Shown here: positions 1-64,000 of the stretch, one piece after another
Numbering within the stretch: position 1 is the stretch's first letter
Layout: each line of letters begins with the position of its first letter
Origin: Halobaculum limi
GTDB lineage: Archaea; Halobacteriota; Halobacteria; Halobacteriales; Haloferacaceae
Assembly (NCBI RefSeq): GCF_029490015.1
Contig: NZ_CP120468.1
Location: forward strand, 1,736,001-1,800,000
Direction of reading: 5' to 3'
DNA length: 64,000 bases
The notes under the pieces: generated by a model
The model's database searches: none
What the model was told of the DNA's origin: nothing
The model's input: the letters and a program-made list of their open reading frames with translations, nothing else
Made by a program: the position numbers and the translations under genes

Positions 1-1
1 A

Positions 2-334
2 CCCGCCCAGTACGCCGCCGAAGCCGCGCTCTCGGGGCCCCAAGGCGTGGTCGACGAGATGCGCGAAGCGTACGAGCGCCGCCGCGACTTGGTCGTCTCC
101 GGCCTCGCAGACGCCGGCCTGGAGTGTCCGACTCCGCAGGGAGCGTTCTACGCGATGCCGCGCGTCCCCGAGGGGTTCGTCGACGAGTGCATCGAGCGTG
201 GCGTCGTCGTCGTCCCCGGTGAGGCGTTCGGCGAACACGGCGCGGGCCACGCCCGCATCTCCTACGCCGCGAGCGAGGACGACCTGCGGGAGGCACTCGA
301 CATCATCGCCGACGCTGCCGAGGCGGTTCGCTGA
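2..334 (+). CDS. Aminotransferase class I/II, C-terminal fragment
   Basis: The reading frame is open from base 2, so the gene begins before the window. About 110 C-terminal residues remain. They match the small C-terminal domain of fold-type I PLP aminotransferases (AspC-like): an Arg-rich helix (ERRRDLV), a PQGAFYAMP segment typical of the substrate-gating region, VVVVPGEAFGEHGAGHARISYA carrying the Arg that binds the substrate alpha-carboxylate, and a final helix. The lysine that binds PLP lies upstream and cannot be seen. It is followed after 2 bases by a class-V aminotransferase on the same strand, so the two are probably cotranscribed. Aspartate aminotransferase is the most likely activity; substrate cannot be read from this part. 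Confidence 0.85.
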   Translation, partial: PAQYAAEAALSGPQGVVDEMREAYERRRDLVVSGLADAGLECPTPQGAFYAMPRVPEGFVDECIERGVVVVPGEAFGEHGAGHARISYAASEDDLREALDIIADAAEAVR

Positions 335-336
335 CT

Positions 337-1497
337 ATGACCGACTTCGACCCCGCTCTCGGTCCGCGGCCCGACTCACTTGCGGACCTCCGCGAAGCCA
401 TCCCCGCGTGCGACCGCGTGGCCTATTTCAACACGGGCGCGACCGGCCCCTCGCCCGACCGCGTCCTCGACGCCGCGGCGGCGTGGGAGCGCTACCACAA
501 GGTGGACGTCCTCGCGGACGCCGACCCCTACGAGGTCGCGTTCGCGGAGTACGAACGCCTTCGCGAGCGCCTGTCGTCGTTCCTCGACGCCCCGATCGAG
601 ACGGTCGGACTGGTCGAGAGCACCGCCGACGGTCTCAGCGCCGTCGCCGCCGCCTTCGACTGGGAACCGGGTGACGTGGTCGTGCGCACCGACCTCGAAC
701 ACCCCGCCGGGACGCTCCCGTTCGACCGCCTCGCCCGACACCACGGCGTCGAGGTGCGAGTGGTCGAGACGGAGCGAGGGCACATCGACACTGACGCGTT
801 CGCGGACGCCGTTGCCGACGCGGAGATGGCGTGTTTCTCCTCGCTGTCGTGGAACTACGGCACTCAGCTTCCGGTGGAAGAACTCGTCGAAATAGCGGAC
901 GACGCAGGCTTGTTCACGCTCGTCGACGCGGTCCAGTCGCCGGGACAGCGACCGCTCTCGGTGCCCGAGTGGGGCGCAGACGCCGTCGCCTGTTCGGGTC
1001 ACAAGTGGTGTCTCGGGCCGTGGGGTGCGGGGATGCTGTACGTCGATCCCGCGGTCGCCGCCGACCTCCACCCTGCGCAGGTGACGTACCGGAGCGTCGA
1101 GGACGCGATGGCCCACGAGTACGTGCTGAAGCCCGGCGGTGCACGATTCGAGCGCGGCACCGCGTCACTCGCGCCGCACGTCGGTCTGCGTGAAGCGGTC
1201 GGCACGCTGGAATCGGTCGGACTCGACGCCATCGGCGACCGGGTGTTGGAGTTGGCGGGACGGCTGACCGACCGCCTCGACGACGACCGCCTACTGTCGC
1301 CGGCAGCGCCGGAATCCGGCCTCGTCACCGTCGACGTGGCCGACCCCGAGGCGACCGTCGAACGCCTCCACGACGACGGACTGGTGATCCGCGACCTGCC
1401 CGACCCCGAGGCGGTGCGGGCGTCGGTTCACGCGTTCAACACGGAGGCAGAAGTAGACAGGCTGGCAACGGCGCTGAACGACGAACCCGCGCCGTAG
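337..1497 (+). CDS. Aminotransferase class V (cysteine desulfurase-like fold)
   Basis: 386 residues, ATG start 2 bases after the preceding aminotransferase gene. The PLP fold is clear: AYFNTGATGPSP near the N-terminus, an Asp in LVDAVQSPGQ that pairs with the PLP ring, and the Schiff-base lysine in CSGHKWCLGPWG about residue 228. The length suits the isopenicillin-N-epimerase/cysteine-desulfurase-like branch. I see no flexible active-site Cys loop as in a true NifS/SufS, so a desulfurase role is not supported; racemase, lyase or transaminase remain open. The last 23 bases, including most of the stop codon, recur at 2378-2400 after the next gene. Confidence 0.85.
   Translation: MTDFDPALGPRPDSLADLREAIPACDRVAYFNTGATGPSPDRVLDAAAAWERYHKVDVLADADPYEVAFAEYERLRERLSSFLDAPIETVGLVESTADGLSAVAAAFDWEPGDVVVRTDLEHPAGTLPFDRLARHHGVEVRVVETERGHIDTDAFADAVADAEMACFSSLSWNYGTQLPVEELVEIADDAGLFTLVDAVQSPGQRPLSVPEWGADAVACSGHKWCLGPWGAGMLYVDPAVAADLHPAQVTYRSVEDAMAHEYVLKPGGARFERGTASLAPHVGLREAVGTLESVGLDAIGDRVLELAGRLTDRLDDDRLLSPAAPESGLVTVDVADPEATVERLHDDGLVIRDLPDPEAVRASVHAFNTEAEVDRLATALNDEPAP
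1474..1496 (+). repeat. 23-bp direct repeat, left copy
   Basis: The sequence ctgaacgacgaacccgcgcc plus gta ends the class-V aminotransferase gene. The same 23 bases with one change (c to t at position 15) occur at 2378-2400. The two copies bound a segment of about 900 bases holding one complete gene, the signature of an insertion that duplicated its target or of a local recombination event. Confidence 0.75.
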
Positions 1498-1664
1498 GTC
1501 GCGACGAGCACGTATCGGCTACCGCCGCGATACTGATTCGGTACGTTCCGTGCCGCTTTCGCACGCATTCTGTCGGATGATGAGGAAGAAGCGTGTCGAA
1601 GCCGTGTCAAGGCTGACATCTGACGACAGATACAGAGATGTCCACGAGGCGGAAATTCTAGGTT

Positions 1665-2381
1665 ATGCACAGACGACAGTACGTCATCACGGTTCTCGGG
1701 TCGGCCGTCTTGGCTGGACCGGGAGTGGCACACGCGGGCCGCGACAGGAGCGGAGAAGAACGGCCGGATTCGAACACCGGTGACCGACGACAGACGGAAC
1801 CCACGACACCGACCCCGGAATCTGAGGGATTCGGGCCACGGACGTTTTCGGGGACTGGAACGTCGACCTCAGCGGAGTTCGACCTTCGCCGTGGGCCGAT
1901 TACGGCGACGTTCTCGGCCGAAGAGCGTGGGTCGTTCACGACGCAACTGCTGGCCGTCGAGGGCGAGAGTTACGACGATGTCTACCTGACAATTCTGCTC
2001 GCTCCAGTCGAGGGATCGCAAGTGGCGTCGGTCAACGTCGACGGGTCGCACGTTCTCAACGTCGAGACGGACGGCGCGTGGGAGATCACCCTCGAACAAC
2101 CGTCGGACTCGACGGCGCAGCGACTTCCTGTCGAAGCAACGGGGTCCGGCCCAGGATACGTCGATGTGGTGGCGTTCGACGGTGTGGTACGCGTGGCCGG
2201 GACTCACCGTGGCTCGTCGAGTTTCATCGTGGAGACTGTGCCGGTGGACCCAGATGAGTTCGGGGAATTGGTATTCGCCGAAACCGGTCAGTTTGACGGA
2301 GAGACGACCGTCAGAGTCGACGGGCCGTCATACGTGAATGTCGACGCCGACGGTGACTGGACGCTCTCGTTCGGGACCTGA
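1665..2381 (+). CDS. Tat-exported protein with duplicated beta-rich domain
   Basis: 238 residues. The N-terminus MHRRQYVITVLGSAVLAG has twin arginines, a hydrophobic stretch and an AHA cleavage-like site, so it is probably exported by Tat. A short linker rich in Thr, Pro and Glu (residues 30-55) follows. The rest is beta-rich and looks like two copies of one unit: both end in a related pattern, VNVDGSHVLNVETDGAWEITL around residues 120-142 and VRVDGPSYVNVDADGDWTLSF at the C-terminus. No family is recognised and no catalytic motif seen. It lies alone in a segment bounded by the 23-bp repeats; its stop codon is inside the right copy. A cell-surface or binding role is a guess. Confidence 0.7.
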   Translation: MHRRQYVITVLGSAVLAGPGVAHAGRDRSGEERPDSNTGDRRQTEPTTPTPESEGFGPRTFSGTGTSTSAEFDLRRGPITATFSAEERGSFTTQLLAVEGESYDDVYLTILLAPVEGSQVASVNVDGSHVLNVETDGAWEITLEQPSDSTAQRLPVEATGSGPGYVDVVAFDGVVRVAGTHRGSSSFIVETVPVDPDEFGELVFAETGQFDGETTVRVDGPSYVNVDADGDWTLSFGT

Positions 2382-2400
2382 ACGACGAACCTGCGCCGTA
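2378..2400 (+). repeat. 23-bp direct repeat, right copy
   Basis: Matches 1474-1496 at 22 of 23 bases. It provides the stop codon of the exported-protein gene (TGA at 2379-2381). In the aminotransferase frame it would end that gene with TAA at 2399-2401, so joining the left flank directly to base 2401 restores an intact aminotransferase end next to ychF. Confidence 0.75.
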
Positions 2401-2407
2401 ACTCCCG

Positions 2408-3589
2408 TCAGTTCGCCGTCGAGACGATCTTGATCACGTCGCCTTCCTCCAGTTCGGTGTCCTCGCCGATCCGCCGATCGGCTTTCGCGTCGACCGCGTG
2501 GAGGTAGCCGTCGCCGATGTCGGTGTGGACGGAGTACGCGAGGTCCTTCGGGCCGCTCCCGCGCGGGAGCAGGAAGGCGTCGGGGAGGACGTTCCCCTTC
2601 GCGTCGGTCCACCGCGTCTCGTTTTGGACGGGGAACGCCGTGATGTGGTCGAGCAGATCGTACACCGCCTCGTTGAGCGCCTGCTGGACGCCGGTGCCGC
2701 CGAACTGCGCCATCACGTCGCGAATCTGTTCGAGGCCCTTCTCTTGCTGATCGGTGAGGTCACCGACTATCTCGAAGTCCTCGTCGCCGGGGTCGTAGTC
2801 GACGACGCCCGCCTCGGCCGCACGCCGGAGGGCGAGTTCGCCGTCGGCGGTCGCGGGGATGACGGGCTTGTTCGTCTCGCGCAGGCGCTCGATGTTCTCT
2901 GGCGGCGCGATGTCGGCTTTGTTCGCCACGAGGACGATGGGCTTCGTCTGCGCGCGGATGTCGGCTGCGAGGGCCGCGCGGTCCTCGTCGGTCCACTGGA
3001 TCGGGTCCTCGGGGTACTCCAGTCCACGGAGGACGAGCATCACGTCGTGTTCCGTCGCGCCAAAGCCAGTCAGGAGGTCGGTGAGCACCTCCTCCAGATC
3101 GAAGTCGGGAGAACGCGACTTGCGTTCGACGGACTCCCAGTTGCGCTCGAGGATGCCCGCGAGCCACGCGTCCATCTCCGCCTCGATGAAGTCCACTTCC
3201 TCGACGGGGTCGTACTCGCCGACTTCCACCGGTTCCCCCTCGGCGTTCGTCGCACCCGCGGCGTCGACCACTTGGAGGATGACGTCGGCGTCGGTCAGGG
3301 CGTCGAGAAACTGGTTGCCGAGGCCGCGCCCCTCGTGTGCACCAGGGACGAGTCCCGCCACGTCGAGGAGTTCGACCGGGACGTACCGCTTGCCGTCGTG
3401 ACAGTCCTCGTCGCCACAGCGCTCCTCACGAGTGAGACACGGACAGTCGGTGCGGACGTGGGTGACGCCGCGGTTCGGGTCGATGGTCGTGAACGGGTAG
3501 TTGCCCACGTCGACGTCGGCCATCGTCGCGGCCGTGTAGAAGGTGGACTTGCCCGCGTTGGGCTTGCCCGCGAGCGCGATAGAGAGCAT
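2408..3589 (-). CDS. ychF: Redox-regulated ATPase YchF (OLA1 family)
   Basis: 393 residues. The chosen ATG at 3589 gives the family's usual start, MLSIALAGKPNAGKSTFY; an upstream ATG would add 20 unrelated basic residues. G1 is GKPNAGKST at residues 8-16, G3 is DVAGLVPGAHEGRGLGNQFL, and the G4-like motif is NKADIA. The C-terminal region carries the TGS domain (around AFLLPRGSGPKDLAYSVHTDIGDGYLHAV). YchF/OLA1 proteins are universal ribosome-associated P-loop NTPases that prefer ATP and are linked to translation and oxidative stress. A Cys-rich insertion (CPCLTREERCGDEDC) follows the first strand, as is common in archaeal members. Transcribed convergently with the exported protein gene. Confidence 0.95.
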   Translation of the reverse strand: MLSIALAGKPNAGKSTFYTAATMADVDVGNYPFTTIDPNRGVTHVRTDCPCLTREERCGDEDCHDGKRYVPVELLDVAGLVPGAHEGRGLGNQFLDALTDADVILQVVDAAGATNAEGEPVEVGEYDPVEEVDFIEAEMDAWLAGILERNWESVERKSRSPDFDLEEVLTDLLTGFGATEHDVMLVLRGLEYPEDPIQWTDEDRAALAADIRAQTKPIVLVANKADIAPPENIERLRETNKPVIPATADGELALRRAAEAGVVDYDPGDEDFEIVGDLTDQQEKGLEQIRDVMAQFGGTGVQQALNEAVYDLLDHITAFPVQNETRWTDAKGNVLPDAFLLPRGSGPKDLAYSVHTDIGDGYLHAVDAKADRRIGEDTELEEGDVIKIVSTAN

Positions 3590-3694
3590 ACGGATTACTC
3601 CTCGGGGGCGTCGAAAGGCGCTTTCGGTCGGCCGCCTCCTCGCCCCCACACGAGACCCCCGAAGTTACCACCGAGCGCCACGACCGTCTCACCG

Positions 3695-4723
3695 ATGGTC
3701 GCCCTCTCGGTCGTCTCCGACCTCGCGCTTCTCGCGGTCGGGGTAGCCGCACTGTGGGCGGGCGCTCGACTCCTCGTCGCCGCGTCCGTGCGACTCGCTC
3801 GTCGCGTCGGCTTCTCCGAACTCCTGATCGGCGTCACGGTCGTCGCACTCGGCACCTCCAGCCCGGAGATCGTCGTCACCGTCGAGGCCGCACTCATCGG
3901 CGTGGGCGAACTCGCCGTCGGCAACGTCGTCGGCTCGAACCTGTACAACCTCGCGGTCGTCCTCGGGGCGGTCGCGATGTTCGGATCGTTCCCGGTCGAC
4001 CGAACGATCGTCCACCGTGACGGGGTCGCACTCCTCGTCGCGACGCTCGCGTGTGCGCTCGCACTCGTCGACCTCCGCGTGACGCCGACCGAGGGACTCG
4101 TCTTTCTCGGCCTCCTCGCGGCGTACACCGTCGTCTCGTTCAAGACAGGAGTTGACACCAGCGACGAGACCGATTCAGAGGAGGTCGACCCGGACGCGGA
4201 TGCGGTCGTCGACTCGGTCGCCGGGCCCGATGCGGTCGACCTCTCGACGCCGGCACAGCGGATCGGAGCGGGCCCCGTCCGTGACATCCTGTTCGTCGTC
4301 GTCGGCCTCGCCGTCGTCCTCGTCGGCGGTGACCTCCTCGTCGGATCGGCAGTTCGGATCGCGCGACTCGCGGGACTCTCCGAGTGGGTGATCGGCGGCA
4401 CCGTCGTCGCCGCCGGCACCTCGACCCCGGAGTTCGCGGTGTCGCTGGTCGCAGTGCGGCAAGGAAGCCTCGGCGTCTCCGTCGGCAACGTCGTTGGCTC
4501 CAGCGTGTTCAATGTCCTCGGTGTCCTGGGTTTGGCGTCGCTGTTGACGCCGTTGACCGTCGGCCCGCCTGCGTTGTGGACGGTGGGGTGGCTCGTCGTG
4601 CTCACCCTCCTCGTGGTCGCCGCGCTGTGGTCCGGGCGAGAACTCACTCGCGCCGAGGGCGTCTTGCTCGCGTGTTCGGAGGCGATTCGCTGGGCGCTCA
4701 GCCTGTTGCGCGTCGTCGGCTGA
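3695..4723 (+). CDS. Sodium/calcium antiporter family (CaCA) protein
   Basis: 342 residues, about 10 membrane segments. It has the two inverted alpha-repeats of the Ca2+/cation antiporter superfamily: GTSSPEIVVTV with GNVVGSNLYN in the first half and GTSTPEFAVSL with GNVVGSSVFN in the second. The acidic residues in both GTS-PE motifs bind the transported cation. The two halves are joined by a cytoplasmic acidic loop (about residues 155-195). The ATG at 3695 is chosen because the frame upstream only runs antisense to ychF. Related to YrbG/MJ0091; cation preference cannot be read. A second, distantly related antiporter lies at 31750-32769. Confidence 0.9.
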   Translation: MVALSVVSDLALLAVGVAALWAGARLLVAASVRLARRVGFSELLIGVTVVALGTSSPEIVVTVEAALIGVGELAVGNVVGSNLYNLAVVLGAVAMFGSFPVDRTIVHRDGVALLVATLACALALVDLRVTPTEGLVFLGLLAAYTVVSFKTGVDTSDETDSEEVDPDADAVVDSVAGPDAVDLSTPAQRIGAGPVRDILFVVVGLAVVLVGGDLLVGSAVRIARLAGLSEWVIGGTVVAAGTSTPEFAVSLVAVRQGSLGVSVGNVVGSSVFNVLGVLGLASLLTPLTVGPPALWTVGWLVVLTLLVVAALWSGRELTRAEGVLLACSEAIRWALSLLRVVG

Positions 4724-4767
4724 ACGGCGTCTGGTCCACGTCGCCACCGCGGGCCTCGTGCCGTCTG

Positions 4768-4775
4768 TTTAAATA
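4768..4775 (+). promoter_or_regulatory. TATA box of the DUF5800-like gene
   Basis: TTTAAATA lies 23-30 bases before the ATG at 4798, the spacing expected for a leaderless haloarchaeal transcript. Confidence 0.6.
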
Positions 4776-4797
4776 CGAACGTCGGCTACCCTCGGGT

Positions 4798-4992
4798 ATG
4801 ACCGCACTATCGTTCGACGAGACCGGCGTCGACGTCGTCTACGAGGGAACTGAGTTCCGACTGGAGAAAGAGTTGATCGAGGAGGCGACACAGAAGTCGT
4901 ACGTCGACGTGACCGACCACGAGGTGTTGCAGATCGTCGAGGAGTCGCCCGCACTCTCGGGCGAGCCACGACGGGTCGGCGACATCATCTGA
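4798..4992 (+). CDS. Small conserved haloarchaeal protein (DUF5800-like)
   Basis: 64 residues, acidic, with a preceding TATA box. The text FDETGVDVVYEGTEFRLEKE and the tail GEPRRVGDII match my memory of the haloarchaeal DUF5800 family of 60-70 residue proteins with no known function. It has no signal peptide or membrane segment and is predicted to be a small alpha/beta cytoplasmic protein. The family name is from recall and should be treated as likely rather than proven. Confidence 0.75.
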   Translation: MTALSFDETGVDVVYEGTEFRLEKELIEEATQKSYVDVTDHEVLQIVEESPALSGEPRRVGDII

Positions 4993-5012
4993 CCTGCGCT
5001 GGGCTTCTCCGC

Positions 5013-5276
5013 TCAACTGAGGCCGCGTTTGTCCGGTTCTTCCTCCAGCGTGCCCGCCCGGTCGACGAGGTGGTCGATGAGGCGGGTCGCCGTCTGCTCG
5101 ACCTCTGAGAGGTCGTCGTCTGCCTGGCCTTTCACGCGGACGTTCACCTGGTACAGCGTCAGTTCTACCTCTGGAGCAGTCTCCGGTGTCGACTCCGCAC
5201 GTGTCGGTGCCGCGTCGTCTCCGGCCCCGTCTGCGGTCTCGCCGTTGTCCTCGCCTGCCGCCTCGGTGTCGCTCAT
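5013..5276 (-). CDS. Small acidic conserved haloarchaeal protein
   Basis: 87 residues from the ATG at 5276. The first 38 residues are disordered and rich in Glu, Asp and Ala. The rest (VELTLYQVNVRVKGQADDDL followed by a helix ending in LIDHLVDRAG) looks like one beta hairpin and one helix, a compact conserved core. I do not recognise a function. It is separated by 65 bases from the exonuclease gene upstream on the same strand and may be cotranscribed with it. Confidence 0.65.
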   Translation of the reverse strand: MSDTEAAGEDNGETADGAGDDAAPTRAESTPETAPEVELTLYQVNVRVKGQADDDLSEVEQTATRLIDHLVDRAGTLEEEPDKRGLS

Positions 5277-5341
5277 TGGCCGTGAGCCACCTGCCTCCCC
5301 CAAAAGGGTGCCGCTCGACGGAGGTGGTCAGCGTTCGAACG

Positions 5342-6106
5342 TCACTCGTCGAGGTGCAGGCTCTCGGGGAACGTCTCGCGGTGGAGTCGCCCAGCAACCT
5401 CGTCGGCCAGCGTCTGGAGATTCACTGTGTCGTCGCGGTTGTAGGAGACGAGCTTCTCCAGTGCGTGGTCGTCGCCGTCCTCGTACTCGTACCACAGGCG
5501 GACGGCGTCGCGGCCCGTAAGTTCGGGGCCGTCGCGGGCGATACCGATCTCCTGCTCGATGGGCTTGAGGCCACCCGTCAGCCCGAGCGTCCGACACGGA
5601 TACATCAGGTCGAGGTGCGGAGTGTCAATGTCGAGACCGAAGGACGTCTCGAGAAACGGCACGTCGAAGCGTGCGCCGTTGAACGTGACGAGGAGGTCGG
5701 CGTCGCGGAACTGCTCGCGCAGCGTCTCTGCCGAGAGGTCGCGCCCGCGGACGAGCGTCTCCGTCTCACCGGCCTGGTGAAACGAGACCGTGGTGACGCG
5801 GTCCCGCTCTTGGGAGAGGCCAGTCGTCTCGATGTCGAAGAAACACGCGCCGTCGCGGAAGTCCTCGTACAGGCGCCAGCGCTCGCCCGACGGGAACGCG
5901 TCGTCGAAGAACGCGCTGTCGCGGTCGTCGAGTCGCTCGGTCGCCTCGTCGATGAACGACTCGATGCGGGAGGCGGTCGTCGCCCCGACGCCCGGGGCGC
6001 GGTCCTGTCGGAACTGCCCCCACTCCCGGATGTCGTTCTCCCACATCCGTCGCTCCGTCGTCGCGCCGACGCCCTGCACCGGAATGAAACTGTTTCGGAT
6101 GCGCAT
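5342..6106 (-). CDS. DEDD-type 3'-5' exonuclease (YprB-like RNase H fold)
   Basis: 254 residues from ATG 6106. An N-terminal helix-hairpin-like region (FIPVQGVGATTERRMWE, then a second GVGATTASRI copy) resembles DNA-binding hairpins. The nuclease domain has the three exonuclease motifs: FFDIETTGL (Exo I, Asp and Glu), LVTFNGARFDVPFLE (Exo II, Asp), and YNRDDTVNL (Exo III, Asp), near residues 105, 160 and 225. This is the RNase_H_2/YprB pattern, a predicted single-strand exonuclease that may act in DNA repair or RNA turnover. The SRAP repair gene starts divergently 155 bases away, and a repair setting fits both. Confidence 0.85.
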   Translation of the reverse strand: MRIRNSFIPVQGVGATTERRMWENDIREWGQFRQDRAPGVGATTASRIESFIDEATERLDDRDSAFFDDAFPSGERWRLYEDFRDGACFFDIETTGLSQERDRVTTVSFHQAGETETLVRGRDLSAETLREQFRDADLLVTFNGARFDVPFLETSFGLDIDTPHLDLMYPCRTLGLTGGLKPIEQEIGIARDGPELTGRDAVRLWYEYEDGDDHALEKLVSYNRDDTVNLQTLADEVAGRLHRETFPESLHLDE

Positions 6107-6261
6107 AGTGTGGTAGCGGTGACGGCCGCCCGCAGACGGCAGTGGGCGACCGTCGTCTCTACTGTGATGGAGTCGCTGTGCGGCTAAAACGTTCTGTTGC
6201 GTCGGCCTCAGGATGGGCAACGCGCGGTACGGTTATTCCGACGGCGGCCGTCGCTTCGGGT

Positions 6262-6963
6262 ATGTGTGGACGCTATTCGCTGACCGTGACGGCCGACGCC
6301 CTCGCCGAACGGTTCGATGCCGCCGTCCCGGACGACTGGGGACCGCGATACAACTGTGCCCCCGGGCAGGACCTCCCCGTCCTCGCGAACGACGCCCCCG
6401 AGTCGTTCCGCCGGATGACGTGGGGGTACACGCCGCCGTGGGCCGACGAGTCGTTCGACCTCATCAACGCGCGGACGGAGACGGTCGACGAGAAGCGCAC
6501 GTTCGCGGAGTCGTTCGAGTCGCGCCGGTGTCTCGTCCCCGCCGACGGCTTCTACGAGTGGAGTGACCACGCCGGCGAGAAACGCCCCTACCGGGTCGCG
6601 TTCGACGACGAACGCGTGTTCGCGATGGCGGGCATCTACGCGACGTGGGAGCCACCACAACGACAGACCGGCCTCGGGGAGTGGGGAGCAGGCGGCGACG
6701 AAACGGAGGAGGACGACCGTATCGAGGCATTCGCCGTTCTCACAACGGAGCCAAACGACCGAATCGGCGAACTCCACCACCGAATGGCGGTCGTCCTGCC
6801 CGAGGATCGAGAGGCAGACTGGCTTGCGGGCGACGTGGCGAAGGCCGACCTGTTGGATCCGTATCCGGGCGACGACTTGGGCTGGTACCCGGTGTCGACG
6901 CGGGTGAACTCTCCCGCGAACGATGATCCCTCCCTGATCGAAGCGGTCGACGCCGAGGGGTAG
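6262..6963 (+). CDS. SOS response-associated peptidase (SRAP, YedK/HMCES)
   Basis: 233 residues starting MCGRYSL, the invariant start of this family: after Met removal, Cys2 becomes the N-terminal nucleophile. Other family marks are NARTET, the CLVPADGFYEW segment with the catalytic Glu, and ELHHRMAVVL with the active-site His. SRAP proteins bind abasic sites in single-stranded DNA and form a stable thiazolidine crosslink through Cys2, shielding the lesion. The insertion after YATWEPP (an acidic loop of about 25 residues) is typical of haloarchaeal versions. The frame is open upstream, but the Cys2 rule fixes the start. Confidence 0.93.
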   Translation: MCGRYSLTVTADALAERFDAAVPDDWGPRYNCAPGQDLPVLANDAPESFRRMTWGYTPPWADESFDLINARTETVDEKRTFAESFESRRCLVPADGFYEWSDHAGEKRPYRVAFDDERVFAMAGIYATWEPPQRQTGLGEWGAGGDETEEDDRIEAFAVLTTEPNDRIGELHHRMAVVLPEDREADWLAGDVAKADLLDPYPGDDLGWYPVSTRVNSPANDDPSLIEAVDAEG

Positions 6964-7030
6964 TCGCACGCGTCGGCGTCCGACGAACCGCGCGTCGCTG
7001 GCCGCTTCCTCTCGACGAAATCTGACTCTC

Positions 7031-7038
7031 AGTATATC
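7031..7038 (+). promoter_or_regulatory. TATA box of the DUF389-type gene
   Basis: AGTATATC lies 24-31 bases before the ATG at 7062, in an otherwise GC-rich intergenic stretch. Confidence 0.55.
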
Positions 7039-7061
7039 TGTTCGTAGCGCATCATATCGGT

Positions 7062-8432
7062 ATGCGACTCGTACAGGTCCTCATTCCCGAAGGAAACAGC
7101 GGGGCCGTCCTCTCCGCGCTCGACGAACAGGGCGTTGACTACGTCGTGTTCCCCGAAATCGGTCGTGGAGGGTTCGAGGCGATGGTCCAGTTCCCGATTC
7201 CGCCGAGCGGCGTCGAGACGGTACTGGAGCGGATGGTCGAAGCCGGCATCGACGACGACGCGTACACCATCGTCCTCGCGACCGAGACTGTCGTCTCCCG
7301 CAACCTCTCGGCGTTGGAGGCGCGGTTCCCCGGTCTGCGAATCTCTCGTGAAGAACTGCACGCCCGCGCTCGTGAGTTGGCGCCGGCGAACTCGACGTTC
7401 TTCGCGTTTCTCGTCCTCAGTACGGTCATCGCGACGACTGGCCTCCTCCTCGATTCGGCGGCGACCATCATCGGTGCGATGGTCGTCGCACCCCTGATGG
7501 GTCCAGCCATCTCCGCGAGCGTCGGGACCGTCCTCGACGACCGCGAGATGACTGCCCGCGGGATCCGACTGCAGGTCACCGGTCTCCTCGTCGCGATCCT
7601 CGTCGGCGCAGTGCTGGGCCTCATCCTCCAGCAGACGTTCCTCGTCCCCTCGCGACTCGACATCACGACGATCCCACAGGTGGCCGAGCGCACGAGTCCG
7701 AACTTCCTGTCGCTGTTTCTCGCGCTCGGGTCGGGCATCGCCGGCGCGATCAGCATCATCCGCGGGTCGGGGTCGTCGCTCGTCGGCGTTGCCATCGCCG
7801 TCGCCCTCGTCCCGCCCGCCGCCACCTCCGGCCTCGGCATCGCCTACGGCCTCCCGACCGTCGCCGTCGCGGGCGCACTACTCGTCGTCGTGAACCTCCT
7901 CGCGATCAACGTCTCCGCGCTGGTGCTCCTCTACATCGCCGGCTTCCGCCCCCTCGAACGCGACGCGACCGACGTCGTCCGCTCGAACGTCCGGTGGCGC
8001 GTCGCCGCCATCGCGGCGTCCATCGTCGTCCTCTCGGTCGTCCTCATCGGCGTCTCGTACGCGACGTTCACCGTCCAGTCGTTCGAAGAAGAGACGCAGT
8101 TGGTGTTCGACCAAGTGTTCGTCGAGAACGACTTCGACGGGTACGTCCTCCTCGACGTCTCCGTCGACTTCCACGCAGCCGACCTGATCCTCGGGAACGA
8201 ACCGCGCGTCGACGTCCTCCTCGGCGTCCCACCCGACGTCGAACGACGACCGAACCTCGCGCAGACGTTCGACGACATCCTCACCGAACGGACCGGCCGC
8301 GACGTGGTCGTCAGGATCGGTTTCGTCGACGAACAGATATCAGATCAGGAACCAGCCGAGCCGATCGGTTCCACTGATCCCCGTTCCACCAAATTCCAAG
8401 CGGCAGGGCCCCTGACGAGGCCAATCGGCTGA
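7062..8432 (+). CDS. DUF389/TIGR00341 family integral membrane protein
   Basis: 456 residues. The N-terminal 100 residues form a soluble ACT-like domain (MRLVQVLIPEGNSGAVLSAL), followed by about seven membrane segments including the family signature GAMVVAPLMGPAISASVGT and a long loop of hydrophilic C-terminal residues with VQSFEEETQLVFDQVF. The function of the family is unknown; a transport or sensing role is often supposed. The last 20 residues (from STDPRSTKF) are basic and unlike the rest, and they end in AT-rich DNA next to the recombinase module, so the original C-terminus may have been altered. Confidence 0.85.
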   Translation: MRLVQVLIPEGNSGAVLSALDEQGVDYVVFPEIGRGGFEAMVQFPIPPSGVETVLERMVEAGIDDDAYTIVLATETVVSRNLSALEARFPGLRISREELHARARELAPANSTFFAFLVLSTVIATTGLLLDSAATIIGAMVVAPLMGPAISASVGTVLDDREMTARGIRLQVTGLLVAILVGAVLGLILQQTFLVPSRLDITTIPQVAERTSPNFLSLFLALGSGIAGAISIIRGSGSSLVGVAIAVALVPPAATSGLGIAYGLPTVAVAGALLVVVNLLAINVSALVLLYIAGFRPLERDATDVVRSNVRWRVAAIAASIVVLSVVLIGVSYATFTVQSFEEETQLVFDQVFVENDFDGYVLLDVSVDFHAADLILGNEPRVDVLLGVPPDVERRPNLAQTFDDILTERTGRDVVVRIGFVDEQISDQEPAEPIGSTDPRSTKFQAAGPLTRPIG

Positions 8433-8587
8433 ACGCGATCTGATGCCGATTTTGTATAGCGATATACGATTTACGTGGACGATCTGAACCAGCAGAAATT
8501 GTAGGAAATCTATCTTTATCGACGCGCCGAACTCCAGAATTACGGAAATTCGGCGGACTCACGGCAGTCGTCCGCCCGGGACCCGGC
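8433..8587. other. AT-rich convergent intergenic region with small inverted repeats
   Basis: 155 bases between two converging genes, clearly AT-richer than the flanks. It contains gtata-gcga-tatac at 8454-8467 and a ccgaa/ttcgg pair enclosing an agaattacggaaatt core near 8528-8552. It holds no gene. The hairpins could end transcription of both genes; the composition also fits the edge of inserted DNA. Confidence 0.45.
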
Positions 8588-9649
8588 CTACGCGAACAGC
8601 GAGTAGATGTGCCGTTCGTACGTCTCGCGGACGTTGTCGCCCCAGTTGTGGGTGTAGGTGTCGATGATGTCGTCGGCGACGTCCCCACGGAGGTACTTCA
8701 CGACGCCGCGGTCGCCGGTGCGGTCGCGGAGATGCGTCGTGAAGAAGTGTCGGAAGTAGTGGGGCGTGACGTTCGCCGACGCGCCCGCACCCTGTTCGTA
8801 CCACCCGGCCTCCCTCGCGTGGTCGCGAACGATCCGACCTACCTGTTCGGGCGTCACTCGCTCACCCCACCCGCTTCCCGTCCCGACGAACAGCGGATCG
8901 GCGGGCGAGGCGGCGTCGGGGCGGATCGCGAGCCACCACAGCAGCGTCTCCGCGAGTTCGTCGTCGACGGGGACGACGGTTCCGCGCTTGCGCTTGTTGG
9001 ATGCGGTGCGCTCCTCGCCGTTGTACACGTGGCCGACGGCGGGCTCGCTCGTAACGTACAGCGAGTTCGCACGCCCGTCCAACTGCGCGCGCGTGCCGAG
9101 GTCGTACCCGTCGACCGACTGCGCAAGCGAGAGGTCCCGTAGGTCGAGGTTACACAGTTCGCCCACGCGCATCCCGGTCTTGAGCAGGGTGACGACGAGC
9201 GCCCGTTCGAGCGGATGCGCGATGTCGTCGATGAACGACCGCATCGCGGGCACGGATATCTCACGTCTGGTCGGGTCAGTGTCGATGCGCTCGTCGAGTT
9301 CCTCCATCACCAACGCCATCGGATTCGCGTCGAAGGCGCCTACCTGCGTCATGTACGCGTAGAAGCGATGGAGGTACGCAGCGTACGTTGCAGTGGTCGA
9401 ATCAGCCAGATCTGGGTCACGGCGGAGGGCGTGGACGAACGCCATACAGTCGCGGTGTGAGGCCCCACGCGGCGTCTCAGTCGTACCTCCGGGACCACGA
9501 GACGGGTCGGCGAGAAACGCCTCGAACCGTCGCAGTACCCGCCCGTACTCCGTCCGCGTGCGCTGGCTCTTCCCGTGCATCTCCATATCGTCGAGGAAGT
9601 AGCCGACGGGGTCGTCACCCTCCTCGCCGGGACGGTCGACGGCGCTCAT
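8588..9649 (-). CDS. Tyrosine recombinase (XerC/D-like integrase)
   Basis: 353 residues. The N-terminal SAM-like DNA-binding domain covers about residues 10-115 and the catalytic domain 130-350. All catalytic residues are visible: Arg161 in TGMRVGEL, Lys around 219-222 in SNKRKRG, His297 and Arg300 in HYFRHFF, His334 in YTHNW and the nucleophile Tyr344 in RETYERH. It should be an active recombinase. It overlaps the preceding ribbon-helix-helix gene by 4 bases (ATGA), so the two are translated together. It may belong to a chromosomal recombinase pair or a small integrated element; I see no clear attachment sites. Confidence 0.9.
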   Translation of the reverse strand: MSAVDRPGEEGDDPVGYFLDDMEMHGKSQRTRTEYGRVLRRFEAFLADPSRGPGGTTETPRGASHRDCMAFVHALRRDPDLADSTTATYAAYLHRFYAYMTQVGAFDANPMALVMEELDERIDTDPTRREISVPAMRSFIDDIAHPLERALVVTLLKTGMRVGELCNLDLRDLSLAQSVDGYDLGTRAQLDGRANSLYVTSEPAVGHVYNGEERTASNKRKRGTVVPVDDELAETLLWWLAIRPDAASPADPLFVGTGSGWGERVTPEQVGRIVRDHAREAGWYEQGAGASANVTPHYFRHFFTTHLRDRTGDRGVVKYLRGDVADDIIDTYTHNWGDNVRETYERHIYSLFA

Positions 9650-10107
9650 CGCTCCACCAGTGTGTACCCACCCTCCCGGCCGCTGTAGCGAACGGCCCCG
9701 CGCGACTGGAGGTCACCCATCGTCTCGTCGACACGTTCCTCGATGTCGCCGGCGACCGCCTCGACCAGTTCGTCGAACGACAGAACGTCCCGTCGATCGA
9801 GGGCTTCGAGGAGGCGTGTTTCGAGGTCGTTACCCCTGGGGTCTGTGGGGGGAGAAGCACCCTCCTCAGATGCAGAGTTTGTTGCCGGTTCGTGCTCGGT
9901 CGAGGGTGAATCGGCGTCGACGCCCTTCGGGTCGCCGAACGCATCGGCGATGCCGAGGTCACGGCGGCCCGCCTGGACCATCGTCCGAACGAACTCCGAC
10001 TGCGACATATCCAGTCGGTCGGCTTCCTCGACCCACGCCTGCTTCTGGTACGCCGGAAGCCGAACCGTGACGGCGACCCGGTCGGTGTCCGCGTCCGCCT
10101 GGCTCAT
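9646..10107 (-). CDS. Ribbon-helix-helix protein with C-terminal helical domain (DUF5805-like)
   Basis: 153 residues from ATG 10107. Residues 9-45 (RVAVTVRLPAYQKQAWVEEA followed by DMSQSEFVRTMV) form a ribbon-helix-helix DNA-binding domain. A Pro/Ser/Glu-rich linker separates it from a C-terminal winged-helix-like part (LLEALDRRDVLSFDELVEAV through SGREGGYTLVER). From memory this matches the haloarchaeal DUF5805 family found beside XerC/D-like genes. Its 4-base overlap with the recombinase suggests it regulates the operon or acts as an accessory factor placing the recombinase on DNA. Inverted repeats upstream are candidate binding sites. Confidence 0.8.
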   Translation of the reverse strand: MSQADADTDRVAVTVRLPAYQKQAWVEEADRLDMSQSEFVRTMVQAGRRDLGIADAFGDPKGVDADSPSTEHEPATNSASEEGASPPTDPRGNDLETRLLEALDRRDVLSFDELVEAVAGDIEERVDETMGDLQSRGAVRYSGREGGYTLVER

Positions 10108-10150
10108 ACCCGCACCTCTGTGGCCCAGCACATCAATCTGGTGCATATCT

Positions 10151-10164
10151 GTGTCCTAAGACAC
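10151..10164. promoter_or_regulatory. Inverted repeat upstream of the RHH-recombinase operon
   Basis: gtgtc-ctaa-gacac, 5-bp arms around a 4-base centre, lies 44-57 bases before the RHH start codon. Symmetric sites of this size suit dimeric ribbon-helix-helix repressors, so it is a candidate autoregulatory operator. Confidence 0.4.
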
Positions 10165-10190
10165 TAATTCTGTAGGGTGCATCGAATTTG

Positions 10191-10234
10191 AATATGGACT
10201 AAACAGCCATTTGATGGCTTCAGATGTCCATATT
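10191..10234. repeat. Nested inverted repeat (two-level palindrome)
   Basis: Outer arms aatatggac (10191-10199) and gtccatatt (10226-10234) are exact 9-bp complements. Inside them agccat (10205-10210) and atggct (10214-10219) form a second exact stem with a 3-base loop. The 44-base element sits in AT-rich DNA upstream of the RHH-recombinase operon. It could be an operator, a recombination site or the end of a lost element. Confidence 0.55.
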
Positions 10235-10886
10235 GTCGGTTTACTTCCAGTATCTCGCCCTTCGAATTTTGAAGCAAAAAACAGTCTTAGTAATTCTCTC
10301 TGGACGCGGATCGCCCTGTCCAGTAGTCACGAACTGGCGGAGCGTCTCAGGTTGCCGGGCGGCCGGAGGCAGGTTCTGCAGACCTCGGCGTAGAGAACGA
10401 ACTCGATCTATCGGGGTGGGACTGCCGAGCGCACCCCGGCTGTGGGGAACCCGTCCCCGGGAGCAGTTCGAATAGAGGGCTATCAGGTGAGCGTCTTGGG
10501 TGATATGTATGTCTCCCGGGCCGGTCCTCTCAATTCGGCTCTCTGTTTGCTTTCTTCGAGGGCGATGGTCGGCACTGACGACGGCCCGCCCGCCGCGCCG
10601 GTCGTCCGGTTCAGCTGCCAACCCCACTACCATCGGGACCGTCACCTCGGACGGATCGGTCGCACTCGTCAGGTCGCGTAGTGATAATCGCGGTCAGTTC
10701 CGCTCGTATCCCACTCCGCGTGAGTGCGTACGATTCCGACCGAAGTGGAGCGCGTGGTCCGACGGAACAGTGACCGTGGATACACGGCCGAACCGGATCA
10801 AGTAAACTGCATATCGCGATACGCAAGCGCCGGGTCGTTGGTGCTAACGTTCGCCTCGGGATGGGCTGTGTCCGATGCGATTCTCG
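10235..10886. other. Non-coding stretch downstream of the nested palindrome
   Basis: About 650 bases. The first 80 are AT-rich and repeat a short motif (tcgaatttgaa near 10183 and tcgaattttgaa near 10262). The open frames here encode Arg- and Pro-rich sequences unlike halophilic proteins and have no promoter or ribosome-site support. I see no gene; a decayed accessory region is the simplest reading. Confidence 0.4.
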
Positions 10887-11024
10887 TCACTTCCGAGCAG
10901 TGAGCGGCGCTCGCGCTGGGTCCGTGTCGCCCGCGAGATCTGACGCTCGCCGACCGGCGGCGACGCCGAAGAACAGTCCGAGGTTCACCAGCGGGATCGA
11001 GAATATCTCGACCGATTGGGTCAC
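10887..11024 (-). CDS. Possible small membrane protein or C-terminal gene remnant
   Basis: A 45-codon frame from GTG 11024 to TGA 10887 in the same frame as, and 15 bases after, the aldolase stop codon. It encodes one hydrophobic segment (SIPLVNLGLFFGVAAGRR) followed by an acidic/basic tail. The hydrophobic run ending in Arg-Arg looks like the last membrane helix of a transporter, so this may be the remnant of a longer gene rather than a real small protein. No ribosome site is evident. Confidence 0.3.
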   Translation of the reverse strand: MTQSVEIFSIPLVNLGLFFGVAAGRRASDLAGDTDPARAPLTARK

Positions 11025-11039
11025 AGGGCAGCGGTCAAA

Positions 11040-11834
11040 TCACGCTCCACCGTGGTCGTACGCGTCGAACCAGTCGGTAACGGTCTGTTCGAGCGCCCCG
11101 GTCGTGCTTCCGAGGTTCAGTATCTGGTATCCGTTCGCCGCTTTGTCGTTGACGTCGTCCATCCCGAATCCGAGCCCGCCGACGGGAACTCCCGCGTCGA
11201 CGGCCTTCGACCGAATCGTCTCGACGGCTTCCTGCACGGTCGGATGATCGATTTCACCCGGGTGGCCGAGCGACACCGAGAGATCGAACGGGCCGATGAA
11301 GACGAACCCCAGTTCCGGAACGGCGAGGATGTCGTCTAGGCGCTCGATGGCCGCCTCGGTCTCGACGGTCACGCCGACGAGAGTTGTGCTGTCCTCGGTC
11401 GCGACGTACTCGTCCGTGAGCCCCCAGCGAGACGCCCGCGGCGAGGCGAGCCCCCTGTCACCGGAGTCACCGTCGTATCGGAACCGTGCGGACCGAACCG
11501 CATCGCGGACGTCGGCGGCGGCCTCCACGCGGGGGAGGAACACGTTTCTCACCCCGAGATCCAGCGCCTTTCGGACGAGCGTCGGATCCGTGTCCGGCAG
11601 TCGAACGAGCAACGATATCCCCGTCCGTTCGGCCGCACGGAGCAGGTGTTCGATCCGGGTTGCGTCCCACGGATCCGGTCCGCCGTGTTCGAGGTCTACC
11701 CAGACGAAATCCACGCCGAGTTCGCCGTAGAACTCCACGAGTGTCGGACTGTACGTGTTGTCGAGGACCCCGAGTGCGACCCGTCCGCCGTCCAAGGTCG
11801 CTGCGAGATCATTGGCAGGCTGTGAAGGCTCCAT
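11040..11834 (-). CDS. HpcH/HpaI-family aldolase
   Basis: 264 residues from ATG 11834. The TIM-barrel fold of class II pyruvate aldolases is recognisable: VDFVWVDLEHGGPD near residue 40, LVRLPDTD with the catalytic Arg near 78, then the metal-binding Glu in GVTVETEAAIERL and Asp in FIGPFDLSVSLG. Such enzymes reversibly cleave 4-hydroxy-2-oxo acids to pyruvate or related products and an aldehyde. The in-frame region upstream to 12032 is Arg-rich and not conserved-looking, so the short form is preferred. It stands alone on this strand; no pathway partner is adjacent. Confidence 0.88.
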   Translation of the reverse strand: MEPSQPANDLAATLDGGRVALGVLDNTYSPTLVEFYGELGVDFVWVDLEHGGPDPWDATRIEHLLRAAERTGISLLVRLPDTDPTLVRKALDLGVRNVFLPRVEAAADVRDAVRSARFRYDGDSGDRGLASPRASRWGLTDEYVATEDSTTLVGVTVETEAAIERLDDILAVPELGFVFIGPFDLSVSLGHPGEIDHPTVQEAVETIRSKAVDAGVPVGGLGFGMDDVNDKAANGYQILNLGSTTGALEQTVTDWFDAYDHGGA

Positions 11835-12166
11835 ACTCTGTCGTGAGGAGGAATACTCTCGGTGCGTCGTCGGCAGTCGCGACCCGGGCTTCGGCGACAT
11901 CCGCCGTTCGCACGTCGGCTCGGACCACTCCACGTGCCTCGTTCGACCCGTCGGTGACCCCCCGCGTCGGTTGTCGACGGTGGTATTCGAACGTTCTGAC
12001 AGAACGCTCTGTTTGGTATTCTCCGTACGCACGGAATTCTCCGCAGTCGAGCAAAAGTGCGCTGTCGCTTCCCACTGCGTGCAGATGTGCGTGTTCGAGA
12101 GACAAGCGGTGTCCTGACGACTGTCGAGGGCCGCTGATCGGACGGTGTTGCCGCCGCCGCCCGATA

Positions 12167-12196
12167 ACTCGGTGTAGACCTGGCGTACTCGGTGTA
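12167..12196 (+). repeat. Tandem 10-bp repeat with 20-bp period
   Basis: Two exact copies of actcggtgta begin 20 bases apart, two helical turns, as expected for sites on one face of DNA. They are 130-160 bases before the ferritin-like gene. A regulator binding site is possible; chance is not excluded. Confidence 0.35.
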
Positions 12197-12283
12197 TGGT
12201 TGCCGTTCGACACGCCAGTTCTCGGGCCCGAAACGTACGATCGGGCTACGTCCACGACCGGGCTGAGTAACAAAGGGTCGGTG

Positions 12284-12297
12284 CCCGGACGTCCGGG
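12284..12297. promoter_or_regulatory. Perfect 14-bp palindrome before the ferritin-like gene
   Basis: cccggacgtccggg is its own reverse complement and ends 28 bases before the ATG at 12326, where the core promoter or transcript start should be. It fits a dimeric repressor site overlapping the promoter. Confidence 0.4.
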
Positions 12298-12325
12298 TTG
12301 TCGGGATTCTCCGACACGTAACACA

Positions 12326-13153
12326 ATGACGACACACGACCGAACACCGGATGAGCGACAGGACGGTATCGAGGCGGCAGACAACGGCGACGACGGCGGT
12401 TCCCGACGGCGGTTTCTCAGTCACTCGGCGATAGCCGGCGGCGCGCTGTTGACGCTCGGCAGCGGCGTCGGCCTCTCGATGGCACAGGAGGACGGCGAAG
12501 ACTCCGAGGAGGGAACCGACGTGGACGTGCTGAACTACGCGCTCACGCTCGAGCACCTGGAGAACGCGTTCTACCGGGAGGCGCTCGACACTTTCGACGC
12601 GTCGGACTTCGCCGAGTCGGATGCGACGCCCGTCTCTGACGAGGAGGAAGCGGACGCGTTGTACGCGAACCTGCAGACGATCGGCGACCACGAGGCAGCC
12701 CACGTCGACGTGCTCACGCAGACAGTCGAAGAGCTCGGTGGGACCCCGGTCGAGGAGGCGGAGTACGACTTCGGCCTGGACGACGTCTCCGCGTTCCTCT
12801 CGCTCGCGTCGACGCTCGAGAACACGGGTGTCGCCGCGTACGCAGGCGCGGCGCCCGCGATCGAGAGCCCAGAACTTCTACAGACGGCGCTCGGCGTCCA
12901 CAGCGTCGAGGCCCGACACGCGGCCGTCGTGGCCGCTGCGGGCGGTAGTGACCCGTACCCGAACGTGGTCGACGAACCGGCGTCCCAGTCGGAGGTGCTC
13001 GAAGCTGTCGGCCCGCTCATCGTCACCGACTCCGGTGACGAGGATGGAGACGACGGAGACGAGGAAGGCGAAGGGGGCGGTACTGACGGCGACGGCGAGG
13101 ACGGCTCACCGACCGAAGCCCCGACCGGTACGCCGGGCGAGGAAGACTCCTAA
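12326..13153 (+). CDS. Tat-exported ferritin-like domain protein
   Basis: 275 residues. Twin-arginine signal SRRRFLSHSAIAGGALLTLG at about residues 26-46 follows an unusually long acidic N-region. The mature part (residues 62-215) matches the ferritin-like fold of the Ferritin_2 type: VLNYALTLEHLENAFYREAL, GDHEAAHVDVLTQTVEELGG and SVEARHAAVVAAAG supply Glu and His residues placed like a carboxylate-bridged di-iron site. The last 45 residues are an acidic Gly/Asp/Glu/Thr tail. Exported haloarchaeal relatives are common but their activity is not known; desiccation-related proteins share the fold. Confidence 0.85.
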   Translation: MTTHDRTPDERQDGIEAADNGDDGGSRRRFLSHSAIAGGALLTLGSGVGLSMAQEDGEDSEEGTDVDVLNYALTLEHLENAFYREALDTFDASDFAESDATPVSDEEEADALYANLQTIGDHEAAHVDVLTQTVEELGGTPVEEAEYDFGLDDVSAFLSLASTLENTGVAAYAGAAPAIESPELLQTALGVHSVEARHAAVVAAAGGSDPYPNVVDEPASQSEVLEAVGPLIVTDSGDEDGDDGDEEGEGGGTDGDGEDGSPTEAPTGTPGEEDS

Positions 13154-13435
13154 TCGGACAGGAGCCCTCGCTGGCTGGGCGTTCCACGGGGCCGGTCGGT
13201 CTGTCGCCGTTGATCGTCGGACGTGCCGAGAGCGGCCCTGTGGTCACTCGGTTGCCGGAACGTCCGGCGGCGCAGCGAGGGGCAGCCGACAGCCGGCAGT
13301 ACCTAGGGTTTGCTGAGTACGGAGCAGTCAGGTGTGGAGCCGGCTGACTTCGGCGAGATGAAGCCCAGAGGCGATACTACTGGGACGAACCGAGTCGAGC
13401 GCCCCCGAATCGAGTTGGAAATCGGACGACGCCGG

Positions 13436-14830
13436 TCAGTCGTCGCCGTACCGTTCGTCGATGACCGCCGTGGGGGCGTCGTACTCCTCGGTGTGGCGGA
13501 CGCAGGCGCTGATCCGGCCGTCGGCGTCGACGACGTGCGCCTCCGGGCGTTCGCGGTTACACACAGACCCGAATGCCTCGCGCAACACGGCGGCCGCTTC
13601 TTCGTCCTCGCCCTTGCGGGCGAACTGGACGGCGTCTTCGACGGCGGTTCGCGCCTCCGACGAGAGCATCCCATCGTCGGTGGCTTCCGCTCCCGGTTCG
13701 ACGTCGAATAGGTCGGCGACGACCTCGTCGATGTCGTTCGCGTCGGTTGCGAGGCCGAGGCTCCGCTTCAGGCGTTCGGTGAGGCCGGTTTCGGCGTTCG
13801 CACGCTCGCGGAAGACGGTCGCTAGGTCGTCAATTCGTTCCCACGCCTCTGTCGACAGTTCGTCGAACTCGGCGGGCCGCACCTTCGCGGGACACCGCGT
13901 CGAGAAGCGGCACCCCTGCGGCGGGTCGCGGGGGGATGGCGGTGTTCCGCGAAGCGTCACGCGGTCACGCTCCGTGCCCGTGTGGCTCCCCGGAATCGCC
14001 GACAGGAGTGAGACCGTGTACGGGTGTGCCGGGTCGGTGTACACCGCCTCGGTGTCGCCGAGTTCGACGATGTCGCCGAGGTACATCACGGCGACGCGGT
14101 CGGCGATGTGGCGCACCACGCTGAGGTCGTGTGCGATGAACAGGTAGGTCAAGCCGAGTTCGTCTTGCAGGTCCTCGAGCAGGTTGATCACCCGCGCCTG
14201 GACGCTCACGTCGAGCGCAGAGACGGGTTCGTCGAGGACGATGAACTCCGGTTCCAGCGCGAGCGCACGTGCGATGCCGACGCGCTGGCGCTGGCCGCCC
14301 GAGAACTGGTGCGGGTAGCGGTAGTAGTGCTCCTCGTTGAGGCCGACCAGGTCGATGAGTTCAAACACGCGCTCGCGGCGCTCGTCGGCCGTCCCCCAGT
14401 CGTGAGCGTCGAGCGGTTCCCGGATGATCTCACCGATGGTCATCCGGTCGTTGAGGCTCGCCTCCGGGTCCTGAAACACCATCTGGGCGTCGCGCTGCCA
14501 CTCGCGGAGTTCCTTCCCCGAGAGACTCGCCACCTCGCGGCCGTCGGAGACGACTTCGCCGCCGGTCGCGTCCTCCAGACCGAGGATGGTCCGCCCGAGC
14601 GTCGTCTTCCCGCACCCCGACTCCCCGACGAGGCCGAGCGTCTCCCCCGCCCGGATGTCGAAGGAGACGCCGTCGACGGCTTTCACCGCGTCGTCACCGA
14701 TGAAGCCGTCGTCGTCGTAGTACTTCTCGAGGTCGCGGACCTTCACCAGCGGGTCGCCCGCATCGCGGTGCTCCGGCCCGGCCGCGGCGTCGGCGGCCGT
14801 CTGGTTGGCGGAGTCGTCGCTGCGACTCAT
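13436..14830 (-). CDS. Oligopeptide-type ABC transporter ATP-binding protein (DppF/OppF-like)
   Basis: 464 residues, longer than the usual 320-350. Walker A is GESGCGKTT, the signature [15 protein letters not shown], Walker [13 protein letters not shown]. The C-terminal oligopeptide/dipeptide extension has the Cys pattern CRFSTRCP and, after an insertion of about 110 mostly acidic helical residues, [11 protein letters not shown] and ACVRH. Those four cysteines bind an iron-sulfur cluster in some bacterial relatives. The start overlaps the stop of the upstream ATPase gene by 4 bases. With that protein it powers the importer encoded from 20661 down to 13436. Confidence 0.9.
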
Positions 14831-15912
14831 CGCGGGTCACCTCCGTCGGCCGCGGTGTTCGGCTCTAGTGTGGGCTCACTCTCTACCCCCGGTTGTGCGA
14901 ACTCGTCACCGAGGTCGCGGTCGTACCCATCCTCGTGGAGGAGACACGAAGCGGCGTGGTCGGGACCGACCTGGATCGGCTCTGGGTGGACCCGATCGCA
15001 GGCGTCGAACGCTGCCGGGCAGCGGTCGGCAAACCGACACGACCCAGGCTCTCCGGTGGGTGTGGGGACTTCTCCGCCGATGGTCGGCAGGCGATCGCCC
15101 GACACCGTCCGCCCCGGAATCGACGCGAGTAGGCCTCTGGTGTACGGGTGCTGTGGTGAGGCGAACAGGTCGTCGACCGGCGCAGACTCGACGACCTCGC
15201 CCGCGTACATCACGTTCACGCGGTCGGCCGTCTCCTCGATGACGCCCATATCGTGCGTGATGAACACGATTGCGAGGTCTTCCTCGGCCTGCAGGTCGTC
15301 GAGGAGTTCGAGAATCTGCGCTTGGATGGTCACGTCGAGCGCCGTCGTCGGTTCGTCACACACCAGCAAGTCGGGGTCACACGCCAGCGCGACGGCGATG
15401 ACCGCCCGCTGTTTCATCCCGCCCGAGAACTGGTGTGGATACTCCCCGAGTCGACGGCGCGCGTCCGGGATACCGACCGATTCGAGCAGTCTGACGGCCT
15501 CCTCGCGTGCCGCTTGGCCGCGCAGGTCTTGGTGGATCCGGAGCGTCTCGCGGATCTGGTTCCCGACGGTGTACACCGGGTTCAGCGAGTTGCTCGGGTC
15601 CTGAAACACGATCGAGAGGTCGCCGCGGTGGTCGTCCCAGTTGTCGTTCGTGAGTTCGTCGCCTTGGAACCGGATCGACCCGGATTCGATCACGCCGGGG
15701 GAGTCTATCAGGCCGAGGACCGAGCGAGCCGTGACGGACTTGCCCGACCCCGACTCGCCGACGATACCGAGCGTCTCACCCTCGTCGACAGCAAAGGAGA
15801 CGCCGTCAACCGCGTGGATCGTCTCTTTGTCCGTGTGGAAGACGGTCGTGAGATCTTCGACCTCCAGTAGCGCGTCGCTCTCGCCGTCAGCGTGGGCACC
15901 ACGTCCGCTCAT
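14827..15912 (-). CDS. Oligopeptide-type ABC transporter ATP-binding protein (DppD/OppD-like)
   Basis: 361 residues. Walker [10 protein letters not shown], signature [15 protein letters not shown], Walker [13 protein letters not shown], and the C-terminal extension [15 protein letters not shown] before ASCLLHEDG, again with four cysteines. The MKQR signature marks the D-type subunit. It overlaps the permease stop by one base upstream and the second ATPase start by four bases downstream, so the operon is translationally coupled. Confidence 0.92.
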
Positions 15913-17366
15913 CAGGCACCACCTCCGCGACCGCTGGCACCGCCCTGGTCTTCGGCGTCGGACTCCGGATCGATGGCGTCACGGACGCCGTCTCCGAGGG
16001 CGTTGAACCCCGTCACGACGAGCGTGATGAGGATCCCCGGGATGAGCGAGATGTGCCAGGAGGCGGTCGTCACGTACTCCTGTCCGGCGTTCACCGCCCG
16101 GCCCCATTCGGGGGTCGGCGGGTTCACGCCGAGGCCGAGGAACGAGAGGCCGGCGATGGCGATGATCGCACCACCGAGTGTCATCGACCCGTACACGAGC
16201 ACGTAGCCGGTGATGTACGGGAGCATGTGCTTGCGCATAATCATCCCCGGCGTCTGCCCGAACGACTTCGCGGCGTCGACCCACTCCCGATTCGACACCT
16301 GGAGTGCGGGCCCGCGGAAGGAGCGCCACATCGCTGGCCACCCGGTCGCCGCGAAGATGAGCGCGAGGACGAACGCCCCCGAGTATATCTTCCCGATCCA
16401 CGTCCCCGAGAGGATGACAGACAGCATAATCAACAGGAGCAACTGCGGCATCCCCATCACGGCGTCGGAGACCAACACCGCGCCGAGGTCGACTTTCCCC
16501 TGGTAGTACGCCGTCAGCAACGCGAGGACGATGGCGATAGACACCGACAGTCCCACCGAGACGAGGCCGATGACGAGCGAGATGCGCGACCCGTGGGCGA
16601 TGAAGGTAAACAAGTCCTTGCCGCTCGGGAGCGTCCCGAACGGGTGGATGCGGCCGTAGTCGTCGTACTGCATCGGGCCGACGTTCTCTTGGGGCGTCCC
16701 CTGAGACTGCGAGCCGAGGTTGGCCTGCCCGACAGTGACGGTGTCGGTCCCGCCGCCCGTCCAGTAGGTGACCTCGTGTTGGTAGGGGTTCTCCAGGTTC
16801 GCGGCCGTCGTGGTCGGACTCAGCGCCGGCGCGAACAGCACCATCACGAGGAACATCGCGACGACGGCGACGCCGAACAGCCCCCAACTGTGTCCGCGGA
16901 ATCGGTCGACCACGTCGTCGCGGGGCGTCCAGTCGGCGATCCGGTAGTGGGTCCGGTAGCGGTCGTAGCCGACCCACAGCCACCCCAACGCGGCGAACGA
17001 GTAGGCGTAGATGAGCGCTGCCCGCAGCAGCCACGCGATGTCCGGTGACAAGCCGAGGAACGTCCCGACGTAGCTACTCCCGTTCCAGTACCCTTGGTTG
17101 GGGATCGTCTCGCGCGACAGGAGAGTCGGGAGGCCCTCGACGGCGCGTTCGAGCGCCAGGATGCCTTCAGGCACGGCGACGCCTGGAAGCGCGGACACCG
17201 CGTCGGCCAGCAGCGACGTGAGGAACTGCGCGACCGCTCCGGCCTGGAGCGCGAACAGCACCGCGGCGACGCCCAGCCACACCGCGGCCGGGCGCGGGTT
17301 CGTCGCGAGTCGTTCTCGAAGCGGTGCCGCCTCTGCCGTCGTGAACGTGTTCGTTGGTGTCGCCAT
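15912..17366 (-). CDS. ABC transporter permease (DppC/OppC-like), long form
   Basis: 484 residues against about 300 in bacterial DppC. The extra N-terminal 170 residues contain two or three added membrane helices (around AAVLFALQAGAVAQFLTSLL and LRAALIYAYSFAALGWLWVG). A large extracytoplasmic loop follows the next helix (residues about 195-260). The C-terminal core has the permease coupling motif (EWVDAAKSFGQTPGMIMRKH, the EAA loop) that contacts the ATPases. Six bases separate it from the upstream permease gene. Confidence 0.9.
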   Translation of the reverse strand: MATPTNTFTTAEAAPLRERLATNPRPAAVWLGVAAVLFALQAGAVAQFLTSLLADAVSALPGVAVPEGILALERAVEGLPTLLSRETIPNQGYWNGSSYVGTFLGLSPDIAWLLRAALIYAYSFAALGWLWVGYDRYRTHYRIADWTPRDDVVDRFRGHSWGLFGVAVVAMFLVMVLFAPALSPTTTAANLENPYQHEVTYWTGGGTDTVTVGQANLGSQSQGTPQENVGPMQYDDYGRIHPFGTLPSGKDLFTFIAHGSRISLVIGLVSVGLSVSIAIVLALLTAYYQGKVDLGAVLVSDAVMGMPQLLLLIMLSVILSGTWIGKIYSGAFVLALIFAATGWPAMWRSFRGPALQVSNREWVDAAKSFGQTPGMIMRKHMLPYITGYVLVYGSMTLGGAIIAIAGLSFLGLGVNPPTPEWGRAVNAGQEYVTTASWHISLIPGILITLVVTGFNALGDGVRDAIDPESDAEDQGGASGRGGGA

Positions 17367-17372
17367 CGTGAA

Positions 17373-18419
17373 TCAGCTCCCGTCGTAGCCGACGCGCGGG
17401 TCGATCAGTGTGTAGAGGATGTCCTGTGCGATGTTGATCGTGAGCATCAACACGATGAACACGAACATGAGCGACCCGACCAGCGGGAGGTCGCCTTGAA
17501 TCGCCGCGTCGAAGAACAGCTTCCCCATCCCGTTGATCCCGAACACCGACTCCACCAAGACGCTCCCACCGATGAGCAAGAACGCCTCGGTCGTGATCAC
17601 GGGCACGAGCGGAACGAGCGCGTTCCGGAAGACGTGCTTCCAGACGATCAGTCGGCCCGGAACGCCTCGTGCACGCGCGAAGTCGACGTACTGCTCGGTC
17701 TTCGTCTCCAGCACCGCCGTCCGCCCGATCCGCATCTCGTTGCCCATCGACGCCGACCCCAACACGAGCGCCGCGGGGAGGATCTTCTTGATCGCCGCGA
17801 GCGTCTGTTCGGGTTGGGTAAACAGTGCGAGCGGGTCACCGGCCATATACGACAGGCCGGGGTTGCCGGTCACGCCCGAAGGCAGGTCGATGAGGAAGGT
17901 GTCCCAGTCGAAGCCCAACAGCGACTCCGACCCCACGAGCACCGACAGGAGGATCACCGCGAGCCAGAAGTTCGGCATCGCGCGCCAGACGATCCCGGAC
18001 ACTGAGGCGATGTAGTCGGCGGCGGTGTTCGAGCGGATCCCGGCGTAGAAGCCGAGCGGCACGCCGATACAGATCGCGACGAGGACCGACCAGAAGCCCA
18101 GCCAGACGGTGCGTGGGAGAAAGTCGATCACCAGCGCCCCGACGTTCGACCCGGTGTAGACGAGCCAGGTCTGCCCTAAGTCGAGGGTGAACAGGCTCCA
18201 CATCCAGTCCAGATAGTGCTGGAGCGGCGGTTGGTCGAGACCGAGTTCGGTGCGTGCCGCCTCGTACTTCGCTTCGGTGAGTCGTTCGTTGCCGCTCAGC
18301 AGGTTCGCGGCCGGGTCGATGGGGCCCTGGTAGATGATGAACCAGGTCATACTGGTTCCCAGCCACAACACGGGAACGGACATCAGGAAGCGCTTGGCGA
18401 TGTATTTCAGCCGGTTCAT
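17373..18419 (-). CDS. ABC transporter permease (DppB/OppB-like)
   Basis: 348 residues. It opens with YIAKRFLMSVPVLWLGTSMT, the usual DppB N-terminal helix, has six membrane segments, and carries the coupling loop TEQYVDFARARGVPGRLIVWKH. The C-terminal GGSVLVESVFGINGMGKLF is a strong family mark. Forms the translocation channel with the DppC-like subunit. Eighty-eight bases lie between it and the binding-protein gene. Confidence 0.92.
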   Translation of the reverse strand: MNRLKYIAKRFLMSVPVLWLGTSMTWFIIYQGPIDPAANLLSGNERLTEAKYEAARTELGLDQPPLQHYLDWMWSLFTLDLGQTWLVYTGSNVGALVIDFLPRTVWLGFWSVLVAICIGVPLGFYAGIRSNTAADYIASVSGIVWRAMPNFWLAVILLSVLVGSESLLGFDWDTFLIDLPSGVTGNPGLSYMAGDPLALFTQPEQTLAAIKKILPAALVLGSASMGNEMRIGRTAVLETKTEQYVDFARARGVPGRLIVWKHVFRNALVPLVPVITTEAFLLIGGSVLVESVFGINGMGKLFFDAAIQGDLPLVGSLMFVFIVLMLTINIAQDILYTLIDPRVGYDGS

Positions 18420-18507
18420 GTGTTTCGGGGTAGGGGGTCTCGGAGGTGTGTTGGATCGTCGTTACAAAACTCCTGTTGAATCGTGAGAGTGAGGGCCCTC
18501 GCCGGAG

Positions 18508-20661
18508 TCAGTTACCGCCCTGATCCTCCAGCGTGAGCGTGTTGAACGTCTGGCTCTCCATCGTCCCGGCCATCCGCGTATTCACGCGGTTCTGCCAGAG
18601 GCGCTGGGTGACTGAGTGGACGAGCGGAAGTTCCTGGACGGCCTCCCAGTTGACCTCCTCCTGGAAGTAGTACACCTCGTCGCGGGCGCGAGTCGCCTCC
18701 TCCGATGGGCCACGATTCTCGAGGTAGACGTCCCACTGCCGGTCAGAGCGCGGCATCAGCGGGTCGAACTCGGCCTGCGTCGACTCGGCCTCGCTGTAGT
18801 TGTAGCCGGCGTCGTTGACCGCCGATTCCAGTTCGTCGGGACTGACGTTCTCGATGGCGACGCGAACCTGGTTGCTGTCGGTCCCGATCTTCACGTGTTC
18901 CTCCGGGAAGTCGCCGTCGAGTTCGGCGTAGACGTTCGCGCGGACCGTCTCCGCGTCGTCGCCGTCGAAGTCGACCTCCGAGCAGACGACCTGGTAGGTC
19001 CACCGGGTGAACATCCCGCTGGGGTTGTCGTACGGCGGGATGAATCGGAGGAAGTTGTCGGACTCGGGCCACTCCATCCCGTCGCCCAGCGAGAACATAT
19101 CCATCGCCCCGTCGAGCGCCTGTCCGATGATGGTCCCGAAGTCGGCTTTGACGATGTTGATGTCGATGTACGCGGCGGTCGCCTTGTCGCGCAGCGTCTG
19201 CGCGATAGAGTCCCACGCGCCGTCGCCGGAGAACACGGTGAACTCGACTTCGGCGCGGTTGTTCTCGCCGTAGCCGGCCTCTTCCATCACGCGCTGGGCT
19301 TCGCCGATGAGTCCCTCGTCCGTCCCGTAGGGGTAGCCGTCGGAGAACTGTTCGAGTTGGTTCCGAGCGCCCTCCTGGTAGTGCGCGTTGTAGTTCTCGC
19401 CGGGGTTCTCGCCCTCGCGGGCCATAAACGCACCCGGCGGCGTGAGGTGGTACGCGGGCGGCTGGAGGCCCTTGTACACGTCTTGCGAGATGCGCTCTTG
19501 ATTGATCAGGTACGCGATGGCCTGCCGAACCGGCTTGGGCGTCCGCGCACAGTTGAACACGAGGTAGTCCGTGTCCAGCGCCGGGGCCTCACCATAGTTG
19601 ACGGTGTCGCCGGTGTCCAGTTCGTACGTGCCCGTCCGGTAGGTGCCGCGGTTGCGATCGATGGTCCGGCGCTGGGAGTTGAACGCCGCCGTCGGCATCC
19701 CGTTGAGGAGGATGTCGAGGTTCCCGTTCTTGAACCGGGAGAAGCGCGTCTGCAGGTTGCCGATGACGGTGTAGACGATGCCGTCGATGTACGGCCCTTC
19801 GCCGTAGAACTCCTCGAACGCCGACAGGCGGATCTGGTCGCCCTTACTCCAAGAGTCGACCTGGAAGGGGCCGACGCCCGCGAAGAACGGTCCGTCGCCG
19901 GACGTGGAGAAGTACTCGTTGTACTCGTACTCACCCTCGTACATGAGGCCGTCCACGCCCTCGTGGTCCTCGTAGTCTTTCGGGTACGCAACCGACCCCT
20001 CGGGGATGGGTGCGAACGTCCCGCTGGCGAGTTGTGACAGCGTCCCCGTGAACGGCGTCGCCATCGTGAACTCGAAGGTGTAGTCGTCGACGGCTTCGAC
20101 GGCCAGGGTCCCCGGAATGTACGCCGAGACGCCGTCCATATCGGACTGTTTCTCGTGTTCGATGGCGAACGTGTCGCCGACGATGTCGTCGGCGTTGCGA
20201 GTCTCCTCGGCGCCTGCGAGGCGTTCCCACGAGTAGACGAAGTCCTGTGCGGTCAGTTCCTGGCCGTCGTGGAACTGGACGCCTTCACGCAGTTGGAACG
20301 TGTACGTGAGCCCGTCGCTCGACACCTCGTAGTCCGTTGCGAGTTCGGCGACGGGTGGCAGGTCGCCGTTCTCGAACGTCATGAGAGTGCTGTTGTACTG
20401 GTTGTACCCCGCGCCCGACCCCTTCGCGTTTACGGGGTCGAGCGTCTGGACGGGCCCGTTCGACGCCAACTGGAGCGTTCCGCCGGTGTACTGCTGTTCG
20501 GATTCCGGCGTCGCCGTCGCCGTCTCCATCGGCGTTCCCGTCTCGGTGTCGGCTTCGGTCGATTCTTGATTCGGTTGGTTCCCTGAGCAACCTGCGAGCG
20601 CCGCCGCTACGCCCGAGCCTGCCGCCGTGAGGAATCGTCGCCGAGTGGTGTCCTCGGACAT
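18508..20661 (-). CDS. ABC transporter substrate-binding lipoprotein (family 5)
   Basis: 717 residues. The chosen ATG at 20661 places twin arginines (DTTRRRFLTAAG) before a lipobox, LAGC, with Cys near residue 26, so it is a Tat-exported, probably lipid-anchored protein. A Thr/Glu-rich linker follows, then the family-5 fold: GPVQTLDPVNAKGSG, the YTFQLREGVQFHDGQELTA segment and many Trp/Tyr in the cleft. Family 5 binds peptides, nickel or oligosaccharides; substrate is not deducible. First gene of the five-gene importer operon. Confidence 0.92.
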   Translation of the reverse strand: MSEDTTRRRFLTAAGSGVAAALAGCSGNQPNQESTEADTETGTPMETATATPESEQQYTGGTLQLASNGPVQTLDPVNAKGSGAGYNQYNSTLMTFENGDLPPVAELATDYEVSSDGLTYTFQLREGVQFHDGQELTAQDFVYSWERLAGAEETRNADDIVGDTFAIEHEKQSDMDGVSAYIPGTLAVEAVDDYTFEFTMATPFTGTLSQLASGTFAPIPEGSVAYPKDYEDHEGVDGLMYEGEYEYNEYFSTSGDGPFFAGVGPFQVDSWSKGDQIRLSAFEEFYGEGPYIDGIVYTVIGNLQTRFSRFKNGNLDILLNGMPTAAFNSQRRTIDRNRGTYRTGTYELDTGDTVNYGEAPALDTDYLVFNCARTPKPVRQAIAYLINQERISQDVYKGLQPPAYHLTPPGAFMAREGENPGENYNAHYQEGARNQLEQFSDGYPYGTDEGLIGEAQRVMEEAGYGENNRAEVEFTVFSGDGAWDSIAQTLRDKATAAYIDINIVKADFGTIIGQALDGAMDMFSLGDGMEWPESDNFLRFIPPYDNPSGMFTRWTYQVVCSEVDFDGDDAETVRANVYAELDGDFPEEHVKIGTDSNQVRVAIENVSPDELESAVNDAGYNYSEAESTQAEFDPLMPRSDRQWDVYLENRGPSEEATRARDEVYYFQEEVNWEAVQELPLVHSVTQRLWQNRVNTRMAGTMESQTFNTLTLEDQGGN

Positions 20662-20686
20662 CGGGTGAATACGACTGTGGACAGAC

Positions 20687-20694
20687 AAAATAAC
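20687..20694 (-). promoter_or_regulatory. TATA-like box of the ABC importer operon
   Basis: On the minus strand GTTATTTT lies 26-33 bases before the ATG at 20661, so the transcript is probably leaderless. The intergenic stretch to 20843 is AT-rich and shared with the divergent phosphoesterase gene. Confidence 0.5.
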
Positions 20695-20843
20695 TTACCA
20701 TCTACGTTGATATGATTATACAATGTGCTATTGAGCAGTCAATATCACACTATCGTGTATCTCTCATTATTGTCGGGGATCGTCAGTCGGTGACACACGC
20801 CGGGACCGAGGAGGTTTTGTCTCGGGTGTCCGACGGACGCGAT

Positions 20844-21809
20844 ATGTCATCGCCCGTCGACCGCGCCGGCCTCCCCTCGGGGTCGGTGATGGCGCGTCTC
20901 GACCGCCCGCGAACTGACGACCGGACCCGTCTCGCGGTCATCGCCGACCCGCACCTCTCGACGGAGGAGTCGGGTACCTCGAAACTGTTCGAGCACACCG
21001 AAGCACACGTCGCGAACGCCGTCGCAGACATCGCCGACCGCGACGTCGACGCGATGGTGTGTGCCGGCGACATCACGAAAGACGGCGAACCGTGGAACTT
21101 CGACCGCTTCGACGAACTCCTCGCCGACCTCGACGTGCCCTTCTACTCCATCCCCGGCAACCACGACGTCCCGAAGGAGGGGTACGACCACGAGAACCTC
21201 TCGATGGAGGAGTTCGCCGAGCGGTACACGCCGGACGGCCAGGGCTTTCCGTTTCACGTCCGCGTCGGCGGGGTCGACCTGATCGGCTTGAACACCGCCG
21301 GAACCGACGAGTGGCTGTACGACTCGCACGCGGGCACGGTTCCGCAAGAGCAACTCGAGTGGCTTGAGGAGACGCTCCCGGAGGCGGAGACGCCGGTCGT
21401 CCTCGCACATCACAACCTCCCTGCGATGTCCGACCAGGTCCACGACCACCGCGACCTCGCGGAACCGGATATGTTCGTCCCGCCGGAGATGGACGACCCC
21501 GACCCGTTCGCCGAGACGCTCGCGCGCCACGACGCTCCCCTCCTGTTGACGGGTCACCTGCATATGCCCTCTGCGGCGCTGCACGACGGCGTCCGCGAAC
21601 TGATGATGCCGACGACGTGTTCGTTCCCGCAGGGCTACTGTCTGGTGGACGTCGGCCCCGATGGAACCGAGGTTCGGTTCGTCCCTGTCACCGACTTCGA
21701 GGGGATGACCGTCGGCCACCGCGAGCGGTCGACCGACTCCGTCACCGCTCGTGGCCTCACGTCGATGGCCGCCGTCCGCCTCGCGCAGTTCCCCCTCGTC
21801 GAGGAATGA
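20844..21809 (+). CDS. Calcineurin-like metallophosphoesterase
   Basis: 321 residues from ATG 20844; a second ATG 15 codons later is also possible. The five metallophosphoesterase motifs are all present: ADPHL (D-x-H), GDITKDG, GNHDVP, AHHNLP and GHLHMP, ligands for two metal ions. It hydrolyses a phosphomonoester, diester or nucleotide; substrate unknown. The stop codon is 3 bases before the PfkB kinase gene, so the two form an operon, running divergently from the ABC importer. Confidence 0.9.
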   Translation: MSSPVDRAGLPSGSVMARLDRPRTDDRTRLAVIADPHLSTEESGTSKLFEHTEAHVANAVADIADRDVDAMVCAGDITKDGEPWNFDRFDELLADLDVPFYSIPGNHDVPKEGYDHENLSMEEFAERYTPDGQGFPFHVRVGGVDLIGLNTAGTDEWLYDSHAGTVPQEQLEWLEETLPEAETPVVLAHHNLPAMSDQVHDHRDLAEPDMFVPPEMDDPDPFAETLARHDAPLLLTGHLHMPSAALHDGVRELMMPTTCSFPQGYCLVDVGPDGTEVRFVPVTDFEGMTVGHRERSTDSVTARGLTSMAAVRLAQFPLVEE

Positions 21810-21812
21810 ACG

Positions 21813-22826
21813 ATGAGCGGTCCCGACACTCCCGTCGGCGACGCCGTTGTCGATGCTGCCGTTGCCAGTGACCCCGTCGCTGCCGACGTCGCCACCGACG
21901 CGCCGGAAGTGGTCACTGTCGGGGCCGCCACAGTCGACCGCACGTACCACGTCTCGAACATTCCGGCGGCGGACGGCGGCGCGTACGCCGACACCGTCGA
22001 GGAGTCGTTCGGCGGCGTCGGAGCCAACGTCGCCGTCGCCACCGCACGCCTCGGTCGCTCGGCTGGTCTCGTCGCTCGTCTCGGCGACGACGACGTTGGC
22101 GACCGGGTCGCCGTGGACCTCGACGCACAGCCTATCGACGACAGCCACGTCCGTCGCAAGTCCGGTACGAGCACACACTGCTTGGTTCTCCGAGACGACG
22201 AGGGGAAACGGAGCATCGTCACCGCCGGTGACTCGGCCCGAACGCTCACTCTCGACGACTCCGACCGCGCGTATCTGTTCGGGGCCGACGCCACGTTTCT
22301 GACGGCGTACAACCCCGACCGGGTTCACCAGGCCGCACTCGAACTCGCAGCCCATCCCGATGCGCCCCCCTTCGTCTTCGACCTCTCTGGACCGCTTGCG
22401 GAGTTAGCCGGACGCGGCGCACCCGAGGCCACCGTCGACCGTTGGGTCGAGACCGCAGACGTGTTCGTCGTCGGCGAGGTGGCCGCCGAGGCGTATCTCG
22501 GCTGTTCCGGTCGCGAGGCAGCCCTCGAACTCCGCGACCGCGGGGCCGAACGCGTCGCGTCGACGATGGGACCCGAAGGCGCGGTCCTCGTCGACGACGA
22601 CGGCGTCCACGAACTGCCAGCGACCGAGGTTTCGGTCGTCGACGAGACGGGTGCGGGCGACGCGTACGTCGCGGCACTCATCGACCGCTGGGTGCTCGGC
22701 GGCGAGTCGGCGCCCGAGGCGGGGCGTTTCGCCGCGGCGGCCGCCGCCTGCAACGTCGCAGAAGCCGGCGCTCGTGGAGGGTTGCCGACGCGCGAGGACG
22801 TCGACGAACTGCTGGACGAACGGTAG
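21813..22826 (+). CDS. PfkB-family carbohydrate kinase (ribokinase-like)
   Basis: 337 residues. Family marks are GAATVDRTYHVSNIP near the start, GGVGANVAVATARLG (sugar-binding Gly-Gly motif) and DETGAGDAYVAALI near residue 278 with the catalytic Asp and anion hole. The N-terminal 30 residues before EVVTVGAA are Asp/Ala-rich and may be an artefact of start choice. Substrate could be a sugar, sugar phosphate or nucleoside. Translation is probably coupled to the phosphoesterase; it converges with the BtpA gene, 12 bases apart. Confidence 0.9.
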   Translation: MSGPDTPVGDAVVDAAVASDPVAADVATDAPEVVTVGAATVDRTYHVSNIPAADGGAYADTVEESFGGVGANVAVATARLGRSAGLVARLGDDDVGDRVAVDLDAQPIDDSHVRRKSGTSTHCLVLRDDEGKRSIVTAGDSARTLTLDDSDRAYLFGADATFLTAYNPDRVHQAALELAAHPDAPPFVFDLSGPLAELAGRGAPEATVDRWVETADVFVVGEVAAEAYLGCSGREAALELRDRGAERVASTMGPEGAVLVDDDGVHELPATEVSVVDETGAGDAYVAALIDRWVLGGESAPEAGRFAAAAAACNVAEAGARGGLPTREDVDELLDER

Positions 22827-22838
22827 CGTTTCGTTCGC

Positions 22839-23648
22839 TTACTGTCGCGCCGCCTCGACCAGTTCCCGGACTCGGTCGACCGAGACAGGCTTGCCCACGT
22901 CGCCGTCTTCCTTCAGCGCCGTCCCGACGATGACGCCGTCTGCGAGGGCGAGCATCTCCGAGACGGTCTCTGCGGAGACACCGCTCCCGACGAGGATGGG
23001 CGTGTCGAGGTCGTTCGCGTCGCGTCGCTCGACTGCGTGCTCGAGGTCCGACCGCTCCGTCTCGTGACCGGTGCCCGTGCCGCTGACGACGACGCCATCG
23101 GCGAGGCCGCGTTCGACGCCGTCGGCGACGGATTCAGCGGTGAACCCCTGTGCGGCGATGGGCGCGGAGTGTTTCACGTCGTGGTCCGCGAGGACGGCCA
23201 CGTCGGCGTCGAGTCGGTCGCGGAGTCGCATCGTCTCGTGCGCCTTCCCGTCGATGACACCCTGGTCGGTCACGCGTGCCCCGGTGTGGATGTTGATCCG
23301 GACGAAGTCCGCCCCTGCAGCGGCAGCGACAGACACCGCGGCGTCGCCGTCGTTGCGGAGAACGTTGACGCCCACGGGCACGTCGACTGTCTCGACGACC
23401 GCTCGCGTCGCGCGAGTCATACTCGCGACGACGTGTTTCGGCACGTCGTCCGGGTAGAACGGTGCGTCTCCGAAGTTCTCGACCATCACCGCGTCGACGC
23501 CGCCCGCGTCGAGTCGCTCGGCGTCGCGTGTGGCCGCCTCGACGATCTGGTCGCGGTCGCCGTCGAACTTCGGCGCGCCGGGAAGCGCCGGGAGGTGGAC
23601 CATTCCGATCACAGGCGTGCGGCCGTCCGCGAACAACGAGTCGAACAT
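22839..23648 (-). CDS. BtpA/SgcQ-family protein
   Basis: 269 residues from ATG 23648. TIM-barrel protein of the BtpA family: GMVHLPALPGAP near the N-terminus, VDAVMVENFGDAPF, DFVRINIHTGA, VLADHDVKHS and ILVGSGVSAETV. Named after a cyanobacterial protein affecting photosystem I stability, the family is widespread in non-phototrophs beside sugar kinases, and a sugar-phosphate or nucleoside metabolic role is more likely here. The preceding frame to 23858 is not conserved-looking. Confidence 0.9.
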   Translation of the reverse strand: MFDSLFADGRTPVIGMVHLPALPGAPKFDGDRDQIVEAATRDAERLDAGGVDAVMVENFGDAPFYPDDVPKHVVASMTRATRAVVETVDVPVGVNVLRNDGDAAVSVAAAAGADFVRINIHTGARVTDQGVIDGKAHETMRLRDRLDADVAVLADHDVKHSAPIAAQGFTAESVADGVERGLADGVVVSGTGTGHETERSDLEHAVERRDANDLDTPILVGSGVSAETVSEMLALADGVIVGTALKEDGDVGKPVSVDRVRELVEAARQ

Positions 23649-23734
23649 AGCCCCCGCTTTCCCCCGTTCGGGCCTTAGTCTGACGATTGTGTGGCAATCC
23701 TGTCCTAACTCGTGCAACGAAATATTGGTTCGGG

Positions 23735-23759
23735 AGCGACAGAAAAACTGTATGTCGCT
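23735..23759. promoter_or_regulatory. Inverted repeat upstream of the DUF2249 pair
   Basis: agcgaca (23735-23741) and tgtcgct (23753-23759) are exact 7-bp arms around 11 A/T-rich bases, in the 235-base gap between the BtpA gene and the first DUF2249 gene. It could be an operator for either gene. Confidence 0.3.
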
Positions 23760-23883
23760 ATATGGAATTGCCGCAGGTGCGGGGACTGCTGTGCAGTAAC
23801 GTGACCGTCGTGGACGTGCGGCGGCACACGGTGGGAACGTCTTCGGGCCAACGGCCATCCAACTGGAGGCACGAGTTCACGCT

Positions 23884-24117
23884 ATGGGACAGCGCGGACC
23901 CGCTTCGACACGTGAACTGGACGTTCGGGACCTCGACGAACCGCCGTTCGAACCGATCACGGACGCGCTCTCTGACCTCGGCTCGGAAGAGGCGTTAGTG
24001 ATCATCAACGAGTTCGAACCCGAACCGTTGTACGACACCCTCGAACGGCGAGGATTCAATCACCACACAGCGCAGGTAGGGCCCGAGGAGTGGCGCGTCG
24101 TCGTGACGCGAGCGTGA
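23884..24117 (+). CDS. DUF2249 domain protein 1
   Basis: 77 residues, a single DUF2249 domain: ELDVRDLDEPPFEPITDALS, then ALVIINEFEPEPLYDTLERR and EEWRVVVTRA. The fold resembles TusA/SirA sulfur-relay proteins but lacks their Cys-Pro motif. Haloarchaea often keep several such small proteins near respiratory or nitrogen genes; here the only partner is the second DUF2249 gene 59 bases downstream. Confidence 0.8.
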   Translation: MGQRGPASTRELDVRDLDEPPFEPITDALSDLGSEEALVIINEFEPEPLYDTLERRGFNHHTAQVGPEEWRVVVTRA

Positions 24118-24176
24118 GTCACGCGGAAACACGTTCGGGATAGCCGTTTCATTCGCTCCACTGCACTCTCGTGTGT

Positions 24177-24416
24177 ATGGCACCGACGACGCTCGACGTT
24201 CGAGACCTGCCACCCGCACAGCGACACCCGCAGATCCACGACGCGTTCGCCGACCTCGATCCCGGCGAGACGCTCGAACTGATCAACGATCACGACCCGA
24301 AGCCACTGTTCTACGAACTCCGCGAGGAGGTCGACGCCTTCGACGCCGACGGCTACGAGGTCGACCGACGCGGCCCGGAAGAGTTCGTCGCGCGACTCCC
24401 GAAGACCGAGCAGTAA
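24177..24416 (+). CDS. DUF2249 domain protein 2
   Basis: 79 residues: TLDVRDLPPAQRHPQIHDAF, then ETLELINDHDPKPLFYELRE and GPEEFVARLPK, a better match to the family than its upstream neighbour and probably its paralogue. INDHDPKPLFYE is the most conserved part of the family. Function unknown. The ATG at 24177 is preferred over the frame's first codons because it begins at the conserved strand. Confidence 0.82.
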   Translation: MAPTTLDVRDLPPAQRHPQIHDAFADLDPGETLELINDHDPKPLFYELREEVDAFDADGYEVDRRGPEEFVARLPKTEQ

Positions 24417-24447
24417 TCAGCAGGCAGCGACGGAGGCGGTCAGCCGG

Positions 24448-25347
24448 TCACTCCGGCGACAGTGCCGTCTCGACGCCGCTGGCGAGGGCGATTTCCAGCG
24501 ACCGCGTCGCCTTCGTCGCCTCCGCTTCGTTCTCCATCAACACCGTCTCGCTGGGGAACAGGTCCTCACCGAGGACGAGGCCGTGGTCGCGGGCCGTGCC
24601 GCCCGTGACGGTGAGGTAGACGCCGACGCCCGTCTCGGCGATGGCGGCCTCCTCTTCTTGGCCGGGGTCGGGGTACACGAACTCCACGCCGTCGAGCGCC
24701 TCGGTGCCGAGCACCGCTTCGACGAGTCGCTCGTATCGCGGGGAGATACACAGCGGCCCCTCGTAGGCGTCGATGAACGAGCGGTCGAGGTCTGCGCCCG
24801 CGGGGAGCGCCTCCGGTTTCGCCATCAACGTGTGTCGGACCGTGTCGCCGAGGCCAGTCGCCACCCGAACGTCGGTGTCGCGGGGGTCGATTCGGGCGTT
24901 CACGTCGCTCAGGTCCGAGAGGCCCTCTGGCGCGAGGCCGACGACCTCCTCGAGGACGAGGTCGGCCGAGTCGAATCCGAGCGCGAACTCGTGGGTTCGC
25001 AGCGCCCGAAACGGCTCTTCGCGACCGACGAGACGGACCTCGCGCCCGTCGACCTCCAGCAGCGCCGAGTCGAAGACGACGCGGCGGGGATGGCCCTCGC
25101 GGTCGTCACGCATCAAGGTGTACTCGGGGCCGCGACCCTCGGGGTCGCTGTACTCGGCCAGTCGGTCGTACACCCCGCGCTCGTCGGAGTCAGTTCCCTT
25201 GGTGACGGCCTTCTCGTATCGGAGCGTGGACGACACGTCGTCGGCCATCCGTGCGGCGTCCTCGCCGCCGACCGCCGCCAGTCGTTCGAGTGCGGCCTCC
25301 AGCGGGCGGCCCTTTCGGGGCACCGCGATGGAGGCGGGTCGCGTCAT
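24448..25347 (-). CDS. HisG-like protein (ATP phosphoribosyltransferase fold), divergent
   Basis: 299 residues from ATG 25347. The order of features follows HisG: start SIAVPRKGRPLEAALERL (HisG has a similar lead with NKGR), THEFALGFDSADLVLEEVVG for the second lobe, then PRYERLVEAVL and GVYLTVTGGTARDHGLVLGED, resembling the PRPP-binding loop of HisG, and LMENEAEATKA near the end. The match is distant, residues differ at several expected places and no his genes are adjacent. A paralogue with changed substrate is plausible. It lies downstream of the acidic coiled-coil gene on the same strand, 85 bases apart. Confidence 0.6.
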   Translation of the reverse strand: MTRPASIAVPRKGRPLEAALERLAAVGGEDAARMADDVSSTLRYEKAVTKGTDSDERGVYDRLAEYSDPEGRGPEYTLMRDDREGHPRRVVFDSALLEVDGREVRLVGREEPFRALRTHEFALGFDSADLVLEEVVGLAPEGLSDLSDVNARIDPRDTDVRVATGLGDTVRHTLMAKPEALPAGADLDRSFIDAYEGPLCISPRYERLVEAVLGTEALDGVEFVYPDPGQEEEAAIAETGVGVYLTVTGGTARDHGLVLGEDLFPSETVLMENEAEATKATRSLEIALASGVETALSPE

Positions 25348-25432
25348 TGGCGGGAGGTGGTGGGCCAGGTGCAAAAACGGCGCGTTTCGTCGATGTGGGA
25401 CTCAGGGTCGACGAGTCGTTTCGGTGCGTTCG

Positions 25433-27109
25433 TTACTCCCCGTCGCCGTCGCCGCCTTCGTGCCCGGTGCCGCCAGGGCCGAACACCGACGACAGACGCT
25501 CGCGGAACTCCTCGAACTCCGCGAGTTCTTCGTTGACGGACGCGAGGTCCGCACGCAGTTCCGAGAGTTCGTCGTCGGCCATCGCGGAGACGGACTCGAT
25601 CTCGTCGCGGATCTGCGTGAGTTCCTCGCGCATCTCTGCGACCGCCTCGTCTTCGTCGGCGACCTCTTCGGAGAGGTCGTCGAGGTCGGCCTGCACGTCT
25701 GCCAGCGACGACTCCAACTGCTCGCTGGTCTCCGTGACGTCGCCACGGAGTCCCTCGAGTTCGTCGTAGACGGCGTCGATCTCTTCGTCGACGCTCGCCG
25801 TGTCCTCGCGAACGGACGCGACCTGCTCGGAGAGCGACTCCCGTTCGTCGGCCGCAGCGTCCAGTTCCGTCCACGTCTCGTCGATAGACTCCGAGAGTTC
25901 GTCCAGGTCGGCCTGCAGGCCGTCCATCCACTCGCTGGCGAGACCGTTCTCGTCGATGAACTCCTCCAGTGCGTCGGAGTAGGCCGTCATATCTTCGACC
26001 TTCGATTGGAGTCGCGAGATGCGGGCGTCGACGCTGGTCGAGTGGTCGAGTTCCAGTTCGGCTTTCAGCGTCTCGCGGTCGGCCTCCGAGACGTTGCCCG
26101 CGCGCAGTTCCTCTGCCAGCGCCGCCGCGACACCGCCCGCGGCGACGCCGGCGGCCGCGTCGACCGCCGCGTCGTCGTCATCGCTGTCGGCGTCGGACTC
26201 CACTGCCGCGTCGACCGGTTGCTCTTCGCCGCTCGCGTCTTCGTCGAGTTCCAACGGTTCGGGCGCCCCTTCTGCTTCTTCGTCGACAGCCTCTGCTTCT
26301 TCGTCGACAGCCTCTGCTTCTTCGTCGACGGTCTCGTCCTCGGCGGCAGCCTCATCGAGGTCGAGCATCGGTGCGTCTTCGTCGGCTTCGTCGGCTTCTG
26401 CCTCCATCTCGTCGACCGCTTCCGGCTCGCCATCGAGGTCGAGGAGGTCGTCGCCGTCCCCGGGGTCGTCGTGGTCGTCGTCGACCATCTCCCCACCGAG
26501 TGGGTCGTCTGCGGTCGACTCCTCGGATCCGTCGAGGTCGAGGAGGTCGTCGACGTCCTCGTCGTCGGATTCGGCGTCCGCGTCTGTCTCGTCGACCTCG
26601 TCGTCGGCCAACGCCTGCTCTACTTCGAGGTCTGCCTCCAACTCCGAGTGGCCACCGTTGTCGTCACCGGCGAGGAGGTCACGGACGGCCCGCGAGGAGT
26701 CGTCACCGATGGCCTCCTCGACGTCGCCGACCGGGTCGTCGTCCTCGTCGACTTCCGACACGGTCGGATCGCCGAGGAATCGCCCGCCCTCCGCGGGGTC
26801 GTCCGTCCGGATGCCGTACACCGTCGTCACCTGCTCGCCCGGGTCGAGGCGACGGCGGTACTCGACGCGGTGGTCCTGATACGCCGTCCAGTGTTCGGAC
26901 TCGTACTCCGGGTGGAAGCCGATGCGGTCCATCGGGAAGTCCTCGGGGATGTAGTCGACGAGGCGGAACTCCGTGGCGTCGTCTCGCTCCGACCGGAGGG
27001 TGAACTCGATAGCCGGGACGGGGAACTCGTCGGCGCTGAATCGTTTCTCGACGGTGACGCCGTCGGCGTCGACCGTGACGACATCGTGAGCATTGGGGCC
27101 CTGACTCAT
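25433..27109 (-). CDS. Acidic coiled-coil protein with N-terminal globular domain
   Basis: 558 residues. Residues 1-105 form a globular beta-rich domain (VTVEKRFSADEFPVPAIEFTL through DPGEQVTTVYGIRT). Residues 110-320 are disordered and extremely acidic, with repeated DLLDLDG motifs and three tandem EEAEAVD units (21-bp DNA repeat at 26271-26333). From about 345 to 545 there is a long heptad-rich coiled coil. An Ala/Gly run (VDAAAGVAAGGVAAAL) before it is too weak for a clear membrane helix. The layout suggests a scaffold or chromosome/envelope structural protein, but I recognise no family. Confidence 0.75.
   Translation of the reverse strand: MSQGPNAHDVVTVDADGVTVEKRFSADEFPVPAIEFTLRSERDDATEFRLVDYIPEDFPMDRIGFHPEYESEHWTAYQDHRVEYRRRLDPGEQVTTVYGIRTDDPAEGGRFLGDPTVSEVDEDDDPVGDVEEAIGDDSSRAVRDLLAGDDNGGHSELEADLEVEQALADDEVDETDADAESDDEDVDDLLDLDGSEESTADDPLGGEMVDDDHDDPGDGDDLLDLDGEPEAVDEMEAEADEADEDAPMLDLDEAAAEDETVDEEAEAVDEEAEAVDEEAEGAPEPLELDEDASGEEQPVDAAVESDADSDDDDAAVDAAAGVAAGGVAAALAEELRAGNVSEADRETLKAELELDHSTSVDARISRLQSKVEDMTAYSDALEEFIDENGLASEWMDGLQADLDELSESIDETWTELDAAADERESLSEQVASVREDTASVDEEIDAVYDELEGLRGDVTETSEQLESSLADVQADLDDLSEEVADEDEAVAEMREELTQIRDEIESVSAMADDELSELRADLASVNEELAEFEEFRERLSSVFGPGGTGHEGGDGDGE
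26271..26333 (+). repeat. Three tandem 21-bp coding repeats
   Basis: Unit tctgcttcttcgtcgacagc plus c, the third copy with a changed end. On the minus strand it encodes three copies of VDEEAEA in the acidic region of the coiled-coil protein. It probably changes length by slippage. Confidence 0.8.
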
Positions 27110-27131
27110 AGATAACCCGAACCGAACACGG

Positions 27132-27139
27132 AATAAAAA
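27132..27139 (-). promoter_or_regulatory. TATA box of the coiled-coil gene
   Basis: TTTTTATT on the minus strand lies 23-30 bases before the ATG at 27109. Confidence 0.5.
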
Positions 27140-27211
27140 GTCACCGGGCCGATTATCGACTTCGCTCTCACGGACGCTCCGGCACGCTGTCAGGCTACTG
27201 CCTCGTTCGCG

Positions 27212-27658
27212 CTACTCGGTGACGACCGTCACCGGAACCTCGGCGTCGAGGATGAGTTCCTGCGTGTCGTCGCCGAACAAGGCCTTCCCGGTCGGCGAGC
27301 GTTTCCGCCCAGCGATGAAGATGTGGTCACAGTCGCGACGCCGCGCCTCTGAGAGGATCGTCTCGACTCGCTCTCCGACCGATCCCGCGGATTCGTAGGG
27401 GACGTCCACGTCTTCGAGTACCTCGCGGCCGATGTCGGATGCGTACGCACGAGCGCCCTCGACAGCCTGCCCGACGCTGTAGGTGGAGTCGCCGCGAGAG
27501 ATCTGTGCCAACTGTTCGCGCTGTTCGTCGTACTCGTCTTCGTCGGTGACGTGCAACAGCGTCAGTTCCGCGTCGACGCCGGCGGCGAGTTCGCCCGCTT
27601 CTCGTGTGAGTGCCTTCGCCGTCTCCGTAGGGCCGACGACCGCGAGTGCGTGGTCCAT
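27212..27658 (-). CDS. Universal stress protein (UspA family)
   Basis: 148 residues, a single Usp domain. It begins DHALAVVGPTETAKAL, and the C-terminal nucleotide-binding signature is CDHIFIAGRKRSPTGKALFGDDTQELI with the G-x2-G-x9-G-S/T-like spacing of ATP-binding members. The rest is the expected alternating alpha/beta pattern. A second, longer family member lies at 55424-55930. Confidence 0.9.
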   Translation of the reverse strand: MDHALAVVGPTETAKALTREAGELAAGVDAELTLLHVTDEDEYDEQREQLAQISRGDSTYSVGQAVEGARAYASDIGREVLEDVDVPYESAGSVGERVETILSEARRRDCDHIFIAGRKRSPTGKALFGDDTQELILDAEVPVTVVTE

Positions 27659-27715
27659 ACCCGGCAGTGTGTGATCTTCGTGAAAAATCCTGCTGGTTCG
27701 AGCGAGGCCGCTCGC

Positions 27716-28567
27716 TCAGAGGTCGACGCGATCGCCGATCTCGACGATTTCGAGTCGCTGGGGGTACTCGAAGCTCCGCGTGTGGTCGTGGAGCGCGGTC
27801 GGGTCCGCGGTCAGACCTTTCCACATGTCCCAGTGGCTGGGGAGCATCCGGTCGGCCCGAAGTGCCTCTGCAATCTCGACAGCCTGGTTCTCGTCGCAGT
27901 ACCAGCGGGTGCGCTGTGGTTCTCGCGTCTCCTTGTCGGGGACGCGCCCGACCGACCCGAACGCGACGACCGCGAGGTCGATGTCGTACTCCTCGCCCAG
28001 GTCCGTGAAGCCGTCGTGGGGTTTGGTGTCGCCACCGTGGAAGATCGTCGCGTCGCCGTGGCGGATGACGTAGCCGACGGGGTGGGTCGCGTCGGCGTCG
28101 TGGACGCGCACCACGTCAACGTCGAAGCCGCCGACGGCGAACGAGTCGCCCTCCTCGATTTCGACCAACTGGTCGGTGTCGACGTCCCAGTTGTCGGTCC
28201 ACCCCTCTTCGTCGGTGACCGCTAGCGAGTCGTCGGCGGCGTAGAAGTTACACCCAGAGTTCGCGAGGATCGGTGCCTGCGAGGGGCCGTGCGTGTGGTC
28301 GGTGTGTTCGTGTGTCGCCAGCACCGCGTCGGCGTCGAACACGTCGTGCGGGTCGAACGGCACGGGGATCATCCGCACCGTCCGCGGCGGGTCACCGAGG
28401 CCAACGTACGGGTCGATCCAGAGACTCGTCTCGTCGCTGGCCTTCAGGACGAAGCCGTTACAGCCGAGATACCACACCGACACGCCGTCGGGTTCGGCCG
28501 CTTCGATGGTTCGCGGGAGCCAGTCGCCCCAGTCGGAGGTGATGGTCGGATCGCTCGTATCGCTCAT
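27716..28567 (-). CDS. Metallo-beta-lactamase fold hydrolase (UlaG-like)
   Basis: 283 residues. ATG 28567 is preferred over a GTG six codons upstream. MBL metal ligands are visible: LATHEHTDHTHG near residue 107, then ATIFHGGDTKPHDGF with the bridging Asp and LPSHWDMWKG with the last His. YLGCNGFVLKASDETSLWIDPY is typical of the UlaG (L-ascorbate-6-phosphate lactonase) branch. The true substrate in haloarchaea is unknown; no ascorbate genes are nearby. Confidence 0.88.
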   Translation of the reverse strand: MSDTSDPTITSDWGDWLPRTIEAAEPDGVSVWYLGCNGFVLKASDETSLWIDPYVGLGDPPRTVRMIPVPFDPHDVFDADAVLATHEHTDHTHGPSQAPILANSGCNFYAADDSLAVTDEEGWTDNWDVDTDQLVEIEEGDSFAVGGFDVDVVRVHDADATHPVGYVIRHGDATIFHGGDTKPHDGFTDLGEEYDIDLAVVAFGSVGRVPDKETREPQRTRWYCDENQAVEIAEALRADRMLPSHWDMWKGLTADPTALHDHTRSFEYPQRLEIVEIGDRVDL

Positions 28568-28933
28568 ACGAGCCGTTTCTGACACCGGCAGGTAAGCCTT
28601 GTCGACTCGCGGACACCGCAGACTGCACCGCCGGGGTAGGCGGCGATTCGAGACGGTTAGCCAGTCTCGATTTCGAGTACGGTGGTGGTTCCGCGTCGTT
28701 TGTCGTCGGGTAACTCGACGGAACGGCGCATGTAACTATGACACTTGATACCGTCCCCCGAAAGCATATGGTTGAGAAGTCGAACGACCAAAATATGGAG
28801 CGGGGAGCACATCGCACACTAGAGTTCGCGTCGATGCGGCACAACATCGCCGAGTGCGTCGCACGTCTTGACGTGCAGACGTTCGGTCTCGGGCGGCAGA
28901 ACTGACGGTCGGCGGTCCGGCCGCGACCGAGGG
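28568..28933. other. 366-base intergenic region
   Basis: Between two minus-strand genes. It contains a 55-codon open frame on the plus strand (28738-28905) with mixed third-position composition and a basic product unlike halophilic proteins, which I do not accept as a gene. No repeat or clear promoter was seen. Confidence 0.4.
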
Positions 28934-29533
28934 TCAGTCGCGGACCCACTGGTAGAGGTCGTGCCCGACCATCCCGAGACCGGGGAGGGTGACGACCCAG
29001 CCGAGGAGACCACCGACGAGTGGGATCGACGAGAGGAGGCCGACCACCAGTGACCCGATGAGGACGCTCCGACCGCTCGCCGCTGGGGCGTCACCGACAA
29101 CGCTCCCAGCGAGAACGACGGTTACGGCGGACGCAACGAGAAAGACTCCCGCGAACACGAACACACCAGGGAGTGCGAGGATGATGCCGACGAGGCTGAA
29201 CACGAGTGCGAACAACGTGACTGGAACGCCGACGCTGACGAGTACACCCCAGATAGTCGACTGTCTCGGATCGGTCCGGAACTGTGCGACCTTGCGGTCG
29301 GCGTAGTCCGGACCGAATACGAGGAGCAGACCGCCGAGGATCACGTTTCCGACGACGTTTCCGAGGATCCACCTCCCGTACTCGGGGGAGATTCCAAGCG
29401 AGGAACGCAGGTCGCCGACACCGGACTGGGCGACGGCGATGTCGCTCCCGATGGCGAGGAACGTGGCAACGAACGTGAGCGCGGCTACGGTGGCGACGGC
29501 GGCGCTCACCGTACGCGGGCGTGTGGAGGGCAT
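28934..29533 (-). CDS. Hypothetical membrane protein, four to five helices
   Basis: 199 residues from ATG 29533. An N-terminal hydrophobic segment (VATVAALTFVATFLAIGSDI) may be a signal or anchor. Further membrane helices are at about 57-77, 95-125, 125-150 and 160-185. The Gly-rich C-terminal text (SIPLVGGLLGWVVTLPGLGMV) resembles domains found at the end of haloarchaeal bactofilin-like and polymer-forming proteins. No function recognised. Confidence 0.75.
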   Translation of the reverse strand: MPSTRPRTVSAAVATVAALTFVATFLAIGSDIAVAQSGVGDLRSSLGISPEYGRWILGNVVGNVILGGLLLVFGPDYADRKVAQFRTDPRQSTIWGVLVSVGVPVTLFALVFSLVGIILALPGVFVFAGVFLVASAVTVVLAGSVVGDAPAASGRSVLIGSLVVGLLSSIPLVGGLLGWVVTLPGLGMVGHDLYQWVRD

Positions 29534-29596
29534 CAGAGACACCGGCGCTAGCGGCCAGTGTATAGCTTGTGATCGTTCGCTGTCAGATTCCGCGGC

Positions 29597-30634
29597 TCAC
29601 CACGTGCCGTGGAACGTGTCGAACTCCAGATCCTCGAGCGGCTTGTTGCCGACGGCGATTTCGTACTCGCCGGGCGTGAGCATCGGCTTGTGGAATCGGG
29701 GGCCGTCGTCGGTCGTGATCCGGGGGCATCCGGTGTTGACGAACGCGTCGAAGTCGAAGTTGCGCAGGCGGTCGGGCGTCACCTCGTCCATCGTGATGAG
29801 GTGAGCGTTCTCGTTGTTCTCGACGATCTCTTCGGCCTTCTCCCACCGGCCCTGGCCGATCTTGGTGCAGAAGATGACGCCGAAGGTGTCGGCGTCCATC
29901 GCGCGGTGGACCGCGCCGTAGCGCTGTTTCAGGAACTTCTCGGTGTCCGCGACCTTCACGACGTTGTTGACGGGGTCGCCGATGACGACCGTCTTGTCGG
30001 GGTGTTCCATCGCGAGCCCCAGCGGGTGGAACTTGCCGCCGCCGACGTACAGCACCTGGTCGGCGTCGATGTCGGCGCTGGCGTAGTTGCAGCCGAGCAC
30101 CTGTCCCTCGTGGGTGAGGCGGTCGTCGCCGCGGCGGGTGTGGACCTCGTAGCCGCGCTCTTCCAGCCACTCGACCATATCGCCGAAGAGGTTCATGTGC
30201 TGGGCGGTCGTCACGAGACCCACGTCGGGGTCGTCGTCGGGGTCCGCGAGTTCGTCCAACGACTCCTCCATAATCGGGAACGGGTCGACGTTCGAGAAGA
30301 GGGGAACGTAGATGATCTTGTCCGACTCCTTCATCGGCGAGTGGCCGAAGTGGACGAACACGTCACAGCGACGCATCAGGTAGGTGTCGAGGTCGCACGC
30401 ACCGTAACACGGCTGACCCGAGATGAGGTAGGTGACGTCTTCGGTGAGTTCGCGGAGGTCGTCGGCGACCGCGGGCGCGCGGCGCTTCAGGCCTTCGGGG
30501 AACTGGAGGCCGACCTTGTCGGCGTCTCGCTCTTCGACCGCCTCGACAATCCGGTCGAGTTCGTAGTCCCACTCGCGGTCGTGTTTGAGCGACATCCCCG
30601 TCTTGGTGAGGTCGCCCTCGCTGCGCTGGCTCAT
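29597..30634 (-). CDS. dph2: Diphthamide synthase Dph2 (2-(3-amino-3-carboxypropyl)histidine synthase)
   Basis: 345 residues from ATG 30634. Three cysteines in three similar domains bind the [4Fe-4S] cluster: SGQPCYGACDL, LGCNYASADI and NTGCPRITTDD. The enzyme cleaves SAM non-canonically and moves its 3-amino-3-carboxypropyl group to a His of elongation factor 2, the first step of diphthamide synthesis. The archaeal enzyme is a homodimer, replacing eukaryotic Dph1/Dph2. The longer frame to 30703 has no conserved sequence. The PhzF gene is divergent, 111 bases away. Confidence 0.95.
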   Translation of the reverse strand: MSQRSEGDLTKTGMSLKHDREWDYELDRIVEAVEERDADKVGLQFPEGLKRRAPAVADDLRELTEDVTYLISGQPCYGACDLDTYLMRRCDVFVHFGHSPMKESDKIIYVPLFSNVDPFPIMEESLDELADPDDDPDVGLVTTAQHMNLFGDMVEWLEERGYEVHTRRGDDRLTHEGQVLGCNYASADIDADQVLYVGGGKFHPLGLAMEHPDKTVVIGDPVNNVVKVADTEKFLKQRYGAVHRAMDADTFGVIFCTKIGQGRWEKAEEIVENNENAHLITMDEVTPDRLRNFDFDAFVNTGCPRITTDDGPRFHKPMLTPGEYEIAVGNKPLEDLEFDTFHGTW

Positions 30635-30745
30635 TGCACCGGGGTAACGAACGGAGGCGGTTAAGCGACGCGCTCCGGGAATCTCCGCGCGACGGACTCT
30701 CACGGGGGCGACACCGACTTCCCACCGGACGGTGAGAGTAGGGGT

Positions 30746-31729
30746 ATGACCGACGACTCACCTCGCCGCGTCGACGCCGATGGCGACCGTGGCGACCGCA
30801 CCGACACCGTTCGCGGGACTCGCTACCACGTCGTCGACGTGTTCACTCGTGGCGACGACCGCTACACGGGGAACCAACTTGGCGTCTTCCACGACACCGC
30901 CGACCTCTCGGCGGCCGACTGCCTCGCGATCACTCGTGAGACGAACTTCTCTGAGTGCACCTTCGTCGACGGTCGTTCGGCGGGCGGGTTCGACGTCCGC
31001 ATCTTCGACCCCGTCGAGGAGATTCCGTTCGCGGGTCACCCCACGCTCGGCACCGCGGCGGTCGTGCGCGAACTCGTCGAGCAGGCAGGCGCCGCCGGTG
31101 CCGGTGAGAACGTGACGCTGAATCTCGGGGTCGGCCCCATCGACGTGTGGGTGGAGCGACCCGACGGCGACGCGACCGCCGCGGGCGAGGCCGCCGAAGA
31201 GCACTGGATGCGGCAGATCCCACCAGAATTCGGTGAGACGGTCCCCGCAGACGCCATCGCACCGGCACTCGGACTCGACACCGACGCGGTTGCAGACGGT
31301 TACCCGGTTCAGTCGGTGTCGACCGGCCTCCCGACGCTCGTGATCCCACTGGCGTCGGTCGCGGCCGTCGAACGCGCGTCGACGACGCGGCCGGCGTACG
31401 ACGAGGTACTCGACACTTACGGCGATCACAACCTCCTCGTCGTCGCGCGCGGCGGCGTCGACGGCGGCGACCTGCACGCCCGCGTGTTTGCCGATTACGC
31501 TGGCGTGCCCGAAGACCCCGCGACGGGGTCGGCCGCTGGCTGTCTCGCCGGGTGGCTCCTCGAACACGAGTTCCTCGGAGATGGGCCGGTCGCTGCGACG
31601 GTCGAACAGGGGTACGAGATGGGCCGCCCATCGCGACTCCAACTCCGGGCACACCGCGGCGACGACGGCGACCCGATCGTCGAGGTCGGTGGACGGGCGG
31701 TTCCCGTCGCCGAGGGACGGCTACTGTAA
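30746..31729 (+). CDS. PhzF-family isomerase
   Basis: 327 residues. Family marks: an N-terminal VVDVFTRGDDRYTGNQLGVF, the catalytic Glu in TNFSECTFVDG, FAGHPTLGTAAVV in the first lobe and ARVFADYAGVPEDPATGSAAGCLA in the second. Two related alpha/beta-barrel halves form the diaminopimelate-epimerase fold, which isomerises substrates by acid-base proton shifts. Not a phenazine maker here, as no phz genes are near; substrate unknown. Confidence 0.92.
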   Translation: MTDDSPRRVDADGDRGDRTDTVRGTRYHVVDVFTRGDDRYTGNQLGVFHDTADLSAADCLAITRETNFSECTFVDGRSAGGFDVRIFDPVEEIPFAGHPTLGTAAVVRELVEQAGAAGAGENVTLNLGVGPIDVWVERPDGDATAAGEAAEEHWMRQIPPEFGETVPADAIAPALGLDTDAVADGYPVQSVSTGLPTLVIPLASVAAVERASTTRPAYDEVLDTYGDHNLLVVARGGVDGGDLHARVFADYAGVPEDPATGSAAGCLAGWLLEHEFLGDGPVAATVEQGYEMGRPSRLQLRAHRGDDGDPIVEVGGRAVPVAEGRLL

Positions 31730-31749
31730 CGGGGGCATCGGCACCGGGG

Positions 31750-32769
31750 TCAGACGCCCGGGACCAACGCGGTCACGCCGAGCGTCTCTAACACCATCCA
31801 GAGGAGGAACACCCCGTACAGTGCGAGCAGTCCGACCGCCTCCGTGCGGTCGAGTTCGAGGTCCGTGCGCGTAACGACGAGAAAGCCGAGCGTTGCGATT
31901 GTCAGAAAGCCCATCATCGGAACGGCTGTCCCGAAGTCGAGGTCGATCTGTCCGGCAGGCACGAGGAGAACGCCGACCGGAATGGCGACCAGCAGGTCGA
32001 AGGTGTTGCTCCCGAGGACGTTCGCGAGGCTGGTCGGTCCGCGCCCCGCCTCGGCCGCACGAACCGAGACGACCGTGTCCGGGAGGCTCGTGCCCGCGGC
32101 GACGACTGTCAGCCCCCAGACGGCCGACGGGACGCCCAGAATCTCCTCCAGCGACACCGCCGCCTCGACGAGTGCCTCGACACCGACGAGAATCCCGAGG
32201 ATCGACCCGACGAGGAACAGCCACTGACGACCCACGTTCACGTCGTCAACCTCGGGAGCGTCGTAGTCCGACACGTCCTGTGCCTGGATGAAGAGGTACA
32301 CCCCGTACAGAGCGAGCGGAATGAGCGCGAGCGGACGCGTCAACGTGGAGACGAGGCCGTCGCCCACCGGCTGTGGCGTGTAGATCACTCCGAGCGAGAA
32401 GGTGAGGAGCAACACCGCGACCGCGAGCATATAGAACTGCGTCTCCTTGTACACCACGTCGCGGTCGGCCCGCAGTCCACGGCCACGGAGCGCGCTCCAC
32501 CCGGGAATGACGAGGATGTTGAACACCGCGGAGCCAACGATCGCACCGACACCGAGGTCGAAGTTGTCGTACAACAGCACGGAGAAGACGACGCTCGTCA
32601 GTTCAGGGAACGACGACCCGATGGCCGCGATGACGGCGCCTTGCACGACCGCAGGAAGGCCGTAGTGAGCGCCGAGACGCTCGCTCGCGGACTCTAGTCG
32701 CCCACCGGCGACCCAGACGATTGCCGTCCCGACGATGATGAGTCCGATGGCCGCCGGAAGTGAAACCAT
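31750..32769 (-). CDS. Sodium/calcium exchanger family membrane protein
   Basis: 339 residues, about 10 helices. The two alpha-repeats read GSSFPELTSVVFSVL with GAIVGSAVFNIL and GTSLPDTVVSVRAA with ANVLGSNTFDLL. The second repeat has Asp in place of the usual Glu (GTSLPD), and the first has GSSFPE, so the cation site differs from that of the 3695-4723 antiporter. It converges with the PhzF gene. Confidence 0.9.
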   Translation of the reverse strand: MVSLPAAIGLIIVGTAIVWVAGGRLESASERLGAHYGLPAVVQGAVIAAIGSSFPELTSVVFSVLLYDNFDLGVGAIVGSAVFNILVIPGWSALRGRGLRADRDVVYKETQFYMLAVAVLLLTFSLGVIYTPQPVGDGLVSTLTRPLALIPLALYGVYLFIQAQDVSDYDAPEVDDVNVGRQWLFLVGSILGILVGVEALVEAAVSLEEILGVPSAVWGLTVVAAGTSLPDTVVSVRAAEAGRGPTSLANVLGSNTFDLLVAIPVGVLLVPAGQIDLDFGTAVPMMGFLTIATLGFLVVTRTDLELDRTEAVGLLALYGVFLLWMVLETLGVTALVPGV

Positions 32770-32843
32770 ACACACGCTCCGGCGGCGGCGCTCCTAAAAG
32801 GCTGGTGAACGCATCGACGTGCGGTCCCCGCGGCGTCGGTGAC

Positions 32844-33470
32844 TCAGGCGATGTCGCGAGAGGTGTCGATGGCGACCTGCTCTTCCAGTTTCAGTTTGAT
32901 CGTCTCGTCGAGCGCACGCCCCCCGCGGAACTTGGGGACCGCGAGTTTGTTCACGACGTCGGTGCCGCGGACCTGCGTGTCCAAGTCCCAGACGACGTCT
33001 GCGACGTGTTTGGTCATCGATCGGTTCTTCGGAACGCCGTCGCCTTTCATCGCGTGGAGGAACGCGACGCTCCCGGTGTTGACCATCGCCGTCTGGAGTT
33101 CGTTGAGGAACCGACGGTAGCGCGAGCGGTCGACTCGCTCTAGCGGGTCGACCACGTCGACGACGAGGTTGGCGTTCTCGGGGAGAGCACTGATCAGGCG
33201 ATTGGCAGCGTCGAGTGGGGCGTCACCGCCGATGTCCCGGACGGTCGGGTTGCCGACGCGCGACCGCGTCCGGTCGATGGCGTCGCTGACGGCCTGGTCC
33301 GACCGGAGCGATGTCAGATACAGCGTGCCGCGGGCGGCCGTGAGTTCGTACAGCAGTAACTCCGACTGACTCGCAGGCTCTGCGGAGAACAACACGATGC
33401 TGCCCGCCGGGAGGCCACCGTCGAGGCGGCGGTCGAGCACCTCGATGCCGGTCGGGAGCCTCCCCTTCAT
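32844..33470 (-). CDS. RecA/KaiC-fold protein lacking the P-loop (RAD55-like)
   Basis: 208 residues. It begins like the RAD55/KaiC family (LPTGIEVLDRRLDGGLPAGSIVLF), but where Walker A should be it has SAEPASQSE, without the GK[ST]. The Walker B-like strand (NLVVDVVDPLER) keeps an Asp. The C-terminus LEEQVAIDTSRDIA is shared with the protein at 63225-63824, so the two are paralogues. Loss of the P-loop argues against ATP hydrolysis; binding or regulation is more likely. It sits 44 bases after the MinD-like gene. Confidence 0.75.
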   Translation of the reverse strand: MKGRLPTGIEVLDRRLDGGLPAGSIVLFSAEPASQSELLLYELTAARGTLYLTSLRSDQAVSDAIDRTRSRVGNPTVRDIGGDAPLDAANRLISALPENANLVVDVVDPLERVDRSRYRRFLNELQTAMVNTGSVAFLHAMKGDGVPKNRSMTKHVADVVWDLDTQVRGTDVVNKLAVPKFRGGRALDETIKLKLEEQVAIDTSRDIA

Positions 33471-33514
33471 ACCACGGACGGACGAACTACGGCGGTATAA
33501 TCGTTTCTCACACT

Positions 33515-34156
33515 TCAGTGATGGATTTTTTCGTCGGGCCGTCGCACGGCGGTGGCCACGTCTCGGTACGCCGCGGCGGTGGTCTCAGAGTCGAGCGGAC
33601 TGTCGGCGTACGGCACACACGCGAGAACCTGGCAGCCGAGGACGGCCTCAACGCCGTCGGGGACGAAGCGTGCGTTGGTGACGACCGCGCCCGCGACGCG
33701 TGTGCCGACCGCCCGCGCCATCGCCGCCGTCCGGGCGGCATCCCGGAGCGACGCCGCACACGGCTCGGTCACGAGGATGGCCGCAGTCGCGACTCGCAGC
33801 GGTGCGACGGCGTCGGGCGCTGTCCCCGCGGGGCAGAGGACGACCGTCTCACGGTCGACGCCGCCCGCGACGGCTCGCAGTCGACGCTCCGGGTCGCGTG
33901 CCATCGGATCTGCTGGTGCTGGCAGAATCTCGACACCGTCGGCGTCGGGGGCTGTGAACGTCGCTTCGTGGGGTGGCCCGGTGTCGGCGGCGGCGGAGCA
34001 CCGCCGTGGACCGCCTGCAAGCGCCCCCAGATCGGGGAGGTCCCAGTCGGCGTCGACGCAGGTGACGGCCGTGCCTGTCGCCGCGAGCGCGCGGGCCAGC
34101 GCGAGCGTGGTCGTCGTCTTTCCAGTGCCGCCTTTTCCGCCGGTGATCGCGAGCAC
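33515..34156 (-). CDS. MinD/ParA-like ATPase
   Basis: 213 residues. The GTG at 34156 is chosen because it starts the protein at LAITGGKGGTGKTTTTLALA, typical of MinD-like proteins; a TTG 14 codons earlier is possible. Deviant Walker A (GKGGTGKTT) is intact, and VDADWDLPDLG gives the switch I Asp. No clear C-terminal amphipathic membrane helix is visible, so it is not a standard division-site MinD. Short haloarchaeal MinD-like proteins act in cell positioning and surface structures, but its role is unknown. Confidence 0.85.
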   Translation of the reverse strand: MLAITGGKGGTGKTTTTLALARALAATGTAVTCVDADWDLPDLGALAGGPRRCSAAADTGPPHEATFTAPDADGVEILPAPADPMARDPERRLRAVAGGVDRETVVLCPAGTAPDAVAPLRVATAAILVTEPCAASLRDAARTAAMARAVGTRVAGAVVTNARFVPDGVEAVLGCQVLACVPYADSPLDSETTAAAYRDVATAVRRPDEKIHH

Positions 34157-34214
34157 GGGGCGACTGCGCCGCTCTCCGATTTCAAGGCACGCACCCAAAA
34201 CAGCGACGGGAGCG

Positions 34215-34616
34215 TTAGTCCTTACAACAGCCGCCCGCCTCGCCGCCGAAGTCGACGATGAGTCGGTCGGAGATGGTCTGGTTTAGCACTTCGAGTCGCG
34301 CCTGCAGGTCGTCTTGCGCGTCGACGTACTCGTTCATCACGTCCAGCGAGTGAAGTTCCTGCTGTGCCTCCTGCACCTTCTGCATCGACTCCTCGTTGGC
34401 CTTCCCGGCCTGCCGCGCGATGGCGAACTCCTGTCGGAGTTGCTCGAACTCCGAGATTCGCGCTTGTGCCTCGTCGTCGGCCTGCACCGCGGCCTTCGCC
34501 TCCTCGAAGCGCCGATACTCGGGCATCTCCGCGATGGCGTCGCCCAACTGCGCTGCGAGGTCCTCGACGGCGTCCTCGCCCGCCGCGGCCTCCGATGCGT
34601 CGGTCTCGATGCTCAT
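34215..34616 (-). CDS. YlbF/YmcA-family protein
   Basis: 133 residues, nearly all helical, with the YlbF family core (LGDAIAEMPEYRRFEEAKAA through NQTISDRLIVDF). The acidic N-terminus is haloarchaeal. The C-terminal GGEAGGCCKD has a Cys-Cys pair that could bind metal or form a disulfide; in bacteria the YlbF-YmcA-YaaT complex carries iron-sulfur clusters and modulates RNase Y mRNA processing. No YaaT partner is in this window. It is 58 bases upstream of the MinD-like gene. Confidence 0.85.
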   Translation of the reverse strand: MSIETDASEAAAGEDAVEDLAAQLGDAIAEMPEYRRFEEAKAAVQADDEAQARISEFEQLRQEFAIARQAGKANEESMQKVQEAQQELHSLDVMNEYVDAQDDLQARLEVLNQTISDRLIVDFGGEAGGCCKD

Positions 34617-34681
34617 AGCCGCAGTACGAAGCGTGTACTGTTAAGCCCCGCGACAGGGGAACGCTCCGCTCGATTCCTCGA

Positions 34682-34942
34682 CTATGCCAGTACCGCGTAC
34701 GCGCCCGCGGCCACGGTGACGAGTGCGACGAGGATGGCCCAGTTACGTGGCGTGTCGACGGCGGCGTACGGGCCGCCCTTCCGAGTGAACAGGTACGCGA
34801 AGTAGGCAACGAGCGGTGCGAGCCGGACGGGTGTCGACGTCGGAACACCGGCGAGAGCGTCGAGGCCGACCGCGAGGACGAGTGCTCCGGCGGCGGCTAC
34901 GACGGCGACCAAGAGGTCGTCGCTGACATCGCTGAAGTCCAT
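34682..34942 (-). CDS. Small hypothetical membrane protein, three helices
   Basis: 86 residues, with hydrophobic segments about 8-30, 40-52 and 67-85. The text RLAPLVAYFAYLFTRKGGPY and a final VALVTVAAGAYAVLA are typical of haloarchaeal small membrane proteins of unknown role. Its start is followed on the same strand by the YlbF gene. Confidence 0.65.
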   Translation of the reverse strand: MDFSDVSDDLLVAVVAAAGALVLAVGLDALAGVPTSTPVRLAPLVAYFAYLFTRKGGPYAAVDTPRNWAILVALVTVAAGAYAVLA

Positions 34943-35026
34943 CGGTCGTACGGTAACGAGGATCGAGAGTAATCGGTGTCGGTTCCGACTGACCGGAGCG
35001 GTGCAGCCGCGTTTGAGGCGGCGGCG

Positions 35027-36028
35027 TTACTCTTCGGCGTCTTCGAGTTCTTCGACGAGTTCGTCGGCGTCGACGTCGACGTCGTCGAGGGCTTCCTCGA
35101 CGTCCTCGCCGCCCATACCGCCCATACCGCCCATCATTCCGCCCATACCGCCCATCATTCCGCCGCCGGAGCCGTCGATGACCTCCTCGATGACGACGCG
35201 GTCCAGGTCGAGACGCTGCATCACGTCCTGTGCAATCTGCTGTTTCGAGAACATCCACTGCTGGTTCATCTGCATCATCGGGGTGGCCTCGATGTACAGC
35301 GAGCGCTTGTCGACCTCCTGCCGTTCGGTCTCGCGGTCGACCTCGCCGCTCTCCTCATCCTCGTGGGCCTCGACGGTGACCTCTTCTTCGACCGTCTCCT
35401 CCTCGATGCGGACCTCGGGAGCCTCCTGGAGGTACATTCCGAGGAGGCCAGCGGCCTTCTCCTCGTCGTCGTCGACGACTTCGAGAATCTCGTAGTCGTA
35501 CTCGAGGTCGTCACCCGCCAGCGGGTGGTTGAAGTCGACGCGTGCGCGCCCCCCGATGACCGTCTCGACGTAGCCCTGCTCGCCGTCGATGGTGACCTGT
35601 GCGCCGGGGTAGCGGTCATCTTCCGGAATCTTCTCGGAACTCACCGTGCGCACGTCGTCCGGGTCGAATTCGCCGAACGCCTCGTCGGCGGGGACGGTGA
35701 CGACGTTCGCGTCGCCGACCTCCTTGCCGATGAGGTCGTCGTCGACGGAGCCGAAGACGTGGCCCTCACCGACGACGATGGTGCGCGGGGAGAAGTCGTA
35801 CTCGTCGTCGTCGATGCCAGCCTCCTGCGCGACTTCCTTGCTGGTCGTGTCCACGACGCGACCCTCTTCCTCGTCCTCGCCGGGGACCGTCTTGACGGTG
35901 TACTCCAGTCGAATGAAGTCGCCGTTCTGGATCCCCTTGGATCCGGACTCTTCGGTCTCAGCCTCGGCGTCCGCCTCATCGCTGGCGTCGGCGGCCTCCG
36001 CCGCGTCAGCCTGCTCTTCTTCGCTCAT
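35027..36028 (-). CDS. FKBP-type peptidyl-prolyl isomerase, long archaeal (SlyD-like) form
   Basis: 333 residues from ATG 36028. The disordered acidic N-terminus (1-35) is followed by the FKBP domain with an IF insert (GDFIRLEYTVKTVP, VVGEGHVFGSVDDDLIG, DEAFGEFDPDD, ARVDFNHPLAGDDLEYDYEI). NHPLAG is the SlyD-type family mark. A C-terminal helical region (about 215-290) then leads to GGGMMGGMGGMMGGMGGMGG, a GroEL-tail-like Gly-Gly-Met run, and an acidic end. It folds prolyl bonds and probably acts as a chaperone in the cytoplasm. The Met-rich run is unusual for FKBPs. Confidence 0.92.
   Translation of the reverse strand: MSEEEQADAAEAADASDEADAEAETEESGSKGIQNGDFIRLEYTVKTVPGEDEEEGRVVDTTSKEVAQEAGIDDDEYDFSPRTIVVGEGHVFGSVDDDLIGKEVGDANVVTVPADEAFGEFDPDDVRTVSSEKIPEDDRYPGAQVTIDGEQGYVETVIGGRARVDFNHPLAGDDLEYDYEILEVVDDDEEKAAGLLGMYLQEAPEVRIEEETVEEEVTVEAHEDEESGEVDRETERQEVDKRSLYIEATPMMQMNQQWMFSKQQIAQDVMQRLDLDRVVIEEVIDGSGGGMMGGMGGMMGGMGGMGGEDVEEALDDVDVDADELVEELEDAEE
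35120..35161 (-). repeat. Two tandem 21-bp repeats in the FKBP gene
   Basis: gcccataccgcccatcattc plus c occurs twice back to back, encoding GGMMGGM units of the Gly-Met run. Additional partial copies lie on both sides. Confidence 0.8.
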
Positions 36029-36171
36029 GTCACCACGGTCGCTCGTGCGCTTCTTAACAGTCACGTATTCGGCTGGCGTGTCGTGTCCGCCACACGACTC
36101 CGACGATACGTCACTACCGGCCGTGTTCGACGTCACAGCACGCTTTTCCGCCGGCCGCCCCACCTCCGGGT

Positions 36172-36717
36172 GTGTACGAGGTAGAACTGAAGGTCCGCGC
36201 CGCTCACGACGACGTTCGCGACCGCCTCGCGGCGCTCGGCGCCGACCACACGGCGTCCGTCCGGCAGGTCGATACGTACTACGACGCCCCGCACCGCGAC
36301 TTCGCGGAGACGGACGAGGCACTTCGCGTGCGACGGGAGACGCGCGACGACGACCCCCGAAGCGAGACGCGGATCACCTACAAGGGTCCGCTCGTCGAGG
36401 CGGCGTCGAAGACCCGCGAGGAGTTCGAGACTGCCGTCGACGACGGCGAGGCGGCGGCGGATATCTTCGCTGGCCTCGGCTTCGACCCGGCGGCGACCGT
36501 CGAGAAGGACCGCGACTTCTACGCCGTCGACGGCTACACCGTCACGCTCGATTCGGTCGAGGGACTCGGCGAGTTCGTCGAAGTCGAACGCGAGACGGAC
36601 GAAGCCGACATCGAAGCGGTTCGAGAGGGTGCCGTCTCAGTGCTGGCCGAGTTGGGCCTCGACGCAGACGACCAGATCCGAACCTCGTATCTCGGACTCT
36701 TGCTGGATGAGAGCTGA
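36172..36717 (+). CDS. cyaB: CYTH-domain protein (class IV adenylate cyclase/ThTPase-like)
   Basis: 181 residues with a GTG start. The CYTH tunnel signature E-x-E-x-K is at the start (YEVELKV). Other conserved charges follow: QVDTYYDAP, ALRVRRETR, RITYKGPL, VEKDRDFY and FVEVERET, all lining the triphosphate tunnel. CYTH enzymes act on triphosphates with divalent metal; archaeal members may be adenylate cyclases, thiamine-triphosphatases or tripolyphosphatases. cyaB is used in the loose sense. Divergent from the FKBP gene. Confidence 0.88.
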   Translation: MYEVELKVRAAHDDVRDRLAALGADHTASVRQVDTYYDAPHRDFAETDEALRVRRETRDDDPRSETRITYKGPLVEAASKTREEFETAVDDGEAAADIFAGLGFDPAATVEKDRDFYAVDGYTVTLDSVEGLGEFVEVERETDEADIEAVREGAVSVLAELGLDADDQIRTSYLGLLLDES

Positions 36718-36763
36718 GTTGTATTCCTCGCAGTAATTGTCCCAATCAGAACTGTTTCCGCAA

Positions 36764-36770
36764 GTTATAG
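36764..36770 (+). promoter_or_regulatory. TATA-like box of the SAM synthetase gene
   Basis: GTTATAG lies 27-33 bases before the ATG at 36797, in a short AT-rich stretch after the CYTH gene. Confidence 0.55.
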
Positions 36771-36796
36771 AGCGACCGACCACCTCACCCCGAACA

Positions 36797-37996
36797 ATGC
36801 GGAATATACAGATCTCGGAACTCGACCGCAAGGCGGTCGAAGACCAGGAAGTCGAAATCGTCGAGCGAAAGGGGATCGGTCACCCGGACTCCATCTGCGA
36901 CGGCATCGCGGAGGCGGTCTCGCGCGGTCTCTCGCAGTTGTACCTCGACCGCGTCGGGAAAGTCCTCCACTACAACACCGACGAGACGCAGTTGGTCGCC
37001 GGTCGCGCCGCGCCCGCCTTCGGCGGCGGCGAGACACTCGACCCAATCTACATCCTCATCGTCGGGCGTGCGACGAAGGAGTACGACGAGCAGACGCTCC
37101 CGGTAGAGCGCGTCGCGCTCGAATCCGCTCGTGCGTACCTCGAAGAGAATATCCCCGAACTGGACGTCGGCACCGACGTCATCCTCGACGTGGATCTGGG
37201 CGAAGGGTCGGGCGACCTGCAGGACGTCTTCGGCGAGGAAGCCGTGGAAGTTCCGATGGCGAACGACACCTCGTTCGGCGTCGGCCACGCACCGCTGACG
37301 GAGACCGAGCGTATCGTCCTCGACGCCGAGCGACACCTCAACGGCCCGTACGCCGAGGAGCACCCCGAACTCGGGCAGGACGTGAAGATTATGGGCAAGC
37401 GCGAGGGCGACCACATCGACATCACCGTCGCGGCGGCGATGATCGACTCGTACATCAGCGATATCGAGGAGTACGTCGACGCGACCGACCGCGTCGAGGC
37501 GTTCGTCACCGACCTCGCGGAGAGCCACACGGACCGAACAGTGCACGTCGATGTCAACACCGCCGACGACGTCGACGAGGGCTCTATCTACCTCACGACC
37601 ACGGGCACGTCGGCCGAACAGGGCGACGACGGCTCCGTCGGCCGCGGAAACCGGGCGAACGGCCTCATCACGCCCAACCGACCGATGAGTATGGAGGCCA
37701 CGTCGGGCAAGAACCCCGTCAACCACATCGGCAAGATCTACAACCTGCTCTCGACGGACATCGCGGAAGCGGTCGTCGACGAGGTCGATGGCATTCGCGA
37801 CCTGCAGGTGCGCCTGCTCTCACAGATCGGCCGCCCCATCGACCAACCCCACGTCGCCGACGCGCAGGTCATCACCGAGGAGGGTGTCACCGTCGCCGAC
37901 ATCGAAGCCGACGCTCGCGCGATCATCGACGATCGACTCGCGAACGTCACCGACGTGACCCGGCGCGTCATCGACGGCGACCTCTCGACCTTCTGA
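36797..37996 (+). CDS. mat: Archaeal methionine adenosyltransferase
   Basis: 399 residues, standard length for the archaeal type (PF01941), which is unlike bacterial MetK. The start MRNIQISEL is chosen by TATA spacing. Marks include [62 protein letters not shown] and [20 protein letters not shown]. Makes S-adenosylmethionine from methionine and ATP, the donor used by Dph2 and fibrillarin in this window. Confidence 0.96.
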
Positions 37997-38192
37997 GCGG
38001 CGCGGGCGTCAGTTAGCGGCCTTCTGCCATCTTCCCCGTCCGGCAGCGATCGCTCTCGGTCGCCAGTAGCGAACACCGGGCGGATCGCACGCGCGGCGGT
38101 ATCGCCCGGATTTCGCGGCCCGCCGCGCGGTCGTCGTCACCGCACGGTGGCGCTGGCTCCGTCTTCTCAGAAGAAGGTTCGCTCCGGCCGCC

Positions 38193-38564
38193 CTACTCGT
38201 CGGCGAGTTCGCGTGCGAGGTGCGTCGCGATGTCGGTGTCTGCCGATTCGACGAACCGCGCCACCTCATCGCCGTCGTCGAACACGATGACCGTCGGGAT
38301 GTGTGTCACGCCGTACTCGTCCATTCCGGGGCCTTGCTTCTCACCGTCGACCTTCTCGACGGGGAACTGTTCGATTCGATCGGCGGAGACGCCAGCGGCC
38401 GCGAGCGCCGCGGCGAACTGTGGCAGTTGGCCGGTGCAGTCGGGACACCAGTCACCGCCCCACACTTTGAACGTCAGGCCGTCCGCGCCGAGTGCCGCGA
38501 CCACGTCGTCAGCGAGGTCCACGTCGGTGTCGGTCGGAGTCATCGTCTCGAGCGTCGCGCTCAT
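38193..38564 (-). CDS. Thioredoxin-fold protein
   Basis: 123 residues from ATG 38564. Active site WGGDWCPDC near residue 38, with cis-Pro in THIPTVIVFDDG. No signal peptide, so it works in the cytoplasm. The CPDC motif with a short helix pattern suggests a thiol oxidoreductase of the TlpA/thioredoxin type. The cysteine synthase gene runs divergently, 144 bases away. Confidence 0.88.
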   Translation of the reverse strand: MSATLETMTPTDTDVDLADDVVAALGADGLTFKVWGGDWCPDCTGQLPQFAAALAAAGVSADRIEQFPVEKVDGEKQGPGMDEYGVTHIPTVIVFDDGDEVARFVESADTDIATHLARELADE

Positions 38565-38708
38565 ACCTGTTCTCGGGACGGCTGTTCGGTTAAGCGCGAC
38601 GCCGGCGGCAGTTCCGGCGAGTGGCGGTCGCACGCGCTCGTGCACGGCGGTCGTCCGAGGGCTTGCCGCCGACGCGGCCGCTTTATCCGTGACGCCGGAA
38701 GCGTGGGT

Positions 38709-39680
38709 ATGGACGATTCGATCCTCGACACCATCGGCTCACCGTTGGTCCGGGTAGCGTCGCCGCCGGACGCGACGGTGGCGGCGAAACTGGAGTCGCG
38801 AAATCCCGGTGGATCTGCGAAAGACCGGCCGGCGGTCAACATGATCGAACGCGCCGAGCGAACGGGCGACCTCTCGCCGGGAGATTGCCTCGTGGAACCA
38901 ACCTCGGGTAACACGGGCATCGGCCTCGCGATGGCGGGCGCGGCGAAGGGCTACGACGTGACGCTCGTGATGCCCGCCTCTAAAAGCGAGGAGCGTCGCC
39001 GACTGATGGCCGCCTACGGTGCGGAGTTGGAACTCGTCGAGGGCGGCATCGAGGAGGCGAAGGCCCGCGCCGACGAACTGGAGGCCGACGGGATGGTCCA
39101 ACTCCGGCAGTTCGAGAACAGTGCGAACCCGGACGCCCACTACGAGACGACGGCCGAGGAAATACTCGACCAACTCGACGGCCGCACGCCGGACGCCCTC
39201 GTCGCCGGCGTCGGCACCGGCGGGACGATTTCGGGCATCGGCCGCCGTCTCCGCGAGGAGTTCCCCGCGATGGACGTCGTCGCGGTCGAACCCACCGATT
39301 CCGCGGTGCTCTCGGGCGAGGAACCGACCGCCGACTCCTTCCAGGGGATGGGGCCGGGCTTCGTCAGCCCGAACCTCGACACGGACCTGCTCGACGGCGT
39401 CCTCACCGTCGACGTCGACGAGGCGGAGGCGGAGTGTCAACGCCTCGCCCGCGAGGAGGGTATCCTCGTCGGGCAGTCCTCGGGCGCGTCGAACGTCCGC
39501 GCGAAGGACGTTGCTGCCGCGTTCGCCGCGGGCGAGGACCCCGGCTACGCCGACATCGCTGTCGACGGCTGGGAGCCACGCGACGACGACCGCGTCGGCG
39601 TCGCCGACGGCGACCCGCTAGTGCTGACCGTGTTCTGGGACTCCGGCGAGCGATACCTCTCGACGGGGCTGTTCGACTGA
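38709..39680 (+). CDS. Cysteine synthase (PLP-dependent beta-substituting enzyme)
   Basis: 323 residues, ATG 38709. The PLP lysine is in SRNPGGSAKDRPAVNMIE near residue 37. The phosphate-binding loops are PTSGNTGIGLAM and GVGTGGTISGIG, and the C-terminal SSGASNVRA supplies the serine facing the PLP ring nitrogen. The family is CysK/CysM; substrate may be O-acetylserine or O-phosphoserine, and I cannot tell which. Makes cysteine, feeding GshA in the same window. Confidence 0.92.
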   Translation: MDDSILDTIGSPLVRVASPPDATVAAKLESRNPGGSAKDRPAVNMIERAERTGDLSPGDCLVEPTSGNTGIGLAMAGAAKGYDVTLVMPASKSEERRRLMAAYGAELELVEGGIEEAKARADELEADGMVQLRQFENSANPDAHYETTAEEILDQLDGRTPDALVAGVGTGGTISGIGRRLREEFPAMDVVAVEPTDSAVLSGEEPTADSFQGMGPGFVSPNLDTDLLDGVLTVDVDEAEAECQRLAREEGILVGQSSGASNVRAKDVAAAFAAGEDPGYADIAVDGWEPRDDDRVGVADGDPLVLTVFWDSGERYLSTGLFD

Positions 39681-39710
39681 GCGAGCGCTCGCGAGGTCGA
39701 TGGGCCGTTC

Positions 39711-40166
39711 TCAGCCCTCGAACTCCTCGCTGGTGACACGCACGCCGACCGTCTCCTCGACGTCGCGCAGGTCGTACTCGGGGAGGTCGGCGTCGTCGCT
39801 GCGTGCGAGGTACATCGGTTCGACGAGGCGATTCTCCTCGACGCCGTACAGTTTCAGGAACTGGTCCGTCTCCTCGCGGCGGATGGCGTCGTTGCGGACG
39901 GCGGTGGCGAGATCGCGCGATAGCCACTCCTCGGTCGAGACAGACGGCTCCATAATGAGCACCTCGTCGACGAACCGGACGAGATACCAGTTGAGGTCGT
40001 TGCACAGCGACACCGCCGCGCCGAGGCTGACGGTGTCGAGGGCGATGCTGTTCTCGAACGGCGAGCGGAGGTCGTAGGTGGCGAGTGCGTCCCGTGCGGT
40101 CTCCCGCGAGAGCAACTCGTACCGGAGGTCGGTCTCGGGGTCACCGACGAGACAGACCGTAGTCAT
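39711..40166 (-). CDS. Conserved haloarchaeal protein (DUF5804-like)
   Basis: 151 residues starting TTVCLVGDPETDLRYELLSR. An alpha/beta protein without membrane segments; conserved-looking parts are NDLNWYLVRFVDEVLIMEPS and EYDLRDVEETVGVRV. It recalls the DUF5804 family of haloarchaea, from memory only. No function known. The DUF255 gene is downstream on the same strand's other side, 81 bases away. Confidence 0.7.
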   Translation of the reverse strand: MTTVCLVGDPETDLRYELLSRETARDALATYDLRSPFENSIALDTVSLGAAVSLCNDLNWYLVRFVDEVLIMEPSVSTEEWLSRDLATAVRNDAIRREETDQFLKLYGVEENRLVEPMYLARSDDADLPEYDLRDVEETVGVRVTSEEFEG

Positions 40167-40247
40167 ACTCGCGAGTCGACGCCGTCGGGCAAAGCGGTTA
40201 CGCTCCGGCGCTGGCGTCGCCGCAGCGGAGCAGCCCCCATTCGGCGG

Positions 40248-42425
40248 TCACTCGCCGGCGGCCCACTCCAGCGCCGCCCGGAGGTCGTGGTTCGGCGGTG
40301 AGCAGGTGAAGTCCCGGCAGGCGTACGCCGTCGGCGAGCCGTCACGCGCGTCTCGGCCCTTCCAAACAGGCGGCGCGTCGTCGAAGCCGAGGCGGTCGAG
40401 CCACGAGTCGAGTCCCGCTTCGGTCGGCGGCCGACGGGCGACGATAGCCCCTGGCAGGTAGCGACTCGCCAGCGTGTCCCACCAATCGTCGGGGAGGTCC
40501 TCGCACGCGAGCGTGAGTTCGAACGGGCCGCTCTCGGCGCGGGCGGCAGCCATCGCCAGCGTGACGTGTTCCAGCGGCGACGCCATCACGTCGTCCGCGT
40601 GCGACGAGAGGACGTCGCGAGCGACCGCCTCGAGATCGTCGGGGACGAACACGTCCAAATCGAGGAGGAGCCGCGTCGCCACGCCCAGACTCGACGGCGT
40701 CGAGGCATCGGTCGGCTCTTGAGGCCTGACGACTAAGTCCTCGGCGTCCTCGGGCGTGGTGAAGATGGTGCCCTCGTCGGCGTCGTAGAAGGCGTCGACG
40801 ACGGTTCGAGCCAGGTCGATAGCGAACGCGAGGTGGTCCACGTCGCCGGTCGCGGCGTACAGGTCGAACGCGCCCCGGCCGAGATACGCGTAGTCTTCGA
40901 GGTAGCCGATGCCCTGCACGTCCGCGCCCTCCTCGGTGTCGATGACGCGGCGTGCGAGGCGGTCGCCGTCCCACAAGTGGTCGCGAACGAAGCCAAGCGC
41001 GGACTCACCGCGGTCGGCCAGCGACGGATCGAGCGTCTGTGCGCCGGCGGCGAACGCGGAGATGGCGAGTCCGTTCCACCCCGCCAGCACCTTCTCGTCG
41101 CGTGGCGGCCGCTCGCGCGTCTGTTCGCGGTACTCGAACAGTGCGGTGCGGGCGTGCATCAGACGCTCACGGACCTGTGCGGTGTCGAGGTCGAACTCCT
41201 CCGCGAGATCGTCGACGGTGGCCGCCCGTGTCAACACGGTCGTCCCGCCCTCGAAGTTGCCCGCGCTGTCGACGCCGAACCGCTCGCAGACCAGGTCGAC
41301 CGTCTCCTCGCTCGCCAGGTCCGCCGGCGCTTCGCCCTCGCCCGCGGCAGCCTCGAGGGCGTCGGCGACCGAATCGGGCGTCCAAACGTAGAACTCTCCC
41401 TCTCCTTCGCCGGAGTCGGCGTCGAGCGTGCCGTAGAAGCCGCCGTCGGGGTGCGACAGTTCCCGGTCGAGGAACGCCAGCGTCTCCTGGGCGACGAGTG
41501 CGTACTTGGGTCGACCGAGGAGTTTGTGCGCGTCGAGGTACGCTCGCGCGAGTTCGGCGTTGTCGTACAGCATCTTCTCGAAGTGGGGGACGACCCACTC
41601 GCGGTCGGTGCAGTAGCGGTGGAAGCCGCCGCCGACGTGGTCGTAGAGGCCGCCGTGAGCCATCGCGTCGAGCGTCTCGACGGCGACGTTCAGCGGTTCC
41701 TCGCGCCCACTTCGCGCGTACGCCTGCATCAGGAGGTGGAGGCGTCCCGTCTGCGGGAACTTCGGTCCCTGTCGGCCGAAGCCGCCGTGTTCGCGGTCGG
41801 CGCTCCGCAGAGCGGCGGTGACGGCGTCCGAGAGCACGTCCGGGTCCGGTGGGGCGGCCGCCGTCTCGCCGTCTCCCGCCGGGCCGCTCCGGCCGCCGGA
41901 GGCCATCTCGTTGCGAGCGGCGTCGGTCCACTGGTCGGCGCAGGCCTCCATATCGCTCCGCTGGTCGGGGTCGCTCCAGGAGTTCGCGATGTTGCGACAC
42001 ACCTCCAGGAAGCCGGGCATCCCCTGGCGGCCGTCGCGCGGGAAGTACGTCCCGACGTAGAAGGGGCGGCCGTCGGGCGTGAGCCACGCCGACAGCGGCC
42101 AGCCACCACGGCCGTTCACCAGTTGACACACCGTCTGATACACGCGGTCGAGGTCGGGGCGCTCCTCGCGGTCGACTTTCACGGGGATGAACTCCTCGTT
42201 GAGTACCTCGGCGACCGCTTCGTCCTCGAACGACTCGTCTTCCATCACGTGACACCAGTGGCACGCGGAGTAGCCGACCGACAGGAAGATCGGTACGTCT
42301 CGCTCGCGGGCGGCCGACAGCGCCGCCTCGTCCCACGGCTGCCAGTGTACCGGGTTGTCGGCATGTTGGCGCAGGTACGGACTGGCTTCGTCTGCCAGCC
42401 GGTTTCGCGCCGTCGGATCACTCAT
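40248..42425 (-). CDS. Thioredoxin-domain/DUF255 protein (YyaL, spermatogenesis-associated 20-like)
   Basis: 725 residues from ATG 42425. The start DPTARNRLADEASPYLRQHADNP leads into the thioredoxin-like domain with SACHWCHVMEDESFED (CHWC in place of CGPC) at about residue 48. The rest is an (alpha/alpha)6 barrel like N-acylglucosamine epimerases (HVGGGFHRYCTDREWVVPHFEKMLYDNA, LAGWNGLAISAF). Biochemistry of the family is poorly known; a redox-linked sugar or protein-modifying role is supposed. The upstream frame to 42779 runs antisense to purD. Confidence 0.92.
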   Translation of the reverse strand: MSDPTARNRLADEASPYLRQHADNPVHWQPWDEAALSAARERDVPIFLSVGYSACHWCHVMEDESFEDEAVAEVLNEEFIPVKVDREERPDLDRVYQTVCQLVNGRGGWPLSAWLTPDGRPFYVGTYFPRDGRQGMPGFLEVCRNIANSWSDPDQRSDMEACADQWTDAARNEMASGGRSGPAGDGETAAAPPDPDVLSDAVTAALRSADREHGGFGRQGPKFPQTGRLHLLMQAYARSGREEPLNVAVETLDAMAHGGLYDHVGGGFHRYCTDREWVVPHFEKMLYDNAELARAYLDAHKLLGRPKYALVAQETLAFLDRELSHPDGGFYGTLDADSGEGEGEFYVWTPDSVADALEAAAGEGEAPADLASEETVDLVCERFGVDSAGNFEGGTTVLTRAATVDDLAEEFDLDTAQVRERLMHARTALFEYREQTRERPPRDEKVLAGWNGLAISAFAAGAQTLDPSLADRGESALGFVRDHLWDGDRLARRVIDTEEGADVQGIGYLEDYAYLGRGAFDLYAATGDVDHLAFAIDLARTVVDAFYDADEGTIFTTPEDAEDLVVRPQEPTDASTPSSLGVATRLLLDLDVFVPDDLEAVARDVLSSHADDVMASPLEHVTLAMAAARAESGPFELTLACEDLPDDWWDTLASRYLPGAIVARRPPTEAGLDSWLDRLGFDDAPPVWKGRDARDGSPTAYACRDFTCSPPNHDLRAALEWAAGE

Positions 42426-42539
42426 TGTCCGGCGGTCGACCGCCGGACGCATAAGCGGGGTGGCTTCGGAACTGGCTACCCCGATCGAGTCGGTGATCGA
42501 TGCACGAACTCGCACAACACCCGCTCGTGAGAGAGTAAG

Positions 42540-42547
42540 GTTTACAC
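42540..42547 (+). promoter_or_regulatory. TATA box of purD
   Basis: GTTTACAC lies 24-31 bases before the ATG at 42571. Confidence 0.5.
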
Positions 42548-42570
42548 GCCTCTGCAAGGTCTCGTCGCGT

Positions 42571-43857
42571 ATGTCAGAGACGGTACTCCTCGTCGGCGGC
42601 GGCGGCCGCGAACACGCCATCGCTCGGTCGCTGGCCGACGACGTGACGCTGTACGCCTGTGCGAGCAACCGCAACCCCGGCATCGCGTCGCTCGCGGCGG
42701 GGTTCGAGACGGTCGGTGAACGCGACGCCGACGCCATCGTCGCGTACGCCGAAGACGTGGGCGCTGACCTGGCGGTCATCGGGCCGGAGTCGGCGCTGGA
42801 AGCGGGCGTCGCAGACGCCCTCGACGACGCCGGCGTCTACACGTTCGGCCCGCGTGCCGAGGAGGCTCGCATCGAGACGGACAAGGCGTTCCAGCGGGAG
42901 TTCCTCGACGAACACGACATCCCCGGCAACGCAGACTTCGCGACGTTCGACGCCGCGGAGGCGGCCGCCGAGTACGTCGAGAACTACGACGGCGACGTGG
43001 CGGTGAAGCCGGTCGGGCTCACCGGCGGGAAGGGCGTCCGCGTCACCGGCGACCAGTTGACGACGGAGGCGGCCGTCGAGTACATCCTCGACGCCGAGTG
43101 GGACGAGTGGGTCATCGAGGAGCGACTCATCGGCGAGGAGTTCACCGTGCAGGCGTTCGTCGCCAACGGCGAGGTGCGGACGACGCCCGCCGTCCAGGAT
43201 CACAAGCGCGCCTACGAGGGCGACGAGGGCCCCAACACCGGCGGAATGGGGAGTTACACCGACACGGGGATGACGCTCCCGTTCATGACCGACGCCGACT
43301 ACGAGGCGGCTGTCGACACCATCGAGGCCGTCGTCGACGCCCTCCCCGACTACAAAGGCGTCCTCTACGGCCAGTTCATGCTCGGGGCCGACGGCCCGAA
43401 GGTCGTCGAGTTCAACGCCCGCTTCGGCGACCCCGAGGCGATGAACACGCTGCCCGTCCTCGACACGCCGTTCCTCGACGTACTCACGGCCGCGCGTGAC
43501 GGCGATGCGCTGCCCGACCTGGCGTTCGCCGAGGAGGCGACCGTCTGCAAGTACGCCGTCCCCGCGGGCTACCCGGTCGAACCCGAGGCGGGCGCACGCA
43601 TCGAGGTAGACGAGTCCAGCGTCGGTGACGCGCTTCTGTACTACGCCAGCGTCGACCAGCGCGAGGACGGTCTGTACACGACCACCTCGCGGTCGTTCGC
43701 GGTCGTCGGCCGTGGCGACTCCATCGCCGACGCGGAGGCGAAAGCCGAGTCTGCCCTCTCGATGGTCGAGGAGGGGTTCCACGTCCGCCACGACATCGGC
43801 ACCGCGGAGTTGGTGCAGTCGCGCATCGACCACATGGCCGAGTTGCGCGGCGAGTAG
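42571..43857 (+). CDS. purD: Phosphoribosylamine-glycine ligase (PurD)
   Basis: 428 residues, usual length. N-terminal LLVGGGGREHAIARSL, the ATP-grasp domain with KPVGLTGGKGVRVTG and VIEERLIGEEFTVQAF, the substrate/metal segment GMGSYTDTGMTLPFM, and the C-terminal NARFGDPEAMNTLPVL. Catalyses step 2 of purine synthesis, joining glycine to phosphoribosylamine with ATP. It stands alone, as purine genes often do in haloarchaea. Confidence 0.97.
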   Translation: MSETVLLVGGGGREHAIARSLADDVTLYACASNRNPGIASLAAGFETVGERDADAIVAYAEDVGADLAVIGPESALEAGVADALDDAGVYTFGPRAEEARIETDKAFQREFLDEHDIPGNADFATFDAAEAAAEYVENYDGDVAVKPVGLTGGKGVRVTGDQLTTEAAVEYILDAEWDEWVIEERLIGEEFTVQAFVANGEVRTTPAVQDHKRAYEGDEGPNTGGMGSYTDTGMTLPFMTDADYEAAVDTIEAVVDALPDYKGVLYGQFMLGADGPKVVEFNARFGDPEAMNTLPVLDTPFLDVLTAARDGDALPDLAFAEEATVCKYAVPAGYPVEPEAGARIEVDESSVGDALLYYASVDQREDGLYTTTSRSFAVVGRGDSIADAEAKAESALSMVEEGFHVRHDIGTAELVQSRIDHMAELRGE

Positions 43858-43907
43858 ACGGCGTCCGACGCACGAGATTAATACCCGCCGCCGCCGACGA
43901 TGCTGGT

Positions 43908-44456
43908 GTGAGTTCCGACGACGCCAACCGACCGGCGAGCGAGGACGGCCCGCCCGCCCGGTACGACCGCCTCGAACGGCACGCGACGCCCGGCGGCCAC
44001 AACTCCCTGCGCTACTGGACGGACGCGAAGTCGCCGCTGACGGTGGCGGTGAACTACCTCGTCGTCTGGCTGATCCGCATCTCACCGAGTCTCCGACTCA
44101 AGACGCGGCTCCTGCGACTGCTGGGAGCGACCGTCGGCGACGGCGTCTCGTGGGGGCTGGAGGCGACGCCAGACGTGTTCTGGCCCGAGCGAATCACGCT
44201 CGGTGACGACGTCATCGTGGGCTACGACTCGGTGTTGCTGTGCCACGAGTTCCTCCAAGACGAGTACCGCCTCGGCGATATCGTCGTCGGCGACCGCGCG
44301 ATGTTAGGCGCGAACGTCACGGTCTTGCCGGGGGTCCACATCGGCGCGGACGCGCAGGTCGCAGCGAACTCGCTGGTCGCCGACGACGTGCCTGCGGGTG
44401 TGACGGTCGCGGGCGTGCCAGCGAAACCGGTGGACCGCGACGAAAAAGACGACTGA
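43908..44456 (+). CDS. Left-handed beta-helix (hexapeptide) acyltransferase
   Basis: 182 residues with GTG start. The N-terminal half contains a hydrophobic or amphipathic stretch (TVAVNYLVVWLIRI). The second half has hexapeptide repeats (GDDVIVGYDSVLLCHEF, LGDIVVGDRAMLGANVTVLPGVHIGADAQVAANSLV) and the AGVPAKPV end seen in maltose/galactoside-type O-acetyltransferases. A catalytic His in LLCHEF is visible. Likely transfers an acyl group to a sugar, perhaps of surface glycans. Confidence 0.88.
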   Translation: MSSDDANRPASEDGPPARYDRLERHATPGGHNSLRYWTDAKSPLTVAVNYLVVWLIRISPSLRLKTRLLRLLGATVGDGVSWGLEATPDVFWPERITLGDDVIVGYDSVLLCHEFLQDEYRLGDIVVGDRAMLGANVTVLPGVHIGADAQVAANSLVADDVPAGVTVAGVPAKPVDRDEKDD

Positions 44457-44503
44457 GCCGAACACGCCGGCCGCGAAACGAACTGCCGCCTACTGAGTGC
44501 TAG

Positions 44504-45361
44504 TTACTGGTCGCGGATGCGGACGATGCCCTCGGTGAACGCTCGTCGGTTCGGGACGACGTACTCTGCGCCGTCGCTCTCGACGTGCGTGACGAACACG
44601 TTCACCTCTTGGACGACGCCGTCGGTGTCGCCGATGCGGACGCGGTCGCCGATGCTGTACGGTTCCTGCAACAGGAGGTAGAAGCCGGCGGCACCCGAGG
44701 CGAGCAAGTCACGGAACGCGAGTGCGCTGAACAGCACCAGCGCGAACCCGTACGTTCCCAAGAGGACGACGAGTGCGACGGTGTCGACGCCGACCTGCCC
44801 GAGTGCGACGAGGGCGGCGACGAAGATGACCGACCACTTCGCGAGCATCGGGACGACGCCCGCCTGCGGGAGTTTCACGCCGCGCAGGCGGTCGTTGATC
44901 AGGAGTTCGACCTTATCGCCGACGACGAGACCGACGATGAGGACGAAGACAGCGAGAAACAGCGCGGGGAGGAGTTCTGCGGCCCGATTCCAGAACGTCG
45001 AGATGTAGCGGACCTGCGCGATAGTGAGCGCCACGATGACGCTCAGGATGAAGATGAAGTACCCCGAGAGGTTCGCGACCAGCGAGACGGTCGACGTGCC
45101 GAACTCGCGGGCCGTCCGCTCGAAGGCGGTCCCCTCGATGGTCTCGGGGACGCCCGCACCCTTGAGGAGGCGTCGGTTCACCTGCACGACGAGATAGCCG
45201 AGGACGAGGCCGAGCAGTAGGACGCCGAACGCGAGCCAGATTCGTGCCGGAAGGCTCGTCAGCGCCGACCAGATGGTGTCGGTCGGTGTTTGCATTGGAA
45301 CCTGGACGGTTACGAGCGACGGCGCGTGCTGACCGGCCTGCGAGAGGAGGGCGGGGGACAT
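44504..45361 (-). CDS. MscS-family mechanosensitive channel
   Basis: 285 residues, with four to five helices and then the MscS pore helix region (TYGFALVLFSALAFRDLLASGAAGFYLLLQ) and the beta domain GDRVRIGDTDGVVQEVNVFVTHV ending VVPNRRAFTEGIVRI. The YNDRLR-like loop (ELLINDRLRG) precedes the pore. Releases solutes on hypo-osmotic shock. It starts 3 bases after dacZ on the same strand, so channel and c-di-AMP synthase are cotranscribed. Confidence 0.92.
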   Translation of the reverse strand: MSPALLSQAGQHAPSLVTVQVPMQTPTDTIWSALTSLPARIWLAFGVLLLGLVLGYLVVQVNRRLLKGAGVPETIEGTAFERTAREFGTSTVSLVANLSGYFIFILSVIVALTIAQVRYISTFWNRAAELLPALFLAVFVLIVGLVVGDKVELLINDRLRGVKLPQAGVVPMLAKWSVIFVAALVALGQVGVDTVALVVLLGTYGFALVLFSALAFRDLLASGAAGFYLLLQEPYSIGDRVRIGDTDGVVQEVNVFVTHVESDGAEYVVPNRRAFTEGIVRIRDQ

Positions 45362-45364
45362 CCG

Positions 45365-46177
45365 TCAGTACTCCTCCGGGTCGAGTTCGAGGACGAGTGA
45401 CCCGCCCTTGAACGCCCGAACGAGACCGTCCGACTCCGAGAGGACGATGGCGATGGCGTTGGTGTCGCGCGTGATCGCGCCGCCGGCCATGTGCCGTGCG
45501 CCGAGTCCCTTCGGAATGTCGACGCCCTCTGCGCCCGGTTCGAGGTAGCGGTACGCCGAGACGATCTTTCCGGAGTCGGAGATGACGAACGCGCCGTCGA
45601 GTCGCGAGAACTCCTTGAGCATCACGTTCACGATGGGGTCGCCGACGTGGACGTGGCTCTTCTCGAAGGGGTTGTAACTCAGCGGGCGCGACTTGTTCAT
45701 CACCTTCCCCGCGTCGCCGACGACGAACAACGCCCCGACGGGCTTGCCCTTCTGTCCCTTCTTCCCGAGTTCGATGGCGACCTCGAACACGTCGCGGACG
45801 ACGTTCGGGTCCGCTCGGGAGTTGGCGAACAGGTCGTAGATGCCCGAGTGCATCGACTCCGTGACCGGCGTTCGGATGACGCCGTCGATGGGGTCGCCGA
45901 ACACGCCGACGGCGCACGCCACCACGTCGCCTTCCGCACAGAAGCCGTGGTCCATCGCACCTTCGATGCCGAACCGGATGCGGTCGCGGACGTTGTCGAA
46001 CTCCAAGGGGAGTTCGACGTACCGTTCGGCGTCGTGGTCGTCTTCGGGGGCGACCACGACGACGGGTTCGTCGTCGACTTCTCGGAAGTCGTCGTACGTC
46101 GAACCGGTGGGCGAGAACAGGAACACCTCGTCGACGTCCGCGACAAGGTCGGTGAGGAGGTCGGCCGAGGTAGTCAT
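45365..46177 (-). CDS. dacZ: Diadenylate cyclase DacZ
   Basis: 270 residues. The DAC domain holds DGAFVISDSG (DGA at 194-196) and GARHMAGGAIT (RHxxA-like, 228-232), the ATP and metal contacts of diadenylate cyclases. The N-terminal part (1-140) is the archaeal DacZ module, not the bacterial DisA layout. It joins two ATP to c-di-AMP, a nucleotide essential in Haloferax volcanii and linked to osmotic balance. It is the first gene of the dacZ-mscS operon; a TATA-like site is at 46201-46208. Confidence 0.93.
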   Translation of the reverse strand: MTTSADLLTDLVADVDEVFLFSPTGSTYDDFREVDDEPVVVVAPEDDHDAERYVELPLEFDNVRDRIRFGIEGAMDHGFCAEGDVVACAVGVFGDPIDGVIRTPVTESMHSGIYDLFANSRADPNVVRDVFEVAIELGKKGQKGKPVGALFVVGDAGKVMNKSRPLSYNPFEKSHVHVGDPIVNVMLKEFSRLDGAFVISDSGKIVSAYRYLEPGAEGVDIPKGLGARHMAGGAITRDTNAIAIVLSESDGLVRAFKGGSLVLELDPEEY

Positions 46178-46200
46178 TGGTCAAACGTTTCGCGGCGCGT

Positions 46201-46208
46201 TCATATCG
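46201..46208 (-). promoter_or_regulatory. TATA-like box of dacZ-mscS
   Basis: On the minus strand CGATATGA lies 24-31 bases before the ATG at 46177, within the 109-base divergent gap with the HTH-10 gene. Confidence 0.45.
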
Positions 46209-46286
46209 TTTGCGGCATCGTCATACGATTGTCTTGCGATCGGTGGTGAATCTAGTCGGGACGAACGCGTTCACAATCTGGACGAA

Positions 46287-47249
46287 ATGGCTACTTACAG
46301 ACGTTCCATCCGTCCGGTGATGGAGGTTCAGGGAGGGAACGCAATCTCGACGGTACTCGACGCGTTCGACACCGTCGAAACGACAGAGCCGATGTCGACT
46401 GTCGAGGTGGCAATGGCGCTTGGCGTCTCCCGCGGTGTGGCGTACGCGAAACTCGACGCGGCGGCCGACGCTGGACTGCTTGAGAGCAAGAAGTCGCCCG
46501 CCGGAAGTCGAATCTGGTGGGCACCGGTTCCGAGAGCGACGACGGTCGGAAGCGAGCGAATGCTGGAGTTGGGGTATCGGTCACGAGCGCTCGCGTCGCC
46601 GTTTCTCGGTCTATTCGACCGCGAGTGGACAGACGACGAGAGAGACTCGGCGCAACCGACAGTTCACGCGAGCGTTGACTCGGTCGTCACACTTCGAGAC
46701 GGGGTGCTCCACTACTACACCGTCCACGGCGTCTCCGCGTCGTCGTGTCTGGAGACGCTCCGGGCCATCGACGGTGTGACCCGCGCGCGGTTGCTCTCCA
46801 CCGGGGGAGACGTCACCCGCGTCGAGGTTCGACTGGAGTCGGATCGCGTCTCGGAGTTGTTCGCGCGGTTCGACGGGTCGGTCACGCGTGCGGAACTCGT
46901 CGACAACGAGGTCCACTTCGTCGGGACCGTTCCCGGGACGGCGAACGTGCGTGCGGTGACCGATGCCGTCGTCGAGGCGGTCCCCGACGCGGAGTTGGTT
47001 CGCCAGCGAGTGGCGTACACGCCGCGACTCATCCGCGACATCGTCACCGACGCACTCTCCGAGCAACAACGGGCGTCGCTGGAAGCGGCGTACCACGGCG
47101 GCTACTTCTCAGTTCCCAGAGAGAGCACCGGCGCGGAGATTGCGGAGTCACTCGGTGTCACCCGACAGACGTTCAATCACCACCTCAGGCGCGCGGAACT
47201 CGCCGTCGTCGACCACTTGTTCTCCGCGACAGCAGAAGACGCACTCTGA
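46287..47249 (+). CDS. HTH-10 family transcriptional regulator (Bat-like)
   Basis: 320 residues. An N-terminal winged HTH (about 15-70: TVEVAMALGVSRGVAYAKLD) is followed by a BAT-like middle domain (ERMLELGYRSRALASPFLGL through DAELVRQRVAYTP) and the C-terminal HTH_10 domain (DALSEQQRASLEAAYHGGYFSVPRESTGAEIAESLGVTRQTFNHHL). The N-terminal HTH plus HTH_10 pair is a less usual arrangement. Regulators of this kind respond to light, redox or oxygen. It is divergent from dacZ, which it may control; a start at ATG 46320 is also possible. Confidence 0.87.
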   Translation: MATYRRSIRPVMEVQGGNAISTVLDAFDTVETTEPMSTVEVAMALGVSRGVAYAKLDAAADAGLLESKKSPAGSRIWWAPVPRATTVGSERMLELGYRSRALASPFLGLFDREWTDDERDSAQPTVHASVDSVVTLRDGVLHYYTVHGVSASSCLETLRAIDGVTRARLLSTGGDVTRVEVRLESDRVSELFARFDGSVTRAELVDNEVHFVGTVPGTANVRAVTDAVVEAVPDAELVRQRVAYTPRLIRDIVTDALSEQQRASLEAAYHGGYFSVPRESTGAEIAESLGVTRQTFNHHLRRAELAVVDHLFSATAEDAL

Positions 47250-47264
47250 CGGGTCAGAGCGCAT

Positions 47265-47272
47265 ACTTATAC
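47265..47272 (+). promoter_or_regulatory. TATA box of the HalOD1 gene
   Basis: ACTTATAC lies 23-30 bases before the ATG at 47295. A GGAGGT ribosome site at 47282-47287 also precedes that start. Confidence 0.55.
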
Positions 47273-47294
47273 TCATCGTGGGGAGGTATTCAGT

Positions 47295-47654
47295 ATGGAT
47301 GAGAGCCGAGAGCGACTGGGGAAAGTCTCTATCCCCGCGACGACTGAGTTCGATGCTGTCGACAGCATCGAATACGAACCGACTGCGGATTCGTATCGTG
47401 TAATACGACGAGCAGCCCACCCCGAGCCGATGGCGTACGCCATCGTCGAGGCGGTCTGTGTCGTCACCGAGCAGACGATGCTGGATATCGAACCGCTTCA
47501 CAACGCGATCAATCCGGAAGCGCTGGAGACGCTCGTAACGGACGCTGCGTCCGGATCGACCCTCGTGCGGTTTCACTACGCGGGCTGTGAGATCGAGATA
47601 TCCGGAAGCGGCGAGATAATCGTGCGTGCGATACGCGATCAGCAGACGTCCTGA
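47295..47654 (+). CDS. HalOD1 output-domain protein
   Basis: 119 residues with both a TATA box and a Shine-Dalgarno site. The HalOD1 domain covers about residues 40-110 (PMAYAIVEAVCVVTEQTMLDI, LHNAINPEALETLV, STLVRFHYAGCEIEISGSGEI). Such proteins are stand-alone output partners of haloarchaeal signalling; mechanism unknown. It lies 45 bases after the HTH-10 regulator and its last 16 bases overlap the converging GNAT gene. Confidence 0.87.
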   Translation: MDESRERLGKVSIPATTEFDAVDSIEYEPTADSYRVIRRAAHPEPMAYAIVEAVCVVTEQTMLDIEPLHNAINPEALETLVTDAASGSTLVRFHYAGCEIEISGSGEIIVRAIRDQQTS

Positions 47655-48787
47655 TCACCTAGCTGGATCCGCCAGGATTCGGGGTCGGTGACGTCCTGTC
47701 CGGCGAGTTCCCACGTCCCTGCTGCCTCCACGTCACCGCTCGCCGGCCGAACGACCGACGTCGTCGACTTCGAGACGTACGACAGCGGGAACGTGTCGTC
47801 TGCACGGAATCCCAGCCCGCGGAGCACAGACTCCGGCATCGTCTCGGCACCGCATTTTATCACGTCGACGTCTGACGCGTCCGAAACGACCGCCGAGAGC
47901 AACGCTTCGTAGCTCTCCTCGGGCGCAGACCCGTCGACCGGAAGCACGTCCAACACAGACACCTTCTCTAGGTCGCCCGACTCGCGTGCGACGACGACCG
48001 CAGCAACCGCGTCGCCGTCGCGGTCAGCGACGTACGTCGTCGTCTCCCAGCGCGGATTCTCGAACCGCCACCCGTAGAACGCGGCGTCTCGGCGCACGTG
48101 AATCTGCTCGGGAACCGACCGCTGATACAACTCGATGAGCGTCTCGACCGGAATCTGCTCGTGTCGGCTGACCGTCCACGAGTCGGCGGCAGATCCGTTG
48201 CGAAGCGACAGGAATCCCTTCAGCAGCGGTGACCCGGTGTACCCGAGTGCGCGTTGGAGTGTCGCCGTCGCGCCGGACGCGGAGGTGGCGCCGACGAGCG
48301 CCGAGGCGTCCTGAATCCGATAGTACGCCGGCATTCTGCCGAGCACCTGCCAGCCGAACGATTCGAGCCCGGGCAGGATGGCCTCCGACGGGAAGTTGAA
48401 GTACAGGTCGGGGCCGTTCTCGTCGTACCGTTCGAGGAGTGCCTCCGTCATCCGGCTGAACAGTCCCTGCCGCCTGTACTCCGAGTGAACCATCCAGTCC
48501 GCCGGCTGGTACGCCAGGACCGTCTCCTCGCCCGCGGCGAGTCGGAACACGAGACACGGTTCCGCGCCGACGATGGCGCCGTCCTGTTCGACGACGACGC
48601 CGGGGACGTCGTCAACGTAGGGGTTGTCTCCGAACCGCCAGTCGAACCACGCGGCGTCCTTCCGCGTCCCCCAGACGTCTTCGTAGAGGTCGAGGAACCC
48701 GCCTCTGTCGGCAGGTTCGAACGGGCGAACAGTGGGTTGCTCGGCCTCGCGACGATGCTGTTGGGGAGACTGGTTCGCCGATTGCAT
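47639..48787 (-). CDS. GNAT-family N-acetyltransferase, two-domain
   Basis: 382 residues. The first GNAT domain (TVRPFEPADRGGFLDLYEDVW, VHSEYRRQGLFSRMTEALLER with the acetyl-CoA loop RRQGLF) is complete. The second half (residues 190-380) repeats the fold but has a weaker CoA motif, as in the FemX-like or Eis-like double-GNAT proteins. Residue WFDWRFGDNP occurs in several haloarchaeal acetyltransferases. Substrate unknown, perhaps a glycan or peptide. Its 3' end overlaps the HalOD1 gene by 16 bases. Confidence 0.85.
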   Translation of the reverse strand: MQSANQSPQQHRREAEQPTVRPFEPADRGGFLDLYEDVWGTRKDAAWFDWRFGDNPYVDDVPGVVVEQDGAIVGAEPCLVFRLAAGEETVLAYQPADWMVHSEYRRQGLFSRMTEALLERYDENGPDLYFNFPSEAILPGLESFGWQVLGRMPAYYRIQDASALVGATSASGATATLQRALGYTGSPLLKGFLSLRNGSAADSWTVSRHEQIPVETLIELYQRSVPEQIHVRRDAAFYGWRFENPRWETTTYVADRDGDAVAAVVVARESGDLEKVSVLDVLPVDGSAPEESYEALLSAVVSDASDVDVIKCGAETMPESVLRGLGFRADDTFPLSYVSKSTTSVVRPASGDVEAAGTWELAGQDVTDPESWRIQLGDQDVC

Positions 48788-48812
48788 TTGTCGGTACGTA
48801 TCTGGAAACTAC

Positions 48813-48820
48813 CCTTGTAA
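48813..48820 (-). promoter_or_regulatory. TATA-like box of the GNAT gene
   Basis: GTTACAAG on the minus strand lies 26-33 bases before the ATG at 48787. Confidence 0.45.
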
Positions 48821-48844
48821 CAAACGCCCTAACGTGTCGAATAA

Positions 48845-48879
48845 ACGACTAGTCTGGTCTCAGTCTATCCACTAGTCGT
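48845..48879. repeat. Inverted repeat, 9-bp arms
   Basis: acgactagt (48845-48853) and actagtcgt (48871-48879) are exact complements around 17 bases. It lies between the tRNA-Leu gene and the GNAT gene and could be a terminator stem for the former or an operator for the latter. Confidence 0.4.
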
Positions 48880-49077
48880 GTGAGATAACTGCAAGACGAG
48901 AGTGGTATCACAGTGACTAACAGTTGGCGAGGCTCGTCACAGTTGGAAAACGACCGTGTGAAGACACACACGGCAGGGTCTCGCGGGAGACGGAAGGCTC
49001 GGATGCGACTCCACTCGTGGGTCGCTCCGCTCTCTGTTCGTCGTTCAGCGACGTTCACTGACGCTCGCGTCTCTCAC

Positions 49078-49162
49078 TGCGCGGGACCGGATTCGAACCG
49101 GCGGACCCCTATGGGACAGCGTCCTAAGCGCTGCGCCGTTGGCCTGGCTTGGCTACCCGCGC
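49078..49162 (-). tRNA. tRNA-Leu (anticodon UAG)
   Basis: Read on the minus strand: 7-bp acceptor stem GCGCGGG/CCCGCGC with discriminator A, anticodon loop CUUAGGA between CAGCG and CGCUG giving anticodon UAG, a long class-II variable arm (CCC AUA GGG) and a T-arm with UUCGAAU. 85 nt. The 3' CCA is not encoded. Confidence 0.96.
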
Positions 49163-49245
49163 TCGCCACTACCTTCCGCGATTTTCCGTAAGTACCTGTC
49201 GGACCGGGGCGAGCGTTTATCACCGGCGACGGCCGACGAGTATCC

Positions 49246-49554
49246 GTGTACCGCGCCAGCGACGAAGTGCAAAACGAGGAGTGGCTTGCGCGACTCCAGC
49301 AGGCCGCAGAGTCGCTGGAGTTGTCGGCGGAGGCGCGCTCGAACGCGACCGATCTGTTCTTGTCGGGTGTCCCCGAGTCCGACCGATCGAAGCCCGCGAT
49401 GGCGGCGGCGGCGCTGTACGCGGGCGCACTCATCGCCGGCGACGAACGCCCGCAGACTGCCGTCGCCGAGGCGATGGACGTCACTCGACTGTCGGTGCAA
49501 CAGCACTGGAAAGCCGTCCTCGAGGACGCTGGATTCCGTCCGCCGACGTGGTAG
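49246..49554 (+). CDS. Small TFB-like cyclin-box protein
   Basis: 102 residues with a GTG start. The sequence EEWLARLQQAAESLELSAEA, NATDLFLSGVP, AAAALYAGALIAGDERPQTAVAEAMDVTRLSVQQHWKAVL matches one cyclin repeat of TFB/TFIIB. There is no N-terminal zinc ribbon and no second repeat, so it cannot replace TFB at promoters on its own. It may act as a regulator or competitor of general factors. Confidence 0.78.
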   Translation: MYRASDEVQNEEWLARLQQAAESLELSAEARSNATDLFLSGVPESDRSKPAMAAAALYAGALIAGDERPQTAVAEAMDVTRLSVQQHWKAVLEDAGFRPPTW

Positions 49555-49573
49555 CCACGGAGACGACCGACAC

Positions 49574-49819
49574 TCACTCTGTCACGAGGCGATACGCGAG
49601 CAGCGCCAGCCCTGCGAAGCCGACGAGCTGGCCGCTCACGAACAGCGCTCCACCGACGTACGCGAGGAGGCTTCCCGGGTCGCGGCCCGCGACGCGGATC
49701 GCTTGATAGCCGAGCAACAGCGTGACGACGCCGACGAGAAGCAGTTGCGTCGCCCGCGACCGGCGCGCCAGCCACCCGACCAGTCCCGTCGCAGCGCTGT
49801 GGTCGCCGTCGACGCCCAT
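49574..49819 (-). CDS. Small hypothetical membrane protein, two helices
   Basis: 81 residues with hydrophobic segments about 24-44 and 52-75 (LLLVGVVTLLLGYQAI and LLAYVGGALFVSGQLVGFAGLALLAY). Only one base separates its start from the coaD stop, so it is coupled to CoaD expression. Function unknown. Confidence 0.7.
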   Translation of the reverse strand: MGVDGDHSAATGLVGWLARRSRATQLLLVGVVTLLLGYQAIRVAGRDPGSLLAYVGGALFVSGQLVGFAGLALLAYRLVTE

Positions 49820-49820
49820 C

Positions 49821-50318
49821 TCACTCCGTGGGCGGCGTCGTCCCGCGTCCCTCGCGGTCGGGCGTGAGGTTCCCGTGGCGGTCGATTTCGCCTTTGACGA
49901 TCCGGGTCGAGGAGATGCGGTCGCCGTCCTCCGCAGGGACGTGGTCGACGACCTCGATGCGGAGGCTCGGGAGGCCCTTCTGCTCACGAATCTCGTTGAC
50001 GCGTTCGCCGCCCGACTGCGTCTCCGGCGAGACGATGAGCGCGTCGAAGCCGGGTTCGATCGCGATACCGGTCGGTTTGGTGAGTTCTCTAACCTCGTAC
50101 TCGCGGTCGTGTTTGGCCGCGAGCGGCGCTAACTCTTCCTCGAGGTCGCGCTTTCGCTCGTCGAACGGGCGGACGTACCGATCCGTGTGGCGCGTGGCGG
50201 GGGCCAACTCGTCGGAGGTGAGGCCGACGGTGAGGTCCCCGAGTTCGAACGCACGCTCGAAGAGCGCACGATGGCCGTCGTGGACCGGATCGAATGTCCC
50301 ACCCAGCGCGACGTTCAT
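49821..50318 (-). CDS. coaD: Archaeal phosphopantetheine adenylyltransferase (CoaD)
   Basis: 165 residues. Nucleotidyltransferase fold with MNVALGGTFDPVHDGHRALF (HxGH-like DGHR) and the C-terminal ISSTRIVKGEID (ISSTxI motif). VSPETQSGGERVNEIR is a mark of the archaeal/eukaryotic PPAT type. Transfers AMP from ATP to 4'-phosphopantetheine, making dephospho-CoA. The next gene downstream begins 1 base after its stop. Confidence 0.93.
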   Translation of the reverse strand: MNVALGGTFDPVHDGHRALFERAFELGDLTVGLTSDELAPATRHTDRYVRPFDERKRDLEEELAPLAAKHDREYEVRELTKPTGIAIEPGFDALIVSPETQSGGERVNEIREQKGLPSLRIEVVDHVPAEDGDRISSTRIVKGEIDRHGNLTPDREGRGTTPPTE

Positions 50319-50394
50319 ACCCGCCGGTAGAGGCCCCGGGTAGTAAAAGCGACGTTACCAGGTGTCGATTCTCTCGTCGTCGACGCTCGACGAC

Positions 50395-50919
50395 TTACCT
50401 GTCGTCCTCGTCGAACGCCGTCTCCACGGAGATGCGAACCGGTTCGTCGGTGTCCGTCCCGCCGTCGCCGCTCAACTGCGCGTCGAGGTTGAACACGGTG
50501 TTCAACTGGTCTTGGACGTCGCCGATGGCTCCCTGTACGAGATTGGCGGGTTCGATGGCCTCGTACTCGTAAGGGTTGTTGCCCGCGCCCGACGCCTCCC
50601 GTTTGGTGCGGGTGACCATCTCCTCGCCGTGGAGTTCCGCCAGCGCCTCGCGGACCGTACTCGGGTACAGTCCGGTGCCGTCTGCGACCTCCTCGCTCGT
50701 CGACGCGGGGTGTTTACGCAGATAGACGTAGATGCGTGCCCGCGTCTCCGTGTCCAACAGCCACGAGAGCAGGTCGACGATTCGCTCGTCCACCTCCTGT
50801 GTGAACTCGCTCGCCTCCTCTTCCAACCGCTCTGCGGCCTCCGTGAGGTCTGCCCGAGTCGACTCCTGGCCGATGCGGTCCGAGTCCACACCGTCTTCAG
50901 TGGGGTCATCTGGAGCCAT
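50395..50919 (-). CDS. Winged-helix transcriptional regulator
   Basis: 174 residues. A central wHTH (DTETARARIYVYLRKHPAST, ADGTGLYPSTVREALAEL, with wing TRTKREASGAGNNPYEYEAIE) is flanked by an acidic N-terminus and a C-terminal helix (VQGAIGDVQDQLNTVFN). Resembles the ArsR/TrmB-like haloarchaeal regulators. Ligand and targets unknown. It is 76 bases upstream of coaD on the same strand. Confidence 0.8.
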   Translation of the reverse strand: MAPDDPTEDGVDSDRIGQESTRADLTEAAERLEEEASEFTQEVDERIVDLLSWLLDTETRARIYVYLRKHPASTSEEVADGTGLYPSTVREALAELHGEEMVTRTKREASGAGNNPYEYEAIEPANLVQGAIGDVQDQLNTVFNLDAQLSGDGGTDTDEPVRISVETAFDEDDR

Positions 50920-51019
50920 ATGTCCTATTTCGGTGGTCAGAACTCCTCAGTAAAAATACCGTCGCTGGTTCCGGGTTCTGTGCCTGCAGTCGAGCGGTTT
51001 CGACGGACCGGCAGGGCCG

Positions 51020-52138
51020 CTAGGCTCCGTGTTCGTCGAGCAGGAGGTCCCGACAGAGCGCGTCCAACCCCTCACGATCGCGGATGCGTCGCTGCCGGGT
51101 CGAGCCAGGTTCGCGGTCGAGGAGGAAGCGCGGCCCCTCGATGCCGAGTCGGTCGCAGTCGCGTTCGACCGCCGTCGCGAGGTCGACGACCGACTCGCCG
51201 TCGCGGTCGACGAAGTCGGCGTCGTGGCCGTGGCGCATCGCTCGCCACTTGTTCTCGTCGAGGAGTTCCCGTCGGAGCGACTCCGTCGACGCGGGGGTCG
51301 TACCGGCGTCGGGGTCGGCCTCGTCCTCGTAGCGTTCGGCCAAGTCGATCACGAGCGCGTGCACCCACTCGACGAACGCACACACCACGTCCGGGTCGGA
51401 CTGGCCGTCGGGCGTGCGCACCTCGACGGTGCCGTGGCCAGTGTGGGGGCGCACGTCGAACCACAGTTCGCCGCGGTCCTCGATCGAGCCGTGCTCGACC
51501 ATCCGGCGCTCGAACTCGCGGTACGCGTCGAAGTCCTCGAACTTCCCAGGAATCCCGGTGTTCGGGAGGTTCTCGAATATCTTGGCGCGGGCGGACTCCA
51601 TCCCCGTGTCGAAGCCGTTCCAGAACGGCGAGTTCGCAGACAGCGCCAGCATCGGCGGCAGACACCACCGCAGTTCGTTCGCTATCCACGTCGCCTTATC
51701 GGCGTCGTCGACGCCGACGTGGACGTGCAGGCCGGCGGTCGTGTTTCGATGCTGCGGGTACTGGATACGGTCCAACTGCGAGCGGTAGCGGGGCTTCTCC
51801 GCGTGGTCGAGTTCGCGCCACACCGCCGCCGGGTGGAGTCCCGCACCCGCCACCTGCAGGTCGTACGACGCGGCGTGGTCGACGAGTGCCTCTCGAACCG
51901 CGACGACGTGGTCGCGCACCGACCCCGGAGACTCGATGAGCGGCGTCTGCGACTCGACGACGAACTTGAACAGTTCGTGGTCGATGCGTCCCGCGAGCGG
52001 TTCTGGTGGCTCGCGGTCGCCGTAGACGAGTTCGTCGCTACCGGCGGTGGGGCGACCGTCCTTGTCGACGACGTAGAACTCCTCTTCGACGCCCAGCGTA
52101 CCCATCCGGTCGAATGCGGCGGCCGAACCCGTGTCCAT
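51020..52138 (-). CDS. gshA: Glutamate-cysteine ligase (GshA, haloarchaeal type)
   Basis: 372 residues from ATG 52138. GCS2-family fold: [11 protein letters not shown] near residue 14, [28 protein letters not shown], and [22 protein letters not shown]. Makes gamma-glutamylcysteine, the main low-molecular thiol of haloarchaea, which lack glutathione synthetase. It follows the fibrillarin gene by 80 bases on the same strand. Cysteine from the synthase at 38709 is its substrate. Confidence 0.9.
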
Positions 52139-52217
52139 CGGCGACGGCTTCGTCGGGGGTCGGTAAATACCTCGGGAAAGCGGTGGGGTCGTGTCAGCGT
52201 TGTCAGCAGTCGGCCAG

Positions 52218-52898
52218 TTACCGGGGCGTCGCGACGACGCCGAGGTGGTCCTCGTGGAAGCGGTCGAGTCGCTGCGTCGCCAGTATCTCGTACGTCTCGC
52301 GGAGGTCACTCAGTACCTCGTCGAAGACGGCGTCCGGGGCCGCCGACACGTCCTCCGAGCGGGCCTTGATCGCCATCACGAGTCGGCCGTCGTCCGCGAG
52401 GAACTGCGCGTTGCGGGCGGCGACGGTCGCCTGCCCGCGAGTCGCCACGTCTTGCACGAGGAGGTCGCAGTCGGCCTCGACGACGTGCGCGTACGTCTCC
52501 GGGCGGCGGGCGTCTTTCAGCAGCGGGAACAGTCGCGGGCGCGTCTCACAGGCGTCGAGGAGGTCACGCACGGGACGCGGCGAGAACTCGACGGCGTAGG
52601 TGGGCCCGGCGACGTCCGCGACGTGGCTGACGGTCGTCCCGTTGGCCGCACCGAGGTACAACACGGTCTGGTCGGCCGCGAGGCCGGTGTCCATCCCGAG
52701 TTCGAGCATCCCGCCGACCTTCGAGCGACTCGGGTCCCACACGCGCCACTCGCCGTCCGTCGGTTCGCCGTACACCGGTGTCCCGCGCGTACACAGGCGT
52801 TCGCGCCCGTCAACCTCGCGGCGTTCGACGCCCGTCGGGAGCGTGCCGCCGTCTGCGGCAACGCCGTTCGCGCCCGCCTCGCGGTCGGCCTCACGCAT
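52218..52898 (-). CDS. flpA: Fibrillarin-like rRNA 2'-O-methyltransferase
   Basis: 226 residues. The ATG at 52898 is fixed by GGGAGGTG at 52905-52912, 6 bases upstream, inside the end of the NOP5 gene. AdoMet fold: [18 protein letters not shown] for motif [19 protein letters not shown] for motif [10 protein letters not shown] near motif IV and [10 protein letters not shown]. It is the catalytic subunit of box C/D sRNPs, methylating ribose in rRNA and tRNA. Coupled to NOP5 by an 8-base overlap. Confidence 0.95.
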
Positions 52899-53751
52899 CG
52901 TCGGCACCTCCCTCATCGTCGTCGGCACGGGCACGGATAGTCCGCATCCGTTCCTCCAACTCCGCCTCCAGTTCGGGCCGGTAGTCGCCGGAGTAGTGGT
53001 CGATGCGCGCGGCGATAGTCAGTTTCCCGGCCAGCGCACGCGAGGCAGACCCGCGGTCTTCGGGCCGGGTGCCGCGGACGTACTCGTGGGTGTAGATGAC
53101 GCCGTGTTTCGGCGAGGAGCCGTGGCCGCGCAGGTGCGCGAACAGGGCGTCCTCCGCGCCCAGCACCTGCAGGGTGCCGGAGGGCTTCTTCGCGAGCGTC
53201 TCGAGGCCACCCGCAAGCGAGATGAGTCGCGCCGCCAGCACCGGCCCCGCGAGCGCCGAGAGGTTGGGTGCGACCACGGGTGCGCGCGACTCGATGAACG
53301 CCTCCAACTCGTCGGACTCGTCGTCGAGGTCGACGACTCGTCGGGCCAGTGAGACGACTCGCTCCTCGGCCGGTCCCTCGGGGTCGCGGGCCGCGACAGC
53401 GCGACAGCCCTCGACGCCGGTTCCGGCGTCGGGGAACAGCGTCCCCGCCCACTCGGAGGCGCGTTCGGCGAGTTCGTTCGCGACGCGGTCGGCGTCGTCC
53501 ATCGCGCGGACCGCGTGCAGCAGTTGCCTGTCGTCCGCGCGTTCGCGTTCGTCGACGGCCGCGCGGGCGGCCTCGACGGTCGCCTCGCGCAGTCGCTCGT
53601 AGTAGTCGTCTTCGTCGGCCGCGAACCCGGCCTCGACGGCCTGCGCGGGCCAGTCGGCGGGCGCGTCGGCCGACCCTTCGCGGATGCGGTCGACCGGCGA
53701 CTCGTCGTCGCCGGCGAACCACGCCGTCGACTCGGCGTCGTCTGTGGTCAT
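52891..53751 (-). CDS. nop5: NOP5/NOP56-type box C/D RNP core protein
   Basis: 286 residues from ATG 53751 with GAGGTG just before it. N-terminal domain binds fibrillarin (residues 1-80), then a coiled coil, and the Nop domain (VVAPNLSALAGPVLAARLISLAGGLETLAKKPSGTLQVLGAEDALFAHLRG) that binds L7Ae and the guide RNA. The C-terminus is acidic rather than the Lys-rich tail of eukaryotes. Operon with flpA, a standard archaeal pair. Confidence 0.95.
   Translation of the reverse strand: MTTDDAESTAWFAGDDESPVDRIREGSADAPADWPAQAVEAGFAADEDDYYERLREATVEAARAAVDERERADDRQLLHAVRAMDDADRVANELAERASEWAGTLFPDAGTGVEGCRAVAARDPEGPAEERVVSLARRVVDLDDESDELEAFIESRAPVVAPNLSALAGPVLAARLISLAGGLETLAKKPSGTLQVLGAEDALFAHLRGHGSSPKHGVIYTHEYVRGTRPEDRGSASRALAGKLTIAARIDHYSGDYRPELEAELEERMRTIRARADDDEGGADDA
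52905..52912 (-). promoter_or_regulatory. Shine-Dalgarno site of flpA inside nop5
   Basis: GGGAGGTG on the minus strand, 6 bases before ATG 52898. An alternative ATG at 52916 has no such site, so this decides the flpA start. Confidence 0.7.
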
Positions 53752-53838
53752 ACCACCTCGTTCCGGGCCACCGTTGATGAGCGTTCTCACCGCTGGTCGT
53801 CGAAGTACCCCTCCAATCGCGCCGATATCGTCGTCCCT

Positions 53839-55065
53839 ATGACCACCCCGCCTGTCCGCCCGTCTATGCAAGAGCAGGTACTCGACGAGGAAGCGCCGTC
53901 CGTGGGCGAACTCACGCCGCCGCCGCGGACGCTGATGGGGCCGGGACCGAGTGACGTTCACCCGCGCGTGCTTCGCGCGATGAGCACCCCCCTCGTGGGC
54001 CACCTCGACCCCTCGTTCATCGAGATTATGGACGAGACGCAAGACCTCCTACGGTACACGTTCCGTACCGACAACCAGTGGACCATCCCCGTGTCGGGAA
54101 CCGGGTCGGCGTCGATGGAGGCGGCCATCGGCAACCTCGTCGAACCGGGCGACACGATGCTCGTCCCGACGAACGGCTACTTCGGCGGGCGGATGGCCGA
54201 GATGGCGCGCCGCGCGGGCGGCGACGTCGTCACAGTCGACGCTCCGTGGGGCGAACCGCTCGACCCAGTCGACGTGCAGGCGGCGTTCGACGAGCACCAG
54301 CCAGACGTGTTCGGGTTCGTCCACGCCGAGACGTCGACCGGCGTTCGCCAACCGAACGTCTCGGAACTGACCGACATCGCCCACGCGCACGACGCGTACG
54401 TCATCGCCGACTGTGTCACCTCGCTCGGCGGCGTCCCGCTGAAGGTCGACGAGTGGGGTGTCGATGCCGCCTACTCCGGACCGCAGAAGTGTCTCTCGTG
54501 TCCGCCGGGTGCGTCGCCGCTCACGCTCAACGACCGCGCGATGGACAAGGTGCTCTCTCGCGAGCAACCCGCGCGCTCGTGGTATCTCGACCTCTCGCTG
54601 CTGGAGGGATACTGGGGCGAGGAACGCGCCTACCACCACACCGCACCGATCACGAACGTCTACGCGCTTCGAGAGGCGCTCCGACTCGTCGCCGAGGAAG
54701 GCATCGAGGCACGCTGGCAGCGCCACCGCGAGACAGCAGGTGCGTTGAAGGCGGGCGTCGAGGCGATGGGGCTGGAACTCAACCCCGAGGACGACTACTG
54801 GCTGCCGAGCCTCAACGCCGTGCGCGTCCCCGCGGGCGTCGACGACGGCGCGGTCATCTCGGATCTGCTCGACGGCTACGACCTCGAAATCGCGTCCGGC
54901 CTGGGCGACCTCGAGGGCGACATCTTCCGGATCGGCTGCATGGGTCACTCTGCACGCCCCGCGAACGTCTCGTTGCTCGTCTCCGCGCTGGGCGAGACGC
55001 TTCGCGACCACGGTGCCGACGTCGACGTCGGCGCTGGCGTCGAGACGACCGCCTCGCGACTGTAA
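53839..55065 (+). CDS. Aminotransferase class V (alanine-glyoxylate/serine-pyruvate type)
   Basis: 408 residues. RTLMGPGPSDVHPRVL, SGTGSASMEAAIGNLVEPGD, VADCVTSLGGVPLKVDEWGVD-like text, and YSGPQKCLSCPPGASPL with the PLP lysine near residue 216. The C-terminal RIGCMGHSARPANV carries the substrate-binding Arg. Likely transaminates alanine, serine or a related amino acid to glyoxylate or pyruvate. A second ATG nine codons downstream (53866) is possible. Divergent from nop5. Confidence 0.9.
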   Translation: MTTPPVRPSMQEQVLDEEAPSVGELTPPPRTLMGPGPSDVHPRVLRAMSTPLVGHLDPSFIEIMDETQDLLRYTFRTDNQWTIPVSGTGSASMEAAIGNLVEPGDTMLVPTNGYFGGRMAEMARRAGGDVVTVDAPWGEPLDPVDVQAAFDEHQPDVFGFVHAETSTGVRQPNVSELTDIAHAHDAYVIADCVTSLGGVPLKVDEWGVDAAYSGPQKCLSCPPGASPLTLNDRAMDKVLSREQPARSWYLDLSLLEGYWGEERAYHHTAPITNVYALREALRLVAEEGIEARWQRHRETAGALKAGVEAMGLELNPEDDYWLPSLNAVRVPAGVDDGAVISDLLDGYDLEIASGLGDLEGDIFRIGCMGHSARPANVSLLVSALGETLRDHGADVDVGAGVETTASRL

Positions 55066-55134
55066 GCGTCAGACAGGGGTGCTCACTCCCGGCCACCAAA
55101 CCGAAGTGGGCGGCGGGACCACGTCGCCGTTGCT

Positions 55135-55362
55135 ATGGACGAGGTACTCGAAGCGGCGGAAGTGGTCGCCGATTCGGAACTGGAGGGGGCCGTCATCTGG
55201 CTGTTACGGGTGATCGGTATCCTGGTGCTCCTCGCGGGGGCCGGGTTGTGGCTGTTCACTGAAGCCACCCTGCTGTGGCTCCCGGCGATAGCAATGGTCG
55301 TCGGACTGCTCCTCATCACGATTCCGAGCATCCTCCTCCAACTGCTGGAACTGTTCGCCTGA
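55135..55362 (+). CDS. Small hypothetical membrane protein
   Basis: 75 residues with two helices (IWLLRVIGILVLLAGAGLWLF and TLLWLPAIAMVVGLLLITIP) after a short acidic N-terminus. No function recognised. A T-run at 55392-55397 follows. Confidence 0.65.
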   Translation: MDEVLEAAEVVADSELEGAVIWLLRVIGILVLLAGAGLWLFTEATLLWLPAIAMVVGLLLITIPSILLQLLELFA

Positions 55363-55391
55363 CGCGACGGGTATCGGCGACCTGCCTACTG

Positions 55392-55397
55392 TTTTTT
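55392..55397 (+). terminator. T-run after the small membrane protein gene
   Basis: Six T bases 30 bases after the stop codon; U-runs end archaeal transcription. No stem is needed. Weak evidence because only six bases long. Confidence 0.4.
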
Positions 55398-55423
55398 CAC
55401 ATCGGCGAACCAACAGTACAGGC

Positions 55424-55930
55424 GTGTACGAAGACATTCTACTGGCGACGAACGGCGGTGTCGCGTCGATGCGAGCGACCGAACACGCGCTGGAACTGGC
55501 GGCCGACCGCGCCCAGTTGCTCGACGACCTCGACGTGGCGGTGGCGCGGGAAGCGACGGTGCACGCCCTGTTCGTCGTCGACGAGGCTGCGATCACGACC
55601 TACTCGGGCGACGAGTACGTCGACGGCCACGAGGGACCGGAGTACGGCTTCGAGGACCTGGGGGAAGAGACGCTCGAAGCCGTGCGCGAGCGAGGCGACG
55701 CACAGGGCGTCTCGGTCGAGACGCACCTCCGCCACGGCATCCCCGAGGAGACGATTCTGGATGTCGCCGACGAGATAGACGCCGACCTCATCATCGCGGG
55801 GAGTCAGCGACGCCCCGACGAGTACCGGATGCTCGTGGGGAGCGTGACCGAACGCGTCGTCCGCGCGAGCGACCGTCCGGTGCTGGTGGTGAAGACGCCG
55901 GTCGACGAACGCGGCGAACCGATCGAGTGA
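55424..55930 (+). CDS. Universal stress protein (UspA family)
   Basis: 168 residues, GTG start. A Usp domain: YEDILLATNGGVASMRATEH, ADLIIAGSQRRPDEYRMLVGSVTERVVRASDRPVLVVK with the G-x2-x9-G-S-type ATP-binding pattern. Slightly longer than the 27212-27658 copy because of an acidic insertion (AITTYSGDEYVDGHEGPEYG). Converges with the MFS gene. Confidence 0.88.
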   Translation: MYEDILLATNGGVASMRATEHALELAADRAQLLDDLDVAVAREATVHALFVVDEAAITTYSGDEYVDGHEGPEYGFEDLGEETLEAVRERGDAQGVSVETHLRHGIPEETILDVADEIDADLIIAGSQRRPDEYRMLVGSVTERVVRASDRPVLVVKTPVDERGEPIE

Positions 55931-55960
55931 TCCGTCCGGCGACCGCGACGCGATCCGCCG

Positions 55961-57217
55961 CTACCACTCGGTGAGCGCGCCCGCGCCGTGGTAGTGGCGC
56001 AACACGCCGAGGAAGGTGAGCGCCCCGAGGACGGCGAACGCGCCGCCGACGAAGAACACCCACTCCATCCCGACGTTGCCCATCAGCCACCCGGCCGCGA
56101 CAGGAGCGATGACCGACCCGGGCCGCCACACGAGTTCGCGAATGCCGAAACTGGAGGCGACGCCGTCGCCGTCGCTGCCCTCGTCGGCGAACAGCGCCAT
56201 ACTCGCTGGTTCGCGGAAACTGTCGGCGATTCCGAGCCCCGCGTTGAGTAAGAGAAGCGGGACGAACGCCGCCGACACCGCACCGAGCAGTGGGAGCGTC
56301 TCGGGGAGCCCGAGCGCTCCGCCGACCATCGGCGTGAAGGGGACGAGGACGGCGACGAGTCCGTACGCGCCGCCGCCGACGAACACGAACAGCGAGCGTC
56401 CGCGAGCGTCCGAGAGTCTGCCTGTGAACGGTTGGAGCAACATATTCGTGAATTTCTCGGAGACGGTGATGACGGAGACGGCGAACGCCGGCATCGCGAG
56501 GCCGCCGCTGGCGGCCGCGTAGCCCGCGAACACAGGGATCCAGTTACGAACCATCATCACAGCGACGGAGTACTGCGCCCGGAAGGAGGTGAGCGTGAGG
56601 ATACGGCGGTTCAGCGCGAGGTCGGTGAACGGGAAGCCCTTCACGGTCGTCTCGTCGGCCGACAGCAGAAGCGCGGTACCGAGGAAGGTGATCACGTAGA
56701 GGCCGGTGATGAGGAGAAACAGTTCACGCGACCCGCCGAAGTAGTCGTAGAGGAAGCCCGCCGAGAGACCGCCGATGATCGACGCTGCGAACGACGCAGC
56801 GTTGGCCTTCCCGATGTGGTTGGCACGGCTCTGTTTGGTCGCGAGTTCGCCGACGAGGCCGAGCGTCATCAGGCCCATCCCGGTGAAGACGATGCCCTGC
56901 ATCCCCCGCACCGCCAGCAAGCCGGCGTTGTCTGAGACGACGCTGAACGCGCCGTACGTCGCGATACCGACCGCGAGCGTCCCGAGGAGAACGAGGCGTT
57001 TGTCGTAGCGATCGCCCGCCCACGCCAGGGGGACGACGGCGGCGGTCTGTGCGAGCGTGTACGCCGTGTACAACAGGCCGAACGCGACGCCGTCGATACC
57101 CAGATCCGTGGCGATCTTCGGGAGGACGATGATCAGGGCGATACTCCCGAACCCGCCCGCGAACCGCGAGAGATACAGCGTCCAAAATTGGAGACGCGAT
57201 GCAGAGGAGTCGGTCAC
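55961..57217 (-). CDS. MFS transporter
   Basis: 418 residues with 12 helices. The GTG at 57217 starts at TDSSASRLQFWTLYLSRFAGGFG, the usual beginning; an ATG at 57256 would add 13 residues. The cytoplasmic loop 2-3 motif is GDRYDKRLVLLG (G-D-R-x-x-[RK]R form) and the loop 8-9 motif LSDARGRSLFVFVGG. Resembles the multidrug/sugar efflux set of MFS. Substrate unknown. Divergent from the thioesterase gene. Confidence 0.9.
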   Translation of the reverse strand: MTDSSASRLQFWTLYLSRFAGGFGSIALIIVLPKIATDLGIDGVAFGLLYTAYTLAQTAAVVPLAWAGDRYDKRLVLLGTLAVGIATYGAFSVVSDNAGLLAVRGMQGIVFTGMGLMTLGLVGELATKQSRANHIGKANAASFAASIIGGLSAGFLYDYFGGSRELFLLITGLYVITFLGTALLLSADETTVKGFPFTDLALNRRILTLTSFRAQYSVAVMMVRNWIPVFAGYAAASGGLAMPAFAVSVITVSEKFTNMLLQPFTGRLSDARGRSLFVFVGGGAYGLVAVLVPFTPMVGGALGLPETLPLLGAVSAAFVPLLLLNAGLGIADSFREPASMALFADEGSDGDGVASSFGIRELVWRPGSVIAPVAAGWLMGNVGMEWVFFVGGAFAVLGALTFLGVLRHYHGAGALTEW

Positions 57218-57336
57218 ACGTCCGGCTTCGAGGGGTCCGTCAAATGCCCGTCGCATCGCGTCGCGCACCGCGGCCGTGTGCGTCGCCAGCGCCGAGTGAC
57301 CACCGTGACTTTGTGTCCGCCCGGTGTCGTCTCGGT

Positions 57337-57780
57337 ATGGTAACTGTCCTCGACACCTACATCGAGAACCGCGAGCGTGTCCAGCCGGACGACACTAACA
57401 ACTACGACACCGCCCACGGGGGCAACGTCGCCAAGTGGATGGACGAGGTGGGTGCGATGTCGGCGATGCGACTCGCCGGCAACCCCTGCGTCACCGCGAG
57501 CATCGACCGCCTCGACTTCGAGCGGCCGGTCCCACGCGGTGACACCTGCGTGATCGAATCGTGGGTGTACGCGACGGGTCGGACCTCGGTTCGCGTCCGT
57601 CTCCGTGCGTTCCGCGAGACGCCCGAGACCGGCGAGCGAGAGCAGACGACGGAGGCGACGTTCGTGTTCGTCGCACTCGATGAAGACCGCTCGCCGACGC
57701 CGGTCCCCGACGTGGAGGTGGAGACGGAGCGTGGCGAGCGACTGCGTGCGGCGGGACTGGACGCGGAGCCAGAGTCGTAG
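57337..57780 (+). CDS. Acyl-CoA thioesterase (hotdog fold)
   Basis: 147 residues. YIENRERVQPDDTNNYDTAHGGNVAKWMDEVGAMSAM holds the HGG and catalytic Asp pattern of YciA/BFIT-type thioesterases, followed by VTASIDRLDFERPVPRGD and VYATGRTSVRVRLRAF. Hydrolyses acyl-CoA thioesters, acting in the cytoplasm, probably as an oligomer. Confidence 0.92.
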   Translation: MVTVLDTYIENRERVQPDDTNNYDTAHGGNVAKWMDEVGAMSAMRLAGNPCVTASIDRLDFERPVPRGDTCVIESWVYATGRTSVRVRLRAFRETPETGEREQTTEATFVFVALDEDRSPTPVPDVEVETERGERLRAAGLDAEPES

Positions 57781-57827
57781 TCGCCAGTACAGTCACCGCG
57801 TCCGGGTGAAGTGTCGACGGCGGCAGG

Positions 57828-57836
57828 CTTATGATT
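57828..57836 (+). promoter_or_regulatory. TATA-like box of the 57857 gene
   Basis: CTTATGATT lies 21-29 bases before GTG 57857 and supports that start for a leaderless transcript. Confidence 0.45.
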
Positions 57837-57856
57837 CTGAGGTCAAAGTGAGGGTA

Positions 57857-58231
57857 GTGACAGAGCCACGCCCGCCGCAGGTGCTCCCCGAAGAAGTCGT
57901 CTGCGCTTCGACGCACGGAGAGTACACGCTCGTCGTCGCGGGGCCACCGTCGGCACTCGGTGAGGAGTCCTCGGGCGTCGGCGACGCCATCGTCGGCGAC
58001 GGCGGGTGCTGTTCGACGTTCTTCCGCGGGTTCGTCGAGACAGACCTCGACGTGTGTCCGGAGTCGAGCGACCTGCGATTCGAACACGAGGTGTGGGGAC
58101 CTCGCGACGGGTGGCTCTCGTTTACCACCGAGCAGACGTTCCTCGGTGGGCCGGACGACCCCGAAGACGTGATGGGGACGGTGCGGGCGCTCTCGACCAG
58201 AGTGCGGGCGTTGGAAGCGGCACGGCGGTAG
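57857..58231 (+). CDS. Conserved haloarchaeal hypothetical protein
   Basis: 124 residues from GTG 57857, chosen from the TATA spacing. Alpha/beta pattern: QVLPEEVVCASTHGEYTLVVAG, CCSTFFRGFVETDL, VWGPRDGWLSFTTEQTFLGG. A Cys-Cys pair (GDGGCCSTFF) stands out. No family recognised. Confidence 0.65.
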   Translation: MTEPRPPQVLPEEVVCASTHGEYTLVVAGPPSALGEESSGVGDAIVGDGGCCSTFFRGFVETDLDVCPESSDLRFEHEVWGPRDGWLSFTTEQTFLGGPDDPEDVMGTVRALSTRVRALEAARR

Positions 58232-58323
58232 GGTGGTAGAGCGGTAGGACGGTTCACTCTGCCACCGAGAAGCCGACCACGCCATCCCCGAGGCTCGTCC
58301 GTTCGAGACAACCGGGAGTCCAT

Positions 58324-60567
58324 TCACACGGCGATTTTGGCTCTGCGAAGCAGTTGCGCGTTAACGGCGACGATAACCGTGCTCAGCGACATCAGCACCG
58401 CGCCGACAGCGGGTGAGAGTACGAAGCCCACCGGCGCGAGCAGGCCCGCTGCGAGCGGGAGCGCGAACACGTTGTAGCCGGCGGCCCAGACGAGATTCTC
58501 CCGCATCTTCCGGTAACTGGCGCGACTCAACCGGAGGAGGCTCACCACGTCGCGAGGGTCGTTGTCGACGAGGACCACGTCCGCCGACTCGACGGCGACG
58601 TCAGTCCCGGAGCCGATGGCGATGCCGACGTCCGCACGGGTCAACGCGGGGGCGTCGTTGACGCCGTCGCCGACCATCGCGACCGACCTCCCGCCCGCCT
58701 GCAACTCGGCAATCTTCTCGTCTTTGTCACCCGGCAAGACCTCGGCGAAGTACGTGTCGATGCCGAGTTCGGCCGCGACGGCGCTGGCGACGTCTGCAGA
58801 GTCACCGGTCAGCATCGCCACCTCGACGCCCATCGCGTGGAGCGCGTCGACCGCCTCGCGGCTCTCCTCGCGGACCACGTCGGCGAGGGCGACCGCTCCG
58901 ACGGTCGCTTGGCCGGAGACGAGATACACCACGCCCTGTCCGCGAGACCCTGCCGTCTCGGCGAAGGCCGCGAGGGGAGCGTCGGCTTCGATCCCGAGGT
59001 GACGGAGGAGGTTCGGCCCGCCGACGTAGACAGTCGCGCCCTCCGCTTCGGACGATTCGTCGGGAATCGGAACCGCGTCGACGTCGACGGTGGCACGCAC
59101 TCCACGACCCTCGAGCGCTTCGAACTCCCGTGCGGTATGGACAGCGAGGCCCCGCGACTGCGCCTCCGCGCGGATGGCTTCCGCGATCATATGCTCGGAG
59201 TCGCTCTCGACGGCCGCCATCGTCGCGAGGACGTCGGCGTCGGTCCACCCGTCCGTCGTCGCGACGTCGACGACGCCCTGTTCCCCCTTCGTCAAGGTCC
59301 CCGTCTTGTCGAAGACGACCGTGTCGAGCGTCCGCGCCTCCTCCATCGCGATCCGGTCGCGGATGAGGATGCCGTTGCGTGCCGCCAGCGACGTGTTGAT
59401 CGCGACGACGAGCGGGACGGCCAGTCCAAGCGCGTGTGGACACGCGATGACCAACACCGTGACGACTCGCTCGACGACCGCGAAGCCGAACCCCTCGGCG
59501 AGCGTCCACGCGACGGCCGTGACCGCCGCAACGCCGAGCGCCGCGTAGAAGAGCCAGCCTGCGGCCCGGTCGGCCAGGAGTTGCGTCCGGGACTTGCTTC
59601 GCTGTGCGTCCTCGACGAGTCGCACGATCCCGGAGAGCGTCGTCTCCTCACCCGTCGCAGTCACGCGGACTCGGAGGCTCCCGCTCCGGTTCGTCGTCCC
59701 ACCGATCACCTCGGCTCCGGGCGACTTCTCGACCGGCTTCGACTCGCCGGTGATCAGCGCCTCGTTGACGGCCGACGTTCCCTCCTCGACGACGCCGTCG
59801 GCTGGGACGTTCGCTCCCGGTCGGACGAGCACGACGTCACCGGCCGAGAGGTCGGCGACGGCGACCTCCTCAGTCTCGCCTGATTCACCGACCCGCTCGG
59901 CGGTGTCGGGCATAAGGGCGGCGAGTTCGTCGAGTGCCCCCGACGCGCGGCGGACGCTGCGCATCTCGATCCAGTGGCCGAGCAGGAAGATGACGATGAG
60001 CGTGACGAGTTCCCAGAAAAACGGCTCACCCACCCCGAAGACGACGGCCGCGACGCTGTAGCCGAACGCGACGACGATAGCCAACGAGATGAGCAGCATC
60101 ATCCCCGGCTCGTGGTTTCGGGCCTCGACGGCTCCCATCCGAAGGAACGGCACGCCGCCGTACGCGAACACGACGATGCCGAAGACGGGCGCGACGAACT
60201 CGCTTCCGGGGAAGGCGACCGCCGAGAAACCGAGCCACTCCTGCAACGTGGTACTGTAGTAGAGGACGGGAAGCGCGAGCGGGAGACAAACGAGGAACCG
60301 GCGTTTGAACATCGCCTCGTGTCCCGAGTGGTCGACCATCGCGCCGTGGTCCCCGCCGTGGTCGTGACCCTGGGCGTGATCGTGGTCCGTGCCGTGGTTA
60401 CCACCCGAATCGTCGTTGGCTGTCGTGTCGGCGGCGCTCGTCTCACGCGCTATATCAGACTCGTAGCAGGTGCAGACACGGCATCCTGGACAAGTTCGGT
60501 CGGTCGGCACGTCGTGCGTCGGCGCCTCGTCGGTCGCGTGACGATGCGAGCCGTGGTCGTCGTTCAC
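58324..60567 (-). CDS. Copper-type P-type ATPase (CopB-like, P1B-3)
   Basis: 747 residues. The membrane motif CPH ([15 protein letters not shown]) in helix 6 marks the CopB branch; phosphorylation site [11 protein letters not shown], hinge [15 protein letters not shown]-type HP-like [13 protein letters not shown]. The N-terminal 80 residues are His- and Cys-rich ([26 protein letters not shown]), a metal-binding tail. Exports copper or silver at ATP cost. The SHOCT protein gene ends 4 bases upstream of its start. Confidence 0.92.
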
Positions 60568-60571
60568 GCGC

Positions 60572-60931
60572 TCACTCCGTCCGTTGGAGTCGCTCTCGGC
60601 GGCGGTCGAACTCCTCGTCCGAGAGGTCTCCGCGGGCGTACGCTCGCCGGAGTTCTTCGATCGCGGCGTCCCGTGCGTCCTCAGTACGCCGGAGGCTCCT
60701 GTAGACGACGTAGCCGCCGACGGCGACGAGCGCGAGCGGAACGAACCACAGGACCAGCCACAGCCACGACCCCGTGGTTCCCATCTGCCCCCACATTCCG
60801 GCGTCGCCCATGTGTCCCCACCCCCACAGCCCCATCATCGGCATCATCATCGTCATACTGAGCAGGGGGAGGAGGACGAGTGCGGCGAGGACGATCACGA
60901 GTGGTCGAACGAGTGTATCGGTCTGGGTCAT
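60572..60931 (-). CDS. SHOCT-domain membrane protein, Met-rich
   Basis: 119 residues from ATG 60931. Two helices surround a Met-, Trp- and His-rich stretch ([25 protein letters not shown], residues about 30-54). The C-terminus is the SHOCT motif ([22 protein letters not shown]). SHOCT modules pair proteins at membranes. Its close coupling to the CopB-like ATPase and the Met/His stretch suggest it delivers or senses copper, but that is an inference. Confidence 0.83.
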
Positions 60932-61364
60932 GGTGGTGCTGAACGACTCCGTCGCCCGCGACGTCTGTCTCGGGGCCGGTTGTCGACAGAGAGATACGGT
61001 GGGCCAGCGTTTGTCACTTTCCCTTACAGTTTCAAACTCGTCACAGCGGTGGAGCAATCGCTGGACGGAGTCCAGCCCTCGACGATCTCACACCCGTCGC
61101 TGGCTCGCCAGGCCGGTCGTTCGGCTTGGATCGTTCTGTTGTCGGCCGAGTCTCCTTTGTATCGAAGGCGAATCCGGGCATCTACCCAAATCGTGTAAAG
61201 GGAAACAGAGGGATGTGGTTCCGGCAGTCGTCCCCGTATGCGGACGGCACTCATCCGGTTGCGACGCCACAGATATGCTGGCCAGTCGAGGCAACAGGCC
61301 GTAGAACGGTCGCAACGGATGGACAGCGGACGCGTCGCTCACCGTTGTTGTGCCACGAGAGATA
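60932..61364. other. Intergenic region between the SHOCT-copB operon and the tRNA-Lys area
   Basis: About 430 bases. The open frames are short and Arg/Pro-rich; none has ribosome-site or composition support, so I see no gene. A promoter for the minus-strand SHOCT operon must be here but no clear TATA box was found. Confidence 0.4.
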
Positions 61365-61386
61365 CGGGCTTGGAGGGAGTTGAACC
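61365..61386 (+). repeat. 22-bp copy of the tRNA-Lys 3' end (attachment-like)
   Basis: The 22 bases cgggcttggagggagttgaa plus cc match 61524-61545 exactly. That stretch is the T-loop-to-discriminator end of tRNA-Lys on the minus strand, the classic target of tyrosine integrases. The copies are 159 bases apart. No integrase is between them, so this looks like the leftover of an excised or decayed element. Confidence 0.65.
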
Positions 61387-61523
61387 ACGGTCGGACGTAC
61401 TCGCTCACTCCGTTCGCTGCGTGCGACCTCCCTGCTTCAACGCCCTCGGACGACCGGCAGTCGGCGCGGTTCCTCGAACGGTTCGCTTCGCTCGCCGTTC
61501 TCGGTACAGTGCGCCTCGAAAAG

Positions 61524-61597
61524 CGGGCTTGGAGGGAGTTGAACCCCCGACCGACGGATTAAGAGTCCGTCGCTCTCCCTGACTGAGCTACAAGCCC
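61524..61597 (-). tRNA. tRNA-Lys (anticodon CUU)
   Basis: Minus strand: acceptor GGGCUUG/CAAGCCC with discriminator G, D-arm GCUC/GAGC, anticodon stem GACGGA/UCCGUC around CUCUUAA (anticodon CUU), 5-base variable loop and T-arm with UUCAACU. 74 nt, class I. 3' CCA is not encoded. Confidence 0.96.
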
Positions 61598-61622
61598 TTG
61601 CGTTCCATACGAGCGGGGGTAC

Positions 61623-61630
61623 GCTAAAAT
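61623..61630 (-). promoter_or_regulatory. TATA-like box of tRNA-Lys
   Basis: ATTTTAGC on the minus strand lies 26-33 bases upstream of the tRNA 5' end (61597). Confidence 0.5.
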
Positions 61631-61674
61631 GCCTTCCGTTTTCGCCGACGGCGTGGGCGTGAACGAACATCACC

Positions 61675-61680
61675 GCTTAA
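61675..61680 (+). promoter_or_regulatory. TATA-like box of the RCK-DHH gene
   Basis: GCTTAA lies 28-33 bases before the ATG at 61708. Confidence 0.4.
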
Positions 61681-61707
61681 GTGGCGGCCCGCCGGACGTT
61701 CTCTCAT

Positions 61708-63180
61708 ATGAGCACCGGGGTCACCGTCTCTTCGATGTCGACGTACGCGATTCTCGGGTGCGGGAGCGTCGGCCACGCGGTCGCCGACGAGTTGACCGAA
61801 GAGGAGAAAGACGTGTTGATCCTGGACAAAGACGAGTCCCGCGTGGAGGCGCTTCGCGACCAAGACCTCAACGCGAAGATTCAGGACATCGCAGACGACG
61901 ACGTCGTCGAGGCGGTGGCCGACCGCGACGTAATCCTCATACTCTCGTCGGACGTGGACGCGAACAAGGCGGCCGTCCGCGCCATCCGCGACCGCGGGAG
62001 CGACCAGTACATCGTCGTCCGCGCCTCCGACCCCGTCAGCGAGGACGAACTCGCGGATTTGGGTGCCGACGTCGTCATCAACCCCTCGACGGTCATCGCC
62101 GACTCCGCGCTTCGCTCGCTGGAGTCGGGCGAGTTGGAGTACAAGGCCCGCCAACTGGCGGACATCCTCCGCGACACGACGGGGAAACTCGCCATCCTCG
62201 CGCACGACAACCCCGACCCCGACTCCATCGCCGCGGCGGTCGCATTGCAGGCTATCGCCGCCGAGTTCGACGTTGAGGCGGACATCCTCTACGACGGCGA
62301 AGTCGGGCACCAAGAGAACCGCGCGTTCGTCAACACGCTGGGTATCGACCTGCACGCACGCGACGACGCCCAACCCCTCTCGCAGTACGGCGCACTGGCG
62401 CTCGTCGACTACGCCGACACCGGCGGCAACGACATCGATGCCGAGGTCGACGTGTACATCGACCACGACGAACCGGAGACGCCCATCGACGCCGTCTTCA
62501 CCGACATCCGCAAGAACGTCTCCGCCACCTCGACCATCCTCACGAAGTACCTCCAGGAGTTCGACCTCTCACCGGGCGAGACGGTTGCGACCGCTCTTTT
62601 GTACGGCATCCGTGCGGAGACGGTCGACTTCAAGCGCGACACCACCCCTGCGGACCTGACGGCAGCGGCGTACCTCCACCCGTTCGCCAACCACGACACC
62701 CTCGAGGACGTGGAGTCGCCGAGTATGAGCCCCGAGACGTTGGACGTCCTCGCGGAGGCCATCCAGAACCGCGAGGTCCACGGCAGTCACCTCATCTCCA
62801 ACGCCGGGTTCGTCCGTGACCGCGAAGCGCTGGCGCAGGCGGCCCAACAACTGCTCAATCTGGAGGGCATCACCACCTCCGCCGTCTTCGGCATCGCCGA
62901 CGACACCATCACGCTCGCCGCCCGCTCGAAGGACATCCGCATCAACATCGGGAACGTCCTCCGCGACGGCTTCTCGGACGTCGGCGAGGCGGTCGGCCAC
63001 TCCAAGCAGGGGAGCGCTGAGATTCCGCTGGGCCTGTTCACGGGCATCGAGACGACTGAATCCAACCGCGACACCCTGCTCGCACTCTCGGAGGAGGCCG
63101 TCAGGAAGAAACTGTTCGACGCGATGGGCGTCGAGAGTTCGCCCGGCGCGGGGTCGGGCGAGTCGGGCAACGGGTCGTAG
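61708..63180 (+). CDS. RCK_N (TrkA-N)-DHH-DHHA1 protein, predicted phosphoesterase
   Basis: 490 residues. Residues 10-140 are a Rossmann RCK_N domain (STYAILGCGSVGHAVADEL with the GxGxxG). Then DHH: LAILAHDNPDPDSIAAAVAL (DxDS), LVDYADTGGND and VYIDHDE (DHD). A DHHA1-type C-terminal domain follows (STAVFG through SDVGEAVGHSKQGSAEIPL). DHH enzymes cleave phosphodiesters with Mn2+. Standalone RCK_N-DHH proteins are archaeal, and c-di-AMP or pApA is a proposed substrate; see findings. Confidence 0.9.
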   Translation: MSTGVTVSSMSTYAILGCGSVGHAVADELTEEEKDVLILDKDESRVEALRDQDLNAKIQDIADDDVVEAVADRDVILILSSDVDANKAAVRAIRDRGSDQYIVVRASDPVSEDELADLGADVVINPSTVIADSALRSLESGELEYKARQLADILRDTTGKLAILAHDNPDPDSIAAAVALQAIAAEFDVEADILYDGEVGHQENRAFVNTLGIDLHARDDAQPLSQYGALALVDYADTGGNDIDAEVDVYIDHDEPETPIDAVFTDIRKNVSATSTILTKYLQEFDLSPGETVATALLYGIRAETVDFKRDTTPADLTAAAYLHPFANHDTLEDVESPSMSPETLDVLAEAIQNREVHGSHLISNAGFVRDREALAQAAQQLLNLEGITTSAVFGIADDTITLAARSKDIRINIGNVLRDGFSDVGEAVGHSKQGSAEIPLGLFTGIETTESNRDTLLALSEEAVRKKLFDAMGVESSPGAGSGESGNGS

Positions 63181-63224
63181 ACGGGCGTCAGGCAACGACG
63201 CCGACCATCGCTGACAGCCTGTTC

Positions 63225-63824
63225 TCAGGAGATATCCCGACTCGTGTCGACCGCGACGCGGTCGGTGAGTTTGAGTTTCAGTGGGCCGTCGAGTGCCGCG
63301 CCGCCGCGGGATTTCGTGACGTACAGTCGATTCTCGACCGCCATCGGCGTCGTCCGCACGTCGAGCAACCAGACGCCGTCGACGCGGTGGAGCGTTCTGG
63401 TCCGACCAGCCGTCGCCGTCGGCGGGGTCGGACAGAACAGATAGCCAGCACCGTTGGCGTCGTGGACTGCCCGCTTCGCGGCGTCGAGGACCGCTCGCTG
63501 GTCGGGCGTGTCGAGTTCTTCGATGCCAACCAACGGCGTGACGACGAGCGTACCGCCATCGGGGACACGCGAGAATATCTGATCCGGGCTTGCCGCGAGC
63601 GACTCGGGGTTGACCTCGACGACCGCCGTCCCCTCGGGATACGGTTCCTCGACCTCCGCTTTCGGTCGTGCGAGCGTGACGACGAGCGTCTCTGCGGTGG
63701 TCGCTGCCGCCTCCAGCAACAACTCTGCGCTCGATCCCACCGGTGCGACGAGCGCCGTCACTGACCCGACCGGAACGCCGCCGTCGAGTTCTCGGTCGAG
63801 CGCCTCGATCCCTGTCGAGTGCAC
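63225..63824 (-). CDS. RecA/KaiC-fold protein lacking the P-loop (paralogue)
   Basis: 199 residues, GTG start. It matches the 32844-33470 protein: STGIEALDRELDGGVPVGSV at the start and LTDRVAVDTSRDIS at the end. Walker A is replaced by APVGSSAE, again without GK[ST]. One base separates its start from the stop of the upstream PRC-barrel gene. Confidence 0.75.
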   Translation of the reverse strand: MHSTGIEALDRELDGGVPVGSVTALVAPVGSSAELLLEAAATTAETLVVTLARPKAEVEEPYPEGTAVVEVNPESLAASPDQIFSRVPDGGTLVVTPLVGIEELDTPDQRAVLDAAKRAVHDANGAGYLFCPTPPTATAGRTRTLHRVDGVWLLDVRTTPMAVENRLYVTKSRGGAALDGPLKLKLTDRVAVDTSRDIS

Positions 63825-63825
63825 T

Positions 63826-64000
63826 CTACGCGAGTGCTTCTTCGTCTTCCGTCTCGTCTTTCAGCCGTTCGATCGTATCGTTGACGAGGATGACGTCGCC
63901 GACGGCGCGAACCCAGCGGTAGGGCAACATCACGCCCTTCCCGGGGTCGACCCGGCCGGCGAACAGTTCGTCGCTAAGCTGTGATAGCGCGAGCCCCGTG
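63826..64000 (-). CDS. PRC-barrel domain protein, N-terminally truncated by the window
   Basis: 57 residues of the C-terminus are seen. GRVDPGKGVMLPYRWVRAVGDVILVNDTIERL is a PRC-barrel beta-sandwich strand pattern seen in haloarchaeal photosystem-reaction-centre-barrel proteins, followed by an acidic tail. The start is beyond the window. Coupled to the next gene (1-base gap). Confidence 0.75.
   Translation of the reverse strand, partial: TGLALSQLSDELFAGRVDPGKGVMLPYRWVRAVGDVILVNDTIERLKDETEDEEALA

Follow-up and report, generated by a model that had tools for sequence, protein, structure and literature searches.

A single-repeat TFB-like protein of Halobacteria: a candidate DNA-binding regulator

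Introduction

What can one TFB repeat do when it is encoded on its own? The question is raised by a short gene in the stretch of DNA analysed here (the window), 64,000 nucleotides from Halobaculum limi. The expansion of TFBs in haloarchaea has been studied as promoter rewiring, and excerpts of two papers count and group these factors (PMC4230888, PMC3404096). The gene described below is much smaller than a TFB, and an earlier note on this DNA had proposed that its product is a stand-alone cyclin repeat that might bind TBP-DNA and act as a repressor.

The gene and its product

49246..49554, + strand: single-repeat TFB-like gene, GTG start, TAG stop (49552-49554), coding region 49246-49551, 102 aa

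The protein matches PF00382 (TFIIB repeat) at residues 17-92 with an E-value of 3e-5 and 24.4 bits, against a curated cut-off of 23.6. This is the only PF00382 match in the 102 residues, so the second cyclin repeat is absent. All of the 35 orthologs scanned, out of 68 intact ones, match the same model at E ≤ 0.01; alignment A1 also holds 35 of the 68. Because the protein begins about 16 residues ahead of its repeat, the zinc ribbon, the B-reader/B-linker and the second repeat are all missing, and since it contains no cysteine at all, a zinc ribbon is impossible. The description in the earlier note, a single cyclin repeat of TFB standing alone and lacking the zinc ribbon, is thus borne out, and the loss of the parts with which TFB recruits polymerase follows from the sequence.

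The NCBIfam model for archaeal TFB aligns to the protein through its second repeat, at 28.8 bits compared with a full-length cut-off of 384. By sequence, the nearest solved structures are those of P. woesei TFB, across the C-terminal repeat. The composition is acidic (16 D+E vs. 9 K+R), as is usual for proteins of haloarchaea. In databases, the gene is presumably annotated as a TFIIB-family protein.

Length is nearly constant in the family, with exactly 102 residues in 63 of the 68 intact orthologs and at 76 of 80 named loci. Among ten Halobaculum orthologs (45 pairs), dN/dS has a median of 0.10 and a maximum of 0.20, and the gene is under purifying selection within this genus. Together with the distribution described below, these values rule out a chance open reading frame or a fragment.

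Predicted fold

An AlphaFold2 model built from the 35-ortholog alignment has a pLDDT of 93.5 and a pTM of 0.87, and contains six helices (residues 4-9, 11-23, 28-40, 46-64, 70-76 and 81-94). The top two Foldseek matches are TFB structures, 1d3u_B (E 3.3e-4, TMq 0.74) and 1ais_B (E 9.5e-4). With a second structural aligner, human TFIIB repeat 1 reached a Z-score of 14.6 (rmsd 2.6 across 99 residues), the N-terminal repeat of 1d3u_B 13.9 and the C-terminal repeat of 1ais_B 13.8, differences of less than 1 being ties. The protein is thus predicted to have a cyclin-like helical fold. A model that did not resemble the cyclin repeat had been named in advance as the result that would count against the proposal, and the model obtained does resemble it, with TFB and TFIIB as its best matches in the PDB. 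The modelled fold by itself does not distinguish an N-repeat from a C-repeat origin.

49453..49527, + strand: predicted helix-turn-helix (HTH; helices 70-76 and 81-94) with an altered recognition helix (R81, Q85, W88, K89), from the model, residue counts and alignment to human TFIIB 246-292

In both the model and the alignment, this HTH sits at the position of the TFB HTH. Few of the 35 orthologs are picked up by general HTH models: 5 match HTH_23, and 2 weakly match sigma70 region 4.

In six loci (L042, L051, L163, L167, L179 and L182), from lineages such as Haladaptatus and Halorussus, 4-7 residues are added between helices 28-40 and 46-64, near an RSK motif.

Probable origin from a TFB repeat

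When the repeats of P. woesei TFB were compared with the family profile, the C-terminal repeat scored 50.0 bits and the N-terminal repeat 31.6. Models made from the eight full TFBs of the window genome gave the same order: 62 of 68 orthologs scored higher with the C-repeat model than with the N-repeat one (means of 30.6 and 23.9 bits), and the other 6 scored no better with it. In a tree of 41 repeats (18 of the 68 orthologs, 15 of 28 C-repeats and 8 N-repeats), the family forms one clade, with support of 100/99, that stands apart from both N- and C-repeats; the program warned of long branches meeting and of unsettled bootstrap values. The parent of the single-repeat protein is most likely the C-terminal repeat of a TFB. 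This parentage is likely rather than proven because of the six exceptions, the separate, long-branched clade and the high structural ranking of TFIIB repeat 1.

Two other pieces of TFB were seen in the same genome. A lone, degenerate C-repeat frame of about 103 aa (C1:1614004-1614252, - strand; L095) lies about 7 kb from a full, divergent TFB (C1:1621188-1621733); it looks like a decayed TFB duplicate and is separate from the conserved single-repeat family. On the second contig, a partial repeat within a 175-aa open reading frame (C2:261057-261287, - strand; L099) is probably a decaying TFB copy.

Distribution across genomes

Full-length orthologs were found in 91 of 99 relatives. In one further Halobaculum genome (G010) the copy is disrupted, and the other seven (G049, G067, G069, G073, G082, G087 and G093), several of them incomplete assemblies, gave only TFB-level matches. 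With one disrupted copy and seven genomes lacking it among these 99, the gene is not strictly indispensable. Across the class Halobacteria, an ortholog was found with E below 1e-38 in 382 of 391 genomes (counted by eye), and G337 has a weaker match at 4.9e-23; this search gave weaker matches or none in G010, with its disrupted copy, and in G067, G069, G082, G093, G245, G371 and G390. In a sample of the phylum, 80 of 81 Halobacteria carry the ortholog at 135 bits or more, and none was found in 311 genomes outside the class, where the best match had an E-value of 5e-15. The five outside-class entries among the matches listed sit in open frames of 339-353 aa, that is, in full TFBs; a weaker, remote homolog may lie beyond the matches listed.

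Among the named carriers are Halobaculum gomorrense (93% identical), Haloferax, Halorubrum, Halobellus, Natronomonas, Halococcus, Halorussus and Halobacterium. Haloferax is a genus with genetic tools; its loci come from 11 named species, H. volcanii not being among these.

The disrupted G010 copy (L068/L184), from the same genus as the window, has been put out of frame by an internal deletion of some 100 bases, the neighbours still being present; this may be a natural loss or an assembly error. Haloquadratum walsbyi J07HQW1 has two single-repeat genes in one record (L142 and L143), the second of which lacks the convergent neighbour described below.

A mobile origin was considered and is unsupported, given that no copies turned up in collections of plasmids (searched to an E-value of 1e-8) or phages (searched to 0.01) and that none was confirmed in viral contigs. 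Vertical inheritance is inferred from this absence from plasmid and viral collections and from the conserved synteny of the locus, and an early origin in Halobacteria from a C-repeat is the simplest account.

Neighbourhood and promoter

49078..49162, - strand: tRNA-Leu (anticodon TAG), divergent neighbour
49188..49194, - strand: conserved GTAAGTA block (read on the + strand) between the tRNA and the TFB-like gene, from an alignment of 18 loci
49216..49221, + strand: TATA-like box TTTATC, 30 bases ahead of the start codon
49821..50318, - strand: phosphopantetheine adenylyltransferase-like gene (PPAT), convergent neighbour
50395..50919, - strand: HTH regulator-like gene, within the conserved convergent block

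Conservation of the neighbourhood was counted in the best 80 of 116 named loci found. The tRNA lies upstream in 68 of the 80 (within 300 bp in 46); 74 have PPAT, 63 the HTH regulator-like gene and 60 a glutamate-cysteine-ligase-like gene. A fibrillarin-like gene (FlpA-like, 45) and a Nop5-like gene (39) follow, both counts being lowered by loci that end early. The names of these protein-coding neighbours are assigned from their sequences. The convergent PPAT was looked for in 11 genomes and was present in 8; at seven of these loci neither an ortholog nor a tRNA was found within 1.5 kb on each side, and the eighth is the disrupted copy in G010. Four loci (L185, L187, L188 and L189, in G067, G082, G093 and G245) have the PPAT, HTH and ligase-like genes together, with neither the TFB-like gene nor the tRNA found beside them.

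The company of tRNA-Leu, fibrillarin-like and Nop5-like genes could suggest a role in RNA metabolism, either of tRNA or of a C/D-box RNP. The frequency of these neighbours in the named loci is in keeping with such a role, as is the finding that the four loci with the block but without the TFB-like gene show no tRNA beside it either. However, the neighbours are divergent or convergent, so none of them is co-transcribed with the TFB-like gene, gene order is generally conserved in Halobacteria, and the fold and the HTH point to DNA. We regard a role in RNA metabolism as very improbable.

Because the TATA-like box lies 30 bases before the start codon, the transcript of the TFB-like gene is likely to be leaderless. 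Of 69 loci, 36 have a TTWAD motif at -27 to -32; none was found in the other 33. The GTAAGTA block is probably the tRNA promoter. A binding site was also looked for in the TFB-like gene's own promoter, where one alignment of 18 loci gave only TATA-type blocks. The core promoters of the tRNA-Leu and TFB-like genes stand back to back in 83 bases (49163-49245), which makes this a compact candidate for autoregulation.

The idea that the gene is a decaying, functionless TFB fragment can be weighed at this point. Such pieces do seem to be present in the genome (C1:1614004-1614252 and C2:261057-261287). Against this stand the low median dN/dS, the class-wide conservation, the near-constant length, the synteny and the gene's own TATA-like box, and we consider decay scarcely credible.

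Recognition helix and family-specific residues

For residue counts, 132 distinct orthologs were aligned with 28 TFB C-repeats, 8 of which belong to the window genome. The remaining 20 were picked from the TFB matches that scored highest against the family, which biases the comparison against finding differences, and many of the 28 are near-identical, so that they are not independent. The disrupted copy (L068) and a locus without an ortholog (L069) were excluded from these counts and from the repeat-model scoring above.

Position 81, the first of the recognition helix, is Arg in all 132 orthologs and in none of the 28 C-repeats, 25 of which have Glu. Position 85 is Arg in every C-repeat; in the orthologs it is Gln (125), His (6) or Gly (1). 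At position 88, 131 of the 132 orthologs have Trp, whereas 26 of the 28 C-repeats have Tyr. At position 89, 131 orthologs have Lys or Arg, with Lys in 124. Profile alignment (query 45-91 on 246-292) places position 85 on residue 286 of human TFIIB, an Arg that contacts the BRE. The constant Arg of the TFB recognition helix is thus not kept in the single-repeat family. According to excerpts of PMC8131849, it is the N-terminal end of the final helix in each TFB repeat that makes most sequence-specific contacts, and the second HTH of TFB (HTH2) reads BREup. A fixed charge reversal from Glu to Arg at the start of this helix, combined with a near-fixed change from Arg to Gln, would look like what is expected of a new DNA specificity.

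These substitutions bear on the suggestion in the earlier note that a reduced TFB might bind TBP-DNA without recruiting polymerase and act as a repressor. On this reading the protein would be a decoy TFB, which would bind TBP-DNA, or the BRE beside TBP, in TFB's place and, being unable to recruit polymerase, would repress or tune initiation. In favour of this idea, the protein resembles the BREup-reading repeat of TFB without the polymerase-binding parts, and haloarchaea have many TFBs, with eight full ones in the window genome and 7-9 per genome among the rows listed in Table 4 of PMC3404096, as excerpted. However, residues that are constant in the TFB recognition helix are consistently replaced (Glu by Arg at 81, Arg by Gln at 85), and the first repeat and the linker between the repeats are missing. 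Much of TFIIB's contact with TBP is carried by these two parts, and a single repeat has few TBP contacts. Without the BRE-reading residues and the first repeat, the decoy idea is somewhat weakened; a repressor that binds TBP-DNA is less favoured than a non-BRE regulator, and we judge it unlikely.

Outside the repeat, two stretches characterize the family:

49246..49296, + strand: residues 1-17, an N-terminal stretch specific to the family (consensus MYRARDxVENEEWL) that could not be aligned with TFB C-repeats; includes model helix 4-9 and part of 11-23
49531..49551, + strand: conserved C-terminal tail GF-x-P-P-x-W, from the alignment and residue counts

In the N-terminal stretch, A4 is found in all 132 orthologs, Y2 in 121 and W13 in 124. 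In the tail, G96, P100 and W102 are each invariant in the 132, and the tail is family-specific except for G96, which occurs in 23 of the 28 TFB C-repeats as well. The N-terminal stretch and the tail may form a contact surface.

Such a surface would also suit a different kind of protein, a cyclin-type adaptor that makes protein-protein contacts (with RNA polymerase, TFB, TFE or another regulator) and whose HTH no longer reads DNA. Strong conservation of the N-terminal stretch and the PPxW tail, neither of which has a TFB counterpart, is what might be expected of a contact surface, and eukaryotic cyclins match the modelled fold with a Z-score of about 12. What an adaptor hardly explains is the retention of R81 (132/132), Q85 (125/132) and K89 (124/132) in a helix that does not read DNA, and this reading appears rather unlikely to us.

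A proposed regulator with its own specificity

The explanation that we favour, with about an even chance of being right, is that the protein would be a chromosomal, TFB-derived HTH DNA-binding regulator with a specificity other than BRE. Its HTH would bind double-stranded DNA via the major groove at sites that differ from the BRE. Two conserved parts, the helix at the N-terminus and the PPxW tail at the C-terminus, would serve dimerization or contact with a partner. The protein might modulate initiation at particular promoters, either by occlusion or by helping or hindering the assembly of TBP and TFB; it cannot recruit polymerase by a zinc ribbon of its own. Class-wide conservation and fixed synteny fit a dedicated regulator better than a degenerate TFB. 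A caution is that the cyclin fold, here a predicted one, is also a protein-binding fold, and that the cyclins' Z-score against the model comes near TFIIB's 14.

A bolder proposal, which we put forward tentatively and hold to be less likely than not, is that Halobacteria turned one TFB repeat into a near-universal, sequence-specific regulator with a new specificity, a TFB-derived analogue of the small HTH regulators of bacteria. Together with TBP or a TFB, it may further make up a split or heteromeric general factor, which would re-target promoters.

If the favoured explanation is true, a near-universal core gene consisting of one DNA-reading TFB repeat with a swapped recognition helix would illustrate the conversion of a general factor into a specific regulator. 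The family would in addition provide a live test of the descent of HTH regulators and sigma factors from TFB repeats that is proposed in the excerpted text of PMC8131849.

Comparison with known systems

No report on a haloarchaeal single-repeat TFB was found in a literature search that covered article listings and excerpts, and excerpts of PMC3287961, PMC4230888 and PMC3404096 contain no mention of single-repeat forms. PMC3287961, as excerpted, describes two core groups of haloarchaeal TFIIB homologs, cHOG0004 and cHOG0018, and one of these could hold the single-repeat family.

The closest relative is the C-terminal repeat of archaeal TFB, which shares its sequence and fold, including the HTH, with the single-repeat protein. 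Unlike TFB, the single-repeat protein has no zinc ribbon, linker or first repeat; it carries R81 and Q85, has its own N-terminal helix and PPxW tail and forms a separate clade.

Two other TFIIB-like proteins with one cyclin repeat are described in excerpted sources. The arCOG05559 variant of TFIIB from Pyrobaculum and Thermoproteus is likewise archaeal with a single cyclin domain (PMC4858521). However, it keeps its zinc finger and belongs to a type IV pilus-like operon in Thermoproteales, whereas the haloarchaeal protein lacks one and, in the genomes covered here, turned up only in Halobacteria. Arabidopsis AtBRF5 is also TFIIB-like with one cyclin repeat and no N-terminal zinc domain, and its function is listed as unknown (PMC7865254); it is a plant Brf-type protein with a linker, and it is likened to the haloarchaeal protein by fold alone.

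Finally, homology with the TFB repeat has been proposed for the HTH of bacterial sigma region 4 and the small HTH regulators (PMC8131849, in the excerpted text). Unlike these, the haloarchaeal protein keeps a full cyclin repeat, and the TFIIB repeat model is matched by all 35 of the orthologs scanned.
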